Shown here: piece by piece, positions 1 through 64,000 of the stretch | How the letters are laid out: every line of letters starts with the position of its first letter | Position numbering within the stretch: position 1 is the first letter of the stretch | NCBI RefSeq assembly: GCF_003205835.1 | Contig: NZ_CP029773.1 | Location: forward strand, 1,458,501-1,522,500 | Direction of reading: 5' to 3' | From: Stenotrophomonas maltophilia | GTDB taxonomy: Bacteria > Pseudomonadota > Gammaproteobacteria > Xanthomonadales > Xanthomonadaceae | DNA length: 64,000 nt | Notes under the pieces: model-generated | The model's database searches: none | The model's input: only the letters and a program-made list of their open reading frames with translations | Told to the model about the DNA's origin: nothing | Made by a program: the position numbers and the translations under genes

Positions 1-78
1 CACGCCGTTCCGCGCTGCCCGGCCGTTCCCGCACGCTGCCTGGCCTGGCAGCCGCGTCTGGCCACCGCCGCTGCACTG

Positions 79-3000
79 ATGGGCGGACAGGGGGGCAACC
101 GGCGCTGGGTGGAGTGCCACGTATCAGGATTCAGGCGGGTGCTGCGGCAGGGGCTGCTGTGGCTGCTGCTGGCGCTTGCGCTGCCGCTGGCCGCACAGGA
201 CGGTGCGCCCCCGCTGCGCGACTACGCCATCGATGTGTGGACATCGCGCAACGGTCTGCCACACAACTCGCTGCGTGACATCGCGCAGACGCCGGAAGGC
301 CACCTGTGGTTCGCCACCTGGGAAGGCCTGGTGCGTTACAACGGCCTGGATTTCACCGTGTTCGACCGCAGTACCCGCCCGGGCCTGCGCGACAACGGCA
401 TCGGCGCGCTGTTCGTCGACCGCCAGGGCGGGCTGTGGATCAGTGATTCGCGCGGCAATGTCAGCCATCGTGGCAATGACGGCCAGTGGCGGGTCTGGGA
501 GCACCAGGCCGATACCCCGCAGGTGCTGATCCAGTCCATGCAGATGGACAGCCGGGGGCGCCTGTGGCTGCTGTACGAAGGCAAGGGACTGGGTTACCTG
601 GTGCCCGACAAGGGCATGGTCTACCAGGCGCCGCCGGCTGACCTGCCGATGGCGATGAGCTTCACCAAGCTGGTGGTCGATGCGCAGGACCGGGTCTGGG
701 TCGGCACCCTTGACGGGCTGGTGCTGCGCGACAACGACGGCGTGCTCAAGCGCGCGCCGGCTGCATGGGGCCTGGGTGCGGGCAGCGGCCTGTCGTGGCC
801 GTACCGCGCGCCGGATGGCGCGTTGTGGATCGTGGCCGGCGAACGCCTGTACCGGGTGGAGGACGATCAGCTGGTGCTGGTGCACCGCCTGCCGGGCCAG
901 CTGCACATGACCTCGATGCTGCAGGATCGCCATGGTGACCTGTGGCTGGGCACCGAGAACCAGGGCCTGCTGCGCATCTCCGCACATGGGCTGGAGCGGC
1001 TGCCGGCCGGCCTCAACCTGCCGGGCGGGCGCGTGGTCAGCCTGCGCGAGGATGCCGAAGGCAGCATCTGGGTGGGCGCCAATGGCGGCCTGTACCGCCT
1101 GCGCGAAACGCTGTTCAGCAGCTACACCGAACGCGACGGTCTCAGCGGCGACTACGTGCGCACCGTGTTCGAGGATCGCGACCGCCAGCTGTGGGTGGGC
1201 AGTGCCAGCGGCCTCGACCTGCAGACGCCCGATGGCCGCTTCCGTGCCGTGCCGCTGCACAACCGCGGCGGCAAGGCGCCATCGGTGCTGAGCCTGGCGC
1301 AGGGGGCTGATGGAGACCTGTGGGTGGGGACCTTCGGCGACGGTGTCTACCGCCTCGGTCGCGACGGCAGCCTGCGCCACAACTATGCGGCCGCCGATGG
1401 CATGCCGGGCGGCAACATCCGGGCGATCAGCGTCGATCCGCAGGGAGGCGTCTGGGCCGGCACTCAGAAGGGCGTGGTCCGCATCGAGGGTGATCGCGTG
1501 CAGGTATCGAACGTCCCGGGCATGCCCGGTGGCCTGATCACCGCGCTTGAGCATGACCATCAGGGCAACCTGTGGATCGGCACCATCGAAGGCATCCGCG
1601 TACTGCGCGGCGATCGGGTGCAGGCGATTGACCTGGCCCCGATGGGCGGTGGCCGCAGCGTGTTCGGCTTCCACCAGCTGGGCGACGCAATGTGGATCAG
1701 CAGCGACCGTGGCCTGTATCGCTGGCAGGATGGAACGCTGGCGCGGGTTGGTCTGGAGCAGGGCATGCCGGTGGACACGGTGTTCCAGCTGGTGCCGGAC
1801 CGCCTGGGCAACGTCTGGATCAGCAGCAACCGCGGCGTGCTGCGCACCGACATGGCCACGCTCAACGCCGTGGCAGATGGCCGCACGCCGCGGGTGGTGG
1901 TGGAGCGCTACAACGAGATCGACGGCATGGCCAATGCACAGGCCAATGGCAGCTCCAGCCCATCGGCGATCCTGCGCCAGGACGGCACGTTCTGGGTGGT
2001 GACCGCCGGTGGCCTGAGCACCGTCGATCCGCAGCGCCTGCAGCGCTTCCGCGAGCGTCTTTCACCGCCGGCAGCGATTGAAAGCGTGCAGGTGGATGGC
2101 GCACCGGTGCATTGGGAGGGCCCGGACCGCAACTACATTCCCGGCGGCCGCCGCTTGACGGTGAGCTATGTCGGCCTGAGCTACCTGATGTCTGACCGGA
2201 TCCGCTACCGCACGCGGCTGGACGGCCTGGATGCGGGGTGGGTCGAACGCGGTCCGCAGCGCAGCGTGGAGTTCGTCGGCCTGCCGCCGGGCGACTACAC
2301 CCTGCACGTGGCAGCGGCTCATCCGGGTGGCAGCTGGGGCCAGCAGGAAGCGGTATGGAGCTTCACCGTGGAGCCGTTCTGGTGGCAGCGACGCAGCGTG
2401 CAGGTGCTGGGTGGACTGCTGCTGCTGGCCGGGCTGGTGGCGCTGTACCGCCTGCTGCTGCAGCAGCTGAAGGCCAGCAACCTGCGCCTGGCGCGGCGGG
2501 TGGATGAAGCCACCTTCGACCTGCAGGCCAAGACCGTGCACCTGCAGGCGCTGAACCAGGAAAAGACTGAACTGGCCGAGCGCCTCGCACGCCAGGCCGA
2601 GGCCTTCGAACGGCAGGCCCGCGAGGACGCACTGACTGGCCTGGCCAACCGCCGTGCTTTCGATGAAACGCTGGCGCGCGACTTCGCGCGTTCGCAGCGC
2701 AGCGGTCATCCGCTGTGCCTGGTGGTGCTGGATATCGACCACTTCAAGGACGTCAACGACCGCCACAGCCACAGCATCGGTGATGCCGTGCTGGTGCAGG
2801 TGGCGCGGTTGATCGCCGCCGCCAGCCGCGACTCGGACCTGCCGGCGCGGACCGGCGGCGAAGAGTTCGCGCTGCTGCTCAACGACACCCGCCTGGAGGA
2901 AGCCGCACAGCTGTGCGCGCGCCTGCGCGGCCTGTTCCACGACCATCCCGACTGGGCCGGGGTGGACGGACTGCGCGTGACCTTCAGCGCGGGCCTGGTG

Positions 3001-3105
3001 GAACTGGATGCCGACGACCGCACCCCGGCACTGCTGTACCAGCGCGCAGACCGCGCGCTGTACCGCGCCAAGAGCGATGGCCGCGATCGTACGAGCATTG
3101 GGTGA
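79..3105 (+). CDS. Periplasmic beta-propeller sensor diguanylate cyclase
   Basis: Probable membrane-bound enzyme making cyclic di-GMP from two GTP in response to a periplasmic signal. An N-terminal hydrophobic segment (about residues 21-40) is followed by many repeats of the two-component-regulator propeller type, each with a W-[VI]-G-[TS] like strand, then a Y_Y_Y domain (about 693-754), one transmembrane helix (about 775-797), a coiled coil and a GGDEF domain. The catalytic motif is GGEEF at residues 926-930, and an RxxD inhibitory site (RDSD, 917-920) lies five residues before it, so an active, product-inhibited cyclase is expected. The propeller/Y_Y_Y half is the same as in hybrid two-component sensors, but the output here is GGDEF and no kinase domain is present. 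The ATG at 79 is used; a GTG at 109 would shorten the protein by ten residues and keep the signal segment. The ligand is unknown. Confidence 0.9.
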   Translation: MGGQGGNRRWVECHVSGFRRVLRQGLLWLLLALALPLAAQDGAPPLRDYAIDVWTSRNGLPHNSLRDIAQTPEGHLWFATWEGLVRYNGLDFTVFDRSTRPGLRDNGIGALFVDRQGGLWISDSRGNVSHRGNDGQWRVWEHQADTPQVLIQSMQMDSRGRLWLLYEGKGLGYLVPDKGMVYQAPPADLPMAMSFTKLVVDAQDRVWVGTLDGLVLRDNDGVLKRAPAAWGLGAGSGLSWPYRAPDGALWIVAGERLYRVEDDQLVLVHRLPGQLHMTSMLQDRHGDLWLGTENQGLLRISAHGLERLPAGLNLPGGRVVSLREDAEGSIWVGANGGLYRLRETLFSSYTERDGLSGDYVRTVFEDRDRQLWVGSASGLDLQTPDGRFRAVPLHNRGGKAPSVLSLAQGADGDLWVGTFGDGVYRLGRDGSLRHNYAAADGMPGGNIRAISVDPQGGVWAGTQKGVVRIEGDRVQVSNVPGMPGGLITALEHDHQGNLWIGTIEGIRVLRGDRVQAIDLAPMGGGRSVFGFHQLGDAMWISSDRGLYRWQDGTLARVGLEQGMPVDTVFQLVPDRLGNVWISSNRGVLRTDMATLNAVADGRTPRVVVERYNEIDGMANAQANGSSSPSAILRQDGTFWVVTAGGLSTVDPQRLQRFRERLSPPAAIESVQVDGAPVHWEGPDRNYIPGGRRLTVSYVGLSYLMSDRIRYRTRLDGLDAGWVERGPQRSVEFVGLPPGDYTLHVAAAHPGGSWGQQEAVWSFTVEPFWWQRRSVQVLGGLLLLAGLVALYRLLLQQLKASNLRLARRVDEATFDLQAKTVHLQALNQEKTELAERLARQAEAFERQAREDALTGLANRRAFDETLARDFARSQRSGHPLCLVVLDIDHFKDVNDRHSHSIGDAVLVQVARLIAAASRDSDLPARTGGEEFALLLNDTRLEEAAQLCARLRGLFHDHPDWAGVDGLRVTFSAGLVELDADDRTPALLYQRADRALYRAKSDGRDRTSIG

Positions 3106-3109
3106 TCGC

Positions 3110-3132
3110 ATCCACGCATGGGGTGGATCTAC
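3110..3132. repeat. SMAG-type palindrome ending in CTAC
   Basis: A short inverted repeat (ATCCACGCAT / GGTGGAT) ending in CTAC sits just after the diguanylate cyclase stop. It belongs to the GTAG-bounded repeats typical of Stenotrophomonas and may act as a transcript-end hairpin. Confidence 0.6.
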
Positions 3133-3274
3133 GGGTGTTGCCGTACCAACGGTCGGCATCCACCCGAGACGTGACCCACCACAGAGGTGATCGGCAGCCC
3201 CCAACGAGCGCAGCGACCCGCCGTTGCTCCCGCTTTTTCTGATCTTTCCGTGGCGCCAGCTGGAAACTGTCCGT

Positions 3275-3378
3275 GGCCGGGCGGGTGGGCTGCGCAGGGG
3301 CGTGAGCCGCATGGATGCGGCGACCGAGCTTACAGGGACGTACTTGCAGCGTCCCCTGCGCAGTCCACCCGCCCGGCC
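3275..3378. repeat. Long palindrome with conserved core, copy A
   Basis: Outer arms of 14 bp and inner arms of 11 bp are perfectly complementary. Together they enclose a core with the small hairpin GCCGCATGGATGCGGC, then CCGAGCTTACAGGGACG and TTGCAGCGT. Copies B (11909-12006) and C (19735-19836) have different arms but an alignable core. The palindrome fills most of the 324-base gap 3106-3429, in which I see no gene. Confidence 0.75.
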
Positions 3379-3429
3379 CTACCAGGAATCGCTGTCAGCC
3401 CGCCACGAGGGGCTCCGCCGTTGGCCGCT

Positions 3430-4089
<660 letters not shown>

Positions 4090-4150
4090 CTAGCAGAGCG
4101 ACCCTGAGCGCCCGGCCAGCCTGCGGTGCACGGGTTCCCTGCGCGGGCGT

Positions 4151-4224
4151 GTGTCGACCAAGGTCGACACCTGCCGGAGCACCGCACGCTCAGGATTCCG
4201 GCAGGTGCCCACCTTGGTTGGCAC
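4151..4224. repeat. Pair of inverted SMAG-like hairpins
   Basis: GTGTCGACCAAGGTCGACAC is followed by CTGCCGG and then, inverted, CCGGCAGGTG and CCACCTTGGTTGGCAC. Two small dyads thus form one larger palindrome between rnt (upstream end) and the doxX-like gene (downstream end). The position fits a transcript-end element for the hvf operon. Confidence 0.6.
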
Positions 4225-4249
4225 GGCGCGCGCCGCCCCCGGGCGGTGT

Positions 4250-4771
4250 CTACCGGGCCGCGGGCCGTGCCGTCGTGCCCGATGGCTGCCACCGCGCCAA
4301 CCACGCATCCACACTCAGCTTGCCGGCGCCGGTGAAGATCAGCGGCAGCAGCATGGCCATGAACAGCACCGGCAGCTTGAAGTTGCCGAAGCCCTGGTCG
4401 CTGATCGCATAGCCCATTGCCAGGTCGGCCAGCGAGTTCCACTCCATCGGCCAATGCACCGCATAGGTGGCCACCACGGTCAGCACCAGCAGGCTGGCGG
4501 CGGCGAAACGGGTGCCGAACCCGACCAGCAGGCAGGCCGCGCCGATCAGCTCGAACCAGGTGGCAAGCTGCCAGTTCAGCGCCGCCGGCAGCTGGTCGAA
4601 CGGGAACGGGAAGGCGTCCTGCAGGTCGGCGAACCAGTTCTGGCCGTGCAGCTTTTCGCGGCCGGATTCGAAGTACTCCCAGGCCAGCAGCAGGCGCAGG
4701 CCAAGCGGCGCCAACCAGGGGGCGAGGCGGTCCAGCTGGCCACGCGCGGTGGCCAGGGTCGGAAGGTTCAT
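4250..4771 (-). CDS. DoxX-family membrane protein of the hvf operon
   Basis: Inner-membrane protein of 173 aa with four predicted transmembrane helices and the DoxX-family pattern ([19 protein letters not shown] near residue 30, then [18 protein letters not shown]). It is the last gene of a four-gene run in which the first encodes a cysteine-repeat peptide and the next two its MNIO maturase and partner. DoxX-like proteins are common companions of such clusters, where a redox or membrane role is assumed but not proven. The start has GGAG eight bases upstream and lies 24 bp after the hvfC stop. The biochemical role is unknown. Confidence 0.85.
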
Positions 4772-4795
4772 CAGGGGATCTCCGCGAATGAGGTG

Positions 4796-5551
4796 TCAGG
4801 GAGGGGCTGTGAGCGGGCCGATCACGCCGGCCTGCAGGAACTGCCGCAGCAGCGCGGCACCGGGTTCGGCCAGTGCATCCTCGGCCAGCCCGTGTGCACT
4901 GGCCAGCTGCTGCAGGTAGGTATGTCCTTCCAGCCCAGGCTGTTCGCCGATGCTGGACAGCAGGTACACCGCCAGCGGGCTGAGTGCGGCAAAGCGCACT
5001 TCACCGTCAGCCTCACGGCGCACCAGCAGGCCGGTAGGTTCGGTGGGCGGCTGCGTCGGTGCATCCTCGGCGCCCAGCCGGTGCACCGGCCACTGGTACA
5101 GCAGCGGCCACGCCAGCGGCGAGCGTTGCAGTGGCACCCGCAGCGGATCGATCTCACCCCGCACCGGCAGCGGCTCGGCAGGAAGCTGGTACAGCGCGGT
5201 TTCCACCCACTCGTAGTGGGCCAGCTCGGCCAGCGCCGGGTGCGGCAGCTGCGGCTGTGCCTGCAGCCACTGCACGAATTCGGCGGCCAGTTCGGTGAAC
5301 AGCGGTGTCTGGCAGCGATGGGTGGCGAAGTAGTGGCGCACCAGCGCGCTCCAGGCGGGCTCGCCGAGCAGGCGCACGCAGACCGGGAAGCCGTTGCTCA
5401 ACAGGCCGAGCAGGTTGTTGAACAGCAGCCGCTGGTACACCGCCACCCGTCGTGGCTCCAGCCCGGCGGGTGCGGCCACCGCCTGCGGATCGCGCAGATG
5501 TGCGGTGAATGCATGCTGCTGCGCGCGCAGGGTGCCGGGAGCGTCAGTCAT
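4796..5551 (-). CDS. hvfC: HvfC/DUF2063 partner of the MNIO maturase
   Basis: 251-aa protein of the DUF2063 (putative DNA-binding) family, which accompanies DUF692/MNIO enzymes and is thought to present or recognise the leader of the precursor peptide. The family N terminus is visible ([14 protein letters not shown], then [25 protein letters not shown]). The chosen ATG at 5551 overlaps the hvfB stop in an ATGACTGA arrangement, indicating translational coupling. A longer open frame to 5674 exists but runs inside hvfB and is not credible. The DNA-binding label in the family name is historical, and a role in peptide modification is the better inference from context. Confidence 0.88.
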
Positions 5552-6419
5552 GTGCAGTCCCCGCGTGCGTCGCCTGCAGGCGGCGGATGGTCTGCAGTTC
5601 GCCCTGCAGTTCGGCGTACGGGGGGAAGTTGAAATCGCGCTCGAGCAGGGTCGGACGCGCGCCGATGCGCGCATAGGTGCGCGCCAGCAGCTCCCAGACC
5701 GGATCGATCACCGCGCTGCCATGGGTGTCGATCTTCAGGTCCGGTGCCTCGTCCAGGTGCCCGGCCACGTGCAGGCAGACGATGCGCTCTGCGGGTAGTC
5801 CGGCGATGAAGTTGTCGGCATCGTAGCCGTGGTTGCAGGCGTTGACGTAGACGTTGTTGACGTCCAGCAGCAGATCGCAGTCGGCTTCGGCAAGCACCGC
5901 ATTGGTGAAGGCCAGTTCGTCCATCGCCGGTTCCGGTGCCAGGTAGTAGGACACGTTTTCCACCGCGATGCGGCGACCCAGCAGGTCCTGCACGCGGGTG
6001 ATGCGCGCGGCGGTATGGCGCACCGCTTCGTCGGTGAACGGAATCGGCAGCAGGTCGTACAGGTGGCCATCGTCGCTGCAGTAGCTCAGGTGCTCGCTGT
6101 ACAGCGGCACGCGGTGCTTTTCGAGGAACTGGCCGACCTGCTCCAGCAGCTCGATGTCCAGTGGTGCGCTGCCGCCCAGTGACAGTGACAGGCCATGGCA
6201 GCTCAGTGGATGGCGCTGTGCCAGTTCGGCCAGTGCGTCACCGGCGGGACCACCGACGTTGATCCAGTTCTCCGGTGCGCATTCGAGGAAGTCGAAGTCG
6301 CCGGCCGGTGCATCACGCAGATCCTGCAGCAGCGCCCGGCGCAGGCCCAACCCGGCGGCCGCCGCGCGAAGCGGCGACCGCAGGTGGACAACGCTGGCGC
6401 GGACGTCAGTGCTTGCCAC
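5544..6419 (-). CDS. hvfB: HvfB/DUF692 multinuclear iron oxidase (MNIO) RiPP maturase
   Basis: TIM-barrel DUF692 enzyme of the multinuclear non-haem iron oxidase type, a family that oxidises cysteines of a ribosomal precursor peptide. Recognisable segments are [67 protein letters not shown] and the C-terminal LLERD, which contribute the His/Asp/Glu metal ligands. I place the start at GTG 6419 (GAAGG eight bases upstream), giving 291 aa and a 14-bp overlap with the hvfA stop. The frame stays open to 6614, but that extension is the low-complexity shadow of hvfA. Coupled to hvfC downstream. The modification made on HvfA (oxazolone/thioamide in studied relatives) is inferred. Confidence 0.88.
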
Positions 6420-6762
6420 CGCACTTGCCTTCGCCACACTTGCCCTCGGCCGACTTCTTGTCGCCGCTCTTGGCCTTGGCGCCGGCCGCAGCACCGGCGG
6501 CCTTGCCCTTGTCGGCGCCGCACTTGCCTTCGGTACTCTTGCCGTCGGCACCACATTTGCCTTCGGCGTGCTTGGTCGCGTCCGCGGCCATCTTGGTGTC
6601 CGCTGCCTTGGCATCGGTGCTGGCCTTGGCAGCCTGGCCGGCGACCAGATAGCCCTGGGCGAGGTCGCTCATGCTCAGGGCCGAGGCACTGGCGGTCATG
6701 CCCAGGCCGGCGGCCAGGGCGGTAGCAGTCAGCAGGGACAGGGTCTTGTTGGAACTGCTCAT
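6406..6762 (-). CDS. hvfA: HvfA-type cysteine-repeat precursor peptide (bufferin-like)
   Basis: 118-aa secreted precursor. It has a signal-peptide-like N terminus ([22 protein letters not shown]), an Ala/Lys-rich region and four EGKCG motifs carrying all four cysteines of the protein, the last two nearly adjacent at the C terminus. EGKCG repeats are the hallmark of HvfA/bufferin peptides, whose cysteines are modified by the adjacent DUF692 enzyme to bind copper. The ATG has AGGAG eight bases upstream. First gene of the operon hvfA-hvfB-hvfC-doxX. Unlike many such operons, no ECF sigma factor gene is adjacent in this window. Copper binding and periplasmic location are inferences from the family. 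Confidence 0.88.
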
Positions 6763-6929
6763 CGGTCGTGCTCCTGGGTGGTGTGGGCGGGTGCCCGGGT
6801 CGCCGGCAGGGGTGCCGGTGGAAACGATGGTGCAGCGATCCTACTCAACGAATCCTCGCCAAGACCTCAAATTTTCGTGAGGTTTGTTACAGAAGGGGAG
6901 ACCGGTGGCCAGAACGCCCAAAACAAGAA

Positions 6930-6957
6930 GGCCGCTGTCACCAGGACAGCGGCCACC
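6930..6957 (-). terminator. Rho-independent terminator of the pst-phoU operon
   Basis: On the minus strand GGCCGCTGTC, loop, GACAGCGGCC is followed by a T-rich run (TTCTTGTTTT), 32 bases past the phoU stop. This is a classic intrinsic terminator closing the phosphate operon before the hvf promoter region. Confidence 0.85.
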
Positions 6958-6988
6958 GTGGAGTCGACTCCGGTGTTGCAGTGCAGCG

Positions 6989-7702
6989 TCAGGGCTGGCC
7001 GGTGCTGGAGGTCTCGTCGCGCTTTTCACGCGGCGGCAGCGGCTGCTCACCGTGCACCAGGAACCACACGTTCTCGGCGATGTTGGTGGCGTGGTCGCCC
7101 ACGCGCTCCAGATTCTTGGCCATGAACAGCAGGTGCGTGCAGGGGGTGATGTTGCGCGGGTCTTCCATCATGTAGGTCAGCAGCTCGCGGAACAGCGCGG
7201 TGTACTGCGCGTCCAGGCGGGCGTCGTCCTCGCGCAGCGCCAGTGCGGCATCGGCATCGTTGTCGCGGTAGGCGGCAATGGCACGACGGACCTGCTGCGC
7301 GGCCAGGCGGCCGAGCGCCCGCAGGCCCTGGATCTGCGGCAGCGGCGGTACCTTGCCCAGCGCGATCGAGCGCTTGGCGACGTTGGCGGCGTAGTCACCG
7401 ATGCGCTCGATGTCGGCCGGGATGCGCAGGCCCGCCAGGATCTCGCGCAGGTCGCGTGCCATCGGGCCACGCAGCGCCAGGCGCATCACGTCGTGGCTGA
7501 TCTGCTGTTCCAGCGCATCGATCGCCTCGTCGTTGGCGATGATGCGATGGGCGGCGTTCTCGTCGCGCTTCTCGATCACGTCCATCGCCGCTTCGAGCTG
7601 GGCGACGGCCATCTCGCCCATGCGCACGATTTCGGCCACCAGGCGCTGCTGCTCTTCGTCGTAGCTCTTGACGATGTGGTCGTTGGGAAGATTCATGTTC
7701 AT
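6989..7702 (-). CDS. phoU: Phosphate signalling regulator PhoU
   Basis: 237-aa all-helical PhoU with its two three-helix repeats. It links the PstSCAB transporter to the PhoR kinase and restrains the Pho response when phosphate is plentiful. Family motifs are visible: RMGEMAVAQLEAAMDV, IIANDEAIDALEQQI, ILAGLRIPADIERIGDYAANVAKR in the first half and HLLFMAKNLERVGDHATNIAE in the second, the ERIGD and ERVGD boxes being the metal-binding E/D clusters. Last gene of the pst operon, 91 bases after pstB. A second in-frame Met at residue 3 (7696) has a better-spaced GGA and could be the true start. Confidence 0.96.
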   Translation of the reverse strand: MNMNLPNDHIVKSYDEEQQRLVAEIVRMGEMAVAQLEAAMDVIEKRDENAAHRIIANDEAIDALEQQISHDVMRLALRGPMARDLREILAGLRIPADIERIGDYAANVAKRSIALGKVPPLPQIQGLRALGRLAAQQVRRAIAAYRDNDADAALALREDDARLDAQYTALFRELLTYMMEDPRNITPCTHLLFMAKNLERVGDHATNIAENVWFLVHGEQPLPPREKRDETSSTGQP

Positions 7703-7710
7703 TCCACTCT

Positions 7711-7770
7711 GTAGAGTCGAGCCATGCCCGACTGACGTTATCCGTAGAGTCGAGCCACGCTCGACTGACG
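7711..7770. repeat. Two SMAG units between pstB and phoU
   Basis: Two direct copies of GTAGAGTCGAGCCATGCCCGACTGACG-like palindromes (written here as GTAGAGTCGAGCC plus the GACTGACG tail) occupy the only real spacer inside pstB-phoU. Each can form a hairpin in the transcript and may uncouple phoU expression from pstB. Confidence 0.75.
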
Positions 7771-7793
7771 TTAGCTGTAACTCGACTGGCGCT

Positions 7794-8651
7794 TCAGCCG
7801 AAGCGACCGGTGATGTAATCCTCGGTCTGCCGCTGCGACGGCTGCGAGAAGATCACTTCGGTGCGGTCGTGCTCGATCAGGTCGCCCAGGTACATGAAGG
7901 CGGTGTAGTCGGACACGCGCGCGGCCTGCTGCATGTTGTGGGTGACGATGACGATGGTGTACTCGTGCTTGAGCTCTTCCACCAGCTGCTCGATGCGGCT
8001 GGTCGAGATCGGATCCAGCGCTGAGGTCGGCTCGTCCAGCAGCAGCACCGACGGGCGCAGGGCCACGGCGCGGGCGATGCACAGACGCTGCTGCTGGCCA
8101 CCGGACAGGCCCAGCGCGCTCTGGCCCAGCTTGTCCTTCACTTCGTCCCACAGCGCGCCCTGGCGCAGCGCCTGCTCGACGCGGTCGGCCATGTCGGCCT
8201 TGCTCAGCTTCTCGTGGTGGCGGATGCCGTAGGCCACGTTCTCGAAGATGGTCATCGGGAACGGCACCGGCTTCTGGAACACCATGCCGACCTTGCTGCG
8301 CAGGCGGTTCATCGGGTACTTCGGCGACAGGATGTTCTCGCCGTCCAGCAGCACTTCGCCGCGCGCCTCCAGCTTCGGGTACAGCGCGTAGATGCGGTTG
8401 AAGATGCGCAGCAGGGTCGACTTGCCGCAGCCGGAGGGGCCGATCAGCGCGGTCACGCGCTTTTCCGGGATCTCCAGGTTGATGCCCTTCAGGGCATGGA
8501 ACTTGTCGTAGTAGAAGTCCAGTCCACGCGCAGCCAGCTTCACCGGCGACGGCGTGTGCAGGCTCTCGTGCGAGGACGGCACGGCGATGCGCTGCATCGG
8601 CACGGCGTTGGAAAGGTCGTTCATGGCGTTATCCACGGAAAGGTCAGTCAT
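7794..8651 (-). CDS. pstB: Phosphate ABC transporter ATP-binding protein
   Basis: ATPase subunit of the high-affinity phosphate importer. It has Walker [10 protein letters not shown], the Q-loop, the signature [14 protein letters not shown], Walker [12 protein letters not shown] and the switch His in [11 protein letters not shown]. The ATG at 8651 overlaps the pstA stop as ATGACTGA, giving 285 aa; a second in-frame ATG at 8624 is possible, and the longer open frame to 8690 lies inside pstA. The first 40 residues form a nonconserved tail before the ABC core ([20 protein letters not shown]). The C terminus [10 protein letters not shown] is typical of PstB. Confidence 0.97.
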
Positions 8652-9507
8652 GGGAGATACGGTTGCGCAGCAGGATGCCGCGGGCGGCAAGGCTGACCAG
8701 CAACACGAAGACAGTCAGCACCAGGGCACCGGCCCAGGCCAGCACCTGCCAGGATTCATACGGGCTGCCGGCGAACTGGTTCATCACCACCGGCACCGAG
8801 GCCATCGGCTGGAAGATGTTGTTGTTCCAGTACTGGTTGCCGAAGGCAGTGAACAGTAGCGGTGCGGTCTCGCCGGAGATGCGGGCCAGCGCCAGCAGGA
8901 TGCCGGTGATGATGCCGGCCGACGCACTGCGGTACAGCACCTGCACGATCACCTTCCACTGCGGGATGCCCAGCGACAGGGCCGCTTCGCGCATCTGCGA
9001 GGGCACCAGGCGCAGCATTTCGTCGGTGGTGCGAACCACCACCGGCAGCACGATGAAGGCCAGCGACAGCGCACCGGCGAACGCCGAGAAGTTGCCGCCG
9101 GTCTGCATCACGTACAGCGTGTAGACGAACAGGCCAAGCACGATGGACGGCGCCGACAGCAGGATGTCGTTGACGAAGCGGACCACGGTGCCGGCCTTGC
9201 GGGCGTTGCCGTACTCGGCCAGCCAGGTGCCGGCCAGCACGCCCAGCGGGGTGCCGATGCCGATCGCCAGCGCACACATCACAGCACTGCCGAAGAAGGC
9301 GTTGGCGAGACCGCCTTCCTGCATCGGCGGCGGCGTCATCTTGGTGAACAGATCCCAGTTGATGCCGGCCAGGCCCTTCGAGGCCAGGGTGAACAGGATC
9401 CAGCCCAGGAAGAACAGGCCGAACAGGGCGGTGGCACAGGAGGCGGTGATCGCAACGACGTTGCCGATGCGACGGCGCAGGTACAGCGAATCAGCGGTGG
9501 TGGACAT
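8644..9507 (-). CDS. pstA: Phosphate ABC transporter permease PstA
   Basis: 287-aa inner-membrane permease with six transmembrane helices and the cytoplasmic EAA-type loop ([17 protein letters not shown]) that docks PstB. Family segments [17 protein letters not shown] and [14 protein letters not shown] are clear. The start codon overlaps the pstC stop as ATGA and the stop overlaps the pstB start, so pstC-pstA-pstB are translationally coupled. Role: with PstC it forms the phosphate channel fed by PstS. Confidence 0.96.
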
Positions 9508-10475
9508 CAGTTGCCCTCCTTGCGGGACAGGCGCATCAGCATCAGGCGGGCGATGGCCAGCACCACGAAGGTGACGATGAAGAGGACGAAGCCGAGCAGC
9601 AGCAGGGCCGAGCGGTAGGTTTCAGTGGCTTCGCCGAAATCGTTGGCGATCAGCGCGGCGATGGTGGTGCCCGGTTCCAGCAGCGACGGCGACAGGCGCA
9701 CGCTGTTGCCGATCACGAAGGCCACCGCCATGGTCTCGCCCAGGGCGCGGCCGAGGCCGAGGAAGATGCCACCGATCACCGCCGAGCGGGTGTAGGGCAG
9801 GACGATGTCCCAGCTCACTTCCCACTTGGTGGAACCCAGTGCATAGGCCGATTCCTTCAGGCGGGTCGGCACGGTCAGGAACACTTCGCGCATCACCGAG
9901 GAGATGAACGGAATGACCATGATGGCCAGCACGAAACCGGCAGTGAGCATGCCGATGCCCAGCGGCGGGCCCTGGAACAGCGGGCCGATGATCGGCATCT
10001 CGCCCAGGGTTTCGTTGAGGAACGGAGTGACGTACTCGGTCATCACCGGCACCAGCACGAACAGGCCCCACATGCCGTAGATGATCGAAGGAATACCCGC
10101 CAGCAGTTCGATGGCGGTACCGACCGGGCCACGCAGCCAGCGCGGCGCGACTTCGGTGAGGAAGAAGGCGATGCCGAAGCTGACCGGCACGGCGATGACC
10201 ATCGCGATGAGCGCGGTGACCAGGGTGCCGTAGATCGGAGCGAGGGCGCCGAACTTGTTTTCGACCGGATTCCAGTCGGCGGAGAAGAAGAAGCTCAGGC
10301 CCTGCATCTGCAGGGCATGGCGGCCGCCCCACAGCATGGACAGCGCGGCGCAGGCCAGGGCGATCAGGACGAAGATGACGGTGCCGACCAGCACCCATCG
10401 GAACAGTTTGTCGTTGCGGGCATCACGCGCATCACGCGTGGACGGGGCGGCTACAGGCTGGGCGATGGCATTCAT
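9507..10475 (-). CDS. pstC: Phosphate ABC transporter permease PstC
   Basis: 322-aa permease partner of PstA with six predicted helices. Family-specific segments are ELLAGIPSIIYGMWGLFVLVP and the EAA loop (ESAYALGSTKWEVSWDIVLPYTRSAVIGG), followed by GRALGETMAVAFVIGN. The N-terminal tail DKLFRWVLVGTVIF leads into the first helix. It lies 82 bases downstream of pstS, a gap containing a stable hairpin that probably sets the excess of PstS over the membrane subunits. Confidence 0.96.
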   Translation of the reverse strand: MNAIAQPVAAPSTRDARDARNDKLFRWVLVGTVIFVLIALACAALSMLWGGRHALQMQGLSFFFSADWNPVENKFGALAPIYGTLVTALIAMVIAVPVSFGIAFFLTEVAPRWLRGPVGTAIELLAGIPSIIYGMWGLFVLVPVMTEYVTPFLNETLGEMPIIGPLFQGPPLGIGMLTAGFVLAIMVIPFISSVMREVFLTVPTRLKESAYALGSTKWEVSWDIVLPYTRSAVIGGIFLGLGRALGETMAVAFVIGNSVRLSPSLLEPGTTIAALIANDFGEATETYRSALLLLGFVLFIVTFVVLAIARLMLMRLSRKEGN

Positions 10476-10522
10476 GGGGACGGCAGGGCCAGGAAGGGGC
10501 GGGGCGGCACGGCGTGGAAGAG

Positions 10523-10548
10523 GCGGTGCCCGCGCGGGGCGGGCACCG
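10523..10548 (-). promoter_or_regulatory. Intercistronic hairpin pstS/pstC
   Basis: CGGTGCCCGC and GCGGGCACCG form a perfect 10-bp stem with a six-base loop in the pstS-pstC gap, with no T-tract. Such stems commonly protect the upstream message or attenuate the downstream genes; here that would favour PstS production. The function is inferred from position. Confidence 0.6.
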
Positions 10549-10557
10549 TCGTGTCCA

Positions 10558-11646
10558 TCACTTCAGGTCGGTCGCCCAGTAGGCCTCGATCTGCTTGACC
10601 AGTTCGGCCGGCAGCGGCACGTAGTGCAGCTCGTTGGCCTGGGCCTGGCCGTTTTCGAAGGCCCACTTGAAGAAGGCCAGGGTGTCCTGGTTGCGCTTGG
10701 CGTCCTTCGGCTGCTTCTGCATCAGCATGAAGTTGGTGGCAGTGATCGGCCACGCCTGCTCGCCCGGCGCGTTGGTGATGACCAGGTTGAAGTCCTTGGC
10801 GCTGGCCCAGTCGGCGCTGGCAGCCGCGGCGGCGAAGGTTTCCGCGCTCGGCTCGACCCAGTTGCCGGCCGCGTTCTGCATGGCGGTGTACGGCATGCCG
10901 TTCTGCAGCGCGTAGGCCAGTTCGACGTAGCCGATCGAGCCCTTGATCTGCTTCACGTAGGAAGCGACGCCTTCATTGCCCTTGCCACCGACGCCGTCCG
11001 GCCACTGCACCGAGGTGCCTTCGCCGACCTTGCTCTTCCATTCCGGGCTGACCTTGGACAGGTAGTTGGAGAAGTTGAAGGTGGTGCCCGAGCCGTCCGA
11101 ACGGTGGACCAAGGTGATCTTGCCGTCCGGCAGCTTCACGCCCGGGTTGGCGGCGACGATGGCCGGGTCGTTCCAGGTCTTGACCTTGCCCAGGAAGATG
11201 TCCGCCAGCAGGGCGCCGCTCAGGCGCAGCTTGCCGGCTTCCAGGCCTTCGATGTTGACCACCGGCACCACGCCGCCGATGGCGGACGGGAACTGGGCGA
11301 GGCCGGCCTGGGCCAGCTCTTCGCTGCTCAGCGGCTTGTCGGAGGAGCCGAAGTCGACGGTGCCGGCCTTGATCTGGGCGATGCCGCCACCGGAGCCGAT
11401 CGACTGGTAGTTGATCTTGGCGCCGGTGCTGGTGTTGTAGTCAGCCGACCACTTGGAGACCAGCGGGAAGATGAAGGACGCGCCCGCGCCGGACACTTCG
11501 GCGGTCACCTTGGCACCGGCAGCGGCCGGGGCGGCGGCACCGTCGGCAGCCGGCTGCTGCGCGGCCTGCTTGTCGCCACCGCAGGCCGACAGGCCCAGGG
11601 CGATGGCCAGGGAAAGGGCGGCAAGGCCGGCCGAGTGCAGTTTCAT
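10558..11646 (-). CDS. pstS: Phosphate-binding lipoprotein PstS (first copy)
   Basis: Periplasmic phosphate receptor of the importer, 362 aa. The N terminus is a lipoprotein signal with lipobox LSAC (lipidated C22), then an Ala-rich tether and the PBP domain starting GAGASFIFPLVSKW, with the phosphate-loop segments INYQSIGSGGG, DFGSSDKPL and HRSDGSGTTFNF. The ATG at 11646 is chosen because GGAG lies five bases upstream; an in-frame GTG two codons earlier is less likely. A Pho box lies about 60-90 bases upstream. It is about as long as, and strongly similar to, the second copy at 12160-13176, from which it differs by the lipobox. Confidence 0.96.
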   Translation of the reverse strand: MKLHSAGLAALSLAIALGLSACGGDKQAAQQPAADGAAAPAAAGAKVTAEVSGAGASFIFPLVSKWSADYNTSTGAKINYQSIGSGGGIAQIKAGTVDFGSSDKPLSSEELAQAGLAQFPSAIGGVVPVVNIEGLEAGKLRLSGALLADIFLGKVKTWNDPAIVAANPGVKLPDGKITLVHRSDGSGTTFNFSNYLSKVSPEWKSKVGEGTSVQWPDGVGGKGNEGVASYVKQIKGSIGYVELAYALQNGMPYTAMQNAAGNWVEPSAETFAAAAASADWASAKDFNLVITNAPGEQAWPITATNFMLMQKQPKDAKRNQDTLAFFKWAFENGQAQANELHYVPLPAELVKQIEAYWATDLK

Positions 11647-11707
11647 GGTCACTCCATAGCGGGGAAGAGCCGACGTCGTCGGCGGATGCGGCTATGAAAT
11701 GATGTTT

Positions 11708-11736
11708 TTGTTACAGCCGTATTACGACCATGACAG
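11708..11736 (-). promoter_or_regulatory. Pho box upstream of pstS
   Basis: On the minus strand three 7-mers are spaced by 11 bp: CTGTCAT, GTAATAC and GTAACAA. The first is a perfect PhoB half-site. The position, 62-90 bases before the pstS start, fits PhoB activation under phosphate limitation. Confidence 0.75.
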
Positions 11737-11908
11737 AGGTGCCCTGGATCACGTTCTGACAAGGGTTTCACGGGGTTGGCCTCCATTCGGAAGCTCCCCG
11801 GAGACCCCGGATCTGCGCACCGATATGACGGCCGGGGCTCTACAAATGCTCTTGCCTTTGCTCCTGCCTTTCATGACCCCACCGCGCCCCCGATGAACTG
11901 TCGAGAGG

Positions 11909-12006
11909 CGGTGGGCCAGGGCGTGCAGGACCGTCCACGGCATGGATGCCGTGGCCGAGCCCCCAAGGAAGGGTTTACGGCGTGTCCTGCACGCCCTGGC
12001 CCACCG
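11909..12006. repeat. Long palindrome with conserved core, copy B
   Basis: Arms of 22 bp are perfectly complementary and enclose the hairpin CCACGGCATGGATGCCGTGG, followed by CCGAGCCCCCAAGGAAGG and GTTTACGGCG. It lies between pstS and the terminator of the second pstS gene. The core aligns with copies A and C although the arms differ. The short frame beginning MDAVAEPP across it looks like a repeat artefact and not a gene. Confidence 0.8.
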
Positions 12007-12056
12007 ACTCACCCACGGATCAGCGAAGGCGCAAACGCTCTTCACGACCAACCTCC

Positions 12057-12094
12057 AAAAACAAGAAGAGCGCGAGATCTCGAGGATCTCGCGC
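12057..12094 (-). terminator. Rho-independent terminator of the second pstS
   Basis: On the minus strand GCGCGAGATC, a five-base loop and GATCTCGCGC are followed by TCTTCTTGTTTTT. A second, upstream dyad (GGGATCGGCGGG / CCCGCCGATCCC, about 12100-12135) precedes it. The element shows that the second pstS is transcribed as its own unit. Confidence 0.85.
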
Positions 12095-12159
12095 CCGGGG
12101 TGGGATCGGCGGGGGAGAGAGGACCCGCCGATCCCGTTCCTGCGGGGGAACGCGCTTGC

Positions 12160-13176
12160 TTACTTCAGGTTCTGCGACCAGTAGGTCTCGATCTGGCGGA
12201 CCAGGCTGTCCGGCAGCGGCACGTAGTCCAGCTGGCGGGCCTGGGCGTCGCCGCTCTTGTAGACCCAGCGGAAGAACTCCTGGGTGGCCTTGCCGTTGGC
12301 AGCGTTCTTCGGCTTCTTGTGCACCAGGATGAAGTTGGTGGCGGTGATCGGCCAGGACTCGGCGCCCGGGGCGTTGGTCATCACCAGGTAGAAGTCCTTG
12401 GCGCTGGCCCAGTCGGCGCTGGCAGCGGCGGCGGCGAACGACGCATCGCTCGGCTGCACGAAGCGGCCGGCGGCATTCTTCATCGCGGTGTACGACAGCT
12501 TGTTCTGCAGTGCGTAGGACAGTTCGACGTAGCCGATGCCGCCCTTGATCTGCTTCACGTAGGCAGCAACGCCTTCGTTGCCCTTGCCACCGATGCCGGC
12601 CGGCCACTGGACCGAGGTGCCTTCACCGACCGAGCTCTTCCACTCCGGGCTGACCTTGGACAGGTAGTTGACGAAGTTGAAGGTGGTGCCCGAACCATCC
12701 GAGCGGTGCACGACGGTGATCTTGGCGCTCGGCAGGGTCACGCCCGGGTTCAGTGCGGCGATGGCCGGGTCGTTCCAGGTCTTGATCTTGCCCAGGAAGA
12801 TGTTGGCCAGCACGGTGCCGTCCAGCTTCAGTGCGCCCGGGGCGATGCCGGCCACGTTGACGACCGGCACCACGCCGCCGATCACCGACGGGAACTGCGC
12901 CAGGCCCGAAGCGGCCAGTTCTTCCGGCTTCAGCGGAGCATCGGAGGAGCCGAAATCAACGGTCTTGGCCTTGATCTGGGCGATACCACCGCCGGAACCG
13001 ATCGACTGGTAGTTGACCTTGTTGCTGGTGGCGGCGTTGTAGTCGGCCGACCACTTCGACATCACCGGGTAGATGAACGAGGCGCCCGCGCCGGTGATTT
13101 CAGCGGCGTTGGCGGCGAACACGGACGACGCTGCGAAGACGGCAACGGCAACGCGCGACTTGAAGGCGTGGATCAC
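12160..13176 (-). CDS. pstS: Phosphate-binding protein PstS (second, soluble copy)
   Basis: 338-aa periplasmic phosphate receptor. It has a cleavable signal peptide (FKSRVAVAVFAASSVFAANA, cut before AEITGAGASF) and no lipobox, then the same PBP motifs as its neighbour (GAGASFIYPVMSKW, YQSIGSGGG, DFGSSDAPL, HRSDGSGTTFNF). The GTG at 13176 has AGGAG seven bases upstream and starts exactly at the signal peptide; the frame is open further to 13272 but without a signal. The gene has its own multi-unit Pho box and its own terminator, so it is a separate transcription unit directly upstream of pstS-pstCAB-phoU. It could serve the importer as a soluble receptor or act outside transport; I cannot tell which. 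Confidence 0.95.
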   Translation of the reverse strand: MIHAFKSRVAVAVFAASSVFAANAAEITGAGASFIYPVMSKWSADYNAATSNKVNYQSIGSGGGIAQIKAKTVDFGSSDAPLKPEELAASGLAQFPSVIGGVVPVVNVAGIAPGALKLDGTVLANIFLGKIKTWNDPAIAALNPGVTLPSAKITVVHRSDGSGTTFNFVNYLSKVSPEWKSSVGEGTSVQWPAGIGGKGNEGVAAYVKQIKGGIGYVELSYALQNKLSYTAMKNAAGRFVQPSDASFAAAAASADWASAKDFYLVMTNAPGAESWPITATNFILVHKKPKNAANGKATQEFFRWVYKSGDAQARQLDYVPLPDSLVRQIETYWSQNLK

Positions 13177-13230
13177 GGGGTGGCTCCTGGGTTGATTGGG
13201 ATGCGGGGTTACCCGCCCGGCGCACATTCC

Positions 13231-13281
13231 ATAACGGTTCGATGACAGCGCAGGGACCGTTGTATGACGCAACCGTTACAG
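13231..13281 (-). promoter_or_regulatory. Five-unit Pho box upstream of the second pstS
   Basis: On the minus strand five 7-mers follow each other at exact 11-bp spacing: CTGTAAC, GCGTCAT, CGGTCCC, CTGTCAT and CCGTTAT. Four of the five resemble the PhoB half-site CTGTCAT. The block ends 55 bases before the GTG start. Confidence 0.75.
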
Positions 13282-13622
13282 CGCTGCCCGGCGCCCGCAC
13301 AGCCAGGGGCGTGAAGGTTCTGAGTGCTGCGGGCAACGTGTTGACCAATGCACCGGAGACGGACGTGGCCCGGTTGCGATCACGTTCTATATGTCGCTGA
13401 TGGCCTGCCCAGTGTGGTCGTCAATGCCATCCCGGCCTGGCATTCCGCAGTGATGCTGCGTCATCCACACGAAACCATCGATGCAGGTGAGAGCGTCGCG
13501 GCGGTCGGTCCGGGCCGAGACGCTGATACATGACGCCATATGCCGCAAGGGATCGACAAGCATGTGCCCGCAAATGAGTCGTACGCATGACCGCACGAAG
13601 AAATCTGTGGTTGGTGCTCAGG
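13282..13622. other. Intergenic region without a recognisable gene
   Basis: About 340 bases between the two divergent Pho-controlled genes. Short open frames occur on both strands but none has a ribosome-binding site or a recognisable product. I see no RNA gene. Promoter elements other than the flanking Pho boxes are not evident. Confidence 0.6.
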
Positions 13623-13651
13623 TTGTCATTCGGCTGTCATGGTTTTAACGG
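13623..13651 (+). promoter_or_regulatory. Pho box upstream of the phosphate porin
   Basis: TTGTCAT, CTGTCAT and TTAACGG occur at 11-bp spacing on the plus strand, about 80-107 bases before the porin start. The central unit is a perfect PhoB half-site. Confidence 0.78.
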
Positions 13652-13729
13652 AATGTTCGCAAAACGCTTGACCGGCCTGCCGGCGTGGCGTTCTGCCCAA
13701 GCCATTCCAACCCTCTGGAGAAATCCAAA

Positions 13730-14962
13730 ATGCGTTCCCATTTGCTCGCCGCCGCGGTCGTTGCAAGCCTCGGTCTGGTTTCCGCCGACGCCTTCGCAGC
13801 CCCCGCCAGCACGGGCGTATCCCAGGCACAGCTGCAGCAGCTGCAGGCACAGATCGCTGCGCTGCAGGCCCAGGTCCAGCAGTTGCAGAACGATTCGCAG
13901 GCGCTGCAGGCGCAGTCCGATGCGCAGTCCGAAGTGAACATCACCCAGGCACAGGCTCTGGAAGGTGCGCAGAAGACCCAGACCAGCGTCGACAAGCTGG
14001 CCAAGCTGGTCAATGACAACAAGATCGGCGGTCGCATGTTCTTCGACCTGACCAACATCGACAAGACCAGCAACGGCAAGGACACCGCCGCCAGCGGCAC
14101 CGGCCTGGACGTCAAGCGCTTCTACCTGACCGTCGACCACAAGTTCAACGACATCTGGTCGGCCAACCTGACCACCGACTTCCAGTACAGCTCGGCCATC
14201 GGCAACACCGAACTGTTCGTCAAGAAGGCCTACGTGCAGGGCAGCTTCGACCCGGCCTTCAACCTGCGCGTCGGTGCCGCCGACATGCCGTGGATTCCGT
14301 ATGTCGAGAAGTTCTACGGCATGCGTTATGTCGAGAACACCCTGACCGACCGCCTGAAGTACGGCAACTCGTCCGACTGGGGCCTGCATGGCTTCGGCAA
14401 CCTGGGCAACAACTTCAACTACGCGGTCTCGGTCGTGTCCGGCGCCGGCTACAAGAACCCGACCCGCAGCAAGGGCATGGACGTGGAAGGCCGCGTGGCC
14501 TACACCCCGAACGAGAACTTCGTGGTCGCCGTCGGTGGCTACAGCGGCAAGCTGGGCAAGGAAACCGACATCCAGAGCGCCGAGAACACCTACACCCGCG
14601 CCAACGCGATGGTCGCCTACGCCAGCAGCGACTTCCGCGTCGGTGGCGAGTACTTCCAGGCCAAGAACCTCAACAACGTGATGACCGTTGCCACCGACAA
14701 GACCAGCGGCTGGTCGGTGTGGGGCAGCGTGCGCGTCACCGACGGCGGCATCAACGTGTTCGGTCGTTACGATGACACCGACGTCAGCAAGACCCTGGAC
14801 CCGACCCTGAGCGACAAGTACTGGAACGTCGGCGTCGAGTTCCCGGTCATGAAGAACCTCAAGCTGTCGACCGTGTACAAGTACACGCACCTGGCCAACG
14901 CCGGCGACAAGAAGAACGACAAGACCAAGGAGTTCGGCGTCTGGGGCGACCTGTCGTTCTGA
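13730..14962 (+). CDS. Phosphate-selective porin (OprP/OprO family)
   Basis: 410-aa outer-membrane beta-barrel porin, probably the phosphate entry pore matching the Pst importer. It has a signal peptide (RSHLLAAAVVASLGLVSADAFAA), then a Gln/Ala-rich coiled coil (about residues 30-75, QLQQLQAQIAALQAQVQQL), which in this porin family forms a periplasmic trimerisation segment, then a barrel of alternating aromatic strands ending in a C-terminal Phe (DLSF), as outer-membrane barrels do. The ATG at 13730 has GGAG nine bases upstream; an upstream in-frame ATG at 13685 lies outside the signal. A Pho box precedes it and a strong terminator follows. Phosphate specificity rests on context and family resemblance. 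Confidence 0.88.
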   Translation: MRSHLLAAAVVASLGLVSADAFAAPASTGVSQAQLQQLQAQIAALQAQVQQLQNDSQALQAQSDAQSEVNITQAQALEGAQKTQTSVDKLAKLVNDNKIGGRMFFDLTNIDKTSNGKDTAASGTGLDVKRFYLTVDHKFNDIWSANLTTDFQYSSAIGNTELFVKKAYVQGSFDPAFNLRVGAADMPWIPYVEKFYGMRYVENTLTDRLKYGNSSDWGLHGFGNLGNNFNYAVSVVSGAGYKNPTRSKGMDVEGRVAYTPNENFVVAVGGYSGKLGKETDIQSAENTYTRANAMVAYASSDFRVGGEYFQAKNLNNVMTVATDKTSGWSVWGSVRVTDGGINVFGRYDDTDVSKTLDPTLSDKYWNVGVEFPVMKNLKLSTVYKYTHLANAGDKKNDKTKEFGVWGDLSF

Positions 14963-14985
14963 TCTCCTGAAGCACCCTTGTCTAC

Positions 14986-15025
14986 AAACGAAGACGGCGG
15001 GCCTTGTGCCCGCCGTCTTCGTTTC
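14986..15025. terminator. Bidirectional terminator porin/nth
   Basis: A perfect stem (AACGAAGACGGCGGG pairing with CCCGCCGTCTTCGTT, seven-base loop) with T-rich ends on both strands lies between the convergent porin and nth genes. Confidence 0.85.
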
Positions 15026-15043
15026 GTCACAACACGAACGCCG

Positions 15044-15736
15044 TCACGCCTCGGCCGGGGTCTTTTCCTTGAACCGGCACAGGTCGGCGATCACGCAGCC
15101 CGGGCAATCCGGCTTGCGCGCCTTGCACACATAACGTCCGTGCAGGATCAGCCAGTGATGCGCGTCGAGCAGGAACTCGGCCGGAATCACCTTCACCAGT
15201 TTGTCTTCCACTTCGCGCACATTCTTGCCCGGGGCCAGGCCGGTGCGGTTGGAGACGCGGAAGATATGCGTGTCCACCGCCATCACCGGTTCGCCGAAGG
15301 CCGTGTTGAGCACCACGTTGGCAGTCTTGCGGCCGACACCGGGCAGGGCTTCCAGTGCTTCGCGGTCGCGCGGTACTTCGCCGCCGTACTTCTGCAGCAG
15401 GATCGCGCAGGTGGCAATCACGTTCTTCGCCTTGGCGTTGAACAGGCCGATGGTGGCGATGTACTGCTTCAGGCCGTCTTCGCCCAGGGCGAGGATCTTC
15501 GCCGGCGTGTTGGCCACCGGGAACAAACGGCGCGTGGCCTTGTTGACGCCGACGTCGGTGGCCTGCGCCGACAACGCGACCGCCACCAGCAGTTCGAACG
15601 GCGAGCTGTACTCCAGTTCGGTCTTCGGGTGCGGATTGAGTTCGCGCAGACGGGTGAACATTTCCACCACATCGGCGCGCGGCATCACGCCGCCACGGCG
15701 CGCCGGTGCACGCGCGGTTTTCTTCGCAGTGGCCAT
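15044..15736 (-). CDS. nth: Endonuclease III
   Basis: DNA glycosylase/AP lyase that removes oxidised pyrimidines in base-excision repair. The helix-hairpin-helix ALPGVGRKTANVV holds the catalytic Lys, the Asp lies in VMAVDTHIFRV, and the C-terminal iron-sulfur cluster ligands follow the C-x6-C-x2-C-x5-C pattern (CKARKPDCPGCVIADLC). At 230 aa it is about 20 residues longer than E. coli Nth because of a basic N-terminal tail. Its ATG overlaps the preceding stop as TAATG, so it is coupled to the small hypothetical gene upstream. Confidence 0.97.
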   Translation of the reverse strand: MATAKKTARAPARRGGVMPRADVVEMFTRLRELNPHPKTELEYSSPFELLVAVALSAQATDVGVNKATRRLFPVANTPAKILALGEDGLKQYIATIGLFNAKAKNVIATCAILLQKYGGEVPRDREALEALPGVGRKTANVVLNTAFGEPVMAVDTHIFRVSNRTGLAPGKNVREVEDKLVKVIPAEFLLDAHHWLILHGRYVCKARKPDCPGCVIADLCRFKEKTPAEA

Positions 15737-16089
15737 TACTGCTCCTTGCCGGTGGCGCGGGCCTTGGCCCGGGCGAGGATGGCGGCGGCGGCCGGGGGCA
15801 GGGCGGGCTTCACGTCCGGCGCCGGGGCCGGCGTGCGTCGCGCATCGCGTTCGGCCTCGCGGCGGGCCAGGCGCACGGCACGGGCACGGTAGCGTTCGCG
15901 TGCGGCCCAGGCCGCGTGCAGCTGCTGCTGCGCCTGCTGCAGGCGTCGTGGAAGGTCCGGGTGGCCGGGCAGCAGCTGTTCGTCGCCGGCACGGGCGACG
16001 TAGTCCATCAGTCCGGCCTGCAGGGCGCCATCGAGATCGTCTGCCTGGACCCGGGCGAACAGCTGCGCGGGGTTGGGTCGGGATGCCAT
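15736..16089 (-). CDS. Hypothetical protein upstream of nth
   Basis: 117-aa, Arg/Ala-rich, probably cytoplasmic and helical protein; I do not recognise its family. It starts at the ATG at 16089 (RPNPAQLFARVQADDLDGAL), four bases before the crotonase stop on the same strand, and its own stop overlaps nth. The frame is open further upstream only as a shadow of the crotonase gene. Sequence features are a short acidic N-terminal half and a long basic helix (ARERYRARAVRLARREAERDA). The tight spacing on both sides supports a real gene in the crotonase-nth transcript. Confidence 0.7.
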   Translation of the reverse strand: MASRPNPAQLFARVQADDLDGALQAGLMDYVARAGDEQLLPGHPDLPRRLQQAQQQLHAAWAARERYRARAVRLARREAERDARRTPAPAPDVKPALPPAAAAILARAKARATGKEQ

Positions 16090-16093
16090 GGCG

Positions 16094-16876
<783 letters not shown>

Positions 16877-17044
16877 GGGGAAAACTCCTGAAACGTTAAA
16901 AAAAAGTGAGATTGAACTCCGCGAACGCAGACGGGTCTTAGCCTGCATCGTGAGTAGCGGTTACACGTTGTGCCCGTTATCCTAACCCGTCGCCTCAGGG
17001 CGGCGCAGAACGTCCCTGAGTTACCACCCCTGGAGAACTGTTTG

Positions 17045-17746
17045 ATGAAGTTGCGTTCTATCGCGGTCGCCGTCGCGGCCCTGGCCCTGACGGGCAATGC
17101 CTTCGCCCAGGACGTCTCGTCCGAAAAGGGCAAGCTGAGCTACTACTTCGGTTACGACTACGGCAACAACCTGGCGGAGCTGACCGGTCGTGGTGAGCAG
17201 CTGGACATCAACTCGGTGGTGAAGGGCCTGCAGGACGCCTACGCCAAGAAGCAGCCGGCGATCACCGCCGAGCAGCTGAAGCCGGCCGTTGAAGCCTTCC
17301 AGAAGCGCGAGCAGGGCCGTGCCCAGGCTGCCAAGGCCGAGTACGAAAAGGCTGCTGCCGAAAACAAGACCAAGAGCGATCAGTTCATCGCGGCAAACAA
17401 GGCCAAGGCCGGCGTGCAGTCCCTGCCGAGCGGCGTCCAGTACCGCGTGATCGAAGCCGGCAAGGGCGCCAAGCCGACACAGGCCAGCACCGTGCAGCTG
17501 GAAGTGGCCGGTCCGTTCCCGTACGGCCAGCGCCCGACCGAAGCCCGCCCGGCCCAGCAGATTCCGTCGATCAAGGTCAGCGAAGTCGAAATGAAGGCCA
17601 TGCGCGAGACCCTGCTGCAGATGCCGGCTGGCTCGAAGTGGGAAGTCACGCTGCCGCCGGACCAGGCCTACGGTGCCGACCCGCGCACCCCGTTCCCGCC
17701 GAACGTGGCTGTGCAGTTCGAGATCAAGCTGGTCAGCGTCAAGTAA
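17045..17746 (+). CDS. Periplasmic FKBP-type peptidyl-prolyl isomerase (Mip/FkpA-like)
   Basis: 233-aa exported protein. Signal peptide RSIAVAVAALALTGNAFA, then the FKBP N-terminal helical dimerisation domain (KLSYYFGYDYGNNLAEL to about residue 120), a linker, and a C-terminal FKBP-like domain (SLPSGVQYRVIEAGKG ... YGADPRTPFPPNVAVQFEIKLVSV). The isomerase half is degenerate: the family DG.VFDSS strand is replaced by PFPYGQRPTEARPAQ, so it may be mainly a chaperone. The ATG at 17045 has GGAG nine bases upstream. It is divergent from the crotonase gene and followed by a clear terminator. Confidence 0.88.
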   Translation: MKLRSIAVAVAALALTGNAFAQDVSSEKGKLSYYFGYDYGNNLAELTGRGEQLDINSVVKGLQDAYAKKQPAITAEQLKPAVEAFQKREQGRAQAAKAEYEKAAAENKTKSDQFIAANKAKAGVQSLPSGVQYRVIEAGKGAKPTQASTVQLEVAGPFPYGQRPTEARPAQQIPSIKVSEVEMKAMRETLLQMPAGSKWEVTLPPDQAYGADPRTPFPPNVAVQFEIKLVSVK

Positions 17747-17762
17747 ATCGAAGCCGTAAACG

Positions 17763-17797
17763 AAACGCGCCGGTGATCCCACCGGCGCGTTTTTGTT
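17763..17797 (+). terminator. Rho-independent terminator after the FKBP gene
   Basis: ACGCGCCGGTG and CACCGGCGCGT form an 11-bp stem with a four-base loop, followed by TTTTTGTTT. It lies 17 bases past the stop. Confidence 0.9.
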
Positions 17798-17882
17798 TGC
17801 GCGGAGCGCGACGCTGCCACGCACCGCAGAATGACCCCGCGCAAATTCAGCCCGATCGCGCTACTGTTGCCGAGTGCAAACA

Positions 17883-18686
17883 ATGGAAGAAACGGCGCGT
17901 GTTGTCGCAAGTCCCTGCATCGGAGTGTGCACGCTGGATCCAGGCCGGCAATGCACCGGCTGCGGGCGGCACATCGATGAAATCGCACGGTGGTCGTCGA
18001 TGAGCAACGACGAGCGCAGCCGCATCCTGCATCGCGTGCAACCGCTGCGCCAACAACTGCAGCAATCACTGCGCGGTTCGCTGGCCGACCACGAACGCTT
18101 GATGCGCGCGCTGCATCCATTGGCCGAGCCGCCGGCCGGCGACGGTTGGAACCGCAGTGAACTGATCGATCTGCTGCCGCCCGGGCCCCCGGTGGAAGCC
18201 GCCGTGCTGGCGGGCATCGTGCCGCGCGCCAACGGTGCGCAGGTGATTCTTACACGGCGCACCGAAACCCTGCGTACCCATGGTGGCCAGGTCGGTTTCC
18301 CCGGTGGCCGCACCGAACCCGATGACCGCGATGCGTTGGCCGCTGCACTGCGCGAGAGCCAGGAGGAAATCGCATTGGCGCCCGGCCAGGTGCAGGCGCT
18401 GGGCTATCTCGATCCCTTCGTGACGATCACCGGCTACCGGGTCACGCCGGTGGTGGCCGTGGTCGATCCGGATTTCGTACCGGTGCCACAGCCCAGTGAA
18501 GTGGCCGAAGTGTTTGAAGTGCCGCTCGATTACCTGATGGCAGCCGACAACCTGCACCAGGTCGAAATCAATCATCGCGGCCGCGTCCGCCACGTCCTCG
18601 AATATGGCTGGCCCGGCCAGCGCATCTGGGGCGCCACCGCCGCCATCCTCTACAACCTGCGTCGCCGCCTGGAGCAAGTGCAATGA
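17883..18686 (+). CDS. DUF1289-NUDIX fusion, probable CoA pyrophosphatase
   Basis: About 267 aa. The N-terminal 50 residues are a DUF1289 domain with the four-cysteine pattern CIGVC...CTGCGRHIDEIARW, a likely metal or Fe-S knuckle. A linker leads to a NUDIX domain with the CoA-pyrophosphatase form of the box, HGGQVGFPGGRTEPD followed by ALRESQEEIAL, preceded by RTETLRTH. The NUDIX part resembles NudL, which splits CoA or its oxidation products into phosphopantetheine and ADP. An upstream GTG at 17874 is possible but neither start has a good ribosome site. The stop overlaps the next start as ATGA. The two domains are usually separate proteins. Confidence 0.85.
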   Translation: MEETARVVASPCIGVCTLDPGRQCTGCGRHIDEIARWSSMSNDERSRILHRVQPLRQQLQQSLRGSLADHERLMRALHPLAEPPAGDGWNRSELIDLLPPGPPVEAAVLAGIVPRANGAQVILTRRTETLRTHGGQVGFPGGRTEPDDRDALAAALRESQEEIALAPGQVQALGYLDPFVTITGYRVTPVVAVVDPDFVPVPQPSEVAEVFEVPLDYLMAADNLHQVEINHRGRVRHVLEYGWPGQRIWGATAAILYNLRRRLEQVQ

Positions 18687-19585
18687 AGCCGATCGATCCG
18701 CCGTGGACCACCCTGGTCGATGTCGCCACCCTGGCCGCTGCATTGGGCGAGGGCGTTCGCGTGGTCGACGCACGTGCTACTGCCAGTACCGCCGTACGCG
18801 TGGTCGATGCACGTTCCTCGCTGGCCGATCCGCAGGCGGGTAACGGCCAGTATCTGGCGGGGCATGTTCCGGGCGCGGTGTATGCCGACCTCAATCGGGA
18901 CCTGTCGGATCTGACCCGCAGCGGCCACGGCCGTCACCCGCTGCCGGACAGCGATGCCTTCGCCGCGAAACTGGGCCAGTGGGGCATCGGTCCCGACACC
19001 CAGGTGGTGGTCTACGACGGCAGCGATGGCAGCATGGCCGCCGCGCGCCTGTGGTGGCTGCTGCGCCTGATCGGGCACAGCAAGGTGGCCGTGCTCGACG
19101 GCGGCATCGCCGCCTGGCAGGCCGCCGGTCACACGCTGGCAACCGGGCAGGGCGAAGTCACCGCGCTGCCAACTTACCCGGGCCGTTTCGACACCACCCA
19201 GATCGCCAATGCCGATGAGATCAGCGCACGTCTGAAGCACGCGCCGGGCTGGCTGGTCGACGCACGCGCGGGTGAACGCTTCCGTGGCGAAGTGGAGCCG
19301 CTGGATCCGGTCGCCGGCCACGTGCCGGGCGCGGTCAACCGCCCGTTCGCATTGAACGTACTCGACGGCCACCTGCGCGACCCACAGGAGCTACGGGCCG
19401 AACTGCAGGGCGTGATCGGCAACCGCGATCCACAGCAGGTGGTGCTGATGTGCGGCTCCGGCGTGACCGCCTGCCACCTGCTGCTGGCGATGGAAACGGC
19501 GGGCCTCTCCGGCGCGCGCATCTACGCCGATTCGTGGAGCGGTTGGGTGAGCGACAGCAGCCGCCCCGTGGCCAGCGGCGCCTGA
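18683..19585 (+). CDS. sseA: 3-mercaptopyruvate/thiosulfate sulfurtransferase
   Basis: 300-aa tandem-rhodanese protein. The C-terminal domain has the active-site loop CGSGVTA (nucleophile C257), the form typical of 3-mercaptopyruvate sulfurtransferases; the first rhodanese domain is structural (YLAGHVPGAVYADLNRDLSDL). It moves sulfur to thiol acceptors or cyanide. Translationally coupled to the DUF1289-NUDIX gene. Oddity: the N-terminal strand VRVVDAR is present twice, 13 residues apart (about 18755-18820), an in-frame duplication that lengthens a loop before the conserved SLADP. Confidence 0.92.
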   Translation: MKPIDPPWTTLVDVATLAAALGEGVRVVDARATASTAVRVVDARSSLADPQAGNGQYLAGHVPGAVYADLNRDLSDLTRSGHGRHPLPDSDAFAAKLGQWGIGPDTQVVVYDGSDGSMAAARLWWLLRLIGHSKVAVLDGGIAAWQAAGHTLATGQGEVTALPTYPGRFDTTQIANADEISARLKHAPGWLVDARAGERFRGEVEPLDPVAGHVPGAVNRPFALNVLDGHLRDPQELRAELQGVIGNRDPQQVVLMCGSGVTACHLLLAMETAGLSGARIYADSWSGWVSDSSRPVASGA

Positions 19586-19591
19586 GCCGCG

Positions 19592-19707
19592 CGGGGTCGG
19601 ATCCGTTTTCCAACGGAAAACGGCTCTGACCCCATCAACTGAAAATCCGGGTCAGAGCCCGTTGCGTAGCCACGGGATCCGACCCCGTGTCGAGCAAGGT
19701 CGACACC
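19592..19707. repeat. GGGGTCGGATCC palindrome cluster
   Basis: GGGGTCGGATCCG, an AT-rich hairpin (GTTTTCC / GGAAAAC) and CTCTGACCCC are followed by GGGTCAGAGCCCG and GGGATCCGACCCC, then the small dyad GTGTCGAGCAAGGTCGACAC. It shares its ends with the palindromes at 23362 and 60048. Confidence 0.7.
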
Positions 19708-19734
19708 CACCAACAGCAGCAGAGATCTGTCGAA

Positions 19735-19836
19735 GGCGGGGTGGGTCCGGTTGCGAGGGTGTCCGCGGCATGGATGCCGCGGCCAAGCCCCCATGGACGG
19801 GTTTACGGCGTCCCTCGCAACCGGACCCATCCCGCC
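19735..19836. repeat. Long palindrome with conserved core, copy C
   Basis: An 18-bp perfect stem (TGGGTCCGGTTGCGAGGG and its complement), plus an outer 6-bp stem, encloses CCGCGGCATGGATGCCGCGG, then CCAAGCCCCCATGGACGG and GTTTACGGCGT. The core aligns with copy B almost base for base and with copy A more loosely. The gap 19586-19902 holds this and the previous palindrome and no gene. Confidence 0.8.
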
Positions 19837-19902
19837 ATCCCACGGATTGCCCGCTTTTGATGTTGATGTTGCCGCTGCGGGTACAGGGCGCAGCCCTGTC
19901 GA

Positions 19903-20469
19903 TCAATCCAGCCCCTGCAACGGCACCTTCGCCAGGATCCGCGCCCACGGGAACAGCGGCCCCGGATCACGCTTGCGTGCCACCATCAGCGCCGGGTCAT
20001 CGCTGGCCGGCACCTGTTCCAGGTCCAGCTGGTCATGCCCGGCAATCCGCCGCAGCGACGGATAGCGCACCACCAGCGCCTGCAGCAGCCGTTCCAGCGC
20101 CTGCAGCTGTGCCTCGGTGTAGGGCTCGTCCATCGCCTGCTGGCGGCTGTCGAACCAGTGCGGGTAGCGCCCGGTGTTGACCAGCTCGATGCCCAGCGTA
20201 TGCGCGTTCATGCCACGCACGTGGTGGGCCACCCGTTCCGGTGCCACGTACTGCACCACGCTGCCATCGCGGTCGATGTAGAAGTGGCCGCTGTTGCCGG
20301 CGCCGCTGTCATACAGCACGCGCTCGCCGTATTCGCGGGCCATCGCCAGATCGGGCAGCTCGGTGCAGTGGATCACCACCATCTCCAGCGTGGCCGGGTC
20401 GCGCAGCGGCAGACGGTCTTGGTAGGGCAGGGGCTGCAGCTGCAGGCCGGGCAGGAGCGGGTTGGGCAT
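19903..20469 (-). CDS. N-acetylmuramoyl-L-alanine amidase (AmpD-like)
   Basis: 188-aa amidase_2-domain protein that cleaves the amide bond between N-acetylmuramate and the stem peptide. Zinc ligands are readable: H34 in VVIHCTE, a His in the ARM region (HHVRGMNAHTLGIELVNTG) and the C-terminal KRDPGPLFPW, where the Asp completes the site; GHDQLD is also typical. No signal peptide is seen, so it probably acts in the cytoplasm on recycled anhydro-muropeptides, like AmpD. If so, it would influence AmpR/beta-lactamase control, but no ampR or ampE is next to it here. The upstream spacer to the divergent hydrolase is only 72 bases. Confidence 0.88.
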   Translation of the reverse strand: MPNPLLPGLQLQPLPYQDRLPLRDPATLEMVVIHCTELPDLAMAREYGERVLYDSGAGNSGHFYIDRDGSVVQYVAPERVAHHVRGMNAHTLGIELVNTGRYPHWFDSRQQAMDEPYTEAQLQALERLLQALVVRYPSLRRIAGHDQLDLEQVPASDDPALMVARKRDPGPLFPWARILAKVPLQGLD

Positions 20470-20541
20470 CCGGCGATGCTAGCATTGCGGCATGAACCTG
20501 CCTTCCCTTTCCTCATCGGCCCGCTCGCACGGAGCACGCGC

Positions 20542-21069
20542 ATGAGCCGCGGCCACTGCATCCTGTCGCATGGTTTCGAGAGCGGCCCGGAAGCGACCAA
20601 GGTCACTGCGCTGGCCGACGTGGCGCAGCGACTGGGCTGGACCCATGAGCGTCCGGACTACACCGACCTGGACGCGATGAGCGAGGTCAGCCGGGTGGGC
20701 GATGTGCCGACCCGGCTGCGCCGCCTGGTCGAACGCACCGCCATCGCTGCCCAACAGGGCCCGGTGGTGCTGGCCGGCTCCAGCCTGGGTGCCTACATCT
20801 CTGCCATCGCCTCGCTGCAGGTGCCGGTGGCCGGCCTGTTCCTCATGGTGCCGCCGACCACCATGGGCCCGATGCCGGCACTGGATGCCGCAGCGGTACC
20901 GACCACGGTCGTGCAGGCCTGGCACGACGACGTGGTGCCGGCCGCCGGGGTGATCGCCTGGGCCCAGGCGCGTTCGGCGCAGCTGCTGCTGGTCGACGAC
21001 GGCCACCGCCTGGAGCACCACGTGGAGGCCTCCGCGCAGGCCTTCGAGCGCCTGCTGCGGCAACTGTGA
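20542..21069 (+). CDS. Small alpha/beta hydrolase (YqiA/RBBP9-like)
   Basis: 175-aa minimal alpha/beta hydrolase. It has the oxyanion segment LSHGFESGP, the nucleophile elbow GSSLG (Ser81), a probable acid in AWHDDVVPA (D129/D130) and the catalytic His in DDGHRLEHH (H155). No lid domain and no signal peptide, so a cytoplasmic esterase or thioesterase is likely; the substrate is unknown. The ATG at 20542 has GGAG seven bases upstream. The open frame extends back to 20035 only as a shadow of the divergent amidase. Confidence 0.86.
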
Positions 21070-21214
21070 AGCCCGGGCGCACGGCGCGCCCGCCCGCATT
21101 GACTACAATGGCAGCCCCGCCGCCCCCGGCGCGGGCCTGCCGGCCGTGCCTACGGCCCTCCTTTCCGACTGGCCCGGCCCCTGTGCCGCGCCCGACCACC
21201 TGCGAACCGATCCC

Positions 21215-23353
21215 GTGAAATTCTTCGTCTCCTGCGCCAAGGGCCTGGAATACCTGCTTGCCGATGAACTGTCGGCCCTGGGCCTTGGCAAGGCCACTGC
21301 CACCATTGCCGGCGTCAATGCCGAGGGCGAACTGGAGCAGGCGCTGCGGATCGTGATGTGGTCGCGCCTGGCCAGCCGCGTGCTGTGGCCGATCGACGAG
21401 TTCGACTGCCCGGACGAGCAGGCCCTGTACGACGGCGTGCGTGCGCTGCCGTGGCACGAGCACATCAAGCCGGAGATGACCCTGGCGGTGGACGCGCACG
21501 TGTCCGGCGACAAGATCACCCATGCCCGCTTTGCCGCGCAGCGGATCAAGGACGCCATCGTCGACCGCATGCGTGATGAAGGCCTGGAGCGCCCGTCGGT
21601 CAACACCGACCTGCCGGATGTGCGCGTCAACCTGTCACTGCGCAAGGGCCGTGCCTCGCTGTCGATCGACCTCGGTGGCGGCCCGTTGCATCGCCGTGGC
21701 TGGCGCGGCGCCGCCCACGAGGCACCGCTGAAGGAAAACCTGGCCGCCGCGCTGCTGCTGCGCGCGCAGTGGCCGCGCCTGCACGCTGCCGGTGGCGGCC
21801 TGCTGGACCCGATGTGCGGCAGCGGCACGCTGCTGATCGAAGGCGCGCTGATGGCCGCCGACGTTGCTCCCGGCCTGATGCGCCATGGCAGCCTGCCGCC
21901 GAGCCGCTGGCTGGGCTTCGACAAGGCGGCCTGGAAGAGCATCCAGAGCGAGGCGCGTGACCGCGAAGCGGCTGGCCTGGCCGCGCTGAAGCCGGTCATC
22001 CACGGCAGCGACATCGACCCGACCGCGATCCAGGCGGCACGCGAGAATGCCGAGGTGGCTGGTGTTGCCCACGCGATCCGCTTCACCCGCGCCGATGTGG
22101 CCGACCTGGCCGCGCCGGAGCAGGAGATCGGTGCGGTGGTCTGCAACCCGCCGTACGACGAGCGCCTGGCCGCTGATCCGGCGCTGTACCGCGCGCTCGG
22201 CAATGCCCTGCAGAAGGCGGTGCCGCAGTGGCGCGCCAGCCTGCTGTGCGGCAACGACGAACTGGCCTTTGCCACCGGCCTGCGTGCAGGCAAGAAGTAC
22301 CAGATGTTCAACGGTGCGCTGGAATGCGCGCTGATCGTCTGCGACCCGATCGCCGTGCCGGGCCGCGACCCGGCGCAGCCGCGCGAACTGAGCGAAGGCG
22401 CGCAGATGGTGGCCAACCGCCTGCGCAAGAACCTGAAGAAGTTCAAGAGCTGGCGCGCCCGCGAGGACATCACCTGCTTCCGCGCCTACGACGCCGATCT
22501 GCCGGAGTACGCGGCGGCCATCGATGTCTACGAGGAAGACGGTGGCAAGCGCCGCACCTTCCTGCATGTGCAGGAATACGCTGCACCGGCGGCGATTCCG
22601 GAGAACGACGTGCGCCGTCGCCGCAACGAACTGCTGGCCGCTGCACGGGAAGTGTTCGGCGTGCCGCCGGAGCAGGTGTCGATGAAGTCGCGTGAGCGCG
22701 GCAAGGGCGGCAGCAAGTACGGCCGTTTTGAACAGCGTGATGAATTCATCGTGGTGCGAGAGAACAATGCGCTGCTGCAGGTGAATCTGTTCGACTACCT
22801 GGACACCGGCCTGTTCCTCGACCACCGCCCGCTGCGCCGGATGATGGCCGAGCAGGCGCGTGGCAAGCGTTTCCTCAACCTGTTCTGCTACACCGGCGTG
22901 GCCAGCGTGCAGGCGGCGGTGGCCGGTGCCGCCAGCACCACCAGCGTCGACCTGTCGGCCACTTACCTGCAGTGGTGCTACGACAACCTGGCGTTGAACG
23001 GGCAGGGCGGCAACCAGCACCTGCTGGTGCAGGCCGATGCGATGGCGTGGCTGGAAGGCGACCGTGGCCAGTACGACGTGATCTTCTGCGATCCGCCGAC
23101 GTTCTCCAACTCCGCGCGTGCTGACGACTTCGACGTGCAGCGCGAACAACTGAAGCTGCTGCGCGCGGCGGTGGCACGGCTGGCACCGGGTGGCGTGCTG
23201 TACTTCTCCAACAACTTCCGCCGCTTCAAGCTGGAAGAGAACGCCATCGCCGAATTCGCCCAGTGCCGCGAGATCACCGCGCGCACCATCGGCCCGGACT
23301 TCGAGCGCAACGCGCGCATCCACCGCGCGTGGGAACTGAAGCGGTTGGGGTAA
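21215..23353 (+). CDS. rlmL: 23S rRNA methyltransferase RlmKL
   Basis: 712-aa bifunctional enzyme that makes m2G2445 and m7G2069 in 23S rRNA (E. coli numbering). An N-terminal THUMP domain (to about residue 160) is followed by the RlmL N2-guanine methyltransferase with [15 protein letters not shown] and the catalytic CNPPYDERL (C310 onward), then the RlmK domain with [18 protein letters not shown] and [10 protein letters not shown] (from residue 624). The length matches the fused gammaproteobacterial form. Start: the GTG at 21215 gives the family N terminus [14 protein letters not shown]; the frame is open to 21146 but without homology. It is likely monocistronic, followed by a large palindrome. 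Confidence 0.96.
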
Positions 23354-23361
23354 GCCGATGC

Positions 23362-23406
23362 CCGGGGTCGGATCCCTTGCGCTGCGCGCAAGGGATCCGA
23401 CCCCGG
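23362..23406. repeat. Perfect 20-bp-stem palindrome after rlmKL
   Basis: CCGGGGTCGGATCCCTTGCG and its exact complement, five bases apart, lie between the convergent rlmKL and DUF3325 genes. The ends match the GGGGTCGGATCC family at 19592 and 60048. It probably acts as a bidirectional transcript end. Confidence 0.75.
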
Positions 23407-23414
23407 TGGCTCTG

Positions 23415-23744
23415 CTACAGCAACGCCACCAGCAGCCCGGCCACGGGCAGCGCGATCGCCAGCGGCGCGATCCATTTCGGCCGGTACGGGTACAACCCGA
23501 ACGACAACGCCACGCCGCCGACGGTCATCACGCCCAGCCACAGCACCGGGCCCATCGCCCAGCCGTGGTCGACCACGCACAGTGCGAACGCTACCGCCAG
23601 CAGTACCCAGCCCAGCACCCGCCACTGCGTGCGCCGTGCCGGGGTGGCTGCAGCCTTGCCGTGCAGATCGTGCTGGTGCTTCTCCATCGCCAGCGACAAC
23701 GCGGTGAACGCAGAGAACGACAAGGTCAACGCCAGCAGCATCAT
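23415..23744 (-). CDS. DUF3325 small membrane protein
   Basis: 109-aa inner-membrane protein with three predicted helices and the DUF3325 pattern (MEKHQHDLHGK, then WRVLGWVLLAVAFALC and YPYRPKWIAPLA). Third gene of an operon with DUF3649 and PepSY-associated membrane proteins. Its ATG overlaps the PepSY stop as ATGA. In Pseudomonas and Xanthomonas such trios sit beside siderophore receptors and are iron-repressed; no receptor gene is present here. The molecular role is unknown. Confidence 0.82.
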   Translation of the reverse strand: MMLLALTLSFSAFTALSLAMEKHQHDLHGKAAATPARRTQWRVLGWVLLAVAFALCVVDHGWAMGPVLWLGVMTVGGVALSFGLYPYRPKWIAPLAIALPVAGLLVALL

Positions 23745-25378
23745 GCGCTGGCCTCCGCTTCGGCGGTTTCCACAGCGTCCACCGGGGCCTTGGGTGCCGC
23801 TGCGGCGGCAGCACGCTTCTTCTTCTCGGCTGCAGACAGCGGTGGCGTCCAGCGCTGCATGCGCCAGCCGCACAGCGCCAGCATCGCGCCGAACGCGATC
23901 ATCGACAGATCGAAGCCCGCCAGCACCCAGTCGCCGTTGCGCAGGGTGATGCCCAGGTGCGCATGCGTGGTCAGTGCATTGACCACCGGCACCAGCGCGA
24001 ACGCAGCCGCACCGAGGTACAGCTGCCAGGCCCACATCATCCGCTTCGGCCAGATGAAGGCGGCCAGCAGTGCCGCACCCCAGGCGTAGAAGAACACGTT
24101 GGCCTCGGCGCTGGAGCGCTCGGCGATGTCCAGCGGCAGCAGGCGGTTGCCCCAGAAGTAGGCGGCGAAGGCGATCGGCAGGCCGGCCACGGTGCCGATG
24201 TTCAGCGCATCGACCAGGCGCAGGCCGAAGCCGATGCGGCCACTCTTGGCGTGCTTGGGCCGTTCCTTCACTGCCCACAGCACCACGCCGCTGGCCACCA
24301 TCAGGCAGCCGACCAGGCCGGACAGGAAGAACAGTGCGCGCAGGCCCCAGTCGGCGAAGCGCGCCAGGTGCAGGCCGTACAGCACGCCGCGGGTGGCGGT
24401 GGCGCCACCGGAAGGCGGTGTTTCTTCCAGCAGCGCACCCGTGATCATGTTGTAGCGCACGGCCGGTGTGTCGGTGGACAGGCGCTTGCCGTCGCGCTGG
24501 CGGATGTCGATCACCGCATTGGCCGCGCCCGGATGGGACACGGTGAAGCCGGCCACCTCCACGCCGTGCCAATGCGCGCGTGCGCTGTCCAGCAGCTGTG
24601 CGATCGGCAGCGGGGTGGCGCGGCCTTCGGCCGGCGCGGTCACCTCCGGCATGCCGCCGAAGGCCTCGAAGAAGAACTTGTCCTCGTCCTGCGGGTAGGC
24701 CACCTTCACGCCCCACGGCAGGTACATGATCATCAGCGTGACGATGCCGGTGTAGGTGATCATCGCGTGGTAGGGCAGGGCCATCACCGCGCTGACGTTG
24801 TGGAAATCCAGCCAGGAACGCAGGCCCTTGTCCTTGCGGAAGGTGAAGAAGTCCTTGAAGATTTTCTTGTGGGTGATGACACCGGTGATGATCGCCACCA
24901 GCATGAACATCGCGCAGAAGCCGACCAGATAGCGGGCCCACAGCACCGGGATGTAGTGCAGGTCGAAGTGCAGGCGGTAGAAGAAATCACCGCCGCGGGT
25001 CTCGCGCGCTTTCAGTGCCTGGCCGGTGTTCGGGTCCAGCGTGGCATCACCGAAGCCACCACGGCGGCCACGGCTGGGATCGGCCAGTTCCGGTGGCAAC
25101 CGCCAGAACATCTGCATGGCCGGGTTGCGCGGCTGCGGCAGGGTGACGAACCAGTTCTCGGCCTGCGCGGCGTTGGCCTGCAGGTAGTCCACCGCGCGCT
25201 GTGCGGCGACGTCGATGCTGACGTTGCTGGACGGCAGTTCCGGACGCATCCAGCGGCTGATTTCCTCGCGGTAGTAGCTTGCCGTGCCGGCCATGAAGAT
25301 CAGCAGCAGCAACCACCCAACCAGCAGGCCGGTCCAGGTGTGCAGCCAGGCCATCGACTGGCGGAACCCGTTCTTCAT
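23741..25378 (-). CDS. PepSY-associated transmembrane protein (PiuB-like)
   Basis: 545-aa inner-membrane protein of the PepSY_TM family, thought to reduce or release iron from siderophores at the periplasmic side. Its N terminus is MAWLHTWTGLLVGWLLLLIF, with the WxHxWxG helix. It continues with a periplasmic PepSY-like region, a helix pair around FYRLHFDLHYIPVLWARYLVG with conserved His residues, DFHNVSAVMALPYHAMITYTG, and C-terminal helices ending in an Ala/Lys/Glu-rich tail. The ATG at 25378 overlaps the DUF3649 stop (ATGA); the open frame upstream to 25846 is a shadow. Conserved histidines suggest haem or metal binding, as in related ferric reductases. Confidence 0.86.
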   Translation of the reverse strand: MKNGFRQSMAWLHTWTGLLVGWLLLLIFMAGTASYYREEISRWMRPELPSSNVSIDVAAQRAVDYLQANAAQAENWFVTLPQPRNPAMQMFWRLPPELADPSRGRRGGFGDATLDPNTGQALKARETRGGDFFYRLHFDLHYIPVLWARYLVGFCAMFMLVAIITGVITHKKIFKDFFTFRKDKGLRSWLDFHNVSAVMALPYHAMITYTGIVTLMIMYLPWGVKVAYPQDEDKFFFEAFGGMPEVTAPAEGRATPLPIAQLLDSARAHWHGVEVAGFTVSHPGAANAVIDIRQRDGKRLSTDTPAVRYNMITGALLEETPPSGGATATRGVLYGLHLARFADWGLRALFFLSGLVGCLMVASGVVLWAVKERPKHAKSGRIGFGLRLVDALNIGTVAGLPIAFAAYFWGNRLLPLDIAERSSAEANVFFYAWGAALLAAFIWPKRMMWAWQLYLGAAAFALVPVVNALTTHAHLGITLRNGDWVLAGFDLSMIAFGAMLALCGWRMQRWTPPLSAAEKKKRAAAAAAPKAPVDAVETAEAEASA

Positions 25379-25689
25379 GCCCAGGCCCCCAGCAGGCGCG
25401 CAATGGCGGCCATCAGCAGCGCGGGCGCGAGGATGCCGACCCAGGCGCGCAGCGCGCTGCGGGTGGCGAATGCCCACAGTGCCGCACAGGCGGCGACCAG
25501 GATGGCCAGCAGCATGCCGGTCAGCACGGTCTGGCCACGTGCGCCAGGCAGGGCCACGGCGCAGAACACGCTGGTCACCGAGGCCAGCGCGTAACCGCCG
25601 AAGATCGCGGCCAACGAGCGTGACAGCACGCCCCAGCGCGGGTTGGAGAAAAAGGTGCGGGGGCTGGCGGTTGCGGGCGAGCGGTCCAC
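25375..25689 (-). CDS. DUF3649 small membrane protein
   Basis: 104-aa protein with three predicted helices (LSRSLAAIFGGYALASVTSVFCAVALP, TGMLLAILVAACAALWAFATRS, ILAPALLMAAIARLL), matching the DUF3649 iron-uptake-associated family. The GTG at 25689 is chosen because AGGA lies six bases upstream and the protein then begins at the conserved SPRTFFSNPRWGVLSRS; the frame is open to 25770. First gene of the DUF3649-PepSY-DUF3325 operon, all coupled by ATGA overlaps. A Fur-like site lies about 190 bases upstream. Confidence 0.82.
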   Translation of the reverse strand: MDRSPATASPRTFFSNPRWGVLSRSLAAIFGGYALASVTSVFCAVALPGARGQTVLTGMLLAILVAACAALWAFATRSALRAWVGILAPALLMAAIARLLGAWA

Positions 25690-25875
25690 GGCATTCCTGC
25701 AGGTAGGAGAGGGGATGGAACGCGTCCGCGGCCCCCTTGCGCCCTGCGCATGTCGCCCAGCGTGTCCCATCGACGAAGCACGGCCCGCGCAGACGGGCAG
25801 TCCAGAGGTCGGGGATGTACACGGGCGATGGGTGCGTCTTCCGCACCCGATTGGCTAAGCGTACAACCGATCAGT

Positions 25876-25897
25876 AAATGATAGGCATTCGCATTTT
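25876..25897 (-). promoter_or_regulatory. Fur-box-like inverted repeat
   Basis: On the minus strand AAATGCGAATGCCTATCATT shows the imperfect AATG...CATT dyad of 7-1-7 Fur sites in gammaproteobacteria. It sits in the AT-rich stretch upstream of the DUF3649 operon, as expected for an iron-repressed promoter. Not verified by scoring. Confidence 0.5.
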
Positions 25898-25935
25898 ATG
25901 AATCAAGCGTGATGATCCGAAGGGCGCGCTGAGGC

Positions 25936-27222
25936 CTAGAACCTGAACACCACCGTCGCCGCATGCAGCAGCAGGCCGATCAGCCCGCCCACCAGGGTGC
26001 CGTTGAAGCGGATGAACTGCAGGTCGCGGCCCACGCTCAGTTCCAGCTGCTCGACCAGGTGCCGTTCGTCCCAGCTTTTCACGGTCTGCGCGATATGCGT
26101 GGTCACGCCTTCGCGCAGGCGGCCGGTCAGACGCTGGGCGCCCTCCAGCAGGTGCTGGTTGAGGGCCTCGCGCAGGGCCGGGTCGGCCTGCAGGCTGCTG
26201 CCCAGCGAGGCGAGGCTGCGCTGCAGGTGGCCGACCAGCGCCGAGTCCTCGCGCTGCAGGTCCGCGCGCAGGCTGGCATGGATGCGCGCCCACAGCCCCT
26301 GCACGTACTCCTGCAGGGCGGGGTGGTCGATCATTTCCTGTTTGAGCTGTTCGATGCGCTCGGCCAGGGCCGGGTCCTCGCGCAGGCGCTGCACGTAGTT
26401 CTGCAGCCAGGTCTCGTAGTCCTGGCGCAGCGGATGCTGCGGCTCGGCCAGTACCTGCTGCAGTTCTTCCAGCACCGCCCGCGCCAGGCGTTCGGCCAGG
26501 CTGTCGCCGATCTCATCGATCGGCTTGACCCAGTTCACCGTGCTCGACAGCGTCGGCCATTCGCGCTGGATGTAACGCACGATCAGCTGCGAGGCGCGTT
26601 CCTTCACCTCCGGCTGCTCCAGCCAGCGCCCCAGCCGCTGCAGGCCTTCGTCCAGCACGCGCTGGTGGCGCCCGTCGGCGGTCAGCAGGGCCAGCAGCTC
26701 ACCGGCGGTGGCGGCGGCATTCCACTGCCGCAGCTGCTGCACCACGAAGGTGTGCAGCTGCCGGCGCACCGCGGTTTCGTCAAAAAAGTCCAGAGCCTGC
26801 AGGGCCCAGCCGCGGGCCATGTCGGCCAGCATCCGCGACCGTGCAGGGTCGGCCAGCCAACTGCCGAGACGGCTGGCCGGGTCGAATACCTGCAGCTTTG
26901 CCAGCAGCACACCCGGCTCCAGGAACTGGTCGCGCACGAACAGGGCCAGGCTGTCGCCGATGCGTTCCTTGCTGCGTGGGATGATTGCCGTATGCGGGAT
27001 CGGCAGGCCCATCGGCCGCCGGAACAGGGCAACGACCGCGAACCAGTCGGCCAGTGCGCCCACGGCTGCGGCCTCGCAGAACGCCGAAACCCAGGCCCAG
27101 ATGCCGCGCTCGCCTTGCCAGTGGCTGACCGCGAAACCGGCCAGCATCAACAGCAGCAGGCCCAGCGCGAGGGCTTTCAGGCGCCGCAGCTGTGCGCGGC
27201 GCGGATCGTTGGCAGACGTCAT
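25936..27222 (-). CDS. DUF445 family membrane protein (YjiN-like)
   Basis: 428-aa protein. An N-terminal helix (LKALALGLLLLMLAGFAVSHW) and the conserved EAAAVGALADWFAVVALFRRPMGLPIPHTAIIP segment, with its Gly-Ala-x-Ala-Asp-Trp-Phe-Ala-Val core, define DUF445. A long helical, charged region follows (about residues 90-400) and a C-terminal hydrophobic segment repeats the family motif (FIRFNGTLVGGLIGLLLHAATVVF). The helical middle may form an elongated structure along the membrane. Function unknown. Transcribed alone as far as can be seen. Confidence 0.88.
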   Translation of the reverse strand: MTSANDPRRAQLRRLKALALGLLLLMLAGFAVSHWQGERGIWAWVSAFCEAAAVGALADWFAVVALFRRPMGLPIPHTAIIPRSKERIGDSLALFVRDQFLEPGVLLAKLQVFDPASRLGSWLADPARSRMLADMARGWALQALDFFDETAVRRQLHTFVVQQLRQWNAAATAGELLALLTADGRHQRVLDEGLQRLGRWLEQPEVKERASQLIVRYIQREWPTLSSTVNWVKPIDEIGDSLAERLARAVLEELQQVLAEPQHPLRQDYETWLQNYVQRLREDPALAERIEQLKQEMIDHPALQEYVQGLWARIHASLRADLQREDSALVGHLQRSLASLGSSLQADPALREALNQHLLEGAQRLTGRLREGVTTHIAQTVKSWDERHLVEQLELSVGRDLQFIRFNGTLVGGLIGLLLHAATVVFRF

Positions 27223-27256
27223 GCCGGAAGTCTACCTGCCAGCGGATGAGCACCGG

Positions 27257-27332
27257 GTAGTGCCGGCCGCTGGCCGGCATCCGCAACGCACCCGGAACGT
27301 TCATGGGGTTGCCGGCCAGCGGCCGGCACTAC
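27257..27332. repeat. SMAG palindrome bounded by GTAG and CTAC
   Basis: GTAGTGCCGGCCGCTGGCCGG and its inverse, about 35 bases apart, end in CTAC eight bases before the ParB-like stop. The same sequence recurs at 50527-50581, downstream of the semialdehyde dehydrogenase. Confidence 0.85.
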
Positions 27333-27340
27333 CCGGTGGT

Positions 27341-28219
27341 TCAGAGCGCTTCGAGCTGCTTGCGCAACGCAGCCAGCTGCGCGCGCAGGGTGTCGTTCTC
27401 GCGGGTCAGCGCGACCACGCGGCGGCGCAGCGCCGGGGCATCCTCGCCCAGCTGCTCCAGTGCCGACAGCACCTCGGCGTCGCGGCTGGCGATCTCGTCC
27501 TCGTCCGCTTCCTCGAAGTCCATCTCGGCTGCTTCCGGCTTCGGTGCACGCGGCTTGCGCTTGGACTCGCGCACGCGCTTGGCGGCCTGCTTCAGCTCAT
27601 CCTTGCCACCGGCGGCAGCGGCGCGCTGCTCGTCTTCCGGCAGGTCGGCCACGGCAGCAGCGGCGCTGATCGAGATCACGCCGGCCTTCACCGCTTCCAC
27701 CACCTCGGCCGCGGCCTGGGCGTGGATGCGTTCGATCATGCCGACCTGGCTGGTGCTCAGCTTGGCCTCGCGGGCCAGCTCGGCGCGGCTGATCTTCGGT
27801 GCCGGCTCCCACGGCGGGCTGTCCTCACCCGCGTCCTCGACGGCTTCGGCGGTGCCATCGCTCTCGCGCTGCAGCTGCGCCTGCTCGATCTGCTTGCGGG
27901 CGGCCAGGATGTCGCGCTTGCGCAGCGCCAGCACACCGCGCTGGAAATCGGACACGCTGCGGCGGCCCAGGTGCTGCTCGATCATCCACAGGTGCACGTC
28001 TTCCATGCTCTGGAAGCGGGTGTTCTGCACGGTATTGAACGGCAGGCCGTGCTTCTGGCAGATGCCGAAACGGTTGTGGCCATCGACCAGCACGTCACCC
28101 CACAGCACCAGCGCATCGCGGCAGCCTTCGGCCAGGATGCTGCGCTCCAGCGCGTCATGTTCGTCCGCGGTCAGCGGGTCGATGTAGGCCTTGAGTTCTT
28201 CTTTGACGACGATATCCAT
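27341..28219 (-). CDS. ParB-like nuclease/partition-domain protein
   Basis: About 292 aa. The N-terminal 100 residues resemble a ParB N-terminal domain (DPLTADEHDALERSILAEGCRDALVLWGDVLVDGHNRFGICQKHG), with the VDGHNR motif in place of the usual G.RR, followed by a putative helix-turn-helix (ISRAELAREAKLSTSQVGMIERI). Acidic and Lys/Arg-rich low-complexity stretches and a C-terminal leucine-zipper-like coiled coil (VVALTRENDTLRAQLAALRKQLEAL) complete it. No ParA partner is nearby, so it is not the chromosomal segregation pair; a DNA-binding regulator is the safest call. Start: ATG 28219, with a GTG two codons earlier as alternative. Confidence 0.8.
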   Translation of the reverse strand: MDIVVKEELKAYIDPLTADEHDALERSILAEGCRDALVLWGDVLVDGHNRFGICQKHGLPFNTVQNTRFQSMEDVHLWMIEQHLGRRSVSDFQRGVLALRKRDILAARKQIEQAQLQRESDGTAEAVEDAGEDSPPWEPAPKISRAELAREAKLSTSQVGMIERIHAQAAAEVVEAVKAGVISISAAAAVADLPEDEQRAAAAGGKDELKQAAKRVRESKRKPRAPKPEAAEMDFEEADEDEIASRDAEVLSALEQLGEDAPALRRRVVALTRENDTLRAQLAALRKQLEAL

Positions 28220-28282
28220 GGGCACGGCAGCGAGCAGGAGCGGAACCGCCCATTGTACCCGCTCGCCACCGCCGACCCGGGC

Positions 28283-29632
28283 TCAGGCGGTGGCCCGGAT
28301 CATCTCGCCCAGGGTGCCGGTGATCTGGTCGATCTGTGCCTTGTCCACGATCAGCGGCGGCGACAGCGCGATGTCGCCGGTACAGCGCACCAGCAGCCGG
28401 CCGTCGTGGAAGCAGCGCCGAAACACTTCGTAGCCGCGGCTGCCGGGGGCATCGCGGCGCGGTGCCAGCTCGACCGCGCCGACCAGCCCGAAGTTGCGGA
28501 TGTCGATCACGTTGGGCAGGCCCTGCAGCGCATGCAGCCGTTCCTGCCAGTATTCGCCCAGCTCGATGGCACGCTCGAACAAGCGCTCCTCGGTATAGAC
28601 CTCCAGCGTGGCCAGCGCCGCCGCACAGGCCAGCGGATGCCCCGAGTAGGTATAGCCATGGAACAGCTCGATGGCCTGTGGCGGTGCCTGCATCAGGGTT
28701 GCATGCACGGCGTCGCTGGCCAGCACGCCACCCAGCGGTACCGCGCCGTTGCTGACCGCCTTGGCGAAGGTCAGCAGGTCCGGAGTGACTCCGAAGCGCT
28801 GCGCGGCGAAGGGCATGCCGACCCGGCCGAAGCCGGTGATGACCTCGTCGAACACCAGCAGGATGCCGTGGTGGTCGCACAGCTCGCGCAGGCGCTGCAG
28901 GTAGCCCGGCGCGGGCAGGATCACTCCGGCGGAACCGGCAATGGGCTCGACGAACACCGCCGCGATGGTCGAGGCGTCGTGCAGCGCGATCAGCCGTTCC
29001 AGGTCGTCGGCCAGCTCGGCGCCCTGACGTGGCAGGCCCCTGCTGAACGCATTGCGCGGCAGGTCCAGGGTATGCCGCAGGTAGTCCACGCCGCCCAGCT
29101 GCAGGCCGAACGCCCTGCGGTTGTTGGGCAGTCCACCCAGTGCCATGCCGCCGAAGCCCACCCCGTGGTAGGCCTTCTCGCGGCTGATGAAGCGGGTGCG
29201 CTGGCCCTCGCCACGCTGGCGGTGGTAGGCCAGCACGATTTTCATCGCGGTATCCACCGCCTCCGAGCCGGAGCTGGTGAAGAACACATGGTTGAGCGGG
29301 GCAGGCGCCAGTGCGGCCAGCCGCTGCGCCAGCGTGAAGGCCGGCGGCGAGCCCATCTGGAAGGCCGGCGAATAGTCGAGGGTACGTGCCTGCTCGACGA
29401 TGGCCTCAACGATGCGCGGGCGGGCGTGGCCGGCGTTGCAGCACCACAGGCCGGCGGTGCCGTCGAGGATCTGGCGGCCGTCGACGTCCTCGTAGTGCAT
29501 GCCTTCGGCGCGTACCAGCAGGCGCGGCGCGGCCTTGTACTGGCGGTTGGCGGTGAACGGCATCCAGTACGCGTCCAGTAACTCGGGACGCTGGGTGGCC
29601 AGGTCGTGCAGGTCGCTTTCGGGACGCTTCAT
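28283..29632 (-). CDS. Class III omega-aminotransferase (beta-alanine/polyamine:pyruvate type)
   Basis: 449-aa PLP enzyme of fold type I. FDEVITGFGRVG holds the Asp (D262) that contacts the pyridine ring and K291 in LLTFAKAVSNGAVPLGG is the Schiff-base lysine; YHGVGFGGMALGG and SGSEAVDTAMK are also typical. It belongs to the beta-alanine:pyruvate / SpuC-like group, so it could deaminate putrescine or beta-alanine with pyruvate as acceptor. The ATG at 29632 has GGAG six bases upstream. It is divergent from the puuC-like dehydrogenase 104 bases away, which supports a role in amine breakdown: transamination gives an aldehyde that the neighbour oxidises. Confidence 0.9.
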   Translation of the reverse strand: MKRPESDLHDLATQRPELLDAYWMPFTANRQYKAAPRLLVRAEGMHYEDVDGRQILDGTAGLWCCNAGHARPRIVEAIVEQARTLDYSPAFQMGSPPAFTLAQRLAALAPAPLNHVFFTSSGSEAVDTAMKIVLAYHRQRGEGQRTRFISREKAYHGVGFGGMALGGLPNNRRAFGLQLGGVDYLRHTLDLPRNAFSRGLPRQGAELADDLERLIALHDASTIAAVFVEPIAGSAGVILPAPGYLQRLRELCDHHGILLVFDEVITGFGRVGMPFAAQRFGVTPDLLTFAKAVSNGAVPLGGVLASDAVHATLMQAPPQAIELFHGYTYSGHPLACAAALATLEVYTEERLFERAIELGEYWQERLHALQGLPNVIDIRNFGLVGAVELAPRRDAPGSRGYEVFRRCFHDGRLLVRCTGDIALSPPLIVDKAQIDQITGTLGEMIRATA

Positions 29633-29736
29633 GCCAGCTCCATCGGGTCCGATGCGACGAATGTAGCGCAGCCGCGTCACGGTGGAGTCGCGGCGGTCCC
29701 GGTATAACCAAGGCTCGTTGACCGCTGGAGCTTCCC

Positions 29737-31233
29737 ATGGCCGATTTCCCCGACCGCAGCCACTGGCAGGCGCTGTCCCTTCAGCTCTCGATGCCGGGCC
29801 AGGCCTTCATCGATGGCCGTTATGTCGATGCCGCCAGCGGCGCCCGCTTCGACTGCATCAGCCCGATCGATGGTCGCGTGCTGGGCGCGGTTGCCGACTG
29901 CGACGCGCAGGATGTCGAACGCGCGGTACTGGCCGCGCGGCGCAGCTTCGAGGCGGGTCACTGGTCGCAGACGAGCCCGGCGCATCGCAAGCGCGTGTTG
30001 CTGGCGCTGGCCGCGCTGGTGGAGAAGCACGCCGATGAGCTGGCGCTGCTGGAAACCCTGGACATGGGCAAGCCGGTGCGTGACGCACGCCGTATCGACC
30101 TGCCCGGTGTGGTGCGGTGCCTGACCTGGACCGCCGAAGCGGTGGACAAACTGTATGGCGAGATCGCGCCGACTGGCCCGCACGAACTCGGACTGGTCAC
30201 CCGCGAAGCCGCGGGCGTGGTGGCGGCCATCGTGCCGTGGAATTTCCCGTTGCTGATGGCCTGTTGGAAGATCGCGCCGGCGCTGGCGATGGGCAACTCG
30301 GTGGTGCTCAAGCCTTCGGAGCGGTCGCCGCTGAGTGCGCTGCGGCTGGCGGCGCTGGCCGCCGAGGCGGGCCTGCCGGAGGGCGTGCTGAACGTGCTGC
30401 CGGGCCATGGCGCGCGCGTCGGCGAACCGCTGGCCCTGCACATGGACGTGGATGTGTTGGCGTTCACCGGTTCCACTGCCACCGGCGCGAAGCTGCTGGA
30501 GTATTCCGGGCGATCCAACCTCAAGCGGGTCTGGCTGGAATGCGGCGGCAAGAGCCCGCACGTGGTGTTCGCCGACGCGCCCGATCTGGACGCGGCGGCC
30601 AAGGCCGTGGCGCAGGGCATCTTCTTCAACCAGGGCGAAGTCTGTACCGCCGGGTCGCGCTTGCTGGTGCAGCGCTCGATCCGTGAGGATTTCGTGCACC
30701 AGGTGGTTGCTTATGGCCAGCACATGCAGCCGCAGCATCCGCTGGACGCCGACGCACCGATGGGCGCGCTGGTGGACGCCGTGCATCTGGACAAGGTGAT
30801 GCGGGATATCGCACGCGCCGAAGCTGAAGGTGCCCGCCTGCTGCTGGGCGGTCATCGCGCCGAGGTGGAGGCGGGTGGCTGCTATGTGCAGCCGACGGTA
30901 TTCGACCAGGTGCGCCCGGGGCAGGCCTTGGCGCGCGAGGAAGTGTTCGGGCCGGTGCTGGCGGTGCTTGGCTTCGACGACGAGGCCGAAGCGGTGCGCC
31001 TGGCCAACGACAGCCGATACGGACTGGCCGCCGGTCTCTGGACACGCGATCTGGGCCGCGCGCATCGGGTTGCGCGCCAGCTGCGCGCCGGCAGCGTCTG
31101 GGTGAACGGCTGGGATGGCGGCGACATGACCGCACCGTTTGGTGGTTACAAGCAGTCCGGCAACGGCCGGGACAAATCGCTGCACGCCTTCGACAAGTAC
31201 AGCGAAATCAAGGCCACCTGGATCCAGTTGTAA
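29737..31233 (+). CDS. puuC: Aldehyde dehydrogenase, PuuC/KauB-like
   Basis: 498-aa NAD(P)-dependent aldehyde dehydrogenase. Catalytic residues are all present: N169 in PWNFP, E268 in LECGGKSP and C303 in GEVCTAGSR, with the Rossmann turn FTGSTATG. Closest in character to gamma-glutamyl-gamma-aminobutyraldehyde dehydrogenases of putrescine breakdown (C-terminal PFGGYKQSGNGRDKSLHAFDKYSEIKATWIQL). Divergent partner of the transaminase; the rest of the pathway lies at 39.6-50.5 kb. The precise aldehyde accepted is an inference. Confidence 0.92.
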   Translation: MADFPDRSHWQALSLQLSMPGQAFIDGRYVDAASGARFDCISPIDGRVLGAVADCDAQDVERAVLAARRSFEAGHWSQTSPAHRKRVLLALAALVEKHADELALLETLDMGKPVRDARRIDLPGVVRCLTWTAEAVDKLYGEIAPTGPHELGLVTREAAGVVAAIVPWNFPLLMACWKIAPALAMGNSVVLKPSERSPLSALRLAALAAEAGLPEGVLNVLPGHGARVGEPLALHMDVDVLAFTGSTATGAKLLEYSGRSNLKRVWLECGGKSPHVVFADAPDLDAAAKAVAQGIFFNQGEVCTAGSRLLVQRSIREDFVHQVVAYGQHMQPQHPLDADAPMGALVDAVHLDKVMRDIARAEAEGARLLLGGHRAEVEAGGCYVQPTVFDQVRPGQALAREEVFGPVLAVLGFDDEAEAVRLANDSRYGLAAGLWTRDLGRAHRVARQLRAGSVWVNGWDGGDMTAPFGGYKQSGNGRDKSLHAFDKYSEIKATWIQL

Positions 31234-31265
31234 CGACGCGGCTGCTTGACCGCTGTTCGCTCTTT

Positions 31266-31403
31266 GTAGAGTCGAGCCATGCTCGACTGCTTTTCGTTCT
31301 TCGGTAGAGCCGAGCCATGCTCGGCTGCTTTTCGTTCTTCGGTAGAGCCGAGCCATGCTCGGCTGCTTCTCGCGAAGAGCAGTCGAGCATGGCTCGACTC
31401 TAC
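31266..31403. repeat. Tandem SMAG array, four units
   Basis: Four palindromes of the form GTAGAGTCGAGCCATGCTCG or GTAGAGCCGAGCCATGCTCG, joined by the spacer TTTTCGTTCTTCG; the last unit is inverted so the block starts with GTAG and ends with CTAC. It separates puuC from a convergent hypothetical gene. Confidence 0.85.
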
Positions 31404-31424
31404 AGAAGGCAGACAGCTGTCGAG

Positions 31425-32066
31425 CTACCGGCAGCGGGTACTCACCTGCAGCACTGCCGCACGCAGCATGTCGCGGTCGGCTTCTTCGACGGCATTCTGG
31501 AAGTAATCCATGTCCTGCTTGCCCAGCTCGCACGGGTCGACGATGTATCCTGGTGGCCACAAACCCAGCAGTTGCGCTACGCCATGCACGATCTGCTCGG
31601 GTGTCATCTGCCGGCGGATCCGGAAGTAGTTGCGGCGCGGCCCGAACGCCGGATGGACCTCGCGCCGACCAATAAGGCGCGGAGCGACACCCGCAGCGCT
31701 GATGCCGTCGCCACCGTCGATGCTGCCCGCCGGGAGGCCCAGGATCAGCGGCGCCATTGCAGGCGATTCCTCGAACGCGGGGGTACTGGCATCCGTAGGT
31801 GCCGCCGGGGGCGGGCGTGGCGCTGTCGATGCGGCCGGGCGCGCTGCCTCTGCGGTGGGCTGCGCCGGGCGCGGTTGCGCCGGCACGGGCTGCTTCGGTG
31901 GCAGCCAGTACAACGTCATCCTGGCGCCTCCGTCGCTGCGCAGCGTCATCCTGCCGCTGCCCAGCAGCCACACTGCCATCAACCCATGCACCAGCAGCAC
32001 CACCAGCCATGCCGCCATGCGCGGCAGCTTCGGCGAATCGGACCACGACAGCGCGATTGCAGTCAT
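31425..32066 (-). CDS. Hypothetical membrane-anchored Pro/Ala-rich protein
   Basis: About 213 aa, family not recognised. One N-terminal transmembrane helix (MAAWLVVLLVHGLMAVWLLG) anchors it, followed by a long Pro/Ala-rich periplasmic linker and a C-terminal region of about 75 residues (GPRRNYFRIRRQMTPEQIVHGVAQLLGLWPPGYIVDPCELGKQD and onward) containing two Cys that may pair. The topology resembles TonB-like or envelope-stress linkers but no known motif is present. Start uncertain: ATGs at 32066 and 32081 are both possible and neither has a clear ribosome site. Divergent from the MHS transporter. Confidence 0.7.
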   Translation of the reverse strand: MTAIALSWSDSPKLPRMAAWLVVLLVHGLMAVWLLGSGRMTLRSDGGARMTLYWLPPKQPVPAQPRPAQPTAEAARPAASTAPRPPPAAPTDASTPAFEESPAMAPLILGLPAGSIDGGDGISAAGVAPRLIGRREVHPAFGPRRNYFRIRRQMTPEQIVHGVAQLLGLWPPGYIVDPCELGKQDMDYFQNAVEEADRDMLRAAVLQVSTRCR

Positions 32067-32213
32067 CGGCAAAGCATCCATGCAGGGACCGGTGGCGCAG
32101 CCTAGCGGGTGGCCCGAAAAATTCCGTTGGCATCGGTGTCGGCTGAAACCATCGCCCCGTGCGGCCACCGGCCCGTGGCAGAATCGGGCGATCCGCCGTT
32201 ACCCGTGTTGCCG

Positions 32214-33515
32214 ATGTCGACGATCACCGCTGCCGCGCCGTCCGTGAATTCCCCCAGTCGAGTCCTGCTGGCCAGCCTGATCGGCACCACCATCGAATTC
32301 TTCGATTTCTACATCTACGCCACGGCCGCGGTGCTGGTGTTCCCACACCTGTTCTTCCCGGACAGCAGCGAACAGGCGGCGCTGCTGCAGTCACTGGCGA
32401 CCTTCGCGGTCGCGTTCATCGCGCGTCCGGTGGGCTCGGCAGTGTTCGGCCACTTCGGTGACCGTATCGGCCGCAAGGCCACGCTGGTGGCCGCGCTGCT
32501 GACCATGGGCCTGTCCACGGTGCTGATCGGTTTGCTGCCAACCCACGCGCAGATTGGCCTGTGGGCCCCCGCGCTGTTGGCGCTGTGCCGCTTCGGCCAG
32601 GGCCTGGGGTTGGGCGGCGAGTGGGGTGGGGCAGTGCTGCTGGCCACCGAGAACGCACCGCCGGGCAAGCGCGCCTGGTACGGCATGTTCCCGCAGCTGG
32701 GTGCGCCGCTCGGCTTCCTGCTGTCGGCCGGCATTTTCCTGGTGCTCGGCCGCTGCCTGAGCCAGGATGACTTCCTGCAGTGGGGCTGGCGTATCCCGTT
32801 TGTGGCCAGCGCGTTGCTGGTCGGCCTCGGCCTGTGGGTGCGCCTGAACATCCACGAGACGCCCGATTTCAAGAAGGCGCTGGAGCGCAAGGCGCCGGTG
32901 CGGCTGCCGATGTGGACGGTGCTGCGTGACCATCCGGTACCGATGCTGCTGGGTACCCTGGGCGCGTTCGCCACCTTTGTGCTGTTCTACCTGATGACGG
33001 TGTTCAGTCTCGGCCATGGCACCGCGGTGCTGGGCTACAGCCGCGAGCAGTTCCTGCTGATGCAGATGGCCGGCATGCTGTTCTTCGCGCTGGGTATCCC
33101 GCTGTCGGCGCGCTATGGCGACCGTTGGGGCACGCGACGCACGATGATCGTCGCCAGCGTACTGATCGTCGGTTTCGGTGTGCTGTTCGCGCCGCTGTTC
33201 CAGCCGCACAGCCCGTGGCTGGTCACTGGCTTCCTGTGCCTGGGCCTGTTCCTGATGGGCCTGACCTACGGCCCCTGCGGCACCTTCCTGGCCGAGATCT
33301 ACCCGGTGGAGGTGCGCTATACCGGCGCGTCGCTGTCATTCAACCTGGCCGGCATCCTTGGCGCGGCACCGGCGCCGTACCTGGCCACCTGGCTGGCTGA
33401 ACGCTTCGGCCTGGTCGCGGTGGGTTACTACCTGTGCCTGACTGCGGTGGCGACCCTGTGCGCGCTGGTGGCACTGCACCGGCGCGCGCTGCGGCTCAAC
33501 CAAAAAAGCGCTTGA
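32214..33515 (+). CDS. MFS transporter, metabolite:H+ symporter (MHS) family
   Basis: 433-aa twelve-helix transporter. The MHS family N terminus is clear ([31 protein letters not shown]) with the loop 2-3 motif [17 protein letters not shown] and [24 protein letters not shown]. Relatives move shikimate, proline/betaine, citrate or ketoglutarate; the substrate here cannot be assigned. The ATG at 32214 matches the family start; a frame open to 32109 lies in the spacer. Its last 20 bases overlap the 3' end of the convergent hemerythrin gene. Confidence 0.9.
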
Positions 33516-33957
33516 GTGTACGCCCCAGCCAACCGCCCCCTTGGTGCTCGCGGGCGAACTGGTTCAGGTGCGCCTTGACCTGTTCGGCATAGGCCTGGTC
33601 ATCACCGCGGATGTGATTGAACAGCCAGCGTGAGAGCATGGTGCGCAGTTCGTCGCTGATGTCCTCGCCGGCCTGGAAGCGCATGCGGTATTCCGATACC
33701 CGCTTGATGAAGACCTCATGCACGCGCTTGTGCGCGGCGCAGAACGGGTAGCCCGCTTCTTCCATCAACTCTTCTTCGAACGCGAAGTGCGACATGGTGT
33801 AGTCCACGACCTCGTCGATCACTTCACCCACCGCCGCACGCTGCATGCTGGCCTGGGCCACGTGCAGGTGGTTGAGCATCTCGATGATGCGGCGGTGTTG
33901 TTGGTCGATCACATCGATGCCGATGTTCAGATCGTCCTGCCAGACCAGTAGTGCCAT
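33496..33957 (-). CDS. Bacteriohemerythrin
   Basis: 153-aa four-helix, di-iron oxygen-binding protein. All seven ligands are in place: H21 (DQQHRR), H57 and E61 (MSHFAFEEE), H76 and H80 (AHKRVHEVF), H115 and D120 (FNHIRGDD). Functions known for the family are oxygen storage, sensing or delivery. The ATG at 33957 has GGGGAG six bases upstream; the longer open frame to 34113 is not needed. It lies 85 bases downstream of a diguanylate cyclase on the same strand, so oxygen status and cyclic-di-GMP could be linked, but this is inference. Confidence 0.94.
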
Positions 33958-34042
33958 CCCCGGCTCCCCTTCATGCGTATGTCGGGGCCGACTGTAGAGC
34001 CGCCGCGCGGGTGCGGCGTTGATCTGGATCAAAGCGGGCCGG

Positions 34043-35401
34043 TCAGGGCAGGGCGGGCTCGCGCGGGCGCAGCGGGCTGGCCACCGTGGTGCAGCTGACC
34101 CGGTTGCGGCCACCGGCCTTGGCCAGGTACAGCTGGCGGTCGGCCTCGGAGATCAGCCGGTGCAGCGCATCACGCTGCGGGCGCAGGCAGCACAGGCCGA
34201 TGCTGACCGTCATGCGAAGCGTCGCGGTGCCAATGTCCACTTCCAGTGCGGCGATGCGCTGGCGCAGCTCCTCGAAGTACTGCAGTGCCTCGTCCTGTTC
34301 CATGTCCGGCACCAGCAGGCAGAACTCCTCGCCACCGAAGCGTGCGATCAGGTCCTGGCTGCGTGCATGCGCGGCCACCGCACCGGCCACCGCGCGCAGC
34401 GCATCATCGCCGGCCTCGTGGCCGTGAGTGTCGTTGATGTGCTTGAAGTGATCGATGTCGATCATCGCCACCGCCACGCACTGGCCGTGCAGCTGCAGCT
34501 GCGGCAACTGGCGCTGGCTCTGTTCCAGGAAGCAGCGGCGGTTGGGCAGGCCGGTGAGGAAGTCGCGGGTGGCCAGGTCCTGCAGGGTGCCGATCAGTTC
34601 CAGCTGGTCCACGTTCTGCGAGACACGGCAGAAGAATTCCTCGCGCGAGAATGGCTTGCGCAGGAAGTCGTTGGCACCGTTCTTCAGGAAGCGCGGGATC
34701 AGCGATGCGTCGGTGTTGCCGGAGATGCCGATCACCGCCACCTTGTCGCGTGAGCGCAGGGTGCGCAGGCGGCGGGTGAATTCCACGCCCTGCATGCCGG
34801 GCATCTCCTGGTCGACCACCGCCAGGCGGATTGCCGGATGCGCCTCGATCGCGGCCAGGCCCTCGTTGCCATCGGCCGCTTCGTGCACCTCATGGCCATA
34901 CATGCGCAGCAGGGCGGCGGCATAGCCGCGCGCGGACGGGGAATCGTCCACCACCAGCGCCGCGATGCGGCGGTTGCGTTCCAGCCGCTGCACCAGCCAC
35001 ACCAGGTAGTCGATGCTGCCGGGGGTATTCTTCAGTACGTAGTCGATGATCTGCTGCTGCAGCACGCGCTTGCGCAGGTCCTCGTCGTACACGCCGCTGA
35101 CCACCACGGTCGGCAGGTCGCGCTTGAGGAAGAACTCGACCACCGCATCGCGGTCGCCGTCGGCCAGCACCAACCCGGTCAGCACCAGGAACCAGCCGCC
35201 ACCCTCGCTCAGCAGGCGATCGGCCTCGGCCAGGGTGGAGGCGATCACCACCGGCAGTTCCAGGCGCTGCTCGATGGCTTCGCGCAGCATGCCGGTAAAG
35301 GCACGGGAATTTTCGACCAGCAGGATCCGCTGTGGCAGCGGATCGGCCAGGTCGCCATCGACGGCGGCCTGCGGCAGGACGGGCATGATGCGGTGGCTCA
35401 C
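34043..35401 (-). CDS. Diguanylate cyclase with two receiver domains
   Basis: 452-aa soluble response regulator. Receiver 1 (about residues 24-140) looks inactive: the phospho-acceptor Asp position reads VLTGLVLAD. Receiver 2 (about 145-265) keeps the Asp in [13 protein letters not shown] and the switch Lys in [12 protein letters not shown]. The GGDEF domain has FGGEEF and an RxxD inhibitory site (RSQD) five residues upstream, so cyclic-di-GMP synthesis with product feedback is expected. No kinase gene is adjacent unless the MASE1 protein 80 bases upstream on the same strand signals to it; that protein lacks a phospho-acceptor His, so the link would be unconventional. Confidence 0.92.
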
Positions 35402-35481
35402 GAAGGAGGGCTCGGCACGGATAGCGGCGGTTTCGGGTGTAACTTTAGCGGCGAACGTTGCGCGCCGGGCCAGATCCCGTG

Positions 35482-37041
35482 TCAGGCCGCCGCTGGCGAG
35501 GTGTGGGTGATCGATTCATGCAGGACCAGTCGCAGGCGATTGCCCCGGCAGTGGACCGTTCCGCCGTAGGCAAGCATCCGTCCGGCCAGACGCTCGACGG
35601 CCTGTTGGGTGGTGCGTGTCGACAGCGTGCAGTCACGGTCGAGCAGGCTCACTACGGCAACGATGCCGCGACGTCCGCCCGCGCGGCCACTTCGGGCGCG
35701 CACGCAGACCTGCCCGGTCTCCACCTCCAGCAGCAGCGACACCGCCTCGATCAGGGAGCGGTAAATGGCCAGTTGCAGATCCACGGTCAGCAGGCAGGGG
35801 TTGCCCGCCAGCCTGGGCGGAATGACGCGGTGCGTGTTGTTCCAGATTTCGCATGCACCACCGGCTTGCAGGGCGATGTACAGCCCCACCTGCTCCAGTC
35901 CGGTGGGATAGACCAGGCTGGCCTGTTCACGGAACAGCCGTGAGTGCACGGATGACGCGTGTTGCAGGCTGTTCGCCACTGCATGATGGCCCTGAGCCTT
36001 CAGCCAGCTGACCATTTCAACGAGCGAGCTGTCCATGCCGTCGCTCAGATGCTTCAGGTGGACGGCCCGTTCACGCAGCTCCCGCTCGCTGGTCTGGTGG
36101 GAACTGCGTGCCAGGCGCAGCGTCGTTTCTTCGGCCAGGCCGCGGGACCGGGCGCGCTGATGGTGGTAGCTGATGCTGGACCCGAGCGCGAGCAGCGCGA
36201 CACTCATCACCGCCATGTTCTGCTGGGTGGCGAACGTACCGAGATCGAAGGAGGAGGGCAGGCCGGTACTGGGCGTAGCGCCGTGAAGTGGGAGATTCAA
36301 CAGCGGAATCGCGATGGCAGCGCCGCGCCAGCCATGCATGAAGGTCAGGGCGATGGCAGGTAGAGCCGCCAGCAGGACAAGGTGTGTGCGGGTGGTATGT
36401 GCGCTACTGTCTGTCAGCTGCATGCCCAACCCCAGTATCAGCATCGCCAGGATCGCCGCAGCTGTAGGCGCAACAAAGCGGGTGCTCCACCTGGGATCCG
36501 CGTGCCGCTGCGCCCAAAGGAAGGCCAGCGGGAGCAGGGTAATGATGGCCGCGAAGTGACCAAAGAGCGTTCGGTCGACCGCGTCCAGCAGGTTGCTCGG
36601 CGGAGGGTTCGACCAGAGGACATATGAAATGCTCAGGTTGAGACCCGGGACGAACAGTGCCGTGCAGATCGACAACGACAGCAGCCAGAGACCGGTGGCG
36701 GCCTCGGACGGTATTCTCCTGAGGTGAAGGTGGACCACCAGCATCGCCATCGGCATCAACAGTGTTGACGCCAGGATGACCCACGCCAAGCCGTAGGCAT
36801 CAATCATGGGGATGCGCAGCGTCGCGAAGTAGATGTATTCGCCCAGCAACAGGTAGGGCCACAAGCGGGGCGGGACGATCAGCAGTGCTGCTGCCCGGAT
36901 GCCTGCGGGCAGGAAGAACTGATCGAGCGAGAACTGACGCGATATGAGGCAGCTGGCCGCATAGGCGGCGGCCAGCACAAGACCGACCGGACGGATCCGG
37001 AAGCTCAGTTCAATTGCCTTCTTGAATCTGTCCAAAAACAA
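35482..37041 (-). CDS. MASE1 sensor protein with degenerate kinase core (copy 1)
   Basis: 519 aa. Residues 1-295 are a MASE1-type multi-helix membrane sensor (DQFFLPAGIRAAALLIVPPRLWPYLLLGEYIYF). Residues 300-510 look like a HisKA_3/HATPase module: RERAVHLKHLSDGMDSSL aligns with the H-box R-x-R-x-ARELHD but has Ser333 where the phospho-acceptor His should be, and the C terminus VERLAGRMLAYGGTVHC..NRLRLVL resembles the last strands of an HATPase while clear N and G1 boxes are missing. It is probably a signalling scaffold or pseudokinase. Paralogue of 37850-39460. Lies 80 bases upstream of the two-receiver diguanylate cyclase. Confidence 0.82.
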   Translation of the reverse strand: MFLDRFKKAIELSFRIRPVGLVLAAAYAASCLISRQFSLDQFFLPAGIRAAALLIVPPRLWPYLLLGEYIYFATLRIPMIDAYGLAWVILASTLLMPMAMLVVHLHLRRIPSEAATGLWLLSLSICTALFVPGLNLSISYVLWSNPPPSNLLDAVDRTLFGHFAAIITLLPLAFLWAQRHADPRWSTRFVAPTAAAILAMLILGLGMQLTDSSAHTTRTHLVLLAALPAIALTFMHGWRGAAIAIPLLNLPLHGATPSTGLPSSFDLGTFATQQNMAVMSVALLALGSSISYHHQRARSRGLAEETTLRLARSSHQTSERELRERAVHLKHLSDGMDSSLVEMVSWLKAQGHHAVANSLQHASSVHSRLFREQASLVYPTGLEQVGLYIALQAGGACEIWNNTHRVIPPRLAGNPCLLTVDLQLAIYRSLIEAVSLLLEVETGQVCVRARSGRAGGRRGIVAVVSLLDRDCTLSTRTTQQAVERLAGRMLAYGGTVHCRGNRLRLVLHESITHTSPAAA

Positions 37042-37282
37042 GACTCCTTTGCTCCCGCCCAGCCACCGCTGGCCCGCTACTGGACACTATCCAATAGATC
37101 GTCGCAGGCGCAATCAGCACCGTCCTTCTTCTGCAGATGACATGGTGCGGGCAGGGGGGAAGGGGGCAGGGGGCACGAATGAAACTAAATCGTCCGGATT
37201 ATCCGTCAATCACTTTGTTGTGGCGGGAAGACGCTACTATCGTCTCGAGGTTGTTTGCTCTCATTCCGACCAGGAGGTCATT

Positions 37283-37729
37283 GTGCGATCCATATTTGTT
37301 GGTGTTGTAACCGGGGCAACATTGTTCGCCGCAGCTCCGGTATTCGCGAGTGATAGAGGGGGCGGTGACTACCACGGCAGTCCCTTGGCAAGTGCCGCAG
37401 TTTCGAAGGCAGGCCTTGGTGAGACCAACCCTGCCGCCGCAGACATCAGCGCCGATCCCGCTTGGCAGGTGTATGCCTTCCAACGCGATGGCATGGTCTA
37501 CCTGCAGGTCAACGATCTGACCGGGCAGGTAAAGCTGATCATCGGCAATGCCGCTGGTGCGTACTTTGCATTGCCTGCCGGCAAGTCCGCAGCACTTGTT
37601 TCGCTTCCCGGTCAGCGACTCACTGTTCCATCCACTGCAAAGCGTTCCGAGGTGTATCGTGCGCAGGACGTGGTACTGGTGCGGTATGCCACCGCGGATG
37701 GCGACATCTGGTCTGTCGAAACACCGTAG
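37283..37729 (+). CDS. Small secreted protein of unknown function
   Basis: 148-aa exported protein. The GTG at 37283 is fixed by AGGAGG five bases upstream and begins a signal peptide (RSIFVGVVTGATLFAAAPVFAS). The mature part has no cysteine and no recognised domain; the segment AWQVYAFQRDGMVYLQVNDLTGQVKLIIG reads as beta strands. It sits between the two MASE1 paralogues, divergent from copy 1 (241 bases apart) and convergent with copy 2, in the less GC-rich patch. The flanking sensors make an extracytoplasmic partner or signal role attractive, but this is inference only. Confidence 0.8.
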   Translation: MRSIFVGVVTGATLFAAAPVFASDRGGGDYHGSPLASAAVSKAGLGETNPAAADISADPAWQVYAFQRDGMVYLQVNDLTGQVKLIIGNAAGAYFALPAGKSAALVSLPGQRLTVPSTAKRSEVYRAQDVVLVRYATADGDIWSVETP

Positions 37730-37849
37730 CGCCCGGACCGGAGGGCTTGAGGCGTGCGAGCGATCAAAACCGCTTGCACGTTTCCGCGACCACGCTCAAG
37801 GCGGGGGCAAATGCCTGCTATCGAAACAGAAGTCAGTAGACCTTGTCAT

Positions 37850-39460
37850 TCAAGCCTGAGCGCGTGAGGGACCCGCTTCGAGTCCCGAAAGGCTGTTCCG
37901 GGCATCTGATGAAAAAGCATCCAGAGGAGCGGCTGTACCCGTTTCCTTCATTGCCAGCACGATGCGATTTCGGTTGCATTTCAGTGTGCCGCCGTAGGCA
38001 AGCGTCCTGCCGGCCAGTCGTTCCATCGCGGCGGCGGCGGTTGTGTCCGAAAGGCGTTGATGTTGATCCAGTAGTGATACCGCTATCAGGATTCCACGAT
38101 GCGAACCCGTCCGTCCGCAACGCGCCCGCACGTAGATCTGTCCCGTTTCACCCTGGATCAGCAGTGACACCGCATCTATCACAGTGCGGTAGGCAGCAAG
38201 CTGCAGTCCGACACTGAGTTGACAGGGGTCGCCAAGCAACGACGGATTGGCGACGCGAGCCGTTCTTTCCCATGCTTCGCGAACGCCACCTGCTCGGAGG
38301 GCAACATAAAGGCCGAGCTGCTCCAGGGCGGTCGGATAAATCATGCTTGTCTGCTCGCGGAACTGGCGCGAATGAATCGACGCCACATGTACAAGGCTCT
38401 CCGCAATCGCATGATGGCCTTGTGCAGTAAGCCAGTTGATCACCTCATCAAGCGCATGATCAATGCCATCCCCAAGCTTCCGCAGATGCAACGCGCGTTC
38501 GCGAAGATCCAGCTCACTGGCGACATGGGAGCTCCGAGCAAGTCTGATGGCATTTTTCTCGCCGACCTCCCGCAGTCGATAACGGTGATAGTAGTGAGTG
38601 ATCCGGGAGCCCAGTATGAGCAGTGCTGCGCCCGTGACGGCCATGATCTGCTGGGTCGCGAACGATGCAGGATCGAATGACTCAGGGTGAGACGAAGGTG
38701 TTGTCAGACCGATAATCATGTTCAGGGTCGGCACGCCGATGGCGGCGCCCCGCCACCCATATACGCATGTGAGAAGAACGGCGGGAAGCGCCATGAGGAG
38801 TTGCAGGGATACTTTTGTCGTCACAGCATCGGCAGGTACGTCCGCAGCCCAAAGGCCGAACACGACCATCAGCGCAAGCGCTCCTGCCATCTGTGCGATA
38901 TCCCGTTTCCGGACCTGCACTTCAGCCTTGCCTCGCGACCACAGCAGCACAAGCGGCGCAAACGTGAGTATGCCTATGAAGTCACCTACTACCAGGCGGA
39001 CGATTCCGGTCAACAGCGGAAAAGCGGGAGGTGTTGGCCAGAGGAAGTTCGCCAGAAGCAGGTTGATCAGTGTGACGGAAACTGCAGCGAAGGCAGCAAT
39101 CGAGATGAGCCAAGCGTTCTTTACTGCCGAGATTACATTGCGATGGAGATAGACGATCGTCATTACAACCGGCATCTGGAACACCGAGCCGAGAATGACC
39201 CATGTCAGCCCGTACCGATCGATCATCGGCACTCGCATCTGTGCGAAATAGGCGTACTCGCCCAGCAGGAGATAGGGCCAAAGCCGAGGAGGGCAGAGCA
39301 GTACCGCGGCCACGCGTACACCAGCGGGCAGATAGAACTGATCAAGGGACAGCTGGCGGGTGGCCCAACAGGCAATGGCATACAGCACAGCCAAGGCAAG
39401 TCCTGCCGGATGGATGCGCAACTTCAGCTGCAGGCCTTCATTCCACCAATTCAATCGCAC
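37850..39460 (-). CDS. MASE1 sensor protein with degenerate kinase core (copy 2)
   Basis: 536 aa, collinear with copy 1 (35482-37041) along its whole length. MASE1-type membrane region to about residue 295 (DQFYLPAGVRVAAVLLCPPRLWPYLLLGEYAYF), then RERALHLRKLGDGIDHAL with Gly330 at the phospho-acceptor position, HHAIAESLVHVASIHSRQFREQTSMIYPTALEQLGLYVALRAGG shared nearly word for word with copy 1, and the C-terminal GRTLAYGGTLKC strand. It has an extra C-terminal tail of about 25 residues (DAFSSDARNSLSGLEAG). The DNA is visibly less GC-rich than the flanking genes, which suggests later acquisition or relaxed selection. Function unknown. Confidence 0.82.
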   Translation of the reverse strand: MRLNWWNEGLQLKLRIHPAGLALAVLYAIACWATRQLSLDQFYLPAGVRVAAVLLCPPRLWPYLLLGEYAYFAQMRVPMIDRYGLTWVILGSVFQMPVVMTIVYLHRNVISAVKNAWLISIAAFAAVSVTLINLLLANFLWPTPPAFPLLTGIVRLVVGDFIGILTFAPLVLLWSRGKAEVQVRKRDIAQMAGALALMVVFGLWAADVPADAVTTKVSLQLLMALPAVLLTCVYGWRGAAIGVPTLNMIIGLTTPSSHPESFDPASFATQQIMAVTGAALLILGSRITHYYHRYRLREVGEKNAIRLARSSHVASELDLRERALHLRKLGDGIDHALDEVINWLTAQGHHAIAESLVHVASIHSRQFREQTSMIYPTALEQLGLYVALRAGGVREAWERTARVANPSLLGDPCQLSVGLQLAAYRTVIDAVSLLIQGETGQIYVRARCGRTGSHRGILIAVSLLDQHQRLSDTTAAAAMERLAGRTLAYGGTLKCNRNRIVLAMKETGTAAPLDAFSSDARNSLSGLEAGPSRAQA

Positions 39461-39656
39461 TACCCCTTCACAGTACGTTCCCTGTCAGCATCCATTCGCC
39501 GCGGGACCCGGTTCTTACCGACGGTATCGACACGCGTTCTATTATGCAATCACTGCAGCGCAGCGCCGGGCAAGTGAGAAAATCATCACATGAATTGCCG
39601 TGGCGACGGGTTTCACAGTTTTCGAGGCAGCTGATTCAGGGGGATCCCTGATCAAC

Positions 39657-40934
39657 TCACCACAACGCATCCCGCAGCTTGTACCACGACATCGCTGCCA
39701 CCAGCAGCGGCATCCGCAGCAGCCGCCCACCAGGGAAGGGCGCGTGCCGCAGGCGCTGGAACACGTCCAGGCGCTCGCTCTGGCCAGCAATGGCAGCGGC
39801 GATCACCTCGCCGGCCAGCCCGGCGGCGGCCACACCATGCCCCGAGAACCCTTGCGCGAAGTACAGGTTGCCGTCCAGCCGGCCCCAATGCGGGGCGCGG
39901 TTGCGGGTGATGTCCACGTAGCCGCCCCAGACCTGGTCCAGTGCCACGTCGGCCAACTGCGGGAACACCTCATGCATGCGCCGCTGCATCACCCCGCGCA
40001 GGCCCGGCGGTGGCAGCGCCGAATAACTGGCGCGGCCGCCGAACAGCAGGCGGTGGTCGTGGCTGAGGCGGAAATAGTCCAGTGCCCATGCGGTATCGGC
40101 CACGGCCATGTTGTTGCCGATCAGGGCACGGGCGCGCTCGGCACCCAACGGCGCGCTGGCGCCGATATAGGTGCCGACCGGCATGATGCACCGCTCCAGC
40201 TCGGGCAGCAGGCCCTGCAGCCACGCGTTGCCGGCGACCACCAGGTGTGCGGCGCGCACGCTGCCCTGTGCGGTGTGCAGGGCAGGCTGCGGTCCGCGCT
40301 GCACGCGGGTTACCGCCGAATGCTCGTGGATCACCACGCCGGCCGCGCGCGCCGCATCGGCCAACCCGCGCGCATAGGCCAGCGGCTGCAGGTGCGCGCT
40401 GAGCGGGTCGAACATCGCGGCGCGGTAGCGTGGGCTGTCCAGCTGCGCGCGCAGGGCATCGCGGTCCCACCACTGCATGGGGTAGTCGTAGTGGCGCTGC
40501 AGGTGCTCGCAGTTGGCCTGCAGGTCACGCTCATGGCGCTCGCGGATGGCGACGCTGGCGTGGCCTTCCACCCAATGGCAATCGATGCCGTGACGATCGA
40601 TGCGGGTGCGCATCGCCCGCACCGCGTCGCGTGACCAGTCGAACAGGTGGCGCGCATCATCGCGTCCGAGCTGCCGTTCCAGCTCGTCCACCTCGCAGCC
40701 GTAGCCGACCAGCGCCTGTCCTCCATTGCGGCCGGACGCGCCCCAGCCGATCCGCTGCGCTTCCAGCAGCACCACGCGCTGGCCACGGGCGGCCAGTTCC
40801 AGCGCGGCGGTCAGGCCGGTGTAGCCGGCGCCGAGCACCGCGACATCGGCCTGCACATTGCCCTGCAGCGGGGGGAGTGCGGGCGGCTCGGGCAGGCTGG
40901 CGGCGTACCAGCTGGGCGGGAAGGCGGCGCTCAT
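39657..40934 (-). CDS. puuB: FAD-dependent gamma-glutamylputrescine oxidase-like
   Basis: 425-aa DAO-family flavoenzyme. The ADP-binding fold VAVLGAGYTGLTAALELAARGQRVVLLEAQRIGWGASGRNGGQ is at residues 30-73 and the C-terminal FAD segment GFSGHGVAAAGLAGEVIAAAI near 375-395. The SGRNGGQ and SGHG motifs are characteristic of PuuB, which oxidises gamma-glutamylputrescine to the aldehyde with release of ammonia and hydrogen peroxide. It is divergent from puuD-puuA (161-base spacer), which supports this role over other amine or amino-acid oxidases. Confidence 0.9.
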   Translation of the reverse strand: MSAAFPPSWYAASLPEPPALPPLQGNVQADVAVLGAGYTGLTAALELAARGQRVVLLEAQRIGWGASGRNGGQALVGYGCEVDELERQLGRDDARHLFDWSRDAVRAMRTRIDRHGIDCHWVEGHASVAIRERHERDLQANCEHLQRHYDYPMQWWDRDALRAQLDSPRYRAAMFDPLSAHLQPLAYARGLADAARAAGVVIHEHSAVTRVQRGPQPALHTAQGSVRAAHLVVAGNAWLQGLLPELERCIMPVGTYIGASAPLGAERARALIGNNMAVADTAWALDYFRLSHDHRLLFGGRASYSALPPPGLRGVMQRRMHEVFPQLADVALDQVWGGYVDITRNRAPHWGRLDGNLYFAQGFSGHGVAAAGLAGEVIAAAIAGQSERLDVFQRLRHAPFPGGRLLRMPLLVAAMSWYKLRDALW

Positions 40935-41095
40935 CGCAGGCCTTGCGGGCGCAGTACGGACGGGCGGAGCGGGGGAGTGCGATCAGCGTTCACGCGCTTA
41001 GTTTCGCCGATGCGTGACGGCCATGGTGTGACGGCGACGACTTGCCGCGTTCGCCGGGCGACGGGTAACGTGTCGGCACGCCAAGGAGTTTTCCC

Positions 41096-41857
41096 ATGCG
41101 CCGCCTGCCCTGGGTGGGCCTGCCCACCGACAGCACAGTGCTCGGCCATCACCGCTTTGCGGTGGCCGGCGAGAAGTACGTGCGCGCGCTGGCCGAGGCC
41201 GCCGGAGTGACCCCGGTGGTACTGCCGAGCCTGCAGCCGCCCTTGCCGGCTGGCGACTGGCTGCAGGGGCTCGATGGCCTGCTGTTGACCGGCGCGGTCA
41301 GCAATATCGAACCGCAGCACTATGAGGGCGGCCGCAGCTGGCCAGGCAATCCGCACGACCCGGCCCGGGATGCCAACGCCTTTGCGCTGCTGCACGAAGC
41401 GCTGGCGTTGGACCTGCCGGTGCTGGCGATCTGCCGCGGCTTCCAGGAGTTGAACGTCGCGCTGGGTGGCAGCCTGCATCCGCAGGTGCATGCAGTGCCT
41501 GGCCTGGCCGACCATCGCGAAGACCCGCAGGCGCCGGTGGAGGTGCAGTACGGGCCGGCCCACGCGGTCACCCTGGCCGCTGATGGCTGGTTGGCGCGGT
41601 GGAGCGGCAGTGGCCGGACGCAGGTCAATTCGGTACACGGGCAGGGTATCGCCCGCCTGGCGCGGGGGCTGCAGGTCGAAGCCGTGGCCGACGATGGCCT
41701 GGTCGAGGCGGCACGCAGCCTGCACCATGATTTCGTGCTCGGCGTACAGTGGCACCCGGAGTGGCGTGTCATGGATTCGCCGTTCTATCACGCTATTTTC
41801 CGTGCGTTCGGCCAAGCTTGCCGGCAGCACCAACAGAACAGACTGGATTCCCGATGA
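41096..41857 (+). CDS. puuD: Gamma-glutamyl-GABA hydrolase
   Basis: 253-aa class-I glutamine-amidotransferase-like hydrolase that frees GABA from gamma-glutamyl-GABA. The catalytic triad is readable: C113 in LAICRGFQELN, H220 and E222 in VQWHPEW. The oxyanion segment LLTGAVSNIEP corresponds to the family G-G-x-D region with changes. The stop overlaps the puuA start as ATGA, so the two are translationally coupled. The neighbours cover the preceding and following steps of the pathway. Confidence 0.92.
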   Translation: MRRLPWVGLPTDSTVLGHHRFAVAGEKYVRALAEAAGVTPVVLPSLQPPLPAGDWLQGLDGLLLTGAVSNIEPQHYEGGRSWPGNPHDPARDANAFALLHEALALDLPVLAICRGFQELNVALGGSLHPQVHAVPGLADHREDPQAPVEVQYGPAHAVTLAADGWLARWSGSGRTQVNSVHGQGIARLARGLQVEAVADDGLVEAARSLHHDFVLGVQWHPEWRVMDSPFYHAIFRAFGQACRQHQQNRLDSR

Positions 41858-43251
41858 GTTCCCGAACGCGCCCGCGCAAGACGGCTACGCCCCCCGCACC
41901 GCAGGAAAGCAGTCTGCTGCGTTGGCTGAAGGAGCGGCGTATCACCGAGGTCGAATGCCTGGTGCCGGACATCACCGGCAACGCGCGCGGCAAGATCATT
42001 CCGGCCGACAAGTTCTCGCACGACTACGGCACGCGGCTGCCCGAAGGCATCTTCGCCACCACCGTCACCGGCGAGTTCCCTGACGATTACTACGAGCTGA
42101 CCTCGCCGTCGGACTCGGACATGATGCTGCGCCCCGATCCGGACACGGTGCGCATGGTGCCATGGGCGGCAGACGCCACCGCGCAGGTCATCCACGATTG
42201 CTACACCAAGAATGGCGAGCCGCATGAGCTGGCACCGCGCAACGTGCTGCGCCGCGTGCTGGCGGCCTACGCCGAACTGGGCCTGCGCCCGGTGGTGGCG
42301 CCGGAGCTGGAGTTCTTCCTGGTGCAGAAGAACACCGACCCGGACTTCCCGCTGCTGCCACCGGCCGGCCGTTCCGGGCGCCCGGAAACCGCGCGGCAGT
42401 CGTACTCCATCGATGCGGTCAACGAGTTCGACCCGATCCTCGACCTGATGTACGACTACGCCGATGCGATGAAGCTGGACGTGGACACCCTGATCCATGA
42501 ATCCGGCGCGGCGCAGCTGGAAGTCAACTTCACCCATGCCGATGCGATGGACCTGGCCGACCAGGTGTTCCTGTTCAAGCGCACCATGCGCGAGGCGGCG
42601 ATGCGCCACGGGGTGTATGCCACGTTCCTGGCCAAACCGATGGAAAACGAGCCGGGTAGTGCCATGCACATCCACCAGAGCCTGGTGCGGGTGAGCGACG
42701 GCAGCAACGTGTTCGCCGGCGAGACCGATGCCGAAGGCGAGTTCAGCCCGGTGTTCGGCCACTACCTGGGCGGCCTGCAGAAGTACGTGCCGCAGGCGAT
42801 GGCCTTCTTCGCGCCGAACGTGAATTCCTATCGCCGGCTGGTGTTCGGCGAGGTCTCGCCGAGCAACGTGCACTGGGGCTATGACAACCGCACCTGCGGG
42901 CTGCGCGTGCCGCTGGACACGCCGGAAAACATGCGCGTGGAAAGCCGTTTCGCCGGTTCCGATGCCAACCCGTACCTGGCGATGGCCGCGACACTGGCCT
43001 GCGGCCTGCTCGGCATCCGTGAGCGGCTGGCACCGGATGCACCGGTGACCGGCAGTGCCAAGGAACTGGGCTACAACCTGCCGCGCTCGCTGGGCGAAGC
43101 ACTGGACGGCCTGGAGCAGTGCAGCGAGCTGCAGGCCCTGCTGGGCGAGCGCTTCTGCCGCGCCTACATCTCGGTCAAGCGCAAGGAATACGAGACCTTT
43201 TTCCGCGTCATCAGCTCGTGGGAGCGCGAGTTCCTGCTGCTGAACGTCTGA
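41854..43251 (+). CDS. puuA: Gamma-glutamylputrescine synthetase (GS-like)
   Basis: 465-aa member of the glutamine-synthetase family, expected to ligate glutamate to putrescine using ATP, the entry step of the gamma-glutamylated route. Family motifs: DITGNARGKIIPADKF, APELEFFLVQ (metal-binding E), HESGAAQLEVNF, ENEPGSAMHIHQSL, PNVNSYRRLVFGEVSPSNVHWGYDNRTCGLRVP and SRFAGSDANPYLAMAATLA. The GS-II/III adenylylation Tyr context of GlnA is absent, as in PuuA. The ATG at 41854 is set by the ATGA overlap with puuD. A second PuuA paralogue or the true GlnA would lie elsewhere. Confidence 0.93.
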   Translation: MSSRTRPRKTATPPAPQESSLLRWLKERRITEVECLVPDITGNARGKIIPADKFSHDYGTRLPEGIFATTVTGEFPDDYYELTSPSDSDMMLRPDPDTVRMVPWAADATAQVIHDCYTKNGEPHELAPRNVLRRVLAAYAELGLRPVVAPELEFFLVQKNTDPDFPLLPPAGRSGRPETARQSYSIDAVNEFDPILDLMYDYADAMKLDVDTLIHESGAAQLEVNFTHADAMDLADQVFLFKRTMREAAMRHGVYATFLAKPMENEPGSAMHIHQSLVRVSDGSNVFAGETDAEGEFSPVFGHYLGGLQKYVPQAMAFFAPNVNSYRRLVFGEVSPSNVHWGYDNRTCGLRVPLDTPENMRVESRFAGSDANPYLAMAATLACGLLGIRERLAPDAPVTGSAKELGYNLPRSLGEALDGLEQCSELQALLGERFCRAYISVKRKEYETFFRVISSWEREFLLLNV

Positions 43252-43342
43252 GCACCTGGAATAGAAAAATCCGCCGCCGGGGGGTAGGCTGGCACCCGTC
43301 GCCGGCCCCGCCGGCCCCCCTTTCCGCATTCTGGAGCACCCG

Positions 43343-44452
43343 ATGAAGCTGCGTATCCTCACGCTCGGCCTGGCCTCCGCCATGCTTGCCGCCTGCAGCG
43401 GTGGCAACGGCGGCGCGCAGGACAGCCAGGTCCTGAACGTCTACAACTACAGCGATTACATCGCCGAGGACACCATCCCGACCTTCGAGAAGGAGAGCGG
43501 CATCAAGGTGACCTACGATGTGTTCGACAGCGACGAGATGGTCGAGACCAAGCTGCTGGCCGGCAACAGCGGCTACGACGTGGTGGTGCCGACCCTGAAC
43601 TTCTTCGGTCGCCAGATCCAGGCCGGCGTGTTCCTGCCGCTGGACAAGAGCAAGATCCCGAACCTGGCCAATCTGGACCCGGCGGTGATGAAGCGCATCG
43701 CCACCCAGGATCCGGGCAACCAGTACGGCGTGCCGTACATGATCGGCACCACCGGCATCGGCTACAACGTGGAGATGCTGAAGCAGCGCTTCGGCGGCAG
43801 CACCGACATCGCCAACAGCTGGGACCTGGTGTTCAAGCCGGAGAACATCAGCAAGATGAAGGACTGCGGCGTGACCATCCTGGACACGCCGGCGGACATG
43901 ATCCCGATCGCGCTGCATTACCTGGGCCTGGACCCGCACAGCGGCGACCCGGCCGAGCTGCAGAAGGCGGCCGACCTGCTGAAGTCGATCCGCCCGTACG
44001 TGCAGAACTTCCACTCCTCGCAGTACGTGGGTTCGCTGGCCAACGGCGGTACCTGCCTGGTAGTCGGCTGGTCGGGTGACATCATCCAGGCCCGCGACCG
44101 TGCCGAGGAAGCCAGCAATGGCGTGCACGTGGCCTATTCGATCCCGAAGGAAGGCGCCCCGCAGTGGTTCGACATGCTGGCGATTCCGAAGGATGCCAAG
44201 CATCCGGAAGCCGCGTACGCGTTCATCAACTACCTGCTGCAGCCGAAGGTTGCCGCGGCCAACACCAACTTCATCCACTACGCCAACCCGGTGCCGACCG
44301 CGACCCCGCTGGTGGATGAGGCGATCCGTACCGACCCGACCATCTACCCGCCGGCCGACGTGGCCGAGAAGATGTTCACGTACTCGATCAACACGCCGGA
44401 GACCGACAAGCTCTACACCCGGCTGTGGACCGAAGTGAAGACCGGCCGTTAA
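43343..44452 (+). CDS. potF: Putrescine-binding lipoprotein PotF-like
   Basis: 369-aa solute receptor of a polyamine ABC importer. Lipobox LAAC with lipidated C18, then LNVYNYSDYIAEDTIPTFEKESGIKVTYDVFDSDEMVETKLLAGNSGYDVVVPT, the SBP_bac PotF/PotD signature. The GTTGIGYNVEMLKQRFG and CLVVGWSGDIIQARDRA segments are also typical. E. coli PotF is soluble, so lipidation is a difference. It follows puuA in the same direction (91 bases) and its transporter partners potGHI lie 1.7 kb downstream beyond an opposite-strand gene. Confidence 0.93.
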   Translation: MKLRILTLGLASAMLAACSGGNGGAQDSQVLNVYNYSDYIAEDTIPTFEKESGIKVTYDVFDSDEMVETKLLAGNSGYDVVVPTLNFFGRQIQAGVFLPLDKSKIPNLANLDPAVMKRIATQDPGNQYGVPYMIGTTGIGYNVEMLKQRFGGSTDIANSWDLVFKPENISKMKDCGVTILDTPADMIPIALHYLGLDPHSGDPAELQKAADLLKSIRPYVQNFHSSQYVGSLANGGTCLVVGWSGDIIQARDRAEEASNGVHVAYSIPKEGAPQWFDMLAIPKDAKHPEAAYAFINYLLQPKVAAANTNFIHYANPVPTATPLVDEAIRTDPTIYPPADVAEKMFTYSINTPETDKLYTRLWTEVKTGR

Positions 44453-44464
44453 GCCGGTCTGGCG

Positions 44465-44488
44465 CCGCCGGGCCATGCCCGGCGGATT
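44465..44488. terminator. Hairpin between convergent potF and flavoprotein gene
   Basis: GCCGCCGGGC, CAT, GCCCGGCGG forms a GC-rich stem directly between the two stops. There is no T-tract, so termination in either direction may need Rho. Confidence 0.5.
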
Positions 44489-44491
44489 GCT

Positions 44492-45892
44492 TCATCCTTG
44501 GCCGGGCGCGGTACCGCCGCCCTGGCCAAGGTGCCGCAGGATCGCTGGCAACAGGTCGCGTGCATCGCGACCGCCGTTGCACAGGAACGATGAACTCATC
44601 CGCTGCAGGTTGTGCATGCCGATGAAGAACAGCCCCGGATGCGGTGAAACGCCGAACTCGCCGAGCGGATAGCCATGCGCGTCCAGCACGCCCTGCACAT
44701 CGAGCCAGGGCCATTCGGCGACGAAGCCGGTGGCCAGCACCACCGAACGGATGCCTTCCGTCTGCAGATCCAGTTCACGCGGGGCGGCGTCCGGCTCCCA
44801 ATGCAGATAGACCTCTTCGGGAATGTAGCGGGCATCGTCGGTGCGTGGTTCGGGGCGCGTGGCGTAGTACGCGCTGGCCAGCGAATCGAGATAGGCATAT
44901 TCGGTCCGTGTCGCCTCGATCGCGGTGCGCAGCTGCGGGCGCACATCGGCGAAGCGGGCGACGTTTCCATCGAAGCCCTGCAACCGGCCCAGCAACCTGA
45001 TGCCTGCGCGGTGCATCGCCAGCAGGCTGATCGAGCTGCCCAGGCCGGCACGCCCCTTGCCGGAAATCAGCGGGAACTCCGCGGTGCGGGCCTTGCGCAG
45101 CGCATCCGGTTCTCCGGCCAGGACGGCGGCCGCTTCACTCACATGCTGGTGGATACGCCCGGCCAAGTCCCACCAGGTCATCGAGTCCTTGCCGCGCAGC
45201 CGGCGGGTATGCGAATGCCGCTGGGCCAGTGACCAGTACACGCTGCGACCGCTGTCGCGCAGGTCCTGGGCGATCTGCGCGCCGGACTGGCCGCCACCGA
45301 TGACCAGCACGGCGCCATCGGGCAGCTGGCGGGGGCTGCGGTAGTCGCCGGAGTGCAGCACCGTCAGACCCGGTGCGGGCGCGAAGGGGACCCGGGGCAT
45401 CCGCGCGCAGCGGTACTCACCGGTAGCGACTACCACCGCGCGGGCGTGGATCTGCCCCTGGCTGCTGTCGATGGCATAGCCTCCGGGCCCAGGTGCGACC
45501 CGGTGTACCCCGCATCCCTCGCTGATCGGCAACGAGCGTTCGTCGGCATAGTCGCGCAGCCGCCGGATCACCTCCGGGGCCCCCATGAAGCCTTCCGGGT
45601 CGTCACCCGCATAGGCATGGCCGTGCAGGGCCATCGTCGCGTTGGCGGTGTTGGTCTGGAACGAATCCCAGCGCCGCTGCCAGCTGGCGCCCACGGTTTC
45701 GGCCTCCAGCACGCGATGCTCGACGCCGGCTTCCTGCAGGAGCGCGCTGAGGGACAGCCCGGCCTGGCCGGCGCCGATGATGACCAGCGGCAGCGTTGCA
45801 GGCAGGGAGCCCGGCAGGCGGGGCGGGAAAGGGGAGGGGCTGTCCGGGGAAGTCACCAGGGTGGGTCCATGCAAGGGCTTGATCCGGGCCAT
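44492..45892 (-). CDS. Flavin-containing monooxygenase-like NAD(P)-binding oxidoreductase
   Basis: 466-aa two-dinucleotide-fold enzyme. FAD motif LVIIGAGQAGLSLSALLQEAGVEHRVLE (about residues 35-62), the segment ASWQRRWDSFQTNT seen in YUCCA/FMO-like proteins, the NADPH motif VLVIGGGQSGAQIAQDL (about 175-192) and a C-terminal GFVAEWPWLDV. It probably hydroxylates or oxidises a small amine, sulfur or indole compound; the substrate is unknown. Start chosen at ATG 45892, because the further 45 codons of open frame have no conserved features. It lies opposite to and between potF and potGHI. Confidence 0.85.
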   Translation of the reverse strand: MARIKPLHGPTLVTSPDSPSPFPPRLPGSLPATLPLVIIGAGQAGLSLSALLQEAGVEHRVLEAETVGASWQRRWDSFQTNTANATMALHGHAYAGDDPEGFMGAPEVIRRLRDYADERSLPISEGCGVHRVAPGPGGYAIDSSQGQIHARAVVVATGEYRCARMPRVPFAPAPGLTVLHSGDYRSPRQLPDGAVLVIGGGQSGAQIAQDLRDSGRSVYWSLAQRHSHTRRLRGKDSMTWWDLAGRIHQHVSEAAAVLAGEPDALRKARTAEFPLISGKGRAGLGSSISLLAMHRAGIRLLGRLQGFDGNVARFADVRPQLRTAIEATRTEYAYLDSLASAYYATRPEPRTDDARYIPEEVYLHWEPDAAPRELDLQTEGIRSVVLATGFVAEWPWLDVQGVLDAHGYPLGEFGVSPHPGLFFIGMHNLQRMSSSFLCNGGRDARDLLPAILRHLGQGGGTAPGQG

Positions 45893-46164
45893 TGCGCGGG
45901 GAATGCCCCGGGCCTTCAACAGATCCGGTTCTGAAAAACGTTGCAGATCGGGCCGTCGCCGGTGCTGTCTGGCCGGGACGGCGGCATGGACGACCGGGCA
46001 GCCGCGGCCTTGGAGCGGACAGGCCACTCTGGCGGGGGAAAACCGACACCCCTCGAGGCCCCGGAGCCGGCCAGCGGCCGCTTCCGCCTGCCGCCGTCAT
46101 ATCCCCTGCGGCCCCCGGCCGTTAGAATGGCGGCCGCTGTCCACCGCCCGCTCCCGGAGCCCCC

Positions 46165-47301
46165 ATGCCCGTTGAAGCCCAGCCGGTAGCCACCGTCGTC
46201 GACACGACCGGTGCGCCCGGCTATCTCTCCATTCGTGACCTGCGCAAGGAATTCGACGGTTTCGTCGCCGTTGACGACGTCAATCTGGACGTGCGCAAGG
46301 GCGAGATCTTTGCCCTGCTCGGTGGCTCCGGCAGTGGCAAATCGACCCTGCTGCGCTGCCTGGGTGGCTTCGAGACGCCCACCAAGGGCAGCATCACCCT
46401 CGATGGCCAGCGCCTGGACGCGCTGCCGCCGTACCAGCGGCCGGTCAACATGATGTTCCAGTCCTATGCCCTGTTCCCGCACATGACGGTCGAGCAGAAC
46501 ATTGCCTTCGGCCTGAAGCAGGATGGCCTGGGCAAGGACGCGATCAACAAGCGCGTCGGCGAAATGCTGGACCTGGTGCAGATGGGCCACCTCGGCAAGC
46601 GCAAGCCGCACCAGCTGTCCGGCGGCCAGCAGCAGCGCGTGGCGCTGGCGCGGTCGCTGGCCAAGGGGCCGAAGCTGCTGCTGCTGGACGAGCCGATGGG
46701 CGCGCTGGACAAGAAGCTGCGCTCGCAGATGCAGCTGGAACTGGTCAGCATCATCGAGTCGTCGGGCGTGACCTGCGTGATGGTCACCCACGACCAGGAA
46801 GAAGCGATGACCATGGCCACCCGCATCGCGGTGATGGATGCCGGCTGGATCCAGCAGGTCGGCAAGCCGGATGAGGTCTACGAGCAGCCGGCCAACCGCT
46901 TCGTCGCCGAGTTCATCGGTTCGGTCAACCTGTTCGACGGGGTGATCGACGAGGACCTGCCGGAGTACGTGACCGTACGCTCGCCGCTGTTCCCGGCGCC
47001 GATCTACATCGCCCATGGCATCACCGGCTATGAAGGGCAGCCGGTCGCGTTCGCGCTGCGCCCGGAGAAGGTGATGATCGGCAAGGACGAGCCGGAAGGG
47101 CACACCAACAAGGCACAGGGCGTGATCGAGGACATCGCCTACTTCGGCAGCCACTCGGTCTACCACGTGCGCCTGCCCAGCGGCGCCAAGGTGCTGGCCA
47201 ACTTCGCCAACTCGCAGCGCTGGGCCAGCGACGGCCTGACCTGGGGTGACAGCGTGTGGGTGCACTGGCGCGACAACGACGGCGTGGTGCTGACCTCATG
47301 A
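46165..47301 (+). CDS. potG: Putrescine ABC transporter ATP-binding protein
   Basis: 378-aa ATPase. Walker A GGSGSGKST (residues 53-61), signature [16 protein letters not shown], Walker B LLLLDEPMGALD and switch VTHDQEEAMTMA, followed by a TOBE-type C-terminal domain (VAFALRPEKVMI ... HSVYHVRLPSG), which places it with PotA/PotG. Its stop overlaps the potH start as ATGA. A TAGAAT hexamer at 46123-46128 could be the -10 element of its own promoter, needed because potF is cut off by an opposite-strand gene. Confidence 0.95.
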   Translation: MPVEAQPVATVVDTTGAPGYLSIRDLRKEFDGFVAVDDVNLDVRKGEIFALLGGSGSGKSTLLRCLGGFETPTKGSITLDGQRLDALPPYQRPVNMMFQSYALFPHMTVEQNIAFGLKQDGLGKDAINKRVGEMLDLVQMGHLGKRKPHQLSGGQQQRVALARSLAKGPKLLLLDEPMGALDKKLRSQMQLELVSIIESSGVTCVMVTHDQEEAMTMATRIAVMDAGWIQQVGKPDEVYEQPANRFVAEFIGSVNLFDGVIDEDLPEYVTVRSPLFPAPIYIAHGITGYEGQPVAFALRPEKVMIGKDEPEGHTNKAQGVIEDIAYFGSHSVYHVRLPSGAKVLANFANSQRWASDGLTWGDSVWVHWRDNDGVVLTS

Positions 47302-48230
47302 GCGTCGCCGGCCTGAAGCGCTGGCTGCCGGGGCTGCGTGCCACGGTGATCGGCATTCCGTACCTGTGGCTGCTGCTGTTCTTCGCAGTGCCGTTCCTGA
47401 TCGTGCTGATGATCAGCTTCTCGCTCAGCCGGGTCGGCTCGCCGCCGTACACCTGGCTGCTGCAGTACGCCGACGGCGGCTTCTCGCTGAAGCTGAACCT
47501 GGAGAACTACCTGGCGCTGTTCCGCGATTCGATCTATGCGCAGGCGTTCCTGAGCTCGATCAAGATCGCGGCGATCTCGACCTTCCTGACCCTGCTGATC
47601 GGCTACCCGATGGCCTATGCCATCGCCCGCCTGTCGCCGGCCGCGCGCAACGTGGCGATGATGCTGGTGGTGCTGCCATCGTGGACCTCGTTCCTGATCC
47701 GCGTGTATGCATGGAAGGCGATCCTGGACCGCAACGGCCTGCTCGACCAGTTCCTGCAGTTCACCGGCCTGCAATCGCTGATGACCAGCATGGGCCTGCC
47801 CAAGCTGCAGCTGATCGACACCCCGACCGCCGCCTACATCGGCATCGTCTACTGCTACCTGCCGTTCATGGTGCTGCCGCTGTACGCCAACCTGGTCAAG
47901 CATGACCACCGCCTGCTGGAAGCTGCCTACGACCTCGGTGCCAAGCCGTGGCAGGCGTTCCTGCGCATCACCCTGCCGCTGTCCAAGGCCGGCATCATCG
48001 CCGGTTGCATGCTGGTGATGATTCCGGCCATTGGTGAATTCGTGATTCCGGAAATGCTGGGTGGCTCGGAGACGCTGATGGTGGGCCGCCAGCTGTGGAA
48101 CGAGTTCTTCAACAACCGCAACTGGCCGGGCGCCTCGGCGATGGCGGTGGCGATGATCCTGTTGCTGCTGGTGCCGATCCTGCTGTTCAACCGTTCCCAG
48201 CAGCGCCTGCTGGAAGGGAAGCAGGCATGA
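47298..48230 (+). CDS. potH: Putrescine ABC transporter permease PotH
   Basis: 310-aa inner-membrane permease with six predicted helices (first: IPYLWLLLFFAVPFLIVLMI) and the EAA loop EAAYDLGAKPWQAFLRITLPLSKAGIIAG that contacts PotG. PotH-typical segments include SWTSFLIRVYAWKAIL and PAIGEFVIPEMLGG. The ATG at 47298 overlaps the potG stop and the stop overlaps the potI start, so the three genes are coupled. Confidence 0.95.
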   Translation: MSVAGLKRWLPGLRATVIGIPYLWLLLFFAVPFLIVLMISFSLSRVGSPPYTWLLQYADGGFSLKLNLENYLALFRDSIYAQAFLSSIKIAAISTFLTLLIGYPMAYAIARLSPAARNVAMMLVVLPSWTSFLIRVYAWKAILDRNGLLDQFLQFTGLQSLMTSMGLPKLQLIDTPTAAYIGIVYCYLPFMVLPLYANLVKHDHRLLEAAYDLGAKPWQAFLRITLPLSKAGIIAGCMLVMIPAIGEFVIPEMLGGSETLMVGRQLWNEFFNNRNWPGASAMAVAMILLLLVPILLFNRSQQRLLEGKQA

Positions 48231-49069
48231 GCCCGCGTAGCGCAAAGGGCCTCGGGCTGGGCGTGCTGCTGCTCGGCTTCGCCTTCCTGTACCTGCCGAT
48301 CCTGCTGTTGATGTTCTATTCGTTCAACAGCTCGCGGCTGGCGATGGTCTGGGCCGGGTTCTCCACCCGTGCCTACAGCGACCTGTTCGCCGACCGCGCG
48401 CTGATGGATGCGATGTGGACCAGCCTGGTGGTGGCGTTCTGGACTGCCTGCACGGCCACCGTGCTGGGCACGCTGGCGGCGATGGTCATGACCCGCTTCA
48501 AGCGCTTCCGCGGCAAGCCGCTGTTCGGCGCGCTGGTCACCGCGCCGCTGGTGATGCCGGATGTGATCCTGGGCTTCTCGTTGATGGCGCTGCTGGCCTC
48601 GATGGGCGCGATTCCCGGCTTCCCGGCGCGCGGCCTGACCACCATCTGGATCGCCCACGTCACCTTCACCCTGTGCTTCGTCACCGTGGTGGTGTCCTCG
48701 CGGCTGCAGGAAATGGACCTGTCGCTGGAAGAGGCGGCGATGGACCTGGGCGCAAGCCGGTTGACTGTGTTCGGTCGCATCACCCTGCCGATCATCGCAC
48801 CGGCGCTGGTGGCGGGCTGGCTGCTGGCGTTCACCCTGTCGCTGGATGACGTGGTGGTGGCCAGCTTCGTGGCCACGCCGGGCTCGACCACGCTGCCGAT
48901 GAAGGTGTTCGCCTCGGTACGCATGGGTATCAGCCCGAAGATCAACGCACTGGCCACGCTGCTGGTGTCGGCGGTGTCGATCGCCGCAGTGATCGGCTGG
49001 TACATCAATGCCCGCGCCGAGAAACGGCGCCAGCGCGATCTGCAGCTGGCGCGGCAGGAAAACGGCTGA
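48227..49069 (+). CDS. potI: Putrescine ABC transporter permease PotI
   Basis: 280-aa permease partner of PotH, six helices (LGVLLLGFAFLYLPILLLMFYSFNSS first), EAA loop EAAMDLGASRLTVFGRITLPIIAPALVAG, and the family segment FTLSLDDVVVASFVATPGSTTLPMKVFASVRMG. The ATG at 48227 overlaps the potH stop (ATGA). The C-terminal tail is Arg/Gln rich. It ends 83 bases before the semialdehyde dehydrogenase gene, which is likely in the same transcript. Confidence 0.95.
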   Translation: MSPRSAKGLGLGVLLLGFAFLYLPILLLMFYSFNSSRLAMVWAGFSTRAYSDLFADRALMDAMWTSLVVAFWTACTATVLGTLAAMVMTRFKRFRGKPLFGALVTAPLVMPDVILGFSLMALLASMGAIPGFPARGLTTIWIAHVTFTLCFVTVVVSSRLQEMDLSLEEAAMDLGASRLTVFGRITLPIIAPALVAGWLLAFTLSLDDVVVASFVATPGSTTLPMKVFASVRMGISPKINALATLLVSAVSIAAVIGWYINARAEKRRQRDLQLARQENG

Positions 49070-49152
49070 GCACACGGTCTGTCTACAGTGCCGGCAACAT
49101 CCGGCTCACGGGCAACCGCGCACAATGGGGATCTTCCAGATGGAGATCCCCC

Positions 49153-50517
49153 ATGACCGTCGAGATCGTCGACCCGGCCACCGGCCTGGTGACCTACCGC
49201 CATGAACTGATGGGTGCTGCCGACATCGAGCAGCGCCTGCAGGCTGCTGCCGATGCCTTCCCCGGCTGGGCTGATTACTCGTTACAGGATCGCGGTGCCA
49301 TCCTGCGCCGGATCGCCGCGCAACTACGCACGCGCCGTGACGATCTGCAGCAGGCGATGACCCATGAGATGGGCAAGCTCAAGGCCGAAGCGCTGGCCGA
49401 GGTCGACAAGTGCGCGGCCGCCTGCGAGTACTACGCCGACCATGCTGCCGACTACCTGAAGCCGCAGCTGATCGATACCGAAGCACAGCGCAGCTATGTG
49501 CGCTACGAGCCGATCGGCTGTGTGTTCGCGGTGATGCCGTGGAATTTCCCGATCTGGCAGGTGTTCCGTTTCCTCGCGCCGGCGTTCATGGCAGGCAACG
49601 TGGCCCTGCTCAAGCACGCCAGCAACGTGCCGCAGTGCGCCGACCTGATCCTGGCGGTGTGCCGTGACGGTGGCCTGCCCGACGGCGTGTTCGATGTGTT
49701 GCATATCGACAACGAGCAGGCCGCCGAGGTGCTGCGCGACACACGGGTGAAAGCGGTGACACTGACCGGCAGCGAGCGGGCAGGGCGCTCGATCGCTTCC
49801 AATGCCGGCAGCCAGCTGAAGAAATCGGTGATGGAACTGGGCGGCAGCGATGCCTTCGTGGTGCTCGACGATGCCGACCTCGACAAGACCGTGGCGGCGG
49901 CGGTGAAGTCGCGCTTCGACAACAGCGGGCAGACCTGCATCGCGGCCAAGCGCTTCATCGTGGTCGATGCGGTGGCCGATGAGTTCACCCGGCGCTTCGT
50001 TGAAGCCGCGGGTGAGCGTCAGTACGGCGATCCCAATGAACGTGGCACCACGCTGGCGCCGATGGCGCGTGCGGACCTGCGCGATGAGCTGCACAAACAG
50101 GTGCAGGGCAGCGTGGCCAAGGGCGCGCGGGTACTGCTGGGTGGTGAGCCGATTGCGGGTACACATGCCGGCTATCCGGCCACCGTGCTCGATCAGGTCG
50201 GCCCGGGCATGCCGGCCTACGACGAGGAGCTGTTCGGGCCGGTGGCTGCGGTGATCCGTGTCGCTGACGAGGCCGAGGCACTGCGCGTGGCCAACGACAC
50301 CCGCTTCGGCCTGGGCGGCAGCGTGTGGACGCGTGATCCGGTGCGAGGCGAGGCCTTTGCACAGCGCATGGAATGCGGCGCCGCGTTCGTCAACGCCATC
50401 GTCAAGAGCGACGCGCGGCTGCCGTTCGGTGGCAGCAAGCAGTCCGGCTTCGGTCGGGAGCTGGCCGACCACGGCATCCATGAGTTCATGAACATCAAGA
50501 CCGTCTACGTGGCTTGA
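49153..50517 (+). CDS. NAD-dependent succinate-semialdehyde dehydrogenase (Sad/YneI-like)
   Basis: 454-aa aldehyde dehydrogenase, slightly short like the Sad group. Catalytic residues N131 (PWNFP), E228 (MELGGSD) and C262 (GQTCIAAKR) are present. The GGSDAFVVLDDADLDKTV and SKQSGFGRELADHGIHEFMNIKTVYV segments match succinate-semialdehyde dehydrogenases, the last step from GABA to succinate. Its position directly after potGHI supports this. A GABA transaminase is needed in between; the class III enzyme at 28283-29632 or a gene elsewhere could serve. AGATGGAGAT lies just before the start. Confidence 0.9.
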   Translation: MTVEIVDPATGLVTYRHELMGAADIEQRLQAAADAFPGWADYSLQDRGAILRRIAAQLRTRRDDLQQAMTHEMGKLKAEALAEVDKCAAACEYYADHAADYLKPQLIDTEAQRSYVRYEPIGCVFAVMPWNFPIWQVFRFLAPAFMAGNVALLKHASNVPQCADLILAVCRDGGLPDGVFDVLHIDNEQAAEVLRDTRVKAVTLTGSERAGRSIASNAGSQLKKSVMELGGSDAFVVLDDADLDKTVAAAVKSRFDNSGQTCIAAKRFIVVDAVADEFTRRFVEAAGERQYGDPNERGTTLAPMARADLRDELHKQVQGSVAKGARVLLGGEPIAGTHAGYPATVLDQVGPGMPAYDEELFGPVAAVIRVADEAEALRVANDTRFGLGGSVWTRDPVRGEAFAQRMECGAAFVNAIVKSDARLPFGGSKQSGFGRELADHGIHEFMNIKTVYVA

Positions 50518-50526
50518 TTCCGAACG

Positions 50527-50581
50527 GTAGTGCCGGCCGCTGGCCGGCATTGCCTGGTTGCCGGCCAGCGGCCGGCACTAC
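50527..50581. repeat. SMAG palindrome, second copy of the 27257 type
   Basis: GTAGTGCCGGCCGCTGGCCGG, about a dozen bases, and the inverse ending in CTAC. It lies between the convergent semialdehyde dehydrogenase and corA genes and probably acts as a transcript-end hairpin. Confidence 0.85.
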
Positions 50582-50591
50582 CCAAAGCGGG

Positions 50592-51605
50592 CTACAACCA
50601 CTTCGCGCGCTTGAACAACCGGTACAACCCCACGCATACACCGCCTACACCGATGATCATCATCGGGTACGACCACGGTTCGCTCAGCTCGGGCATGTGG
50701 CTGAAGTTCATGCCGTACCAGCTGGTGATCAGCGTCGGCGCCGCCAGCAGTGCGGCCCATGCACCCAGGCGCTTGACCGTCTCGCCCTGCGCCAGCGTCA
50801 CCAGCGACAGGTTCACGCTCAGTGCGGTGCCCAGCATCTCGCGCAGGGTGTCGATCACATCGCTGATGCGTACCGCATGGTCGTGCACATCGCGCACGTA
50901 GAGCTTCACTTCATCGGGAATCAGGTCGCCCTGGTAGCGGCGCAGCTGCGCCAGCACATCCTGCAGCGGCGCCACCGCCATCCGCATCTTGTTCAGTTCG
51001 CGCTTGAGCTCGTACAGCCGCACCACCGTGCTGCGCTTGTAGTTGTCGGCGAAGATGTCCTTTTCCAGCAGGTCCAGGGTGTCGCGGAAGCGGTGCACGA
51101 TGGGCAGGTAGTTGTCGACCACGAAGTCGGTCACCGCGTACAGGCAGTACGACGGGCCCATCTTCAGCAGCTGCGGCTCGCGCTCCACCCGTGCACGTAC
51201 CGGCGCGTACGACAGCGACGCGCCGTGGCGCACCGTCACCAGGAAGCGCGGGCCGAGGAAGGCGTGGGTTTCGCCGTACTGTATGCGTTCGTCGACCATC
51301 TGTGCGGTGGTCACCACCACGAACAGCGAATTGCCGTAGGTCTCGACCTTGGGACGCTGGTGCGCGTTGCGCGCGTCCTCGATGGCCAGGTCGTGCAGGC
51401 AGAATTCTTCCTGCAGTTTCAGCAGCACATCGTCGTTGGGGTCGTACAGACCGACCCAGACGAAGCCGTTGCCACTGGCAATAACATCGCTGATGGCATC
51501 CAGGCTGATGTCGTGGCGTTTGCCCTCGTCATCGTAGTGGACGCAGTTGATGACGCAGGCGGGGTTGGCCGAAGCAGGGGCGGAAGCGGAGGCGGGCAGT
51601 GACAT
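50592..51605 (-). CDS. corA: CorA-family magnesium/cobalt transporter
   Basis: About 337 aa. A soluble N-terminal domain (NGFVWVGLYDPNDDVLLKLQEEFCLHDLAIEDARNAHQRPK) is followed by a long stalk helix and two C-terminal transmembrane helices with the pore motif YGMNF between them (LLAAPTLITSWYGMNFSHMPEL). It should mediate passive Mg2+ (and Co2+, Ni2+) entry as a pentamer. Starts at 51605 or three codons earlier at 51614 are both possible. It lies 15 bases after the DUF4105 stop, so it closes the phoH-corC run; no Mg-sensing leader is visible. Confidence 0.93.
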   Translation of the reverse strand: MSLPASASAPASANPACVINCVHYDDEGKRHDISLDAISDVIASGNGFVWVGLYDPNDDVLLKLQEEFCLHDLAIEDARNAHQRPKVETYGNSLFVVVTTAQMVDERIQYGETHAFLGPRFLVTVRHGASLSYAPVRARVEREPQLLKMGPSYCLYAVTDFVVDNYLPIVHRFRDTLDLLEKDIFADNYKRSTVVRLYELKRELNKMRMAVAPLQDVLAQLRRYQGDLIPDEVKLYVRDVHDHAVRISDVIDTLREMLGTALSVNLSLVTLAQGETVKRLGAWAALLAAPTLITSWYGMNFSHMPELSEPWSYPMMIIGVGGVCVGLYRLFKRAKWL

Positions 51606-51620
51606 GCCCGCCATCGTGCG

Positions 51621-52889
51621 TCAGTGCCGTGTTTCGGACAAGTGAGGAGCGCGCCCCAGCACCCACGCCAGCGCGACGTGGACGGGCAGCAGCAGCACGA
51701 TCCACTGCACGTTGTACTGTGCCTGCAGGCTCAGCCAGTGCAGCACCAGCGCGGCCACTGCCTGTACCGCCAGCAGCCACAGCACGATCCTGAACATGCG
51801 GCCTGGCACGCGCCGGCGCAGCAGGCTGATCGCACCCGGCAGCAGCAGCACGGCCAACGGCGAAAGCAGCAGCAGGTTGCGGTTGGCCCAGGCGGCGTAG
51901 TGGGTGCTGAAGCCCCACAGGAACACCAGCAAGCTGCCGGCGATGGTACACAGCAGCCAGAACGGCAGCGCCAGCCCGGCCAGCAGGCGCGGGCGGCTGC
52001 GCAGCGCCAGTACGCCGGCGGCGATCACCAGGCCACACAGCAGCCACGGCCACCAGCGGCGCGCGAACTCCTTCGGCTCCGGATCGATGCGGTGCGGCAG
52101 CAGCTCCTGTTCGGACTGCACCAGCGGCCGACCATCGCTGTTGCGTGCTTGGCGCAGTGCGTCGGCCAGGCGCATCGGCACGAAGGCTTCCTGCCAGCGC
52201 GACAGCGGCTGGTCGGCGAACGGGCCGAGGCCGACGTCGAAGCCGAGCCACATCCACGGTGCCGGCGAGGCCAGCCGCACCGATTCACTGCGGTAGGTAT
52301 TGCCGCGCGAGCGCCCCGACAGCTGCGACTGCAGGCCGCCGCCCAGTGCCTTGTCCACCGTGTCGCGCACCATCGTGGCGCAGTTGGCGGTGTAGTAGTC
52401 GTAGTGGTAGCGCGCGTTCTCCGGCTTGGCCCGCTCGGCCAGGTCGGCGGCCAGTGCACGTGCCTGGTCCGGGCGCAGGTCCAGCCACTGCACGCTGGCG
52501 CCACGGCCGGTCTCGTCGTAGTACGACAGGTCCTGCTGCAGCGGCAGCGCCACCAGGTAATACATCATGTCGCCGCGCACGAAGCGGCTGATGAAATCAT
52601 CCTCGGACGGATCGAAGTAGCCGAAGTTGTACGAGGTCGCTTCGCCGCTGACCGGATCGATCACGACGATGGCGTCGTGGCCGAAACGCTCGAAGAACAC
52701 CGTGCCCGGCTGCATGGTCACCACCCCGATGCGCGGGGCGGGGACCTCGGCGCTGGCGGCAGGCGCAGCAGGCGTGGGTGTGGCTGCCGCCGGCTGCGCG
52801 AAGGCAGCCAGCGGCAGGACCGAGGCCAGCACGCACAGTGCCAGCCACAGCGTCAAGCGCAGTGCCAGGAGGGGGCCACCGCGTTTCAA
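51621..52889 (-). CDS. DUF4105 (Lnb N-terminal periplasmic) membrane protein
   Basis: 422-aa envelope protein. Signal peptide (LALRLTLWLALCVLASVLPLAAFAQ), then a periplasmic DUF4105 domain (MQPGTVFFERFGHDAIVVID to about residue 270) with conserved SYNFGYFDPSEDDF, DLSYYDETGR and YDYYTANCATMVRDTVD; the His and Cys placement resembles a papain-like/NlpC hydrolase but this is inference. Four to five transmembrane helices follow. Its ATG overlaps the corC stop (ATGA). In many proteobacteria lnt (apolipoprotein N-acyltransferase) follows corC; here this gene occupies that place. Confidence 0.86.
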   Translation of the reverse strand: MKRGGPLLALRLTLWLALCVLASVLPLAAFAQPAAATPTPAAPAASAEVPAPRIGVVTMQPGTVFFERFGHDAIVVIDPVSGEATSYNFGYFDPSEDDFISRFVRGDMMYYLVALPLQQDLSYYDETGRGASVQWLDLRPDQARALAADLAERAKPENARYHYDYYTANCATMVRDTVDKALGGGLQSQLSGRSRGNTYRSESVRLASPAPWMWLGFDVGLGPFADQPLSRWQEAFVPMRLADALRQARNSDGRPLVQSEQELLPHRIDPEPKEFARRWWPWLLCGLVIAAGVLALRSRPRLLAGLALPFWLLCTIAGSLLVFLWGFSTHYAAWANRNLLLLSPLAVLLLPGAISLLRRRVPGRMFRIVLWLLAVQAVAALVLHWLSLQAQYNVQWIVLLLPVHVALAWVLGRAPHLSETRH

Positions 52890-53767
52890 GCGTCGTCCTG
52901 CGCGTCCGGCGGCAGCACGGTCACGTGGAAGGCCTGGACCCGGCGCGCATCGGCGCGGGCCACGCGGAACATGAAGCGGTCCAGCGCCAGCTCGTCACCG
53001 ACTTCCGGCAGGTGGCCCACGGCCTCGGTGACCAGGCCGCCGATGGTGTCGTAGTCCTCGTCGGAGAAGGTGGCACCGAAGCGTTCGTTGAAGTCGCCGA
53101 TCGGGGTCAGCGCGTCGACCACGTACTGGCCGTCGGACTGGATGGCGATCTGCGCGGACGGATCCTCGGCCTCGTCATGCTCGTCGTCGATCTCGCCGAC
53201 GATCTGTTCCAGCACGTCCTCGATGGTGACCAGGCCGGCGACACCGCCGTACTCGTCCACCACGATGGCCATGTGGTTGCGTGACAGGCGGAATTCCTTC
53301 AGCAGCACGTTGAGCTTCTTCGCCTCCGGGATCAGCACCGCCGGGCGCAGCAGTTCGCGCACGTTGGCCGGGCCGTTGTCGGCGACCACGCCGCGCAGCA
53401 GGTCCTTGGCCAGCAGGATGCCAAGGATGTCGTCCTTGTTCTCGCCGTGCACCGGGAAGCGCGAATGGCCGGATTCGACCACCTGCTTCATCAGTTCCAG
53501 GAAGGGCGCTTCGACCGGCAGCGAGACCATCTGCGAGCGTGAGATCATCACGTCGCCCACGGTCAGCTCGGCCACCGAAATGGCGCCTTCCATCATCTTC
53601 AGGGTATCGGCGGCGATCAGACCCTCTTCCTGCGCGGTGTGCAGGACAGCGACCAGCTCGTCGCGGGTGTGGGGTTCGCCGGAGAAGGCGGAGGTCAGGC
53701 GTTCAAGCCAGCCGCGCTTCTTTTCACTGGGCTCCGCAGGGGAGCTACTACTGTCGTCTTCTGACAT
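52886..53767 (-). CDS. corC: CBS-domain protein CorC/YbeX
   Basis: 293-aa cytoplasmic protein with a CBS pair (about residues 68-190: VGDVMISRSQMVSLP and VRELLRPAVLIPEAKKLNVLLKEFRLSRNHMAIVVDEYGG) and a C-terminal CorC_HlyC (transporter-associated) domain (QYVVDALTPIGDFNERFGATFSDEDYDTIGGLV). Proposed roles are in Mg2+/Co2+ efflux and ribosome or membrane homeostasis. It is in the conserved phoH-ybeY-corC order but with two extra genes inserted between ybeY and corC. Confidence 0.95.
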   Translation of the reverse strand: MSEDDSSSSPAEPSEKKRGWLERLTSAFSGEPHTRDELVAVLHTAQEEGLIAADTLKMMEGAISVAELTVGDVMISRSQMVSLPVEAPFLELMKQVVESGHSRFPVHGENKDDILGILLAKDLLRGVVADNGPANVRELLRPAVLIPEAKKLNVLLKEFRLSRNHMAIVVDEYGGVAGLVTIEDVLEQIVGEIDDEHDEAEDPSAQIAIQSDGQYVVDALTPIGDFNERFGATFSDEDYDTIGGLVTEAVGHLPEVGDELALDRFMFRVARADARRVQAFHVTVLPPDAQDDA

Positions 53768-53831
53768 CTCTGGAAAAAAGGCACCCGGCAGGCCGGGCGT
53801 TGGCTCCAGTCTAGCAGGATGTGACGGCCTG

Positions 53832-54389
53832 TCAGTGACTGCCGCTGGCTGCGGCGGGAGGGGCCGGAGGGGCCTCTTCCTCGGGCAGGTCCAGGCTGTA
53901 GGTGCAGCCGGCCAGGGTCTTGCCGGGGTGGGAGGCCACGGTGGAGACGCTGAGGATGATCGACTCGATCTGGGCCTCGCCGGTCTTCGGGTCGGTCACA
54001 TCGCGGCTGACCAGCTCGCGCCCGGCCATGAATTTGCCGTCCTGGTCGTAGCCGGTCTCCAGTTCCAGCCGTTTGGCCAGAGGCCGAGGATCGGCCTGGT
54101 CGAGGACTGCCATGATGCTGGCACCGGCCACCGCCACCCGCTCGCTGACCGTGCCGAATACGGTGATCGGCTGGGCCAGGCGGTACTCGCTCATGAACTG
54201 GTTGCCCTGCGGCAACGGTTGCAGGCCCTGGGCCACGGCCTTCAACGGGTCGGCCAGCAGTGGGGCGAGCGCAGCGTACTCGGCCACGCCCTGGCGGCAT
54301 TCGATCAGCGCGGGCAGATCAAGACGGGCGGCGAAGGCCTGCGGGGCGGCAAGGACACACAGCAGGGGCAGGCAGCAGCGCAGCGACAC
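53832..54389 (-). CDS. Hypothetical secreted protein
   Basis: 185 aa, family not recognised. A cleavable signal (RCCLPLLCVLAAPQAFA) precedes a mature domain with two cysteines (IECRQGV and LAGCTYSL) that probably form a disulfide, and a Pro/Ala tail. It lies between ybeY and corC on the same strand, 27 bases after the preceding membrane-protein gene and 64 bases before corC, so co-transcription is likely. No catalytic motif can be read. The role may concern the envelope, given the neighbours. Confidence 0.8.
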   Translation of the reverse strand: MSLRCCLPLLCVLAAPQAFAARLDLPALIECRQGVAEYAALAPLLADPLKAVAQGLQPLPQGNQFMSEYRLAQPITVFGTVSERVAVAGASIMAVLDQADPRPLAKRLELETGYDQDGKFMAGRELVSRDVTDPKTGEAQIESIILSVSTVASHPGKTLAGCTYSLDLPEEEAPPAPPAAASGSH

Positions 54390-54416
54390 GGGCGGACTCC
54401 GCAGGCGGGCCGGACA

Positions 54417-55028
54417 TCATAACGGCGACGGGCGCGGGATCTCAGCTTTGCTGCCGCGGCGGTTGCGGGTCAGCAGGGCGCGCACTGCCATCACCGGCAG
54501 GGTAAGAAGCACTGCCTTCATCGCGGTGTGCAGCACGGTGATCACCCCGAGCGCCACCGACTGCAGCAGGCCCTCGTGTTCGAGCCAGGGCAGCAGTGCC
54601 GGCTCGGCGGCCTTTGCCAGCGGCATGTACATCGCGCAGAGGGCGTACAACAGCCAGAGCGAGGCAGTTGACGCATGGAAGAACGGCAACGTGGCTGCCG
54701 AGCGCCGCAGGCGCTGCTGGACCGCCACCCGCCAGGCCACCGGCGCGGTGAACGCGCCGATGAACATCAGCACCAGTGCGCTCGTCACCAGGCCCATCGT
54801 GGTGCTGGTGCCGTGCCGATGCTGCAGCAGGTGCGGTCCGATCATGCTGACCGCCAGGCTGGCAATGACGCACGCCGGTGACAGCAGCGCCAGCGTGCGC
54901 AGCAGCCAGTGCTGCCCGCTGGGGTCGCCTGCGCTGACGCGGCGCACCAGGCGCGCGCCGAGGATCAACACCGCTGCAAGCCCGAGGCCGCCGATCAGCA
55001 ACGACACCCCACCGTTCCCGAACATCAT
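54417..55028 (-). CDS. Hypothetical inner-membrane protein
   Basis: 203 aa with about five predicted transmembrane helices (VSLLIGGLGLAAVLILGARLV, LLSPACVIASLAVSMIG, LVTSALVLMFIGAFTAPVAW, ASLWLLYALCAMYMPLA, HTAMKAVLLTLPVMAVRAL) and a histidine cluster HLLQHRHG in a loop that could bind metal. No family is recognised. It starts 48 bases after ybeY and is followed closely by the secreted hypothetical gene, so it is part of the phoH transcript. Confidence 0.78.
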   Translation of the reverse strand: MMFGNGGVSLLIGGLGLAAVLILGARLVRRVSAGDPSGQHWLLRTLALLSPACVIASLAVSMIGPHLLQHRHGTSTTMGLVTSALVLMFIGAFTAPVAWRVAVQQRLRRSAATLPFFHASTASLWLLYALCAMYMPLAKAAEPALLPWLEHEGLLQSVALGVITVLHTAMKAVLLTLPVMAVRALLTRNRRGSKAEIPRPSPL

Positions 55029-55076
55029 CCCTGTTCTCCCGAAATCCGTTGGGCGAGCATAGCCTCCGGAACAGCG

Positions 55077-55562
55077 TCAGCGCTCTCCGGCGTACGGGTC
55101 GGCGATGCCGAGCTCGGCCAGGATCTCGCGCTCGAGCTGTTCCATGGCCTCCGCTTCCTTGTCGTCCTCGTGGTCCCAGCCGAGCAGGTGCAGCACGCCG
55201 TGCACGGTCAGGTGCGCGTAGTGAGCGTTGAGCGCCTTGCCCTGTTCGTCGGCCTCCCGCGCCACGACCGGTGCACAGATCACCAGGTCGCCCAGCAGCG
55301 GGAACTTCACGCCCTTGGGCAGGCCTTCCGGCACTTCGGCCGGGAAGCTGAGCACGTTGGTGGCGTAGTCCTTGCCGCGGTAGTGGCGGTTCAGCGACTG
55401 CCCTTCCTTGCTATCGACCACGCGGATGGCCAGGTCGGCCTCGCGGATGCGGCCCTTCAGTGCGGCGGCCACCCACTTGCGGAAGCTGACTGCCGCCGGC
55501 AGGCCGGTACGCGGCAGGGCATAACTGACGGCGACGTCCAGTCGCACGGGACCACGGGTCAT
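55077..55562 (-). CDS. ybeY: Endoribonuclease YbeY
   Basis: 161-aa metal-dependent RNase needed for 16S rRNA 3'-end maturation and ribosome quality control. The zinc-binding H-x3-H-x5-H motif is complete ([13 protein letters not shown]) and the upstream [16 protein letters not shown] and LLGDLVI segments are family hallmarks. Its ATG overlaps the phoH stop as ATGA. Confidence 0.97.
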
Positions 55563-56545
55563 GGAGTTGCTCCAGGTTGGATCTGATGCAGGTCGCGGCG
55601 GTCGTACGCGCTCACGATACGCGCCACCAGCGGGTGGCGGACCACGTCGCGGGACTCGAAGAAGGTGAAGCTGACGCCCTCGACCTCGCGCAGCACATCG
55701 ATGGCATCGCGCAGGCCGGACTTCACATGCTTGGGCAGGTCGGTCTGGGTCAGGTCGCCGGTGACCACTGCGGTGGAGCCGTAGCCCAGGCGGGTCAGGA
55801 ACATCTTCATCTGTTCGATGGTGGTGTTCTGTGCTTCGTCCAGGATCACGAAGGCATCGTTGAGCGTGCGGCCGCGCATGTAGGCCAGCGGCGCGATCTC
55901 GATGACGTTCTTCTCCAGCAGCTTGACCACCTTCTCCACGCCCATCATTTCGTACAGGGCGTCGTACAACGGTCGCAGGTAGGGGTCGACCTTCTGGCTC
56001 AGGTCACCGGGCAGGAAGCCGAGCTTCTCGCCGGCCTCCACCGCCGGGCGCACCAGGATCAGGCGCTGCACCCGTGATTCATTCAGGGCTTCGACCGCGC
56101 TGGCCACGGCCAGGAAAGTCTTGCCGGTGCCGGCCGGGCCGATACCGAAGTTGATGTCGTGGGTGGCGATCTGGTGCAGGTAGCGGCCCTGGTTGGCGCC
56201 GCGACCGCGCACCGTGCCGCGCTTGACCTTGATTGCCACGTCCTGCGCTTCGTAGGAGCGCTCGGCGATCTGCTCGACATTGGCCTGCGCCAGGCGCAGG
56301 TGGATGGCGTGGTTGTCGAAGGTCGTTTCGCCGGCTTCGGCGTACAGCGCTTCAACCAGCTTCTGCGCCTCGACGATGGCTTCGTTGGGCCCGCTGATGC
56401 GGAACACGAAGCCACGGTTGGCGATCTCCACGCCGCGCTTCAGCTCGATCTGGCGCAGGTGCCCGTCGAAGGGGCCGCACAGGTTGGCCAGTCGCTCGTT
56501 GTCTTCCGGCGACAGGGTGAAGTCTCGATGATCGATGCTTTTCAT
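55559..56545 (-). CDS. phoH: PhoH-family ATPase (YbeZ)
   Basis: 328-aa P-loop ATPase that works with YbeY in RNA processing. An N-terminal KH-like region ([29 protein letters not shown]) precedes the helicase-type Walker [14 protein letters not shown] (about residue 140) and Walker [14 protein letters not shown] (about 235), then the PhoH signature [21 protein letters not shown]. The ATG at 56545 gives the family N terminus; the frame stays open to 56746 but without a plausible start. First gene of the seven-gene run ending in corA. In other gammaproteobacteria miaB precedes it directly; here a foreign-facing exporter lies between. Confidence 0.96.
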
Positions 56546-57026
56546 TGCTTGGGGTGGGGCGGATGCCTTCCACCGCAGTGTATTCAGGGAGGACAAGGGT
56601 AGCGCGCGTGCGGGGCACACGGCCAGCAGACGGTCGATACAGCGTTTTCCACACCCCGTGTGGACGGGGCACGCGGAAACCTGTGGATAGACCTTCGCAC
56701 TGCTTGTGCCACAAGGCCCATGAGGTCCTGGTGAAAAAAGCGTCATGGTCGCCCGTCGCTACGGCGGCACTGCCACGGGGGTCTGCACGGGGGCGTTCAT
56801 CGTGATGGCAGTGCAGGTTTCGTTGCCGGGCGAGCAACAAAGCCACGTCCTGCCGGATTTCCACAACGGTTGTGGAATGATGCCGAATCAACCTGTGGAT
56901 AGGTGGTGCGGAGCCTTGCAGCCAAAGGCTTGCCCACACGCGGTGAAAAAAACGCCAGGGCTGATCGGAATCATTGAGGGTGCACGGGGCACATGGCACC
57001 GTGTCGCCGTCGCAGGAGGGGATGGC
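56546..57026. other. Intergenic region with DnaA-box-like sites
   Basis: No gene is recognised in these 480 bases between phoH (leftward) and the HlyD gene (rightward). It holds several sites close to the DnaA box TTATCCACA: TTTTCCACA at 56645-56653, TGTGGATAG at 56682-56690 and 56894-56902, and the palindrome TTCCACAACGGTTGTGGAA at 56859-56877. Both promoters must lie here. Confidence 0.55.
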
Positions 57027-57983
57027 ATGGGCATCGGCAACGGGATGCGTGGAATCGGACTGGCGGGCATCGGCCTGCTGGCGGGGTGTGGGCAGTCAAC
57101 GCCGACTGCGCTGGGCACGCTGGAATGGGACCGGATCACCGTGCCGGCGCCGGCAGCCGAAGTGATTGCAGCGGTGGAGGTGCGGGAGGGCCAGCAGGTC
57201 AAGGCCGGTGCCGTGCTGATGCAGCTGGACCCGGCGCGGGGAGACGCGCAGTTCGCCGCAGCAGAGGCTGACACGGCCCGTGCGCAGGCGCAGCTGGAAG
57301 AGCTGAAGATCGGCCCACGCCAGGAGCAGATCGCCCAGGCCCAGGCGCAACTGGCCGCGTTGCGCGCACAGGCTGCCGAAGCAAGTGCCTATTACCGACG
57401 CGTGCAGCCCCTGGCGCGCCAACGCCTGATCGCCGCCGCCGAGCTGGACCGCGCACGCGCCGCCGCCGGCAATGCCGAGGCCAGCGTACGTGCCGCCGAG
57501 CAGGCCTGGCTGGAACTGGTGCACGGCAGCCGCGCGCAGGATATCGCCCAGGGCCAGGCGGCCGCCGACGCCGCACGGGCACAGCAGGTGGTACAGGGCG
57601 TGAACCTGCAGAAGCTGCAGTTGCGCGCACCGCGCGATGGGGTGGTCGATGCATTGCCCTACCGGCAGGGTGACCAGGCACCGATCGGTGCGCCGCTGGC
57701 AGTGATGCTGGTCGGCGAGCGCCCCTATGCGCGTGTCTACCTGCCGCAACCGCTGCGTCTGCAGGTCAAGGTCGGGCAGGCCGCGCAGATACAGCTGGAA
57801 GGCGGCAACACCGTGCTGAAGGGGCATGTACGTGCGATCCGTAGCGAACCATCGTTCACGCCGTACTACGCACTGACCGGCGATGACGTCGAACGGCTGA
57901 GTTATCTGGCCGAGATCGAAGTGGATGTGGCCGCCGACATGCAGAAGCTTCCGGCCGGGCTGCCGGTGCAGGTGCGCTTCTGA
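57027..57983 (+). CDS. HlyD-family periplasmic adaptor lipoprotein (YbhG/YhiI-like)
   Basis: 318-aa membrane-fusion protein of an ABC-2 type exporter. The N terminus is a lipoprotein signal (GIGLAGIGLLAGC, lipidated C21). A biotinyl-lipoyl-like half-motif (VREGQQVKAGAVLMQLDPARGDAQ), a long Ala/Gln-rich coiled coil (about residues 80-195) and the second half (LQLRAPRDGVVDALPYRQGDQAPIGAPL) follow, then a beta-barrel domain. The ATG at 57027 has AGGAGG seven bases upstream. The adaptor links the ATPase/permease pair downstream to an outer-membrane channel such as TolC. Substrate unknown. Confidence 0.9.
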   Translation: MGIGNGMRGIGLAGIGLLAGCGQSTPTALGTLEWDRITVPAPAAEVIAAVEVREGQQVKAGAVLMQLDPARGDAQFAAAEADTARAQAQLEELKIGPRQEQIAQAQAQLAALRAQAAEASAYYRRVQPLARQRLIAAAELDRARAAAGNAEASVRAAEQAWLELVHGSRAQDIAQGQAAADAARAQQVVQGVNLQKLQLRAPRDGVVDALPYRQGDQAPIGAPLAVMLVGERPYARVYLPQPLRLQVKVGQAAQIQLEGGNTVLKGHVRAIRSEPSFTPYYALTGDDVERLSYLAEIEVDVAADMQKLPAGLPVQVRF

Positions 57984-58927
57984 ACACCGGCGAGGACATC
58001 GCGGTCCACGCACGCGGGCTGACGCGCCGCTTCGGCGATCTTCTGGCCGTGGACAACGTCGACCTGACCGTGCCGCGCGGACAGGTATATGGGTTTCTGG
58101 GCCCGAACGGGTCCGGCAAGTCGACCACCATCCGCATGCTGTGCGGCCTGCTGGAACCCAGCGCAGGGCAGATCGAGGTGCTGGGCCTGGCCGTGCCCGA
58201 GCAGGCAGAGGCATTGCGCCGACGCATCGGCTACATGACCCAGCGCTTCTCGTTGTATGAAGATCTGTCGGTGCGCGAGAACCTGGAGTTCCTCGCTGCC
58301 ATCCAGGACCTGCCGCGCTCGCAGGCCCGGCAGCGGGTCGACACGCTGCTGCAGCAGTACCGGCTGCAGGACCGCCAACCACAACTGGCTGGCACGCTCA
58401 GTGGTGGGCAGAAGCAACGCCTGGCCCTGGCCGGTGCCGTGGTGCATTCGCCCGAACTGCTGTTCCTGGACGAGCCGACCAGTGCGGTCGACCCCGAATC
58501 GCGCCGCGATTTCTGGGAGGCCCTGTTCGAACTGGCTGATGCCGGCACCACGGTGCTGGTATCGACCCACTACATGGACGAGGCCGAGCGCTGCCATCGC
58601 CTGGCGATCCTTGATCGTGGTGCACTGGTGGCCGATGGCACGCCGGCCGAACTCTGTGCACGGCTGGACGGCCGCACGTTGCAGGTCACGTCGGTGCAGC
58701 CTCGCCAGGCCAGCCGTGCACTGTCTGAGCTGCCCGGCGTGCTGAGCGTGGCGCAGATCGGCACCCAGCTGCGAGTATTGTGCAGCGAGGATGTCGCGGA
58801 CGCCGTCGCATTGCGGCGCGCGCTGGCCAGCGCCGATCCGCAGGCCCGCATCGAGGCGGTGGCGCCGAACCTGGAAGACGTCTTCGTCGCCGCTACCCGC
58901 GGCCGTGGCCGGGAGCCAGCGGCATGA
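57980..58927 (+). CDS. ABC-2 exporter ATP-binding protein (non-ATG start)
   Basis: About 315 aa. Walker A GPNGSGKSTTIRML, signature LSGGQKQRLALAGAVVHSP, Walker B LLFLDEPTSAVDPESRRDFW and the switch STHYMDEAERCHR define a CcmA/YbhF-type exporter ATPase. The first in-frame ATG or GTG (58049) begins at DNVDLTVPRG and would remove the A-loop and first strand (AVHARGLTRRFGDLLAV). A CTG at 57980, overlapping the HlyD stop as CTGA with AGGTG five bases upstream, restores the full domain and is my preferred start. The stop overlaps the permease start as ATGA. Confidence 0.85.
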   Translation: MNTGEDIAVHARGLTRRFGDLLAVDNVDLTVPRGQVYGFLGPNGSGKSTTIRMLCGLLEPSAGQIEVLGLAVPEQAEALRRRIGYMTQRFSLYEDLSVRENLEFLAAIQDLPRSQARQRVDTLLQQYRLQDRQPQLAGTLSGGQKQRLALAGAVVHSPELLFLDEPTSAVDPESRRDFWEALFELADAGTTVLVSTHYMDEAERCHRLAILDRGALVADGTPAELCARLDGRTLQVTSVQPRQASRALSELPGVLSVAQIGTQLRVLCSEDVADAVALRRALASADPQARIEAVAPNLEDVFVAATRGRGREPAA

Positions 58928-60036
58928 ACCTGCGCCGGCTGTGGGCGATCATGCTCAAGGAATTGCGCCAGCTGCGCCGCGACCGCATCACGCTGGCGAT
59001 GATCGTCGGCATTCCGGTGATGCAGCTGCTGCTGTTCGGCTACGCGATCAATCTCAACCTGCGCCATCTCAACGCCGGTGTCGCCGACCAGGCCAACAGT
59101 GCGGCGTCACGCGCGCTGGTGCAGGACATGGTCGCCACCGGCGTGATCACGCCGCACAGCGAGGCGTATACGCCCGATGAACTGATGCAGGCGCTGCGCC
59201 GTGGCGAAATCAGTGTCGGCATCGTCGTGCCGGCCGACTTCGAGCGTCGTCGCTTCGATGGACGCGAGGCGGTGCAGGTGCTGGTCGATGGCAGCGACAC
59301 CGTGGTGCAGAGCGCGGCGATCCAGCTGGCGCAGGTGCCGCTGGATACGCGCCCGACCAGCAACACGCGGCCCCTGCGCGAAGGCAGCATCGCCAGTGGC
59401 CAGGTCAGCGTGACCAGCTTCTACAACCCGCAGCGGCGCTCGGCGGTGAACATCGTGCCGGGCCTGATCGGGGTGATCCTGACCATGACCCTGGTGATGT
59501 TCACGGCGGTGGCGGTGGTGCGCGAACGCGAGCGCGGCAACATGGAACTGCTGATCGCCACGCCGGTGTCGCGCAGCGAACTGATGGTGGGTAAGGTGCT
59601 GCCCTATGCAGCCATCGGTCTGCTGCAGACCACGCTGGTGCTGGTGCTGGGCACCTGGCTGTTCCAGGTGCCGATCCGCGGCAGCCTGCTCGATATCTAT
59701 CTGGCCGCGGTGCTGCTGGTGCTGGCCAACCTGGCGCTGGGCCTGCTGATCTCAACGCGCGCGCGCTCGCAGTTCCAGGCGATGCAGATGACGTTGTTCC
59801 TGTTCCTGCCGTCGATCCTGCTGTCGGGCTTCATGTTCCCGTTCGCCGGCATGCCGCGGCCGGTGCAGTGGCTGGCCGAGGTGTTGCCGCTGACCCACTT
59901 CCTGCGACTGGTGCGCGGCATCATGCTGCGTGGCGCCTCGCTGTGGGAGCTGTGGCCGGATGCGCTGGCGCTGCTGGCCTTCATCGTGGTGATGATGACC
60001 CTGGCCATCCTGCGTTTCCGCAAGCGCCTGGATTGA
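58924..60036 (+). CDS. ABC-2 type exporter permease (YbhS/YhhJ-like)
   Basis: 370-aa inner-membrane protein. An N-terminal helix (AMIVGIPVMQLLLFGYAINLNL) is followed by a large periplasmic loop (about residues 45-170) and five C-terminal helices, with the ABC-2 signature around VVRERERGNMELLIATPVSRSELMVGKVLPY and SGFMFPFAGMPRPVQWLAEVLPLTHFLRLVRGIMLRG. Coupled to the ATPase gene. E. coli relatives have two permease genes (ybhS, ybhR); only one is present here, so it probably works as a homodimer. Drug or lipid export is likely but unproven. Confidence 0.9.
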   Translation: MNLRRLWAIMLKELRQLRRDRITLAMIVGIPVMQLLLFGYAINLNLRHLNAGVADQANSAASRALVQDMVATGVITPHSEAYTPDELMQALRRGEISVGIVVPADFERRRFDGREAVQVLVDGSDTVVQSAAIQLAQVPLDTRPTSNTRPLREGSIASGQVSVTSFYNPQRRSAVNIVPGLIGVILTMTLVMFTAVAVVRERERGNMELLIATPVSRSELMVGKVLPYAAIGLLQTTLVLVLGTWLFQVPIRGSLLDIYLAAVLLVLANLALGLLISTRARSQFQAMQMTLFLFLPSILLSGFMFPFAGMPRPVQWLAEVLPLTHFLRLVRGIMLRGASLWELWPDALALLAFIVVMMTLAILRFRKRLD

Positions 60037-60047
60037 GGCCAACAGGC

Positions 60048-60082
60048 CGGGGTCGGATCCCCGCAGGGGCTCCGACCCCGGG
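60048..60082. repeat. GGGGTCGGATCC palindrome between convergent genes
   Basis: CCGGGGTCGGATCCCC and GGGGCTCCGACCCCGG pair around a three-base loop with one bulge. It separates the exporter permease and miaB, which converge here, and shares its ends with the elements at 19592 and 23362. Confidence 0.75.
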
Positions 60083-60084
60083 AT

Positions 60085-61503
60085 TTACTCCGCTACCACC
60101 CGCGCGCGCAGCGAATTGGTCAGCGCTTCGGTGATCACCACGTCCACGAACTGGCCGATCAACCGCGCCGGTGCCGGGAAGTTCACCGAACGCATGTTTT
60201 CGGTCTTGCCGGTCAGTTCGTTCGGGTTCTTCCGCGAAGGACCTTCCACCAGCACCGTCTGCACGGTACCGACCATCTTCTCGGAGATGCCGGCGGCGTG
60301 TGCATTGATGCGCTCCTGCAGGCGCGACAGGCGCGCGTGCTTCTCGGCATCGCTGATCGTGTCCTCCAGATCCGCAGCCGGTGTACCCGGGCGACGCGAA
60401 TAGATGAAGGAGAAGCTGTGGTCGAAGCCGATGTCCTCGATCAGCTTCATGGTCTTCTCGAAATCGGCATCGGTCTCGCCGGGGAAGCCGACGATGAAGT
60501 CCGAGCTGATCGAGATGTCCGGGCGCACCGCGCGCAGCTTGCGGATCTTCGACTTGAATTCCAGTGCGGTGTAGCCACGCTTCATCGCCGACAGCACGCG
60601 GTCGCTGCCGGCCTGCACCGGCAGGTGCAGGAAGTTGGCCAGCTGCGGCACGTCGCGGAACGCGTCGATCAGCGAATCGCTGAACTCCAGCGGATGCGAG
60701 GTGGTGAAGCGGATGCGGCCGACGCCATCGATCTCGGCGATGGTGCGGATCAGCAGGCCGAGGTCGGCGAACTCGCCGTCCCCATAGGGCCCACGGTAGG
60801 CGTTGACGTTCTGGCCGAGCAGGTTGATCTCACGCACGCCCTGTGCAGCCAGCTGCGCCACCTCCACCACCACGTCCTCGAACGGGCGGCTGACTTCGGT
60901 ACCGCGGGTGTAGGGCACCACGCAGAACGAGCAGTACTTGGAACAACCTTCCATGATCGAGACGAAGGCCGAAGCACCTTCGGCGCGTGGCTCGGGCAGG
61001 CGGTCGAACTTCTCGATCTCAGGGAAGCTGATGTCCACCTGCGGGCGCTTCTGCTCGCGCCGTGCACGGATCAATTCCGGCAGGCGGTGCAGGGTCTGCG
61101 GGCCGAACACCAGGTCGACGAACGGCGCGCGCTTGATGATTGCCTCGCCTTCCTGCGAAGCGACGCAGCCGCCCACGCCGATGATGACCTCGCGGCCCTT
61201 GTTCTTCAGTCCCTTCCACACGCCCAGCTGGCTGAACACCTTCTCCTGCGCCTTCTCGCGGATGGAGCAGGTATTGACCAGGATGACGTCGGCGTCGTCC
61301 GGGCTGTCGGTCAGTTCCAGCCCATCGCTGGCGGCAAGCACGTCAGCCATCTTGGCCGAGTCGTACTCGTTCATCTGGCAACCGTGGGTCTTGATGTACA
61401 GCTTGCCTTTCACCTGGTCGGGCTTGCGCGGACCGGCGGGCAGGGCAACGAGCGGGGTACCGCCCGGCGTGGCGGGCGGAAAGACGTCTGGCGTCCCGGT
61501 CAT
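60085..61503 (-). CDS. miaB: tRNA-2-methylthio-N6-isopentenyladenosine37 synthase
   Basis: 472-aa radical-SAM methylthiotransferase that adds the methylthio group to i6A37 of tRNAs. The N-terminal UPF0004 domain has its three cluster cysteines ([26 protein letters not shown]), the radical-SAM motif is CSKYCSFC and the C-terminal TRAM domain ([26 protein letters not shown]) completes it. The first 30 residues are a Pro/Gly-rich extension. No partner follows on its strand; the usual downstream phoH gene is displaced by 3.5 kb. Confidence 0.97.
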
Positions 61504-61573
61504 GGCGCTTAATCCATTCGGGTGGCGGGAAAGCGGGCAATTCTACCCGCATCCCAGCGCGTGCGCCGGCCCA

Positions 61574-61651
61574 GTAGAGCCAGGCCATGCCTGGCTGCTT
61601 TCCGTCCCGCAGGCACGGCGGGCGGGTCATCCACGCATGGCGTGGATCTAC
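61574..61651. repeat. SMAG pair bounded by GTAG and CTAC
   Basis: GTAGAGCCAGGCCATGCCTGG, a 35-base spacer, and ATCCACGCATGGCGTGGAT ending in CTAC. The two dyads differ in sequence, so it is a composite of two SMAG subfamilies. It lies between miaB (upstream side) and the glutathione S-transferase stop. Confidence 0.8.
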
Positions 61652-61707
61652 TGGAGTTCCGGGTCCGCCCCCCCCCGGTAGCGCCCGGCCGCGCCCGTCG
61701 GCACGCC

Positions 61708-62328
61708 TCAGGCCGCTGCCAGCTCCGCATCGATCTGCCGAGAACGGTCGAAAGCGGTCATCGCACTCATCCGTGCAATGTAATCAGCCGTGGCCGGCGC
61801 CGGCTGCACCAGGCCGAAGGCGGTGGTCCAGGCCAGCGCATTGCCCCACAGCACGTCGGCGGCGCTCATCCTCTCGCCGAGCAGGTACGGCCCCTGCGCC
61901 AGCTGGGCTTCGATCACCTGCAGCACCGTCTCCGCGTCGTTGTAGGGCGACATCAGGCGCGGCGGCGGCTCGCGATGCATTGCCTTGTCGATCATCGCCG
62001 GCTCGAAACAGGCGCCGTAGAAGGCCATCCAGCGCAGGTAGGGGCCGCGCAGGGCGTCGCCGATCGGCGGGGCCAGCCCGGCTTCCGGGTACAAGTCGGC
62101 CAGGTACAGGTAGATCGCCACCTGTTCGGTCACCAGTGCGCCGTTGTGGACGATGGCCGGCACCTTGCCCATCGGGTTGATGGCCAGGTAGGCCGGGGCC
62201 AGGTTGGCGCCGGCCTTCAGGTCCAGCACCTGCATGTGGTAGTCAGCACCCAGCGCTTCGAGCAGGGCCACGGCGCCGCTCGAGCGCGAACGGGCGGCGT
62301 GGTACAGGGTGATCTGGCGTGAGGTCAT
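61708..62328 (-). CDS. Glutathione S-transferase
   Basis: 206-aa GST-fold protein. The thioredoxin-like N domain has YHAARSRSSGAVALLEALG with a Ser in the beta-class catalytic area, then INPMGKVPAIVHNGALVTEQVAIYLYLADLYP with the cis-Pro (VPA) and the glutathione-binding EQ pair; the helical C domain follows. Bacterial Cys/Ser-type GSTs act in detoxification or reduction. The ATG at 62328 has AGGAG seven bases upstream. Divergent from a WYL-type regulator 80 bases away that may control it. Confidence 0.9.
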   Translation of the reverse strand: MTSRQITLYHAARSRSSGAVALLEALGADYHMQVLDLKAGANLAPAYLAINPMGKVPAIVHNGALVTEQVAIYLYLADLYPEAGLAPPIGDALRGPYLRWMAFYGACFEPAMIDKAMHREPPPRLMSPYNDAETVLQVIEAQLAQGPYLLGERMSAADVLWGNALAWTTAFGLVQPAPATADYIARMSAMTAFDRSRQIDAELAAA

Positions 62329-62408
62329 GGCATTGCTCCTTGCGGTGGGTGGTGAACTGGCGCCCATCCTGGGGCACTATTGCGGACGACTTCTGTCCTC
62401 GATCCTTC

Positions 62409-63377
62409 ATGCGCCATACCGCCCATCGACTACTGCGTCTGATTGCCCTGCTGCAGGCCCGTCGGCAGTGGTCGGGGGCCGAACTGGCCGACCGCATGGG
62501 CGTGGACCGGCGCAGCATCCGCCGTGACATCGAGCGGCTGCGTGAGCTGGGTTACCCCGTGCAGGCCTCGGCCGGGGTTGGCGGTGGCTACCAGCTCGGC
62601 GCCGGCGCACCGGTGCTGCCGATGCTGCTTGACGAGGAGGAGGCGACCACCCTGGCCATCGCCCTGCGCGCCGCCTCGGCCACTGTCGCCGGCATCGACG
62701 ACACCGCGCGAGGCCTGCTGTCCAAGCTCGACCCGCTGGTGCCGACCCGTCGCCGCCAGCAGGCCGGCGAGGTGCACGCCGCTACCGCCACCCTGTCCGA
62801 GCTGCCGGCCACCGATGCGCGCCTGCTCGGACGGCTGGCCCAGCATTGCCGGCAGGCTTCGCGCTTGGCTTTCGAGTACCGCAGCGCGCAGGACGCGGTC
62901 ACCCAGCGCGAGGTCGAGGCCCAGCACCTGGTCAACTACGGCCGGCGCTGGTACCTGCTGGCCTGGGATCTGGGACGCCAGGACTGGCGTACCCTGCGCG
63001 TGGACCGGATGGGAACGGTGCGGGAATGTGCCGAGCCGGGCATGCACCGGCGCACCCCGGCGCCACCGGACGTGATGGTGCGGCAGGCGGTCAGCCAGGC
63101 CCCGTTCGCGCTGCAGGCGATCCTCCGCCTGGCCGGCAGCTACGCGGAGCTGGAAGGACGCATCCCGCCCTGGTGCGGCGTGCTGGAAGCCGATGGCGCG
63201 GACCATTGCCTGCTGCGGATGGGGGCCGAAAGCCGCGGCATGATGCTGGCGCAGATCCTGAGCCTGGACCGGCTGCCGGTGGCGCTGTGGACCACGCCGC
63301 CCGGCCTGCGTGACGAACTGGCCCAACGCCTGGCAGGGTTGGGCCAGCTGCTGGCTGTGCCGCCGGTCACAGCCTGA
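62409..63377 (+). CDS. WYL-domain transcriptional regulator (YafY-like)
   Basis: 322-aa regulator. An N-terminal helix-turn-helix of the HTH_11 type (RLLRLIALLQARRQWSGAELADRMGVDRRSIRRDIERLRELGYPV), the linker GVGGGYQL, and a WYL ligand-sensing domain (about residues 140-230) with the motif VNYGRRWYLLAWDLGRQDWRTLRVDRM, where WYL is WYL at the centre, then a WCX-like C-terminal region. WYL proteins respond to nucleic acids or small ligands. Divergent from the GST gene, the likely target. The ATG at 62409 is preferred over the open frame from 62319. Confidence 0.9.
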   Translation: MRHTAHRLLRLIALLQARRQWSGAELADRMGVDRRSIRRDIERLRELGYPVQASAGVGGGYQLGAGAPVLPMLLDEEEATTLAIALRAASATVAGIDDTARGLLSKLDPLVPTRRRQQAGEVHAATATLSELPATDARLLGRLAQHCRQASRLAFEYRSAQDAVTQREVEAQHLVNYGRRWYLLAWDLGRQDWRTLRVDRMGTVRECAEPGMHRRTPAPPDVMVRQAVSQAPFALQAILRLAGSYAELEGRIPPWCGVLEADGADHCLLRMGAESRGMMLAQILSLDRLPVALWTTPPGLRDELAQRLAGLGQLLAVPPVTA

Positions 63378-63423
63378 GCCGCATCGCTTGGCAAGTTCCG
63401 GCGAAGCTGGGACACTCGCCGCC

Positions 63424-64000
63424 ATGAAGGGGATACTGGGGACAACGGCGATCATCATCGCTGCGCTGGCCGCTGCGCCGGCCAGCGCCGGAACCCTGTA
63501 CAAGTGCCAGGGCCCTGACGGCGTCACCAGTTATGTGAGCAAGCGGGTGGCCGGTGCGCGCTGCAGCACCATCAGCTACAGCCGTGACACCCGTCCGGCG
63601 CCGCGCCCGGTAGTGGCCGCGCCCAGGCCGGCGCCGACCACGGTGGCCAGCATCGAACGCAATCCGGTGGCCGTTGCCGCCGGTGCCGCAGCGCCGGCAA
63701 CGGTCGCGCCTGCGTCCGTACCCGCATCCGTACCCGCGCAGCCGGTCGCGTCGCGCGCCGGTCGCATGGTCAGCGGCCAGGTCTATTCCTTCATGAAGGA
63801 CGGCGTGCGCCACTACACCAGTGCGCGCCCGACCCAGGTGGCCAACCTCGGTCCGGTACGGACCATCCGCTACAGTTTCATGGAGCGTTGCTACGCCTGC
63901 GGCGTCAATCCGCGCGTGGACTTCGGCACGGTGCGCCTGAACACCACGGCTTTCCAGGGCGAGATCAGCTCGGCCGCGCGCGAGTTCGGCGTGGAAGAGG
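63424..64000 (+). CDS. Lytic transglycosylase with DUF4124 domain (cut by window end)
   Basis: 192 codons are present, the frame running open off the right edge. Signal peptide (TTAIIIAALAAAPASA), a DUF4124-like cysteine motif (GTLYKCQGPDGVTSYVSKRVAGARC), a long Ala/Pro/Val linker with the short repeat PASVPASVPA, then a domain with ERCYACGVNPRVDFGTVRLNTTAFQGEISSAAREFGVEE, which is the entrance to an SLT (lytic transglycosylase) domain in related Xanthomonadaceae proteins. The catalytic Glu would lie just beyond the window. Function: cleavage of peptidoglycan glycan strands, inferred. The start ATG 63424 is 46 bases after the WYL stop. Confidence 0.78.
   Translation, partial: MKGILGTTAIIIAALAAAPASAGTLYKCQGPDGVTSYVSKRVAGARCSTISYSRDTRPAPRPVVAAPRPAPTTVASIERNPVAVAAGAAAPATVAPASVPASVPAQPVASRAGRMVSGQVYSFMKDGVRHYTSARPTQVANLGPVRTIRYSFMERCYACGVNPRVDFGTVRLNTTAFQGEISSAAREFGVEE

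Follow-up and report, generated by a model that had tools for sequence, protein, structure and literature searches.

What does a Stenotrophomonas cell use a copper-peptide operon of the hvf type for, and what switches it on? The question is raised by four genes at 4250-6762 of a 64,000-nucleotide stretch of Stenotrophomonas maltophilia DNA (contig NZ_CP029773.1; hereafter the window). The gene set itself is known; what is new here is the region upstream of it, which contains an element shared with a second operon and absent from the initial annotation of this DNA.

Results

Gene content and family membership of the hvf operon

The four genes of the operon were all confirmed on the minus strand. 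The features of the region are the following.

hvfA, 6406..6762, minus strand: precursor peptide, 118 aa, four EGKCG motifs (motif count and family models)
EGKCG motifs of hvfA, about 6550-6565, 6517-6532, 6433-6448 and 6418-6433, minus strand
hvfB, 5544..6419, minus strand: MNIO (DUF692) maturase, 291 aa from GTG (NF003818, PF05114, start conservation)
hvfC, 4796..5551, minus strand: DUF2063 partner with RiPP recognition element, 251 aa (NF050145, PF09836, PF22106)
hvfX, 4250..4771, minus strand: DoxX membrane protein, 173 aa (NF050144, PF07681)
Shared upstream element, 6843..6881, minus strand: core 6850-6879, CACGAAAATTTGAGGTCTTGGCGAGGATTC; ends 87 nt before the hvfA ATG
Terminator-like hairpin 3' of phoU, 6930..6954, minus strand: weak
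phoU, 6989..7702, minus strand: upstream neighbour, outside the system (Pfam PhoU)

The initial annotation had placed these genes in the HvfA/B/C plus DoxX family, a call borne out by the curated NCBIfam models: HvfB passes NF003818 (420.6 bits, cut-off 360), HvfC passes NF050145 (265.3, cut-off 142), HvfX passes NF050144 (153.8, cut-off 80) and the HvfA-family repeat domain NF050137 is also passed (30.1, cut-off 19.5). The full-length HvfA equivalog of Haemophilus, NF050188, was not reached (22.5 bits vs. a cut-off of 95), HvfB did not reach the BufB model (264.7 vs. 310), and a methanobactin-type maturase was ruled out with the MbnB model (47 vs. 325). Pfam detected PF05114 in hvfB, PF09836 and PF22106 in hvfC and PF07681 in hvfX, and no domain in hvfA. 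The count of four EGKCG motifs made earlier for the precursor is correct, and these repeats, together with a KCGExKCG doublet, are those of precursors of the KC-repeat group. A degenerate DNA pattern for EGKCG had 5 matches in the 4.89-Mb genome, 4 of them within hvfA, and 0 when reversed. By inspection, the N-terminus of HvfA, with basic residues, a hydrophobic stretch and A-S-A, resembles a Sec-type signal peptide.

The genome gave one MNIO match; a second one was searched for and none was found. Among the best 80 of 97 matches, the nearest named ones come from the Stenotrophomonas maltophilia complex, with up to 96% identity in HvfB. An HvfB with 86% identity to that of the window is encoded on a contig whose title reads Bacillus subtilis SK7B5, and this record therefore looks mislabelled or contaminated. 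The operon type is already published, as oxazolin and the captophorins, and the Stenotrophomonas copy is an ordinary one, which by itself adds one genus to the published class.

The overlapping frames described earlier were found at hvfA/hvfB (14 nt) and hvfB/hvfC (8 nt), but not at hvfC/hvfX, where a gap of 24 nt separates the genes. The GTG start of hvfB, at 6419, is kept in 43/43 loci whose alignment extends to that residue. As already noticed, no sigma gene adjoins the operon in the window, its upstream neighbour being phoU, but this absence is not unusual and hence does not distinguish the cluster. The same neighbour is found at 72 of 105 loci; the others comprise EF-hand paralogs, two De loci, L062 and loci truncated by contig ends. 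The single terminator-like hairpin between phoU and hvfA (6954-6930) is a weak one, as shuffles of the scanned region yield 1.4 by chance, and weakly suggests that hvf would be parted from the phoU/pst transcript. No sigma-70-like promoter was found in 4080-7100.

Precursor arrangements in Stenotrophomonas

When HvfB was searched in 91 genomes of the genus, matches were obtained in 80 of them, of which 26 had two and one, G076, had a fragment only. DNA was taken for all 106 matches, and a precursor was identified at 105, the exception (L084) lying at a contig end; the MNIO tree has 105 rows, the fragment L096 having dropped out.

In the window, the EGKCG motifs of HvfA start 11, 28 and 5 residues apart, giving two single motifs and a doublet. 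This arrangement, regarded as distinct by the initial annotation, turned out to be the commonest in the genus when EGKCG spacing was compared (34/105 tree rows), followed by an EF-hand paralog type with two doublets (26/105) and by three doublets, the Haemophilus layout (21/105). The 29 loci whose tail exceeds 40 residues received the label EF-hand, which Pfam confirmed in one example of the group; the precursor of L080 has no Pfam domain, and L083 is similar to it by eye. In 75 of the 76 short-tail loci the terminal doublet lies three residues from the C-terminus. L059 (G080), the sole short-tail precursor without a terminal doublet, has a doublet first and then four single motifs.

Other precursor forms were also observed. 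A second MNIO cluster, whose precursor combines EGKCG/EGQCG with EF-hands and is already known as the EF-hand chimaera type, was present at 27 loci (L085-L095 and L097-L112; 26 DDe rows and one TDe row) and missing from the genome of the window. The precursor of L077 (G012) has EF-hands, detected by Pfam, between two EGKCG doublets and could link the two precursor types, and those of L080 and L083 (G001 and G002) have only one EGKCG doublet and end in 46-49 residues rich in Pro and Ala. Elsewhere in the genome of the window (C1:2389822-2391327; L113:823-2328), an epimerase-type ORF lies near a CusF-like ORF, both labelled by eye and from plasmid homologs. Its linker contains EGRCG, EGKCG and EGRCG, each followed by xxM, and the frame breaks soon after. 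This ORF, at 2.391 Mb, could be an MNIO substrate in trans; with its EG[KR]CG linker it was found in this genome only, among 61 searched, and its two plasmid homologs have no EG[KR]CG motifs.

An upstream element common to the hvf and msr operons

The element was derived solely from an alignment of the hvfA upstream regions of 24 chosen loci, in which a block was kept in 17 loci of the window's clade and missing in the 7 others. The first pattern, written from hvf alone (CACGRAAN{14,18}GAGGATTC), had two matches in the 4.89-Mb genome, one before hvfA and one before msrB, and its reversed control had 0. The second site (C1:526013-526042), about 940 kb from the first, is located directly 5' of the gene for a secreted MsrB (TIGR00357, 172.5, cut-off 113). 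On the same strand, msrB is followed by a gene for a 589-aa thioredoxin-type protein, with Thioredoxin_10 above its cut-off and DsbD_TM below it (22.2 vs. 27.1), for which dipZ (DipZ-like) is the label chosen in this analysis, and then by a gene for MsrA (TIGR00401, 171.5, cut-off 108). On the other side of the site, a response regulator and a kinase are encoded divergently from msrB.

A 30-base pattern, written with both sites already known and allowing up to two mismatches, detected the element in 82 of the 91 genomes, with two sites in 54, one in 28 and more than two in none; the reversed pattern gave 0 in all 91. All 41 distinct non-hvf sites examined, a subset of the 82 non-hvf sites listed, had MsrB downstream and a divergent response-regulator-like frame. 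A stricter pattern missed seven loci, five by the spelling of the element and two by one MsrB residue, and the mismatch scan recovered the five. No element site was found in L158 (G012).

Among the hvf loci, the element was present in 54/55 of the window's clade and in 0/50 of the other tree rows, three of which (L071, L075 and L084) were scored as negative on upstream DNA too short for a judgement, truncated as it is by contig ends. The one clade member without it, L057, still shows the right-hand half of the block on visual inspection. Outside the genus, the element was detected in 0/143 genomes, whereas 6/6 Stenotrophomonas genomes were positive, in a draw of 149 genomes of the family scanned with a slightly different pattern and one mismatch allowed. 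As the upstream element is common to these two operons only, the bacterium probably switches both of them on together. The top-ranked literature results, which cover few subscription papers, contained no report of such an element, nor of an hvf or captophorin operon under two-component control, and the main text of the two main surveys mentions neither methionine sulfoxide, msr, two-component nor response regulator.

The candidate regulator

The element consists of the blocks TTGAR-N6-GYGAG-N6-TTGA with an 11-bp period, the usual spacing of OmpR-family operators. An ortholog of the response regulator (E<=1e-60) was found in 82/91 genomes of the genus and was missing from exactly the nine element-negative ones. 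These nine are also without the secreted MsrB (best matches of 40-50% identity); therefore, the msr/regulator locus comes and goes as a block, and co-occurrence does not single out the response regulator. What favours it is its adjacency to the site, the 11-bp period and the lack of a linked sigma gene: no ECF sigma gene was found beside hvf in the window's clade, and none was seen by eye among ORFs of at least 150 aa in the 8-kb msr stretch. The response regulator and the kinase reached no cut-off among the best 25 of 97 and the best 25 of 78 NCBIfam models, respectively, the former remaining under those of the CusR type (154.1 vs. 420) and of HprR (154.1 vs. 353).

In a transcriptome of S. 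maltophilia D457, an msrB (SMD_RS02645) is reported as upregulated after fosfomycin (log2 1.94), PEP (2.48) and GA-3P (2.45), and the tags SMD_RS069 to SMD_RS072, the estimated position of hvf, do not appear in the main text of that paper (PMC8745565). SMD_RS02645 was not matched to the element-bearing msrB, and this transcriptome was left out of the evidence.

Sigma factors and alternative explanations

In the sister clade, an ECF sigma gene lies directly upstream of hvfA in 8 of 12 rows (L062-L068 and L073, between phoU and hvfA), three rows being without it and one ending at a contig end. None of these eight loci has the element at hvfA, and all eight genomes retain one site elsewhere, in front of msrB in each of the seven examined. 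According to one survey, sigma genes go with Buf1 and not with Buf2 clusters (PMC12452194), so that an EGKCG cluster with a sigma gene may be unusual.

Sigma factors are the known regulators of comparable regulons. RpoE2 of H. influenzae is reported to control msrAB together with the hvf cluster under hypochlorite, and the same pair is reported for the meningococcal SigE (PMC7907618). As in a regulon of this type, the target pair of hvf and msrB carries here one shared element, found at these two only, but no ECF sigma gene is linked to the targets in the window's clade. A further case involves the periplasmic oxidoreductase YedY, which we take to be MsrP. In Caulobacter, SigF controls YedY and two DUF2282/DUF692 operons, and its targets are reported to respond to metals and not to peroxide, t-butyl hydroperoxide, paraquat or diamide (PMC3511200); thus, a purely oxidative trigger fits poorly. 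In the three genera Haemophilus, Caulobacter and Stenotrophomonas, the two targets appear to stay the same while the regulator differs.

The element could be the promoter of an unlinked ECF sigma factor instead of the operator of a response regulator, in which case the two-operon regulon would still be real. The use of ECF sigma factors by the known relatives (PMC7907618, PMC3511200), the eight sister-clade loci with such a gene beside hvfA and the presence of several ECF-like proteins in the window's genome (16 matches to the sister-clade sigma at E<=1) speak for it. However, a close ortholog of the sister-clade sigma was searched for in that genome and none was found (best 32% identity), the sigma-bearing sister loci lack the element at hvfA while their genomes keep a site elsewhere, and the divergent response regulator stands at 41/41 of the distinct msr sites, making this explanation an unlikely one.

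More doubtful still is a peptide whose main role is to have its thiols sacrificed to oxidants such as hypochlorite, with copper binding as a secondary property. The pairing of hvf with msr genes in Stenotrophomonas would agree with this, as would the induction of hvf by hypochlorite in H. influenzae (PMC7907618) and the fact that formation of 5-thiooxazole uses up free Cys thiol chemistry in part only, but copper binding has been reported for relatives of the peptide (PMC13097082, PMC13419390).

Finally, that the shared element arose by chance or reflects relatedness alone, without co-regulation, is hardly credible. Genomes of the same genus do lack independence, and the 30-base pattern postdates knowledge of both sites, but the pattern drawn from hvf alone still found msrB, at a distance of hundreds of kilobases, the reversed controls were empty in all 91 genomes, and the core is kept while its flanks vary from the hvf subclades to the msr sites.

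Discussion

Modification, copper and published relatives

The initial annotation had left the modification open. At the family level this no longer holds, as 5-thiooxazole is now the assigned product at the Cys of oxazolin, gonophorin and fontiphorin, which revises the earlier oxazolone/thioamide assignment of oxazolin (PMC13097082). Copper, proposed earlier as the likely metal, is backed by the curated models and by the captophorin relatives reported to bind it (PMC13097082, PMC13419390). By analogy, HvfA would carry 5-thiooxazoles and bind copper. The role of DoxX is still described as uncharacterised (PMC13419390).

The closest comparison is with oxazolin of Haemophilus influenzae (hvfABC-hvfX), which is encoded by genes of the same four families and likewise has Cys motifs of the EGKCG type, and whose co-control with msr genes resembles the pairing proposed here. 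Its HvfA has three doublets, as reported, whereas that of the window has two spaced motifs and one doublet, and it is controlled by the ECF sigma factor RpoE2, whereas here the element lies beside a two-component system with no adjacent sigma gene. Fontiphorin and gonophorin share the EGKCG precursor, the MNIO and the DUF2063 partner, from which 5-thiooxazole would be expected here by homology, but the fon cluster is described without a DoxX gene and FonA with seven sites, compared to four in HvfA (PMC13097082). The Buf1/Buf2 bufferins of the Caulobacter SigF regulon have related MNIO, DUF2063 and DoxX genes, but a DUF2282 precursor instead of an EGKCG one. In E. coli, MsrPQ is reported to be copper-induced through CusSR, a two-component link between copper and periplasmic methionine repair with no MNIO peptide (PMC9302797).

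EGKCG clusters are reported to be limited, for the most part, to the core genes for precursor, MNIO, DUF2063 partner and DoxX (PMC12452194), and the EGKCG units of Microbulbifer precursors to contain five to eight Cys (PMC12538549). In vitro, a one-repeat fontiphorin construct was unmodified and a two-repeat construct was modified (PMC13097082); therefore, isolated single EGKCG motifs may not be substrates. Transcriptional regulators are said to co-occur often with captophorin clusters, and copper, gold and oxidative stress to induce clusters of this type often (PMC13097082).

A probable two-operon stress regulon

Taken together, the captophorin peptide operon and msrB-dipZ-msrA probably constitute one two-operon stress regulon, acting through a genus-specific element and with an OmpR-family response regulator as its likeliest regulator. 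HvfC would bind the HvfA precursor, and HvfB, an iron enzyme, would oxidise the EGKCG Cys to 5-thiooxazole; the peptide would then be exported through its signal peptide and would sequester copper in the periplasm, with HvfX as a putative membrane helper. Transcription of hvf would be driven through the element that it has in common only with the secreted msrB-dipZ-msrA operon for methionine-sulfoxide repair, and from this common element we infer joint transcription. Given that the response regulator encoded divergently from msrB is the likeliest candidate, copper sequestration and envelope methionine repair would form a single regulon. The broader proposal, in which an OmpR-type system runs this regulon and the target pair is conserved in Haemophilus, Caulobacter and Stenotrophomonas with the regulator exchanged even within the genus, could equally well prove right or wrong.

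If true, the two functions would be one physiological unit, an envelope defence against copper-driven methionine oxidation. An exchange of regulators while both targets stay the same would then argue strongly that copper buffering goes with methionine repair. From the element follow the expected inducers (copper and envelope oxidation), a candidate regulator and one co-moving operon, and the spaced-motif precursors provide naturally occurring variants in which the modification of isolated EGKCG motifs can be examined. The shared element thus opens a direct and inexpensive way to test the function of these widespread copper peptides.
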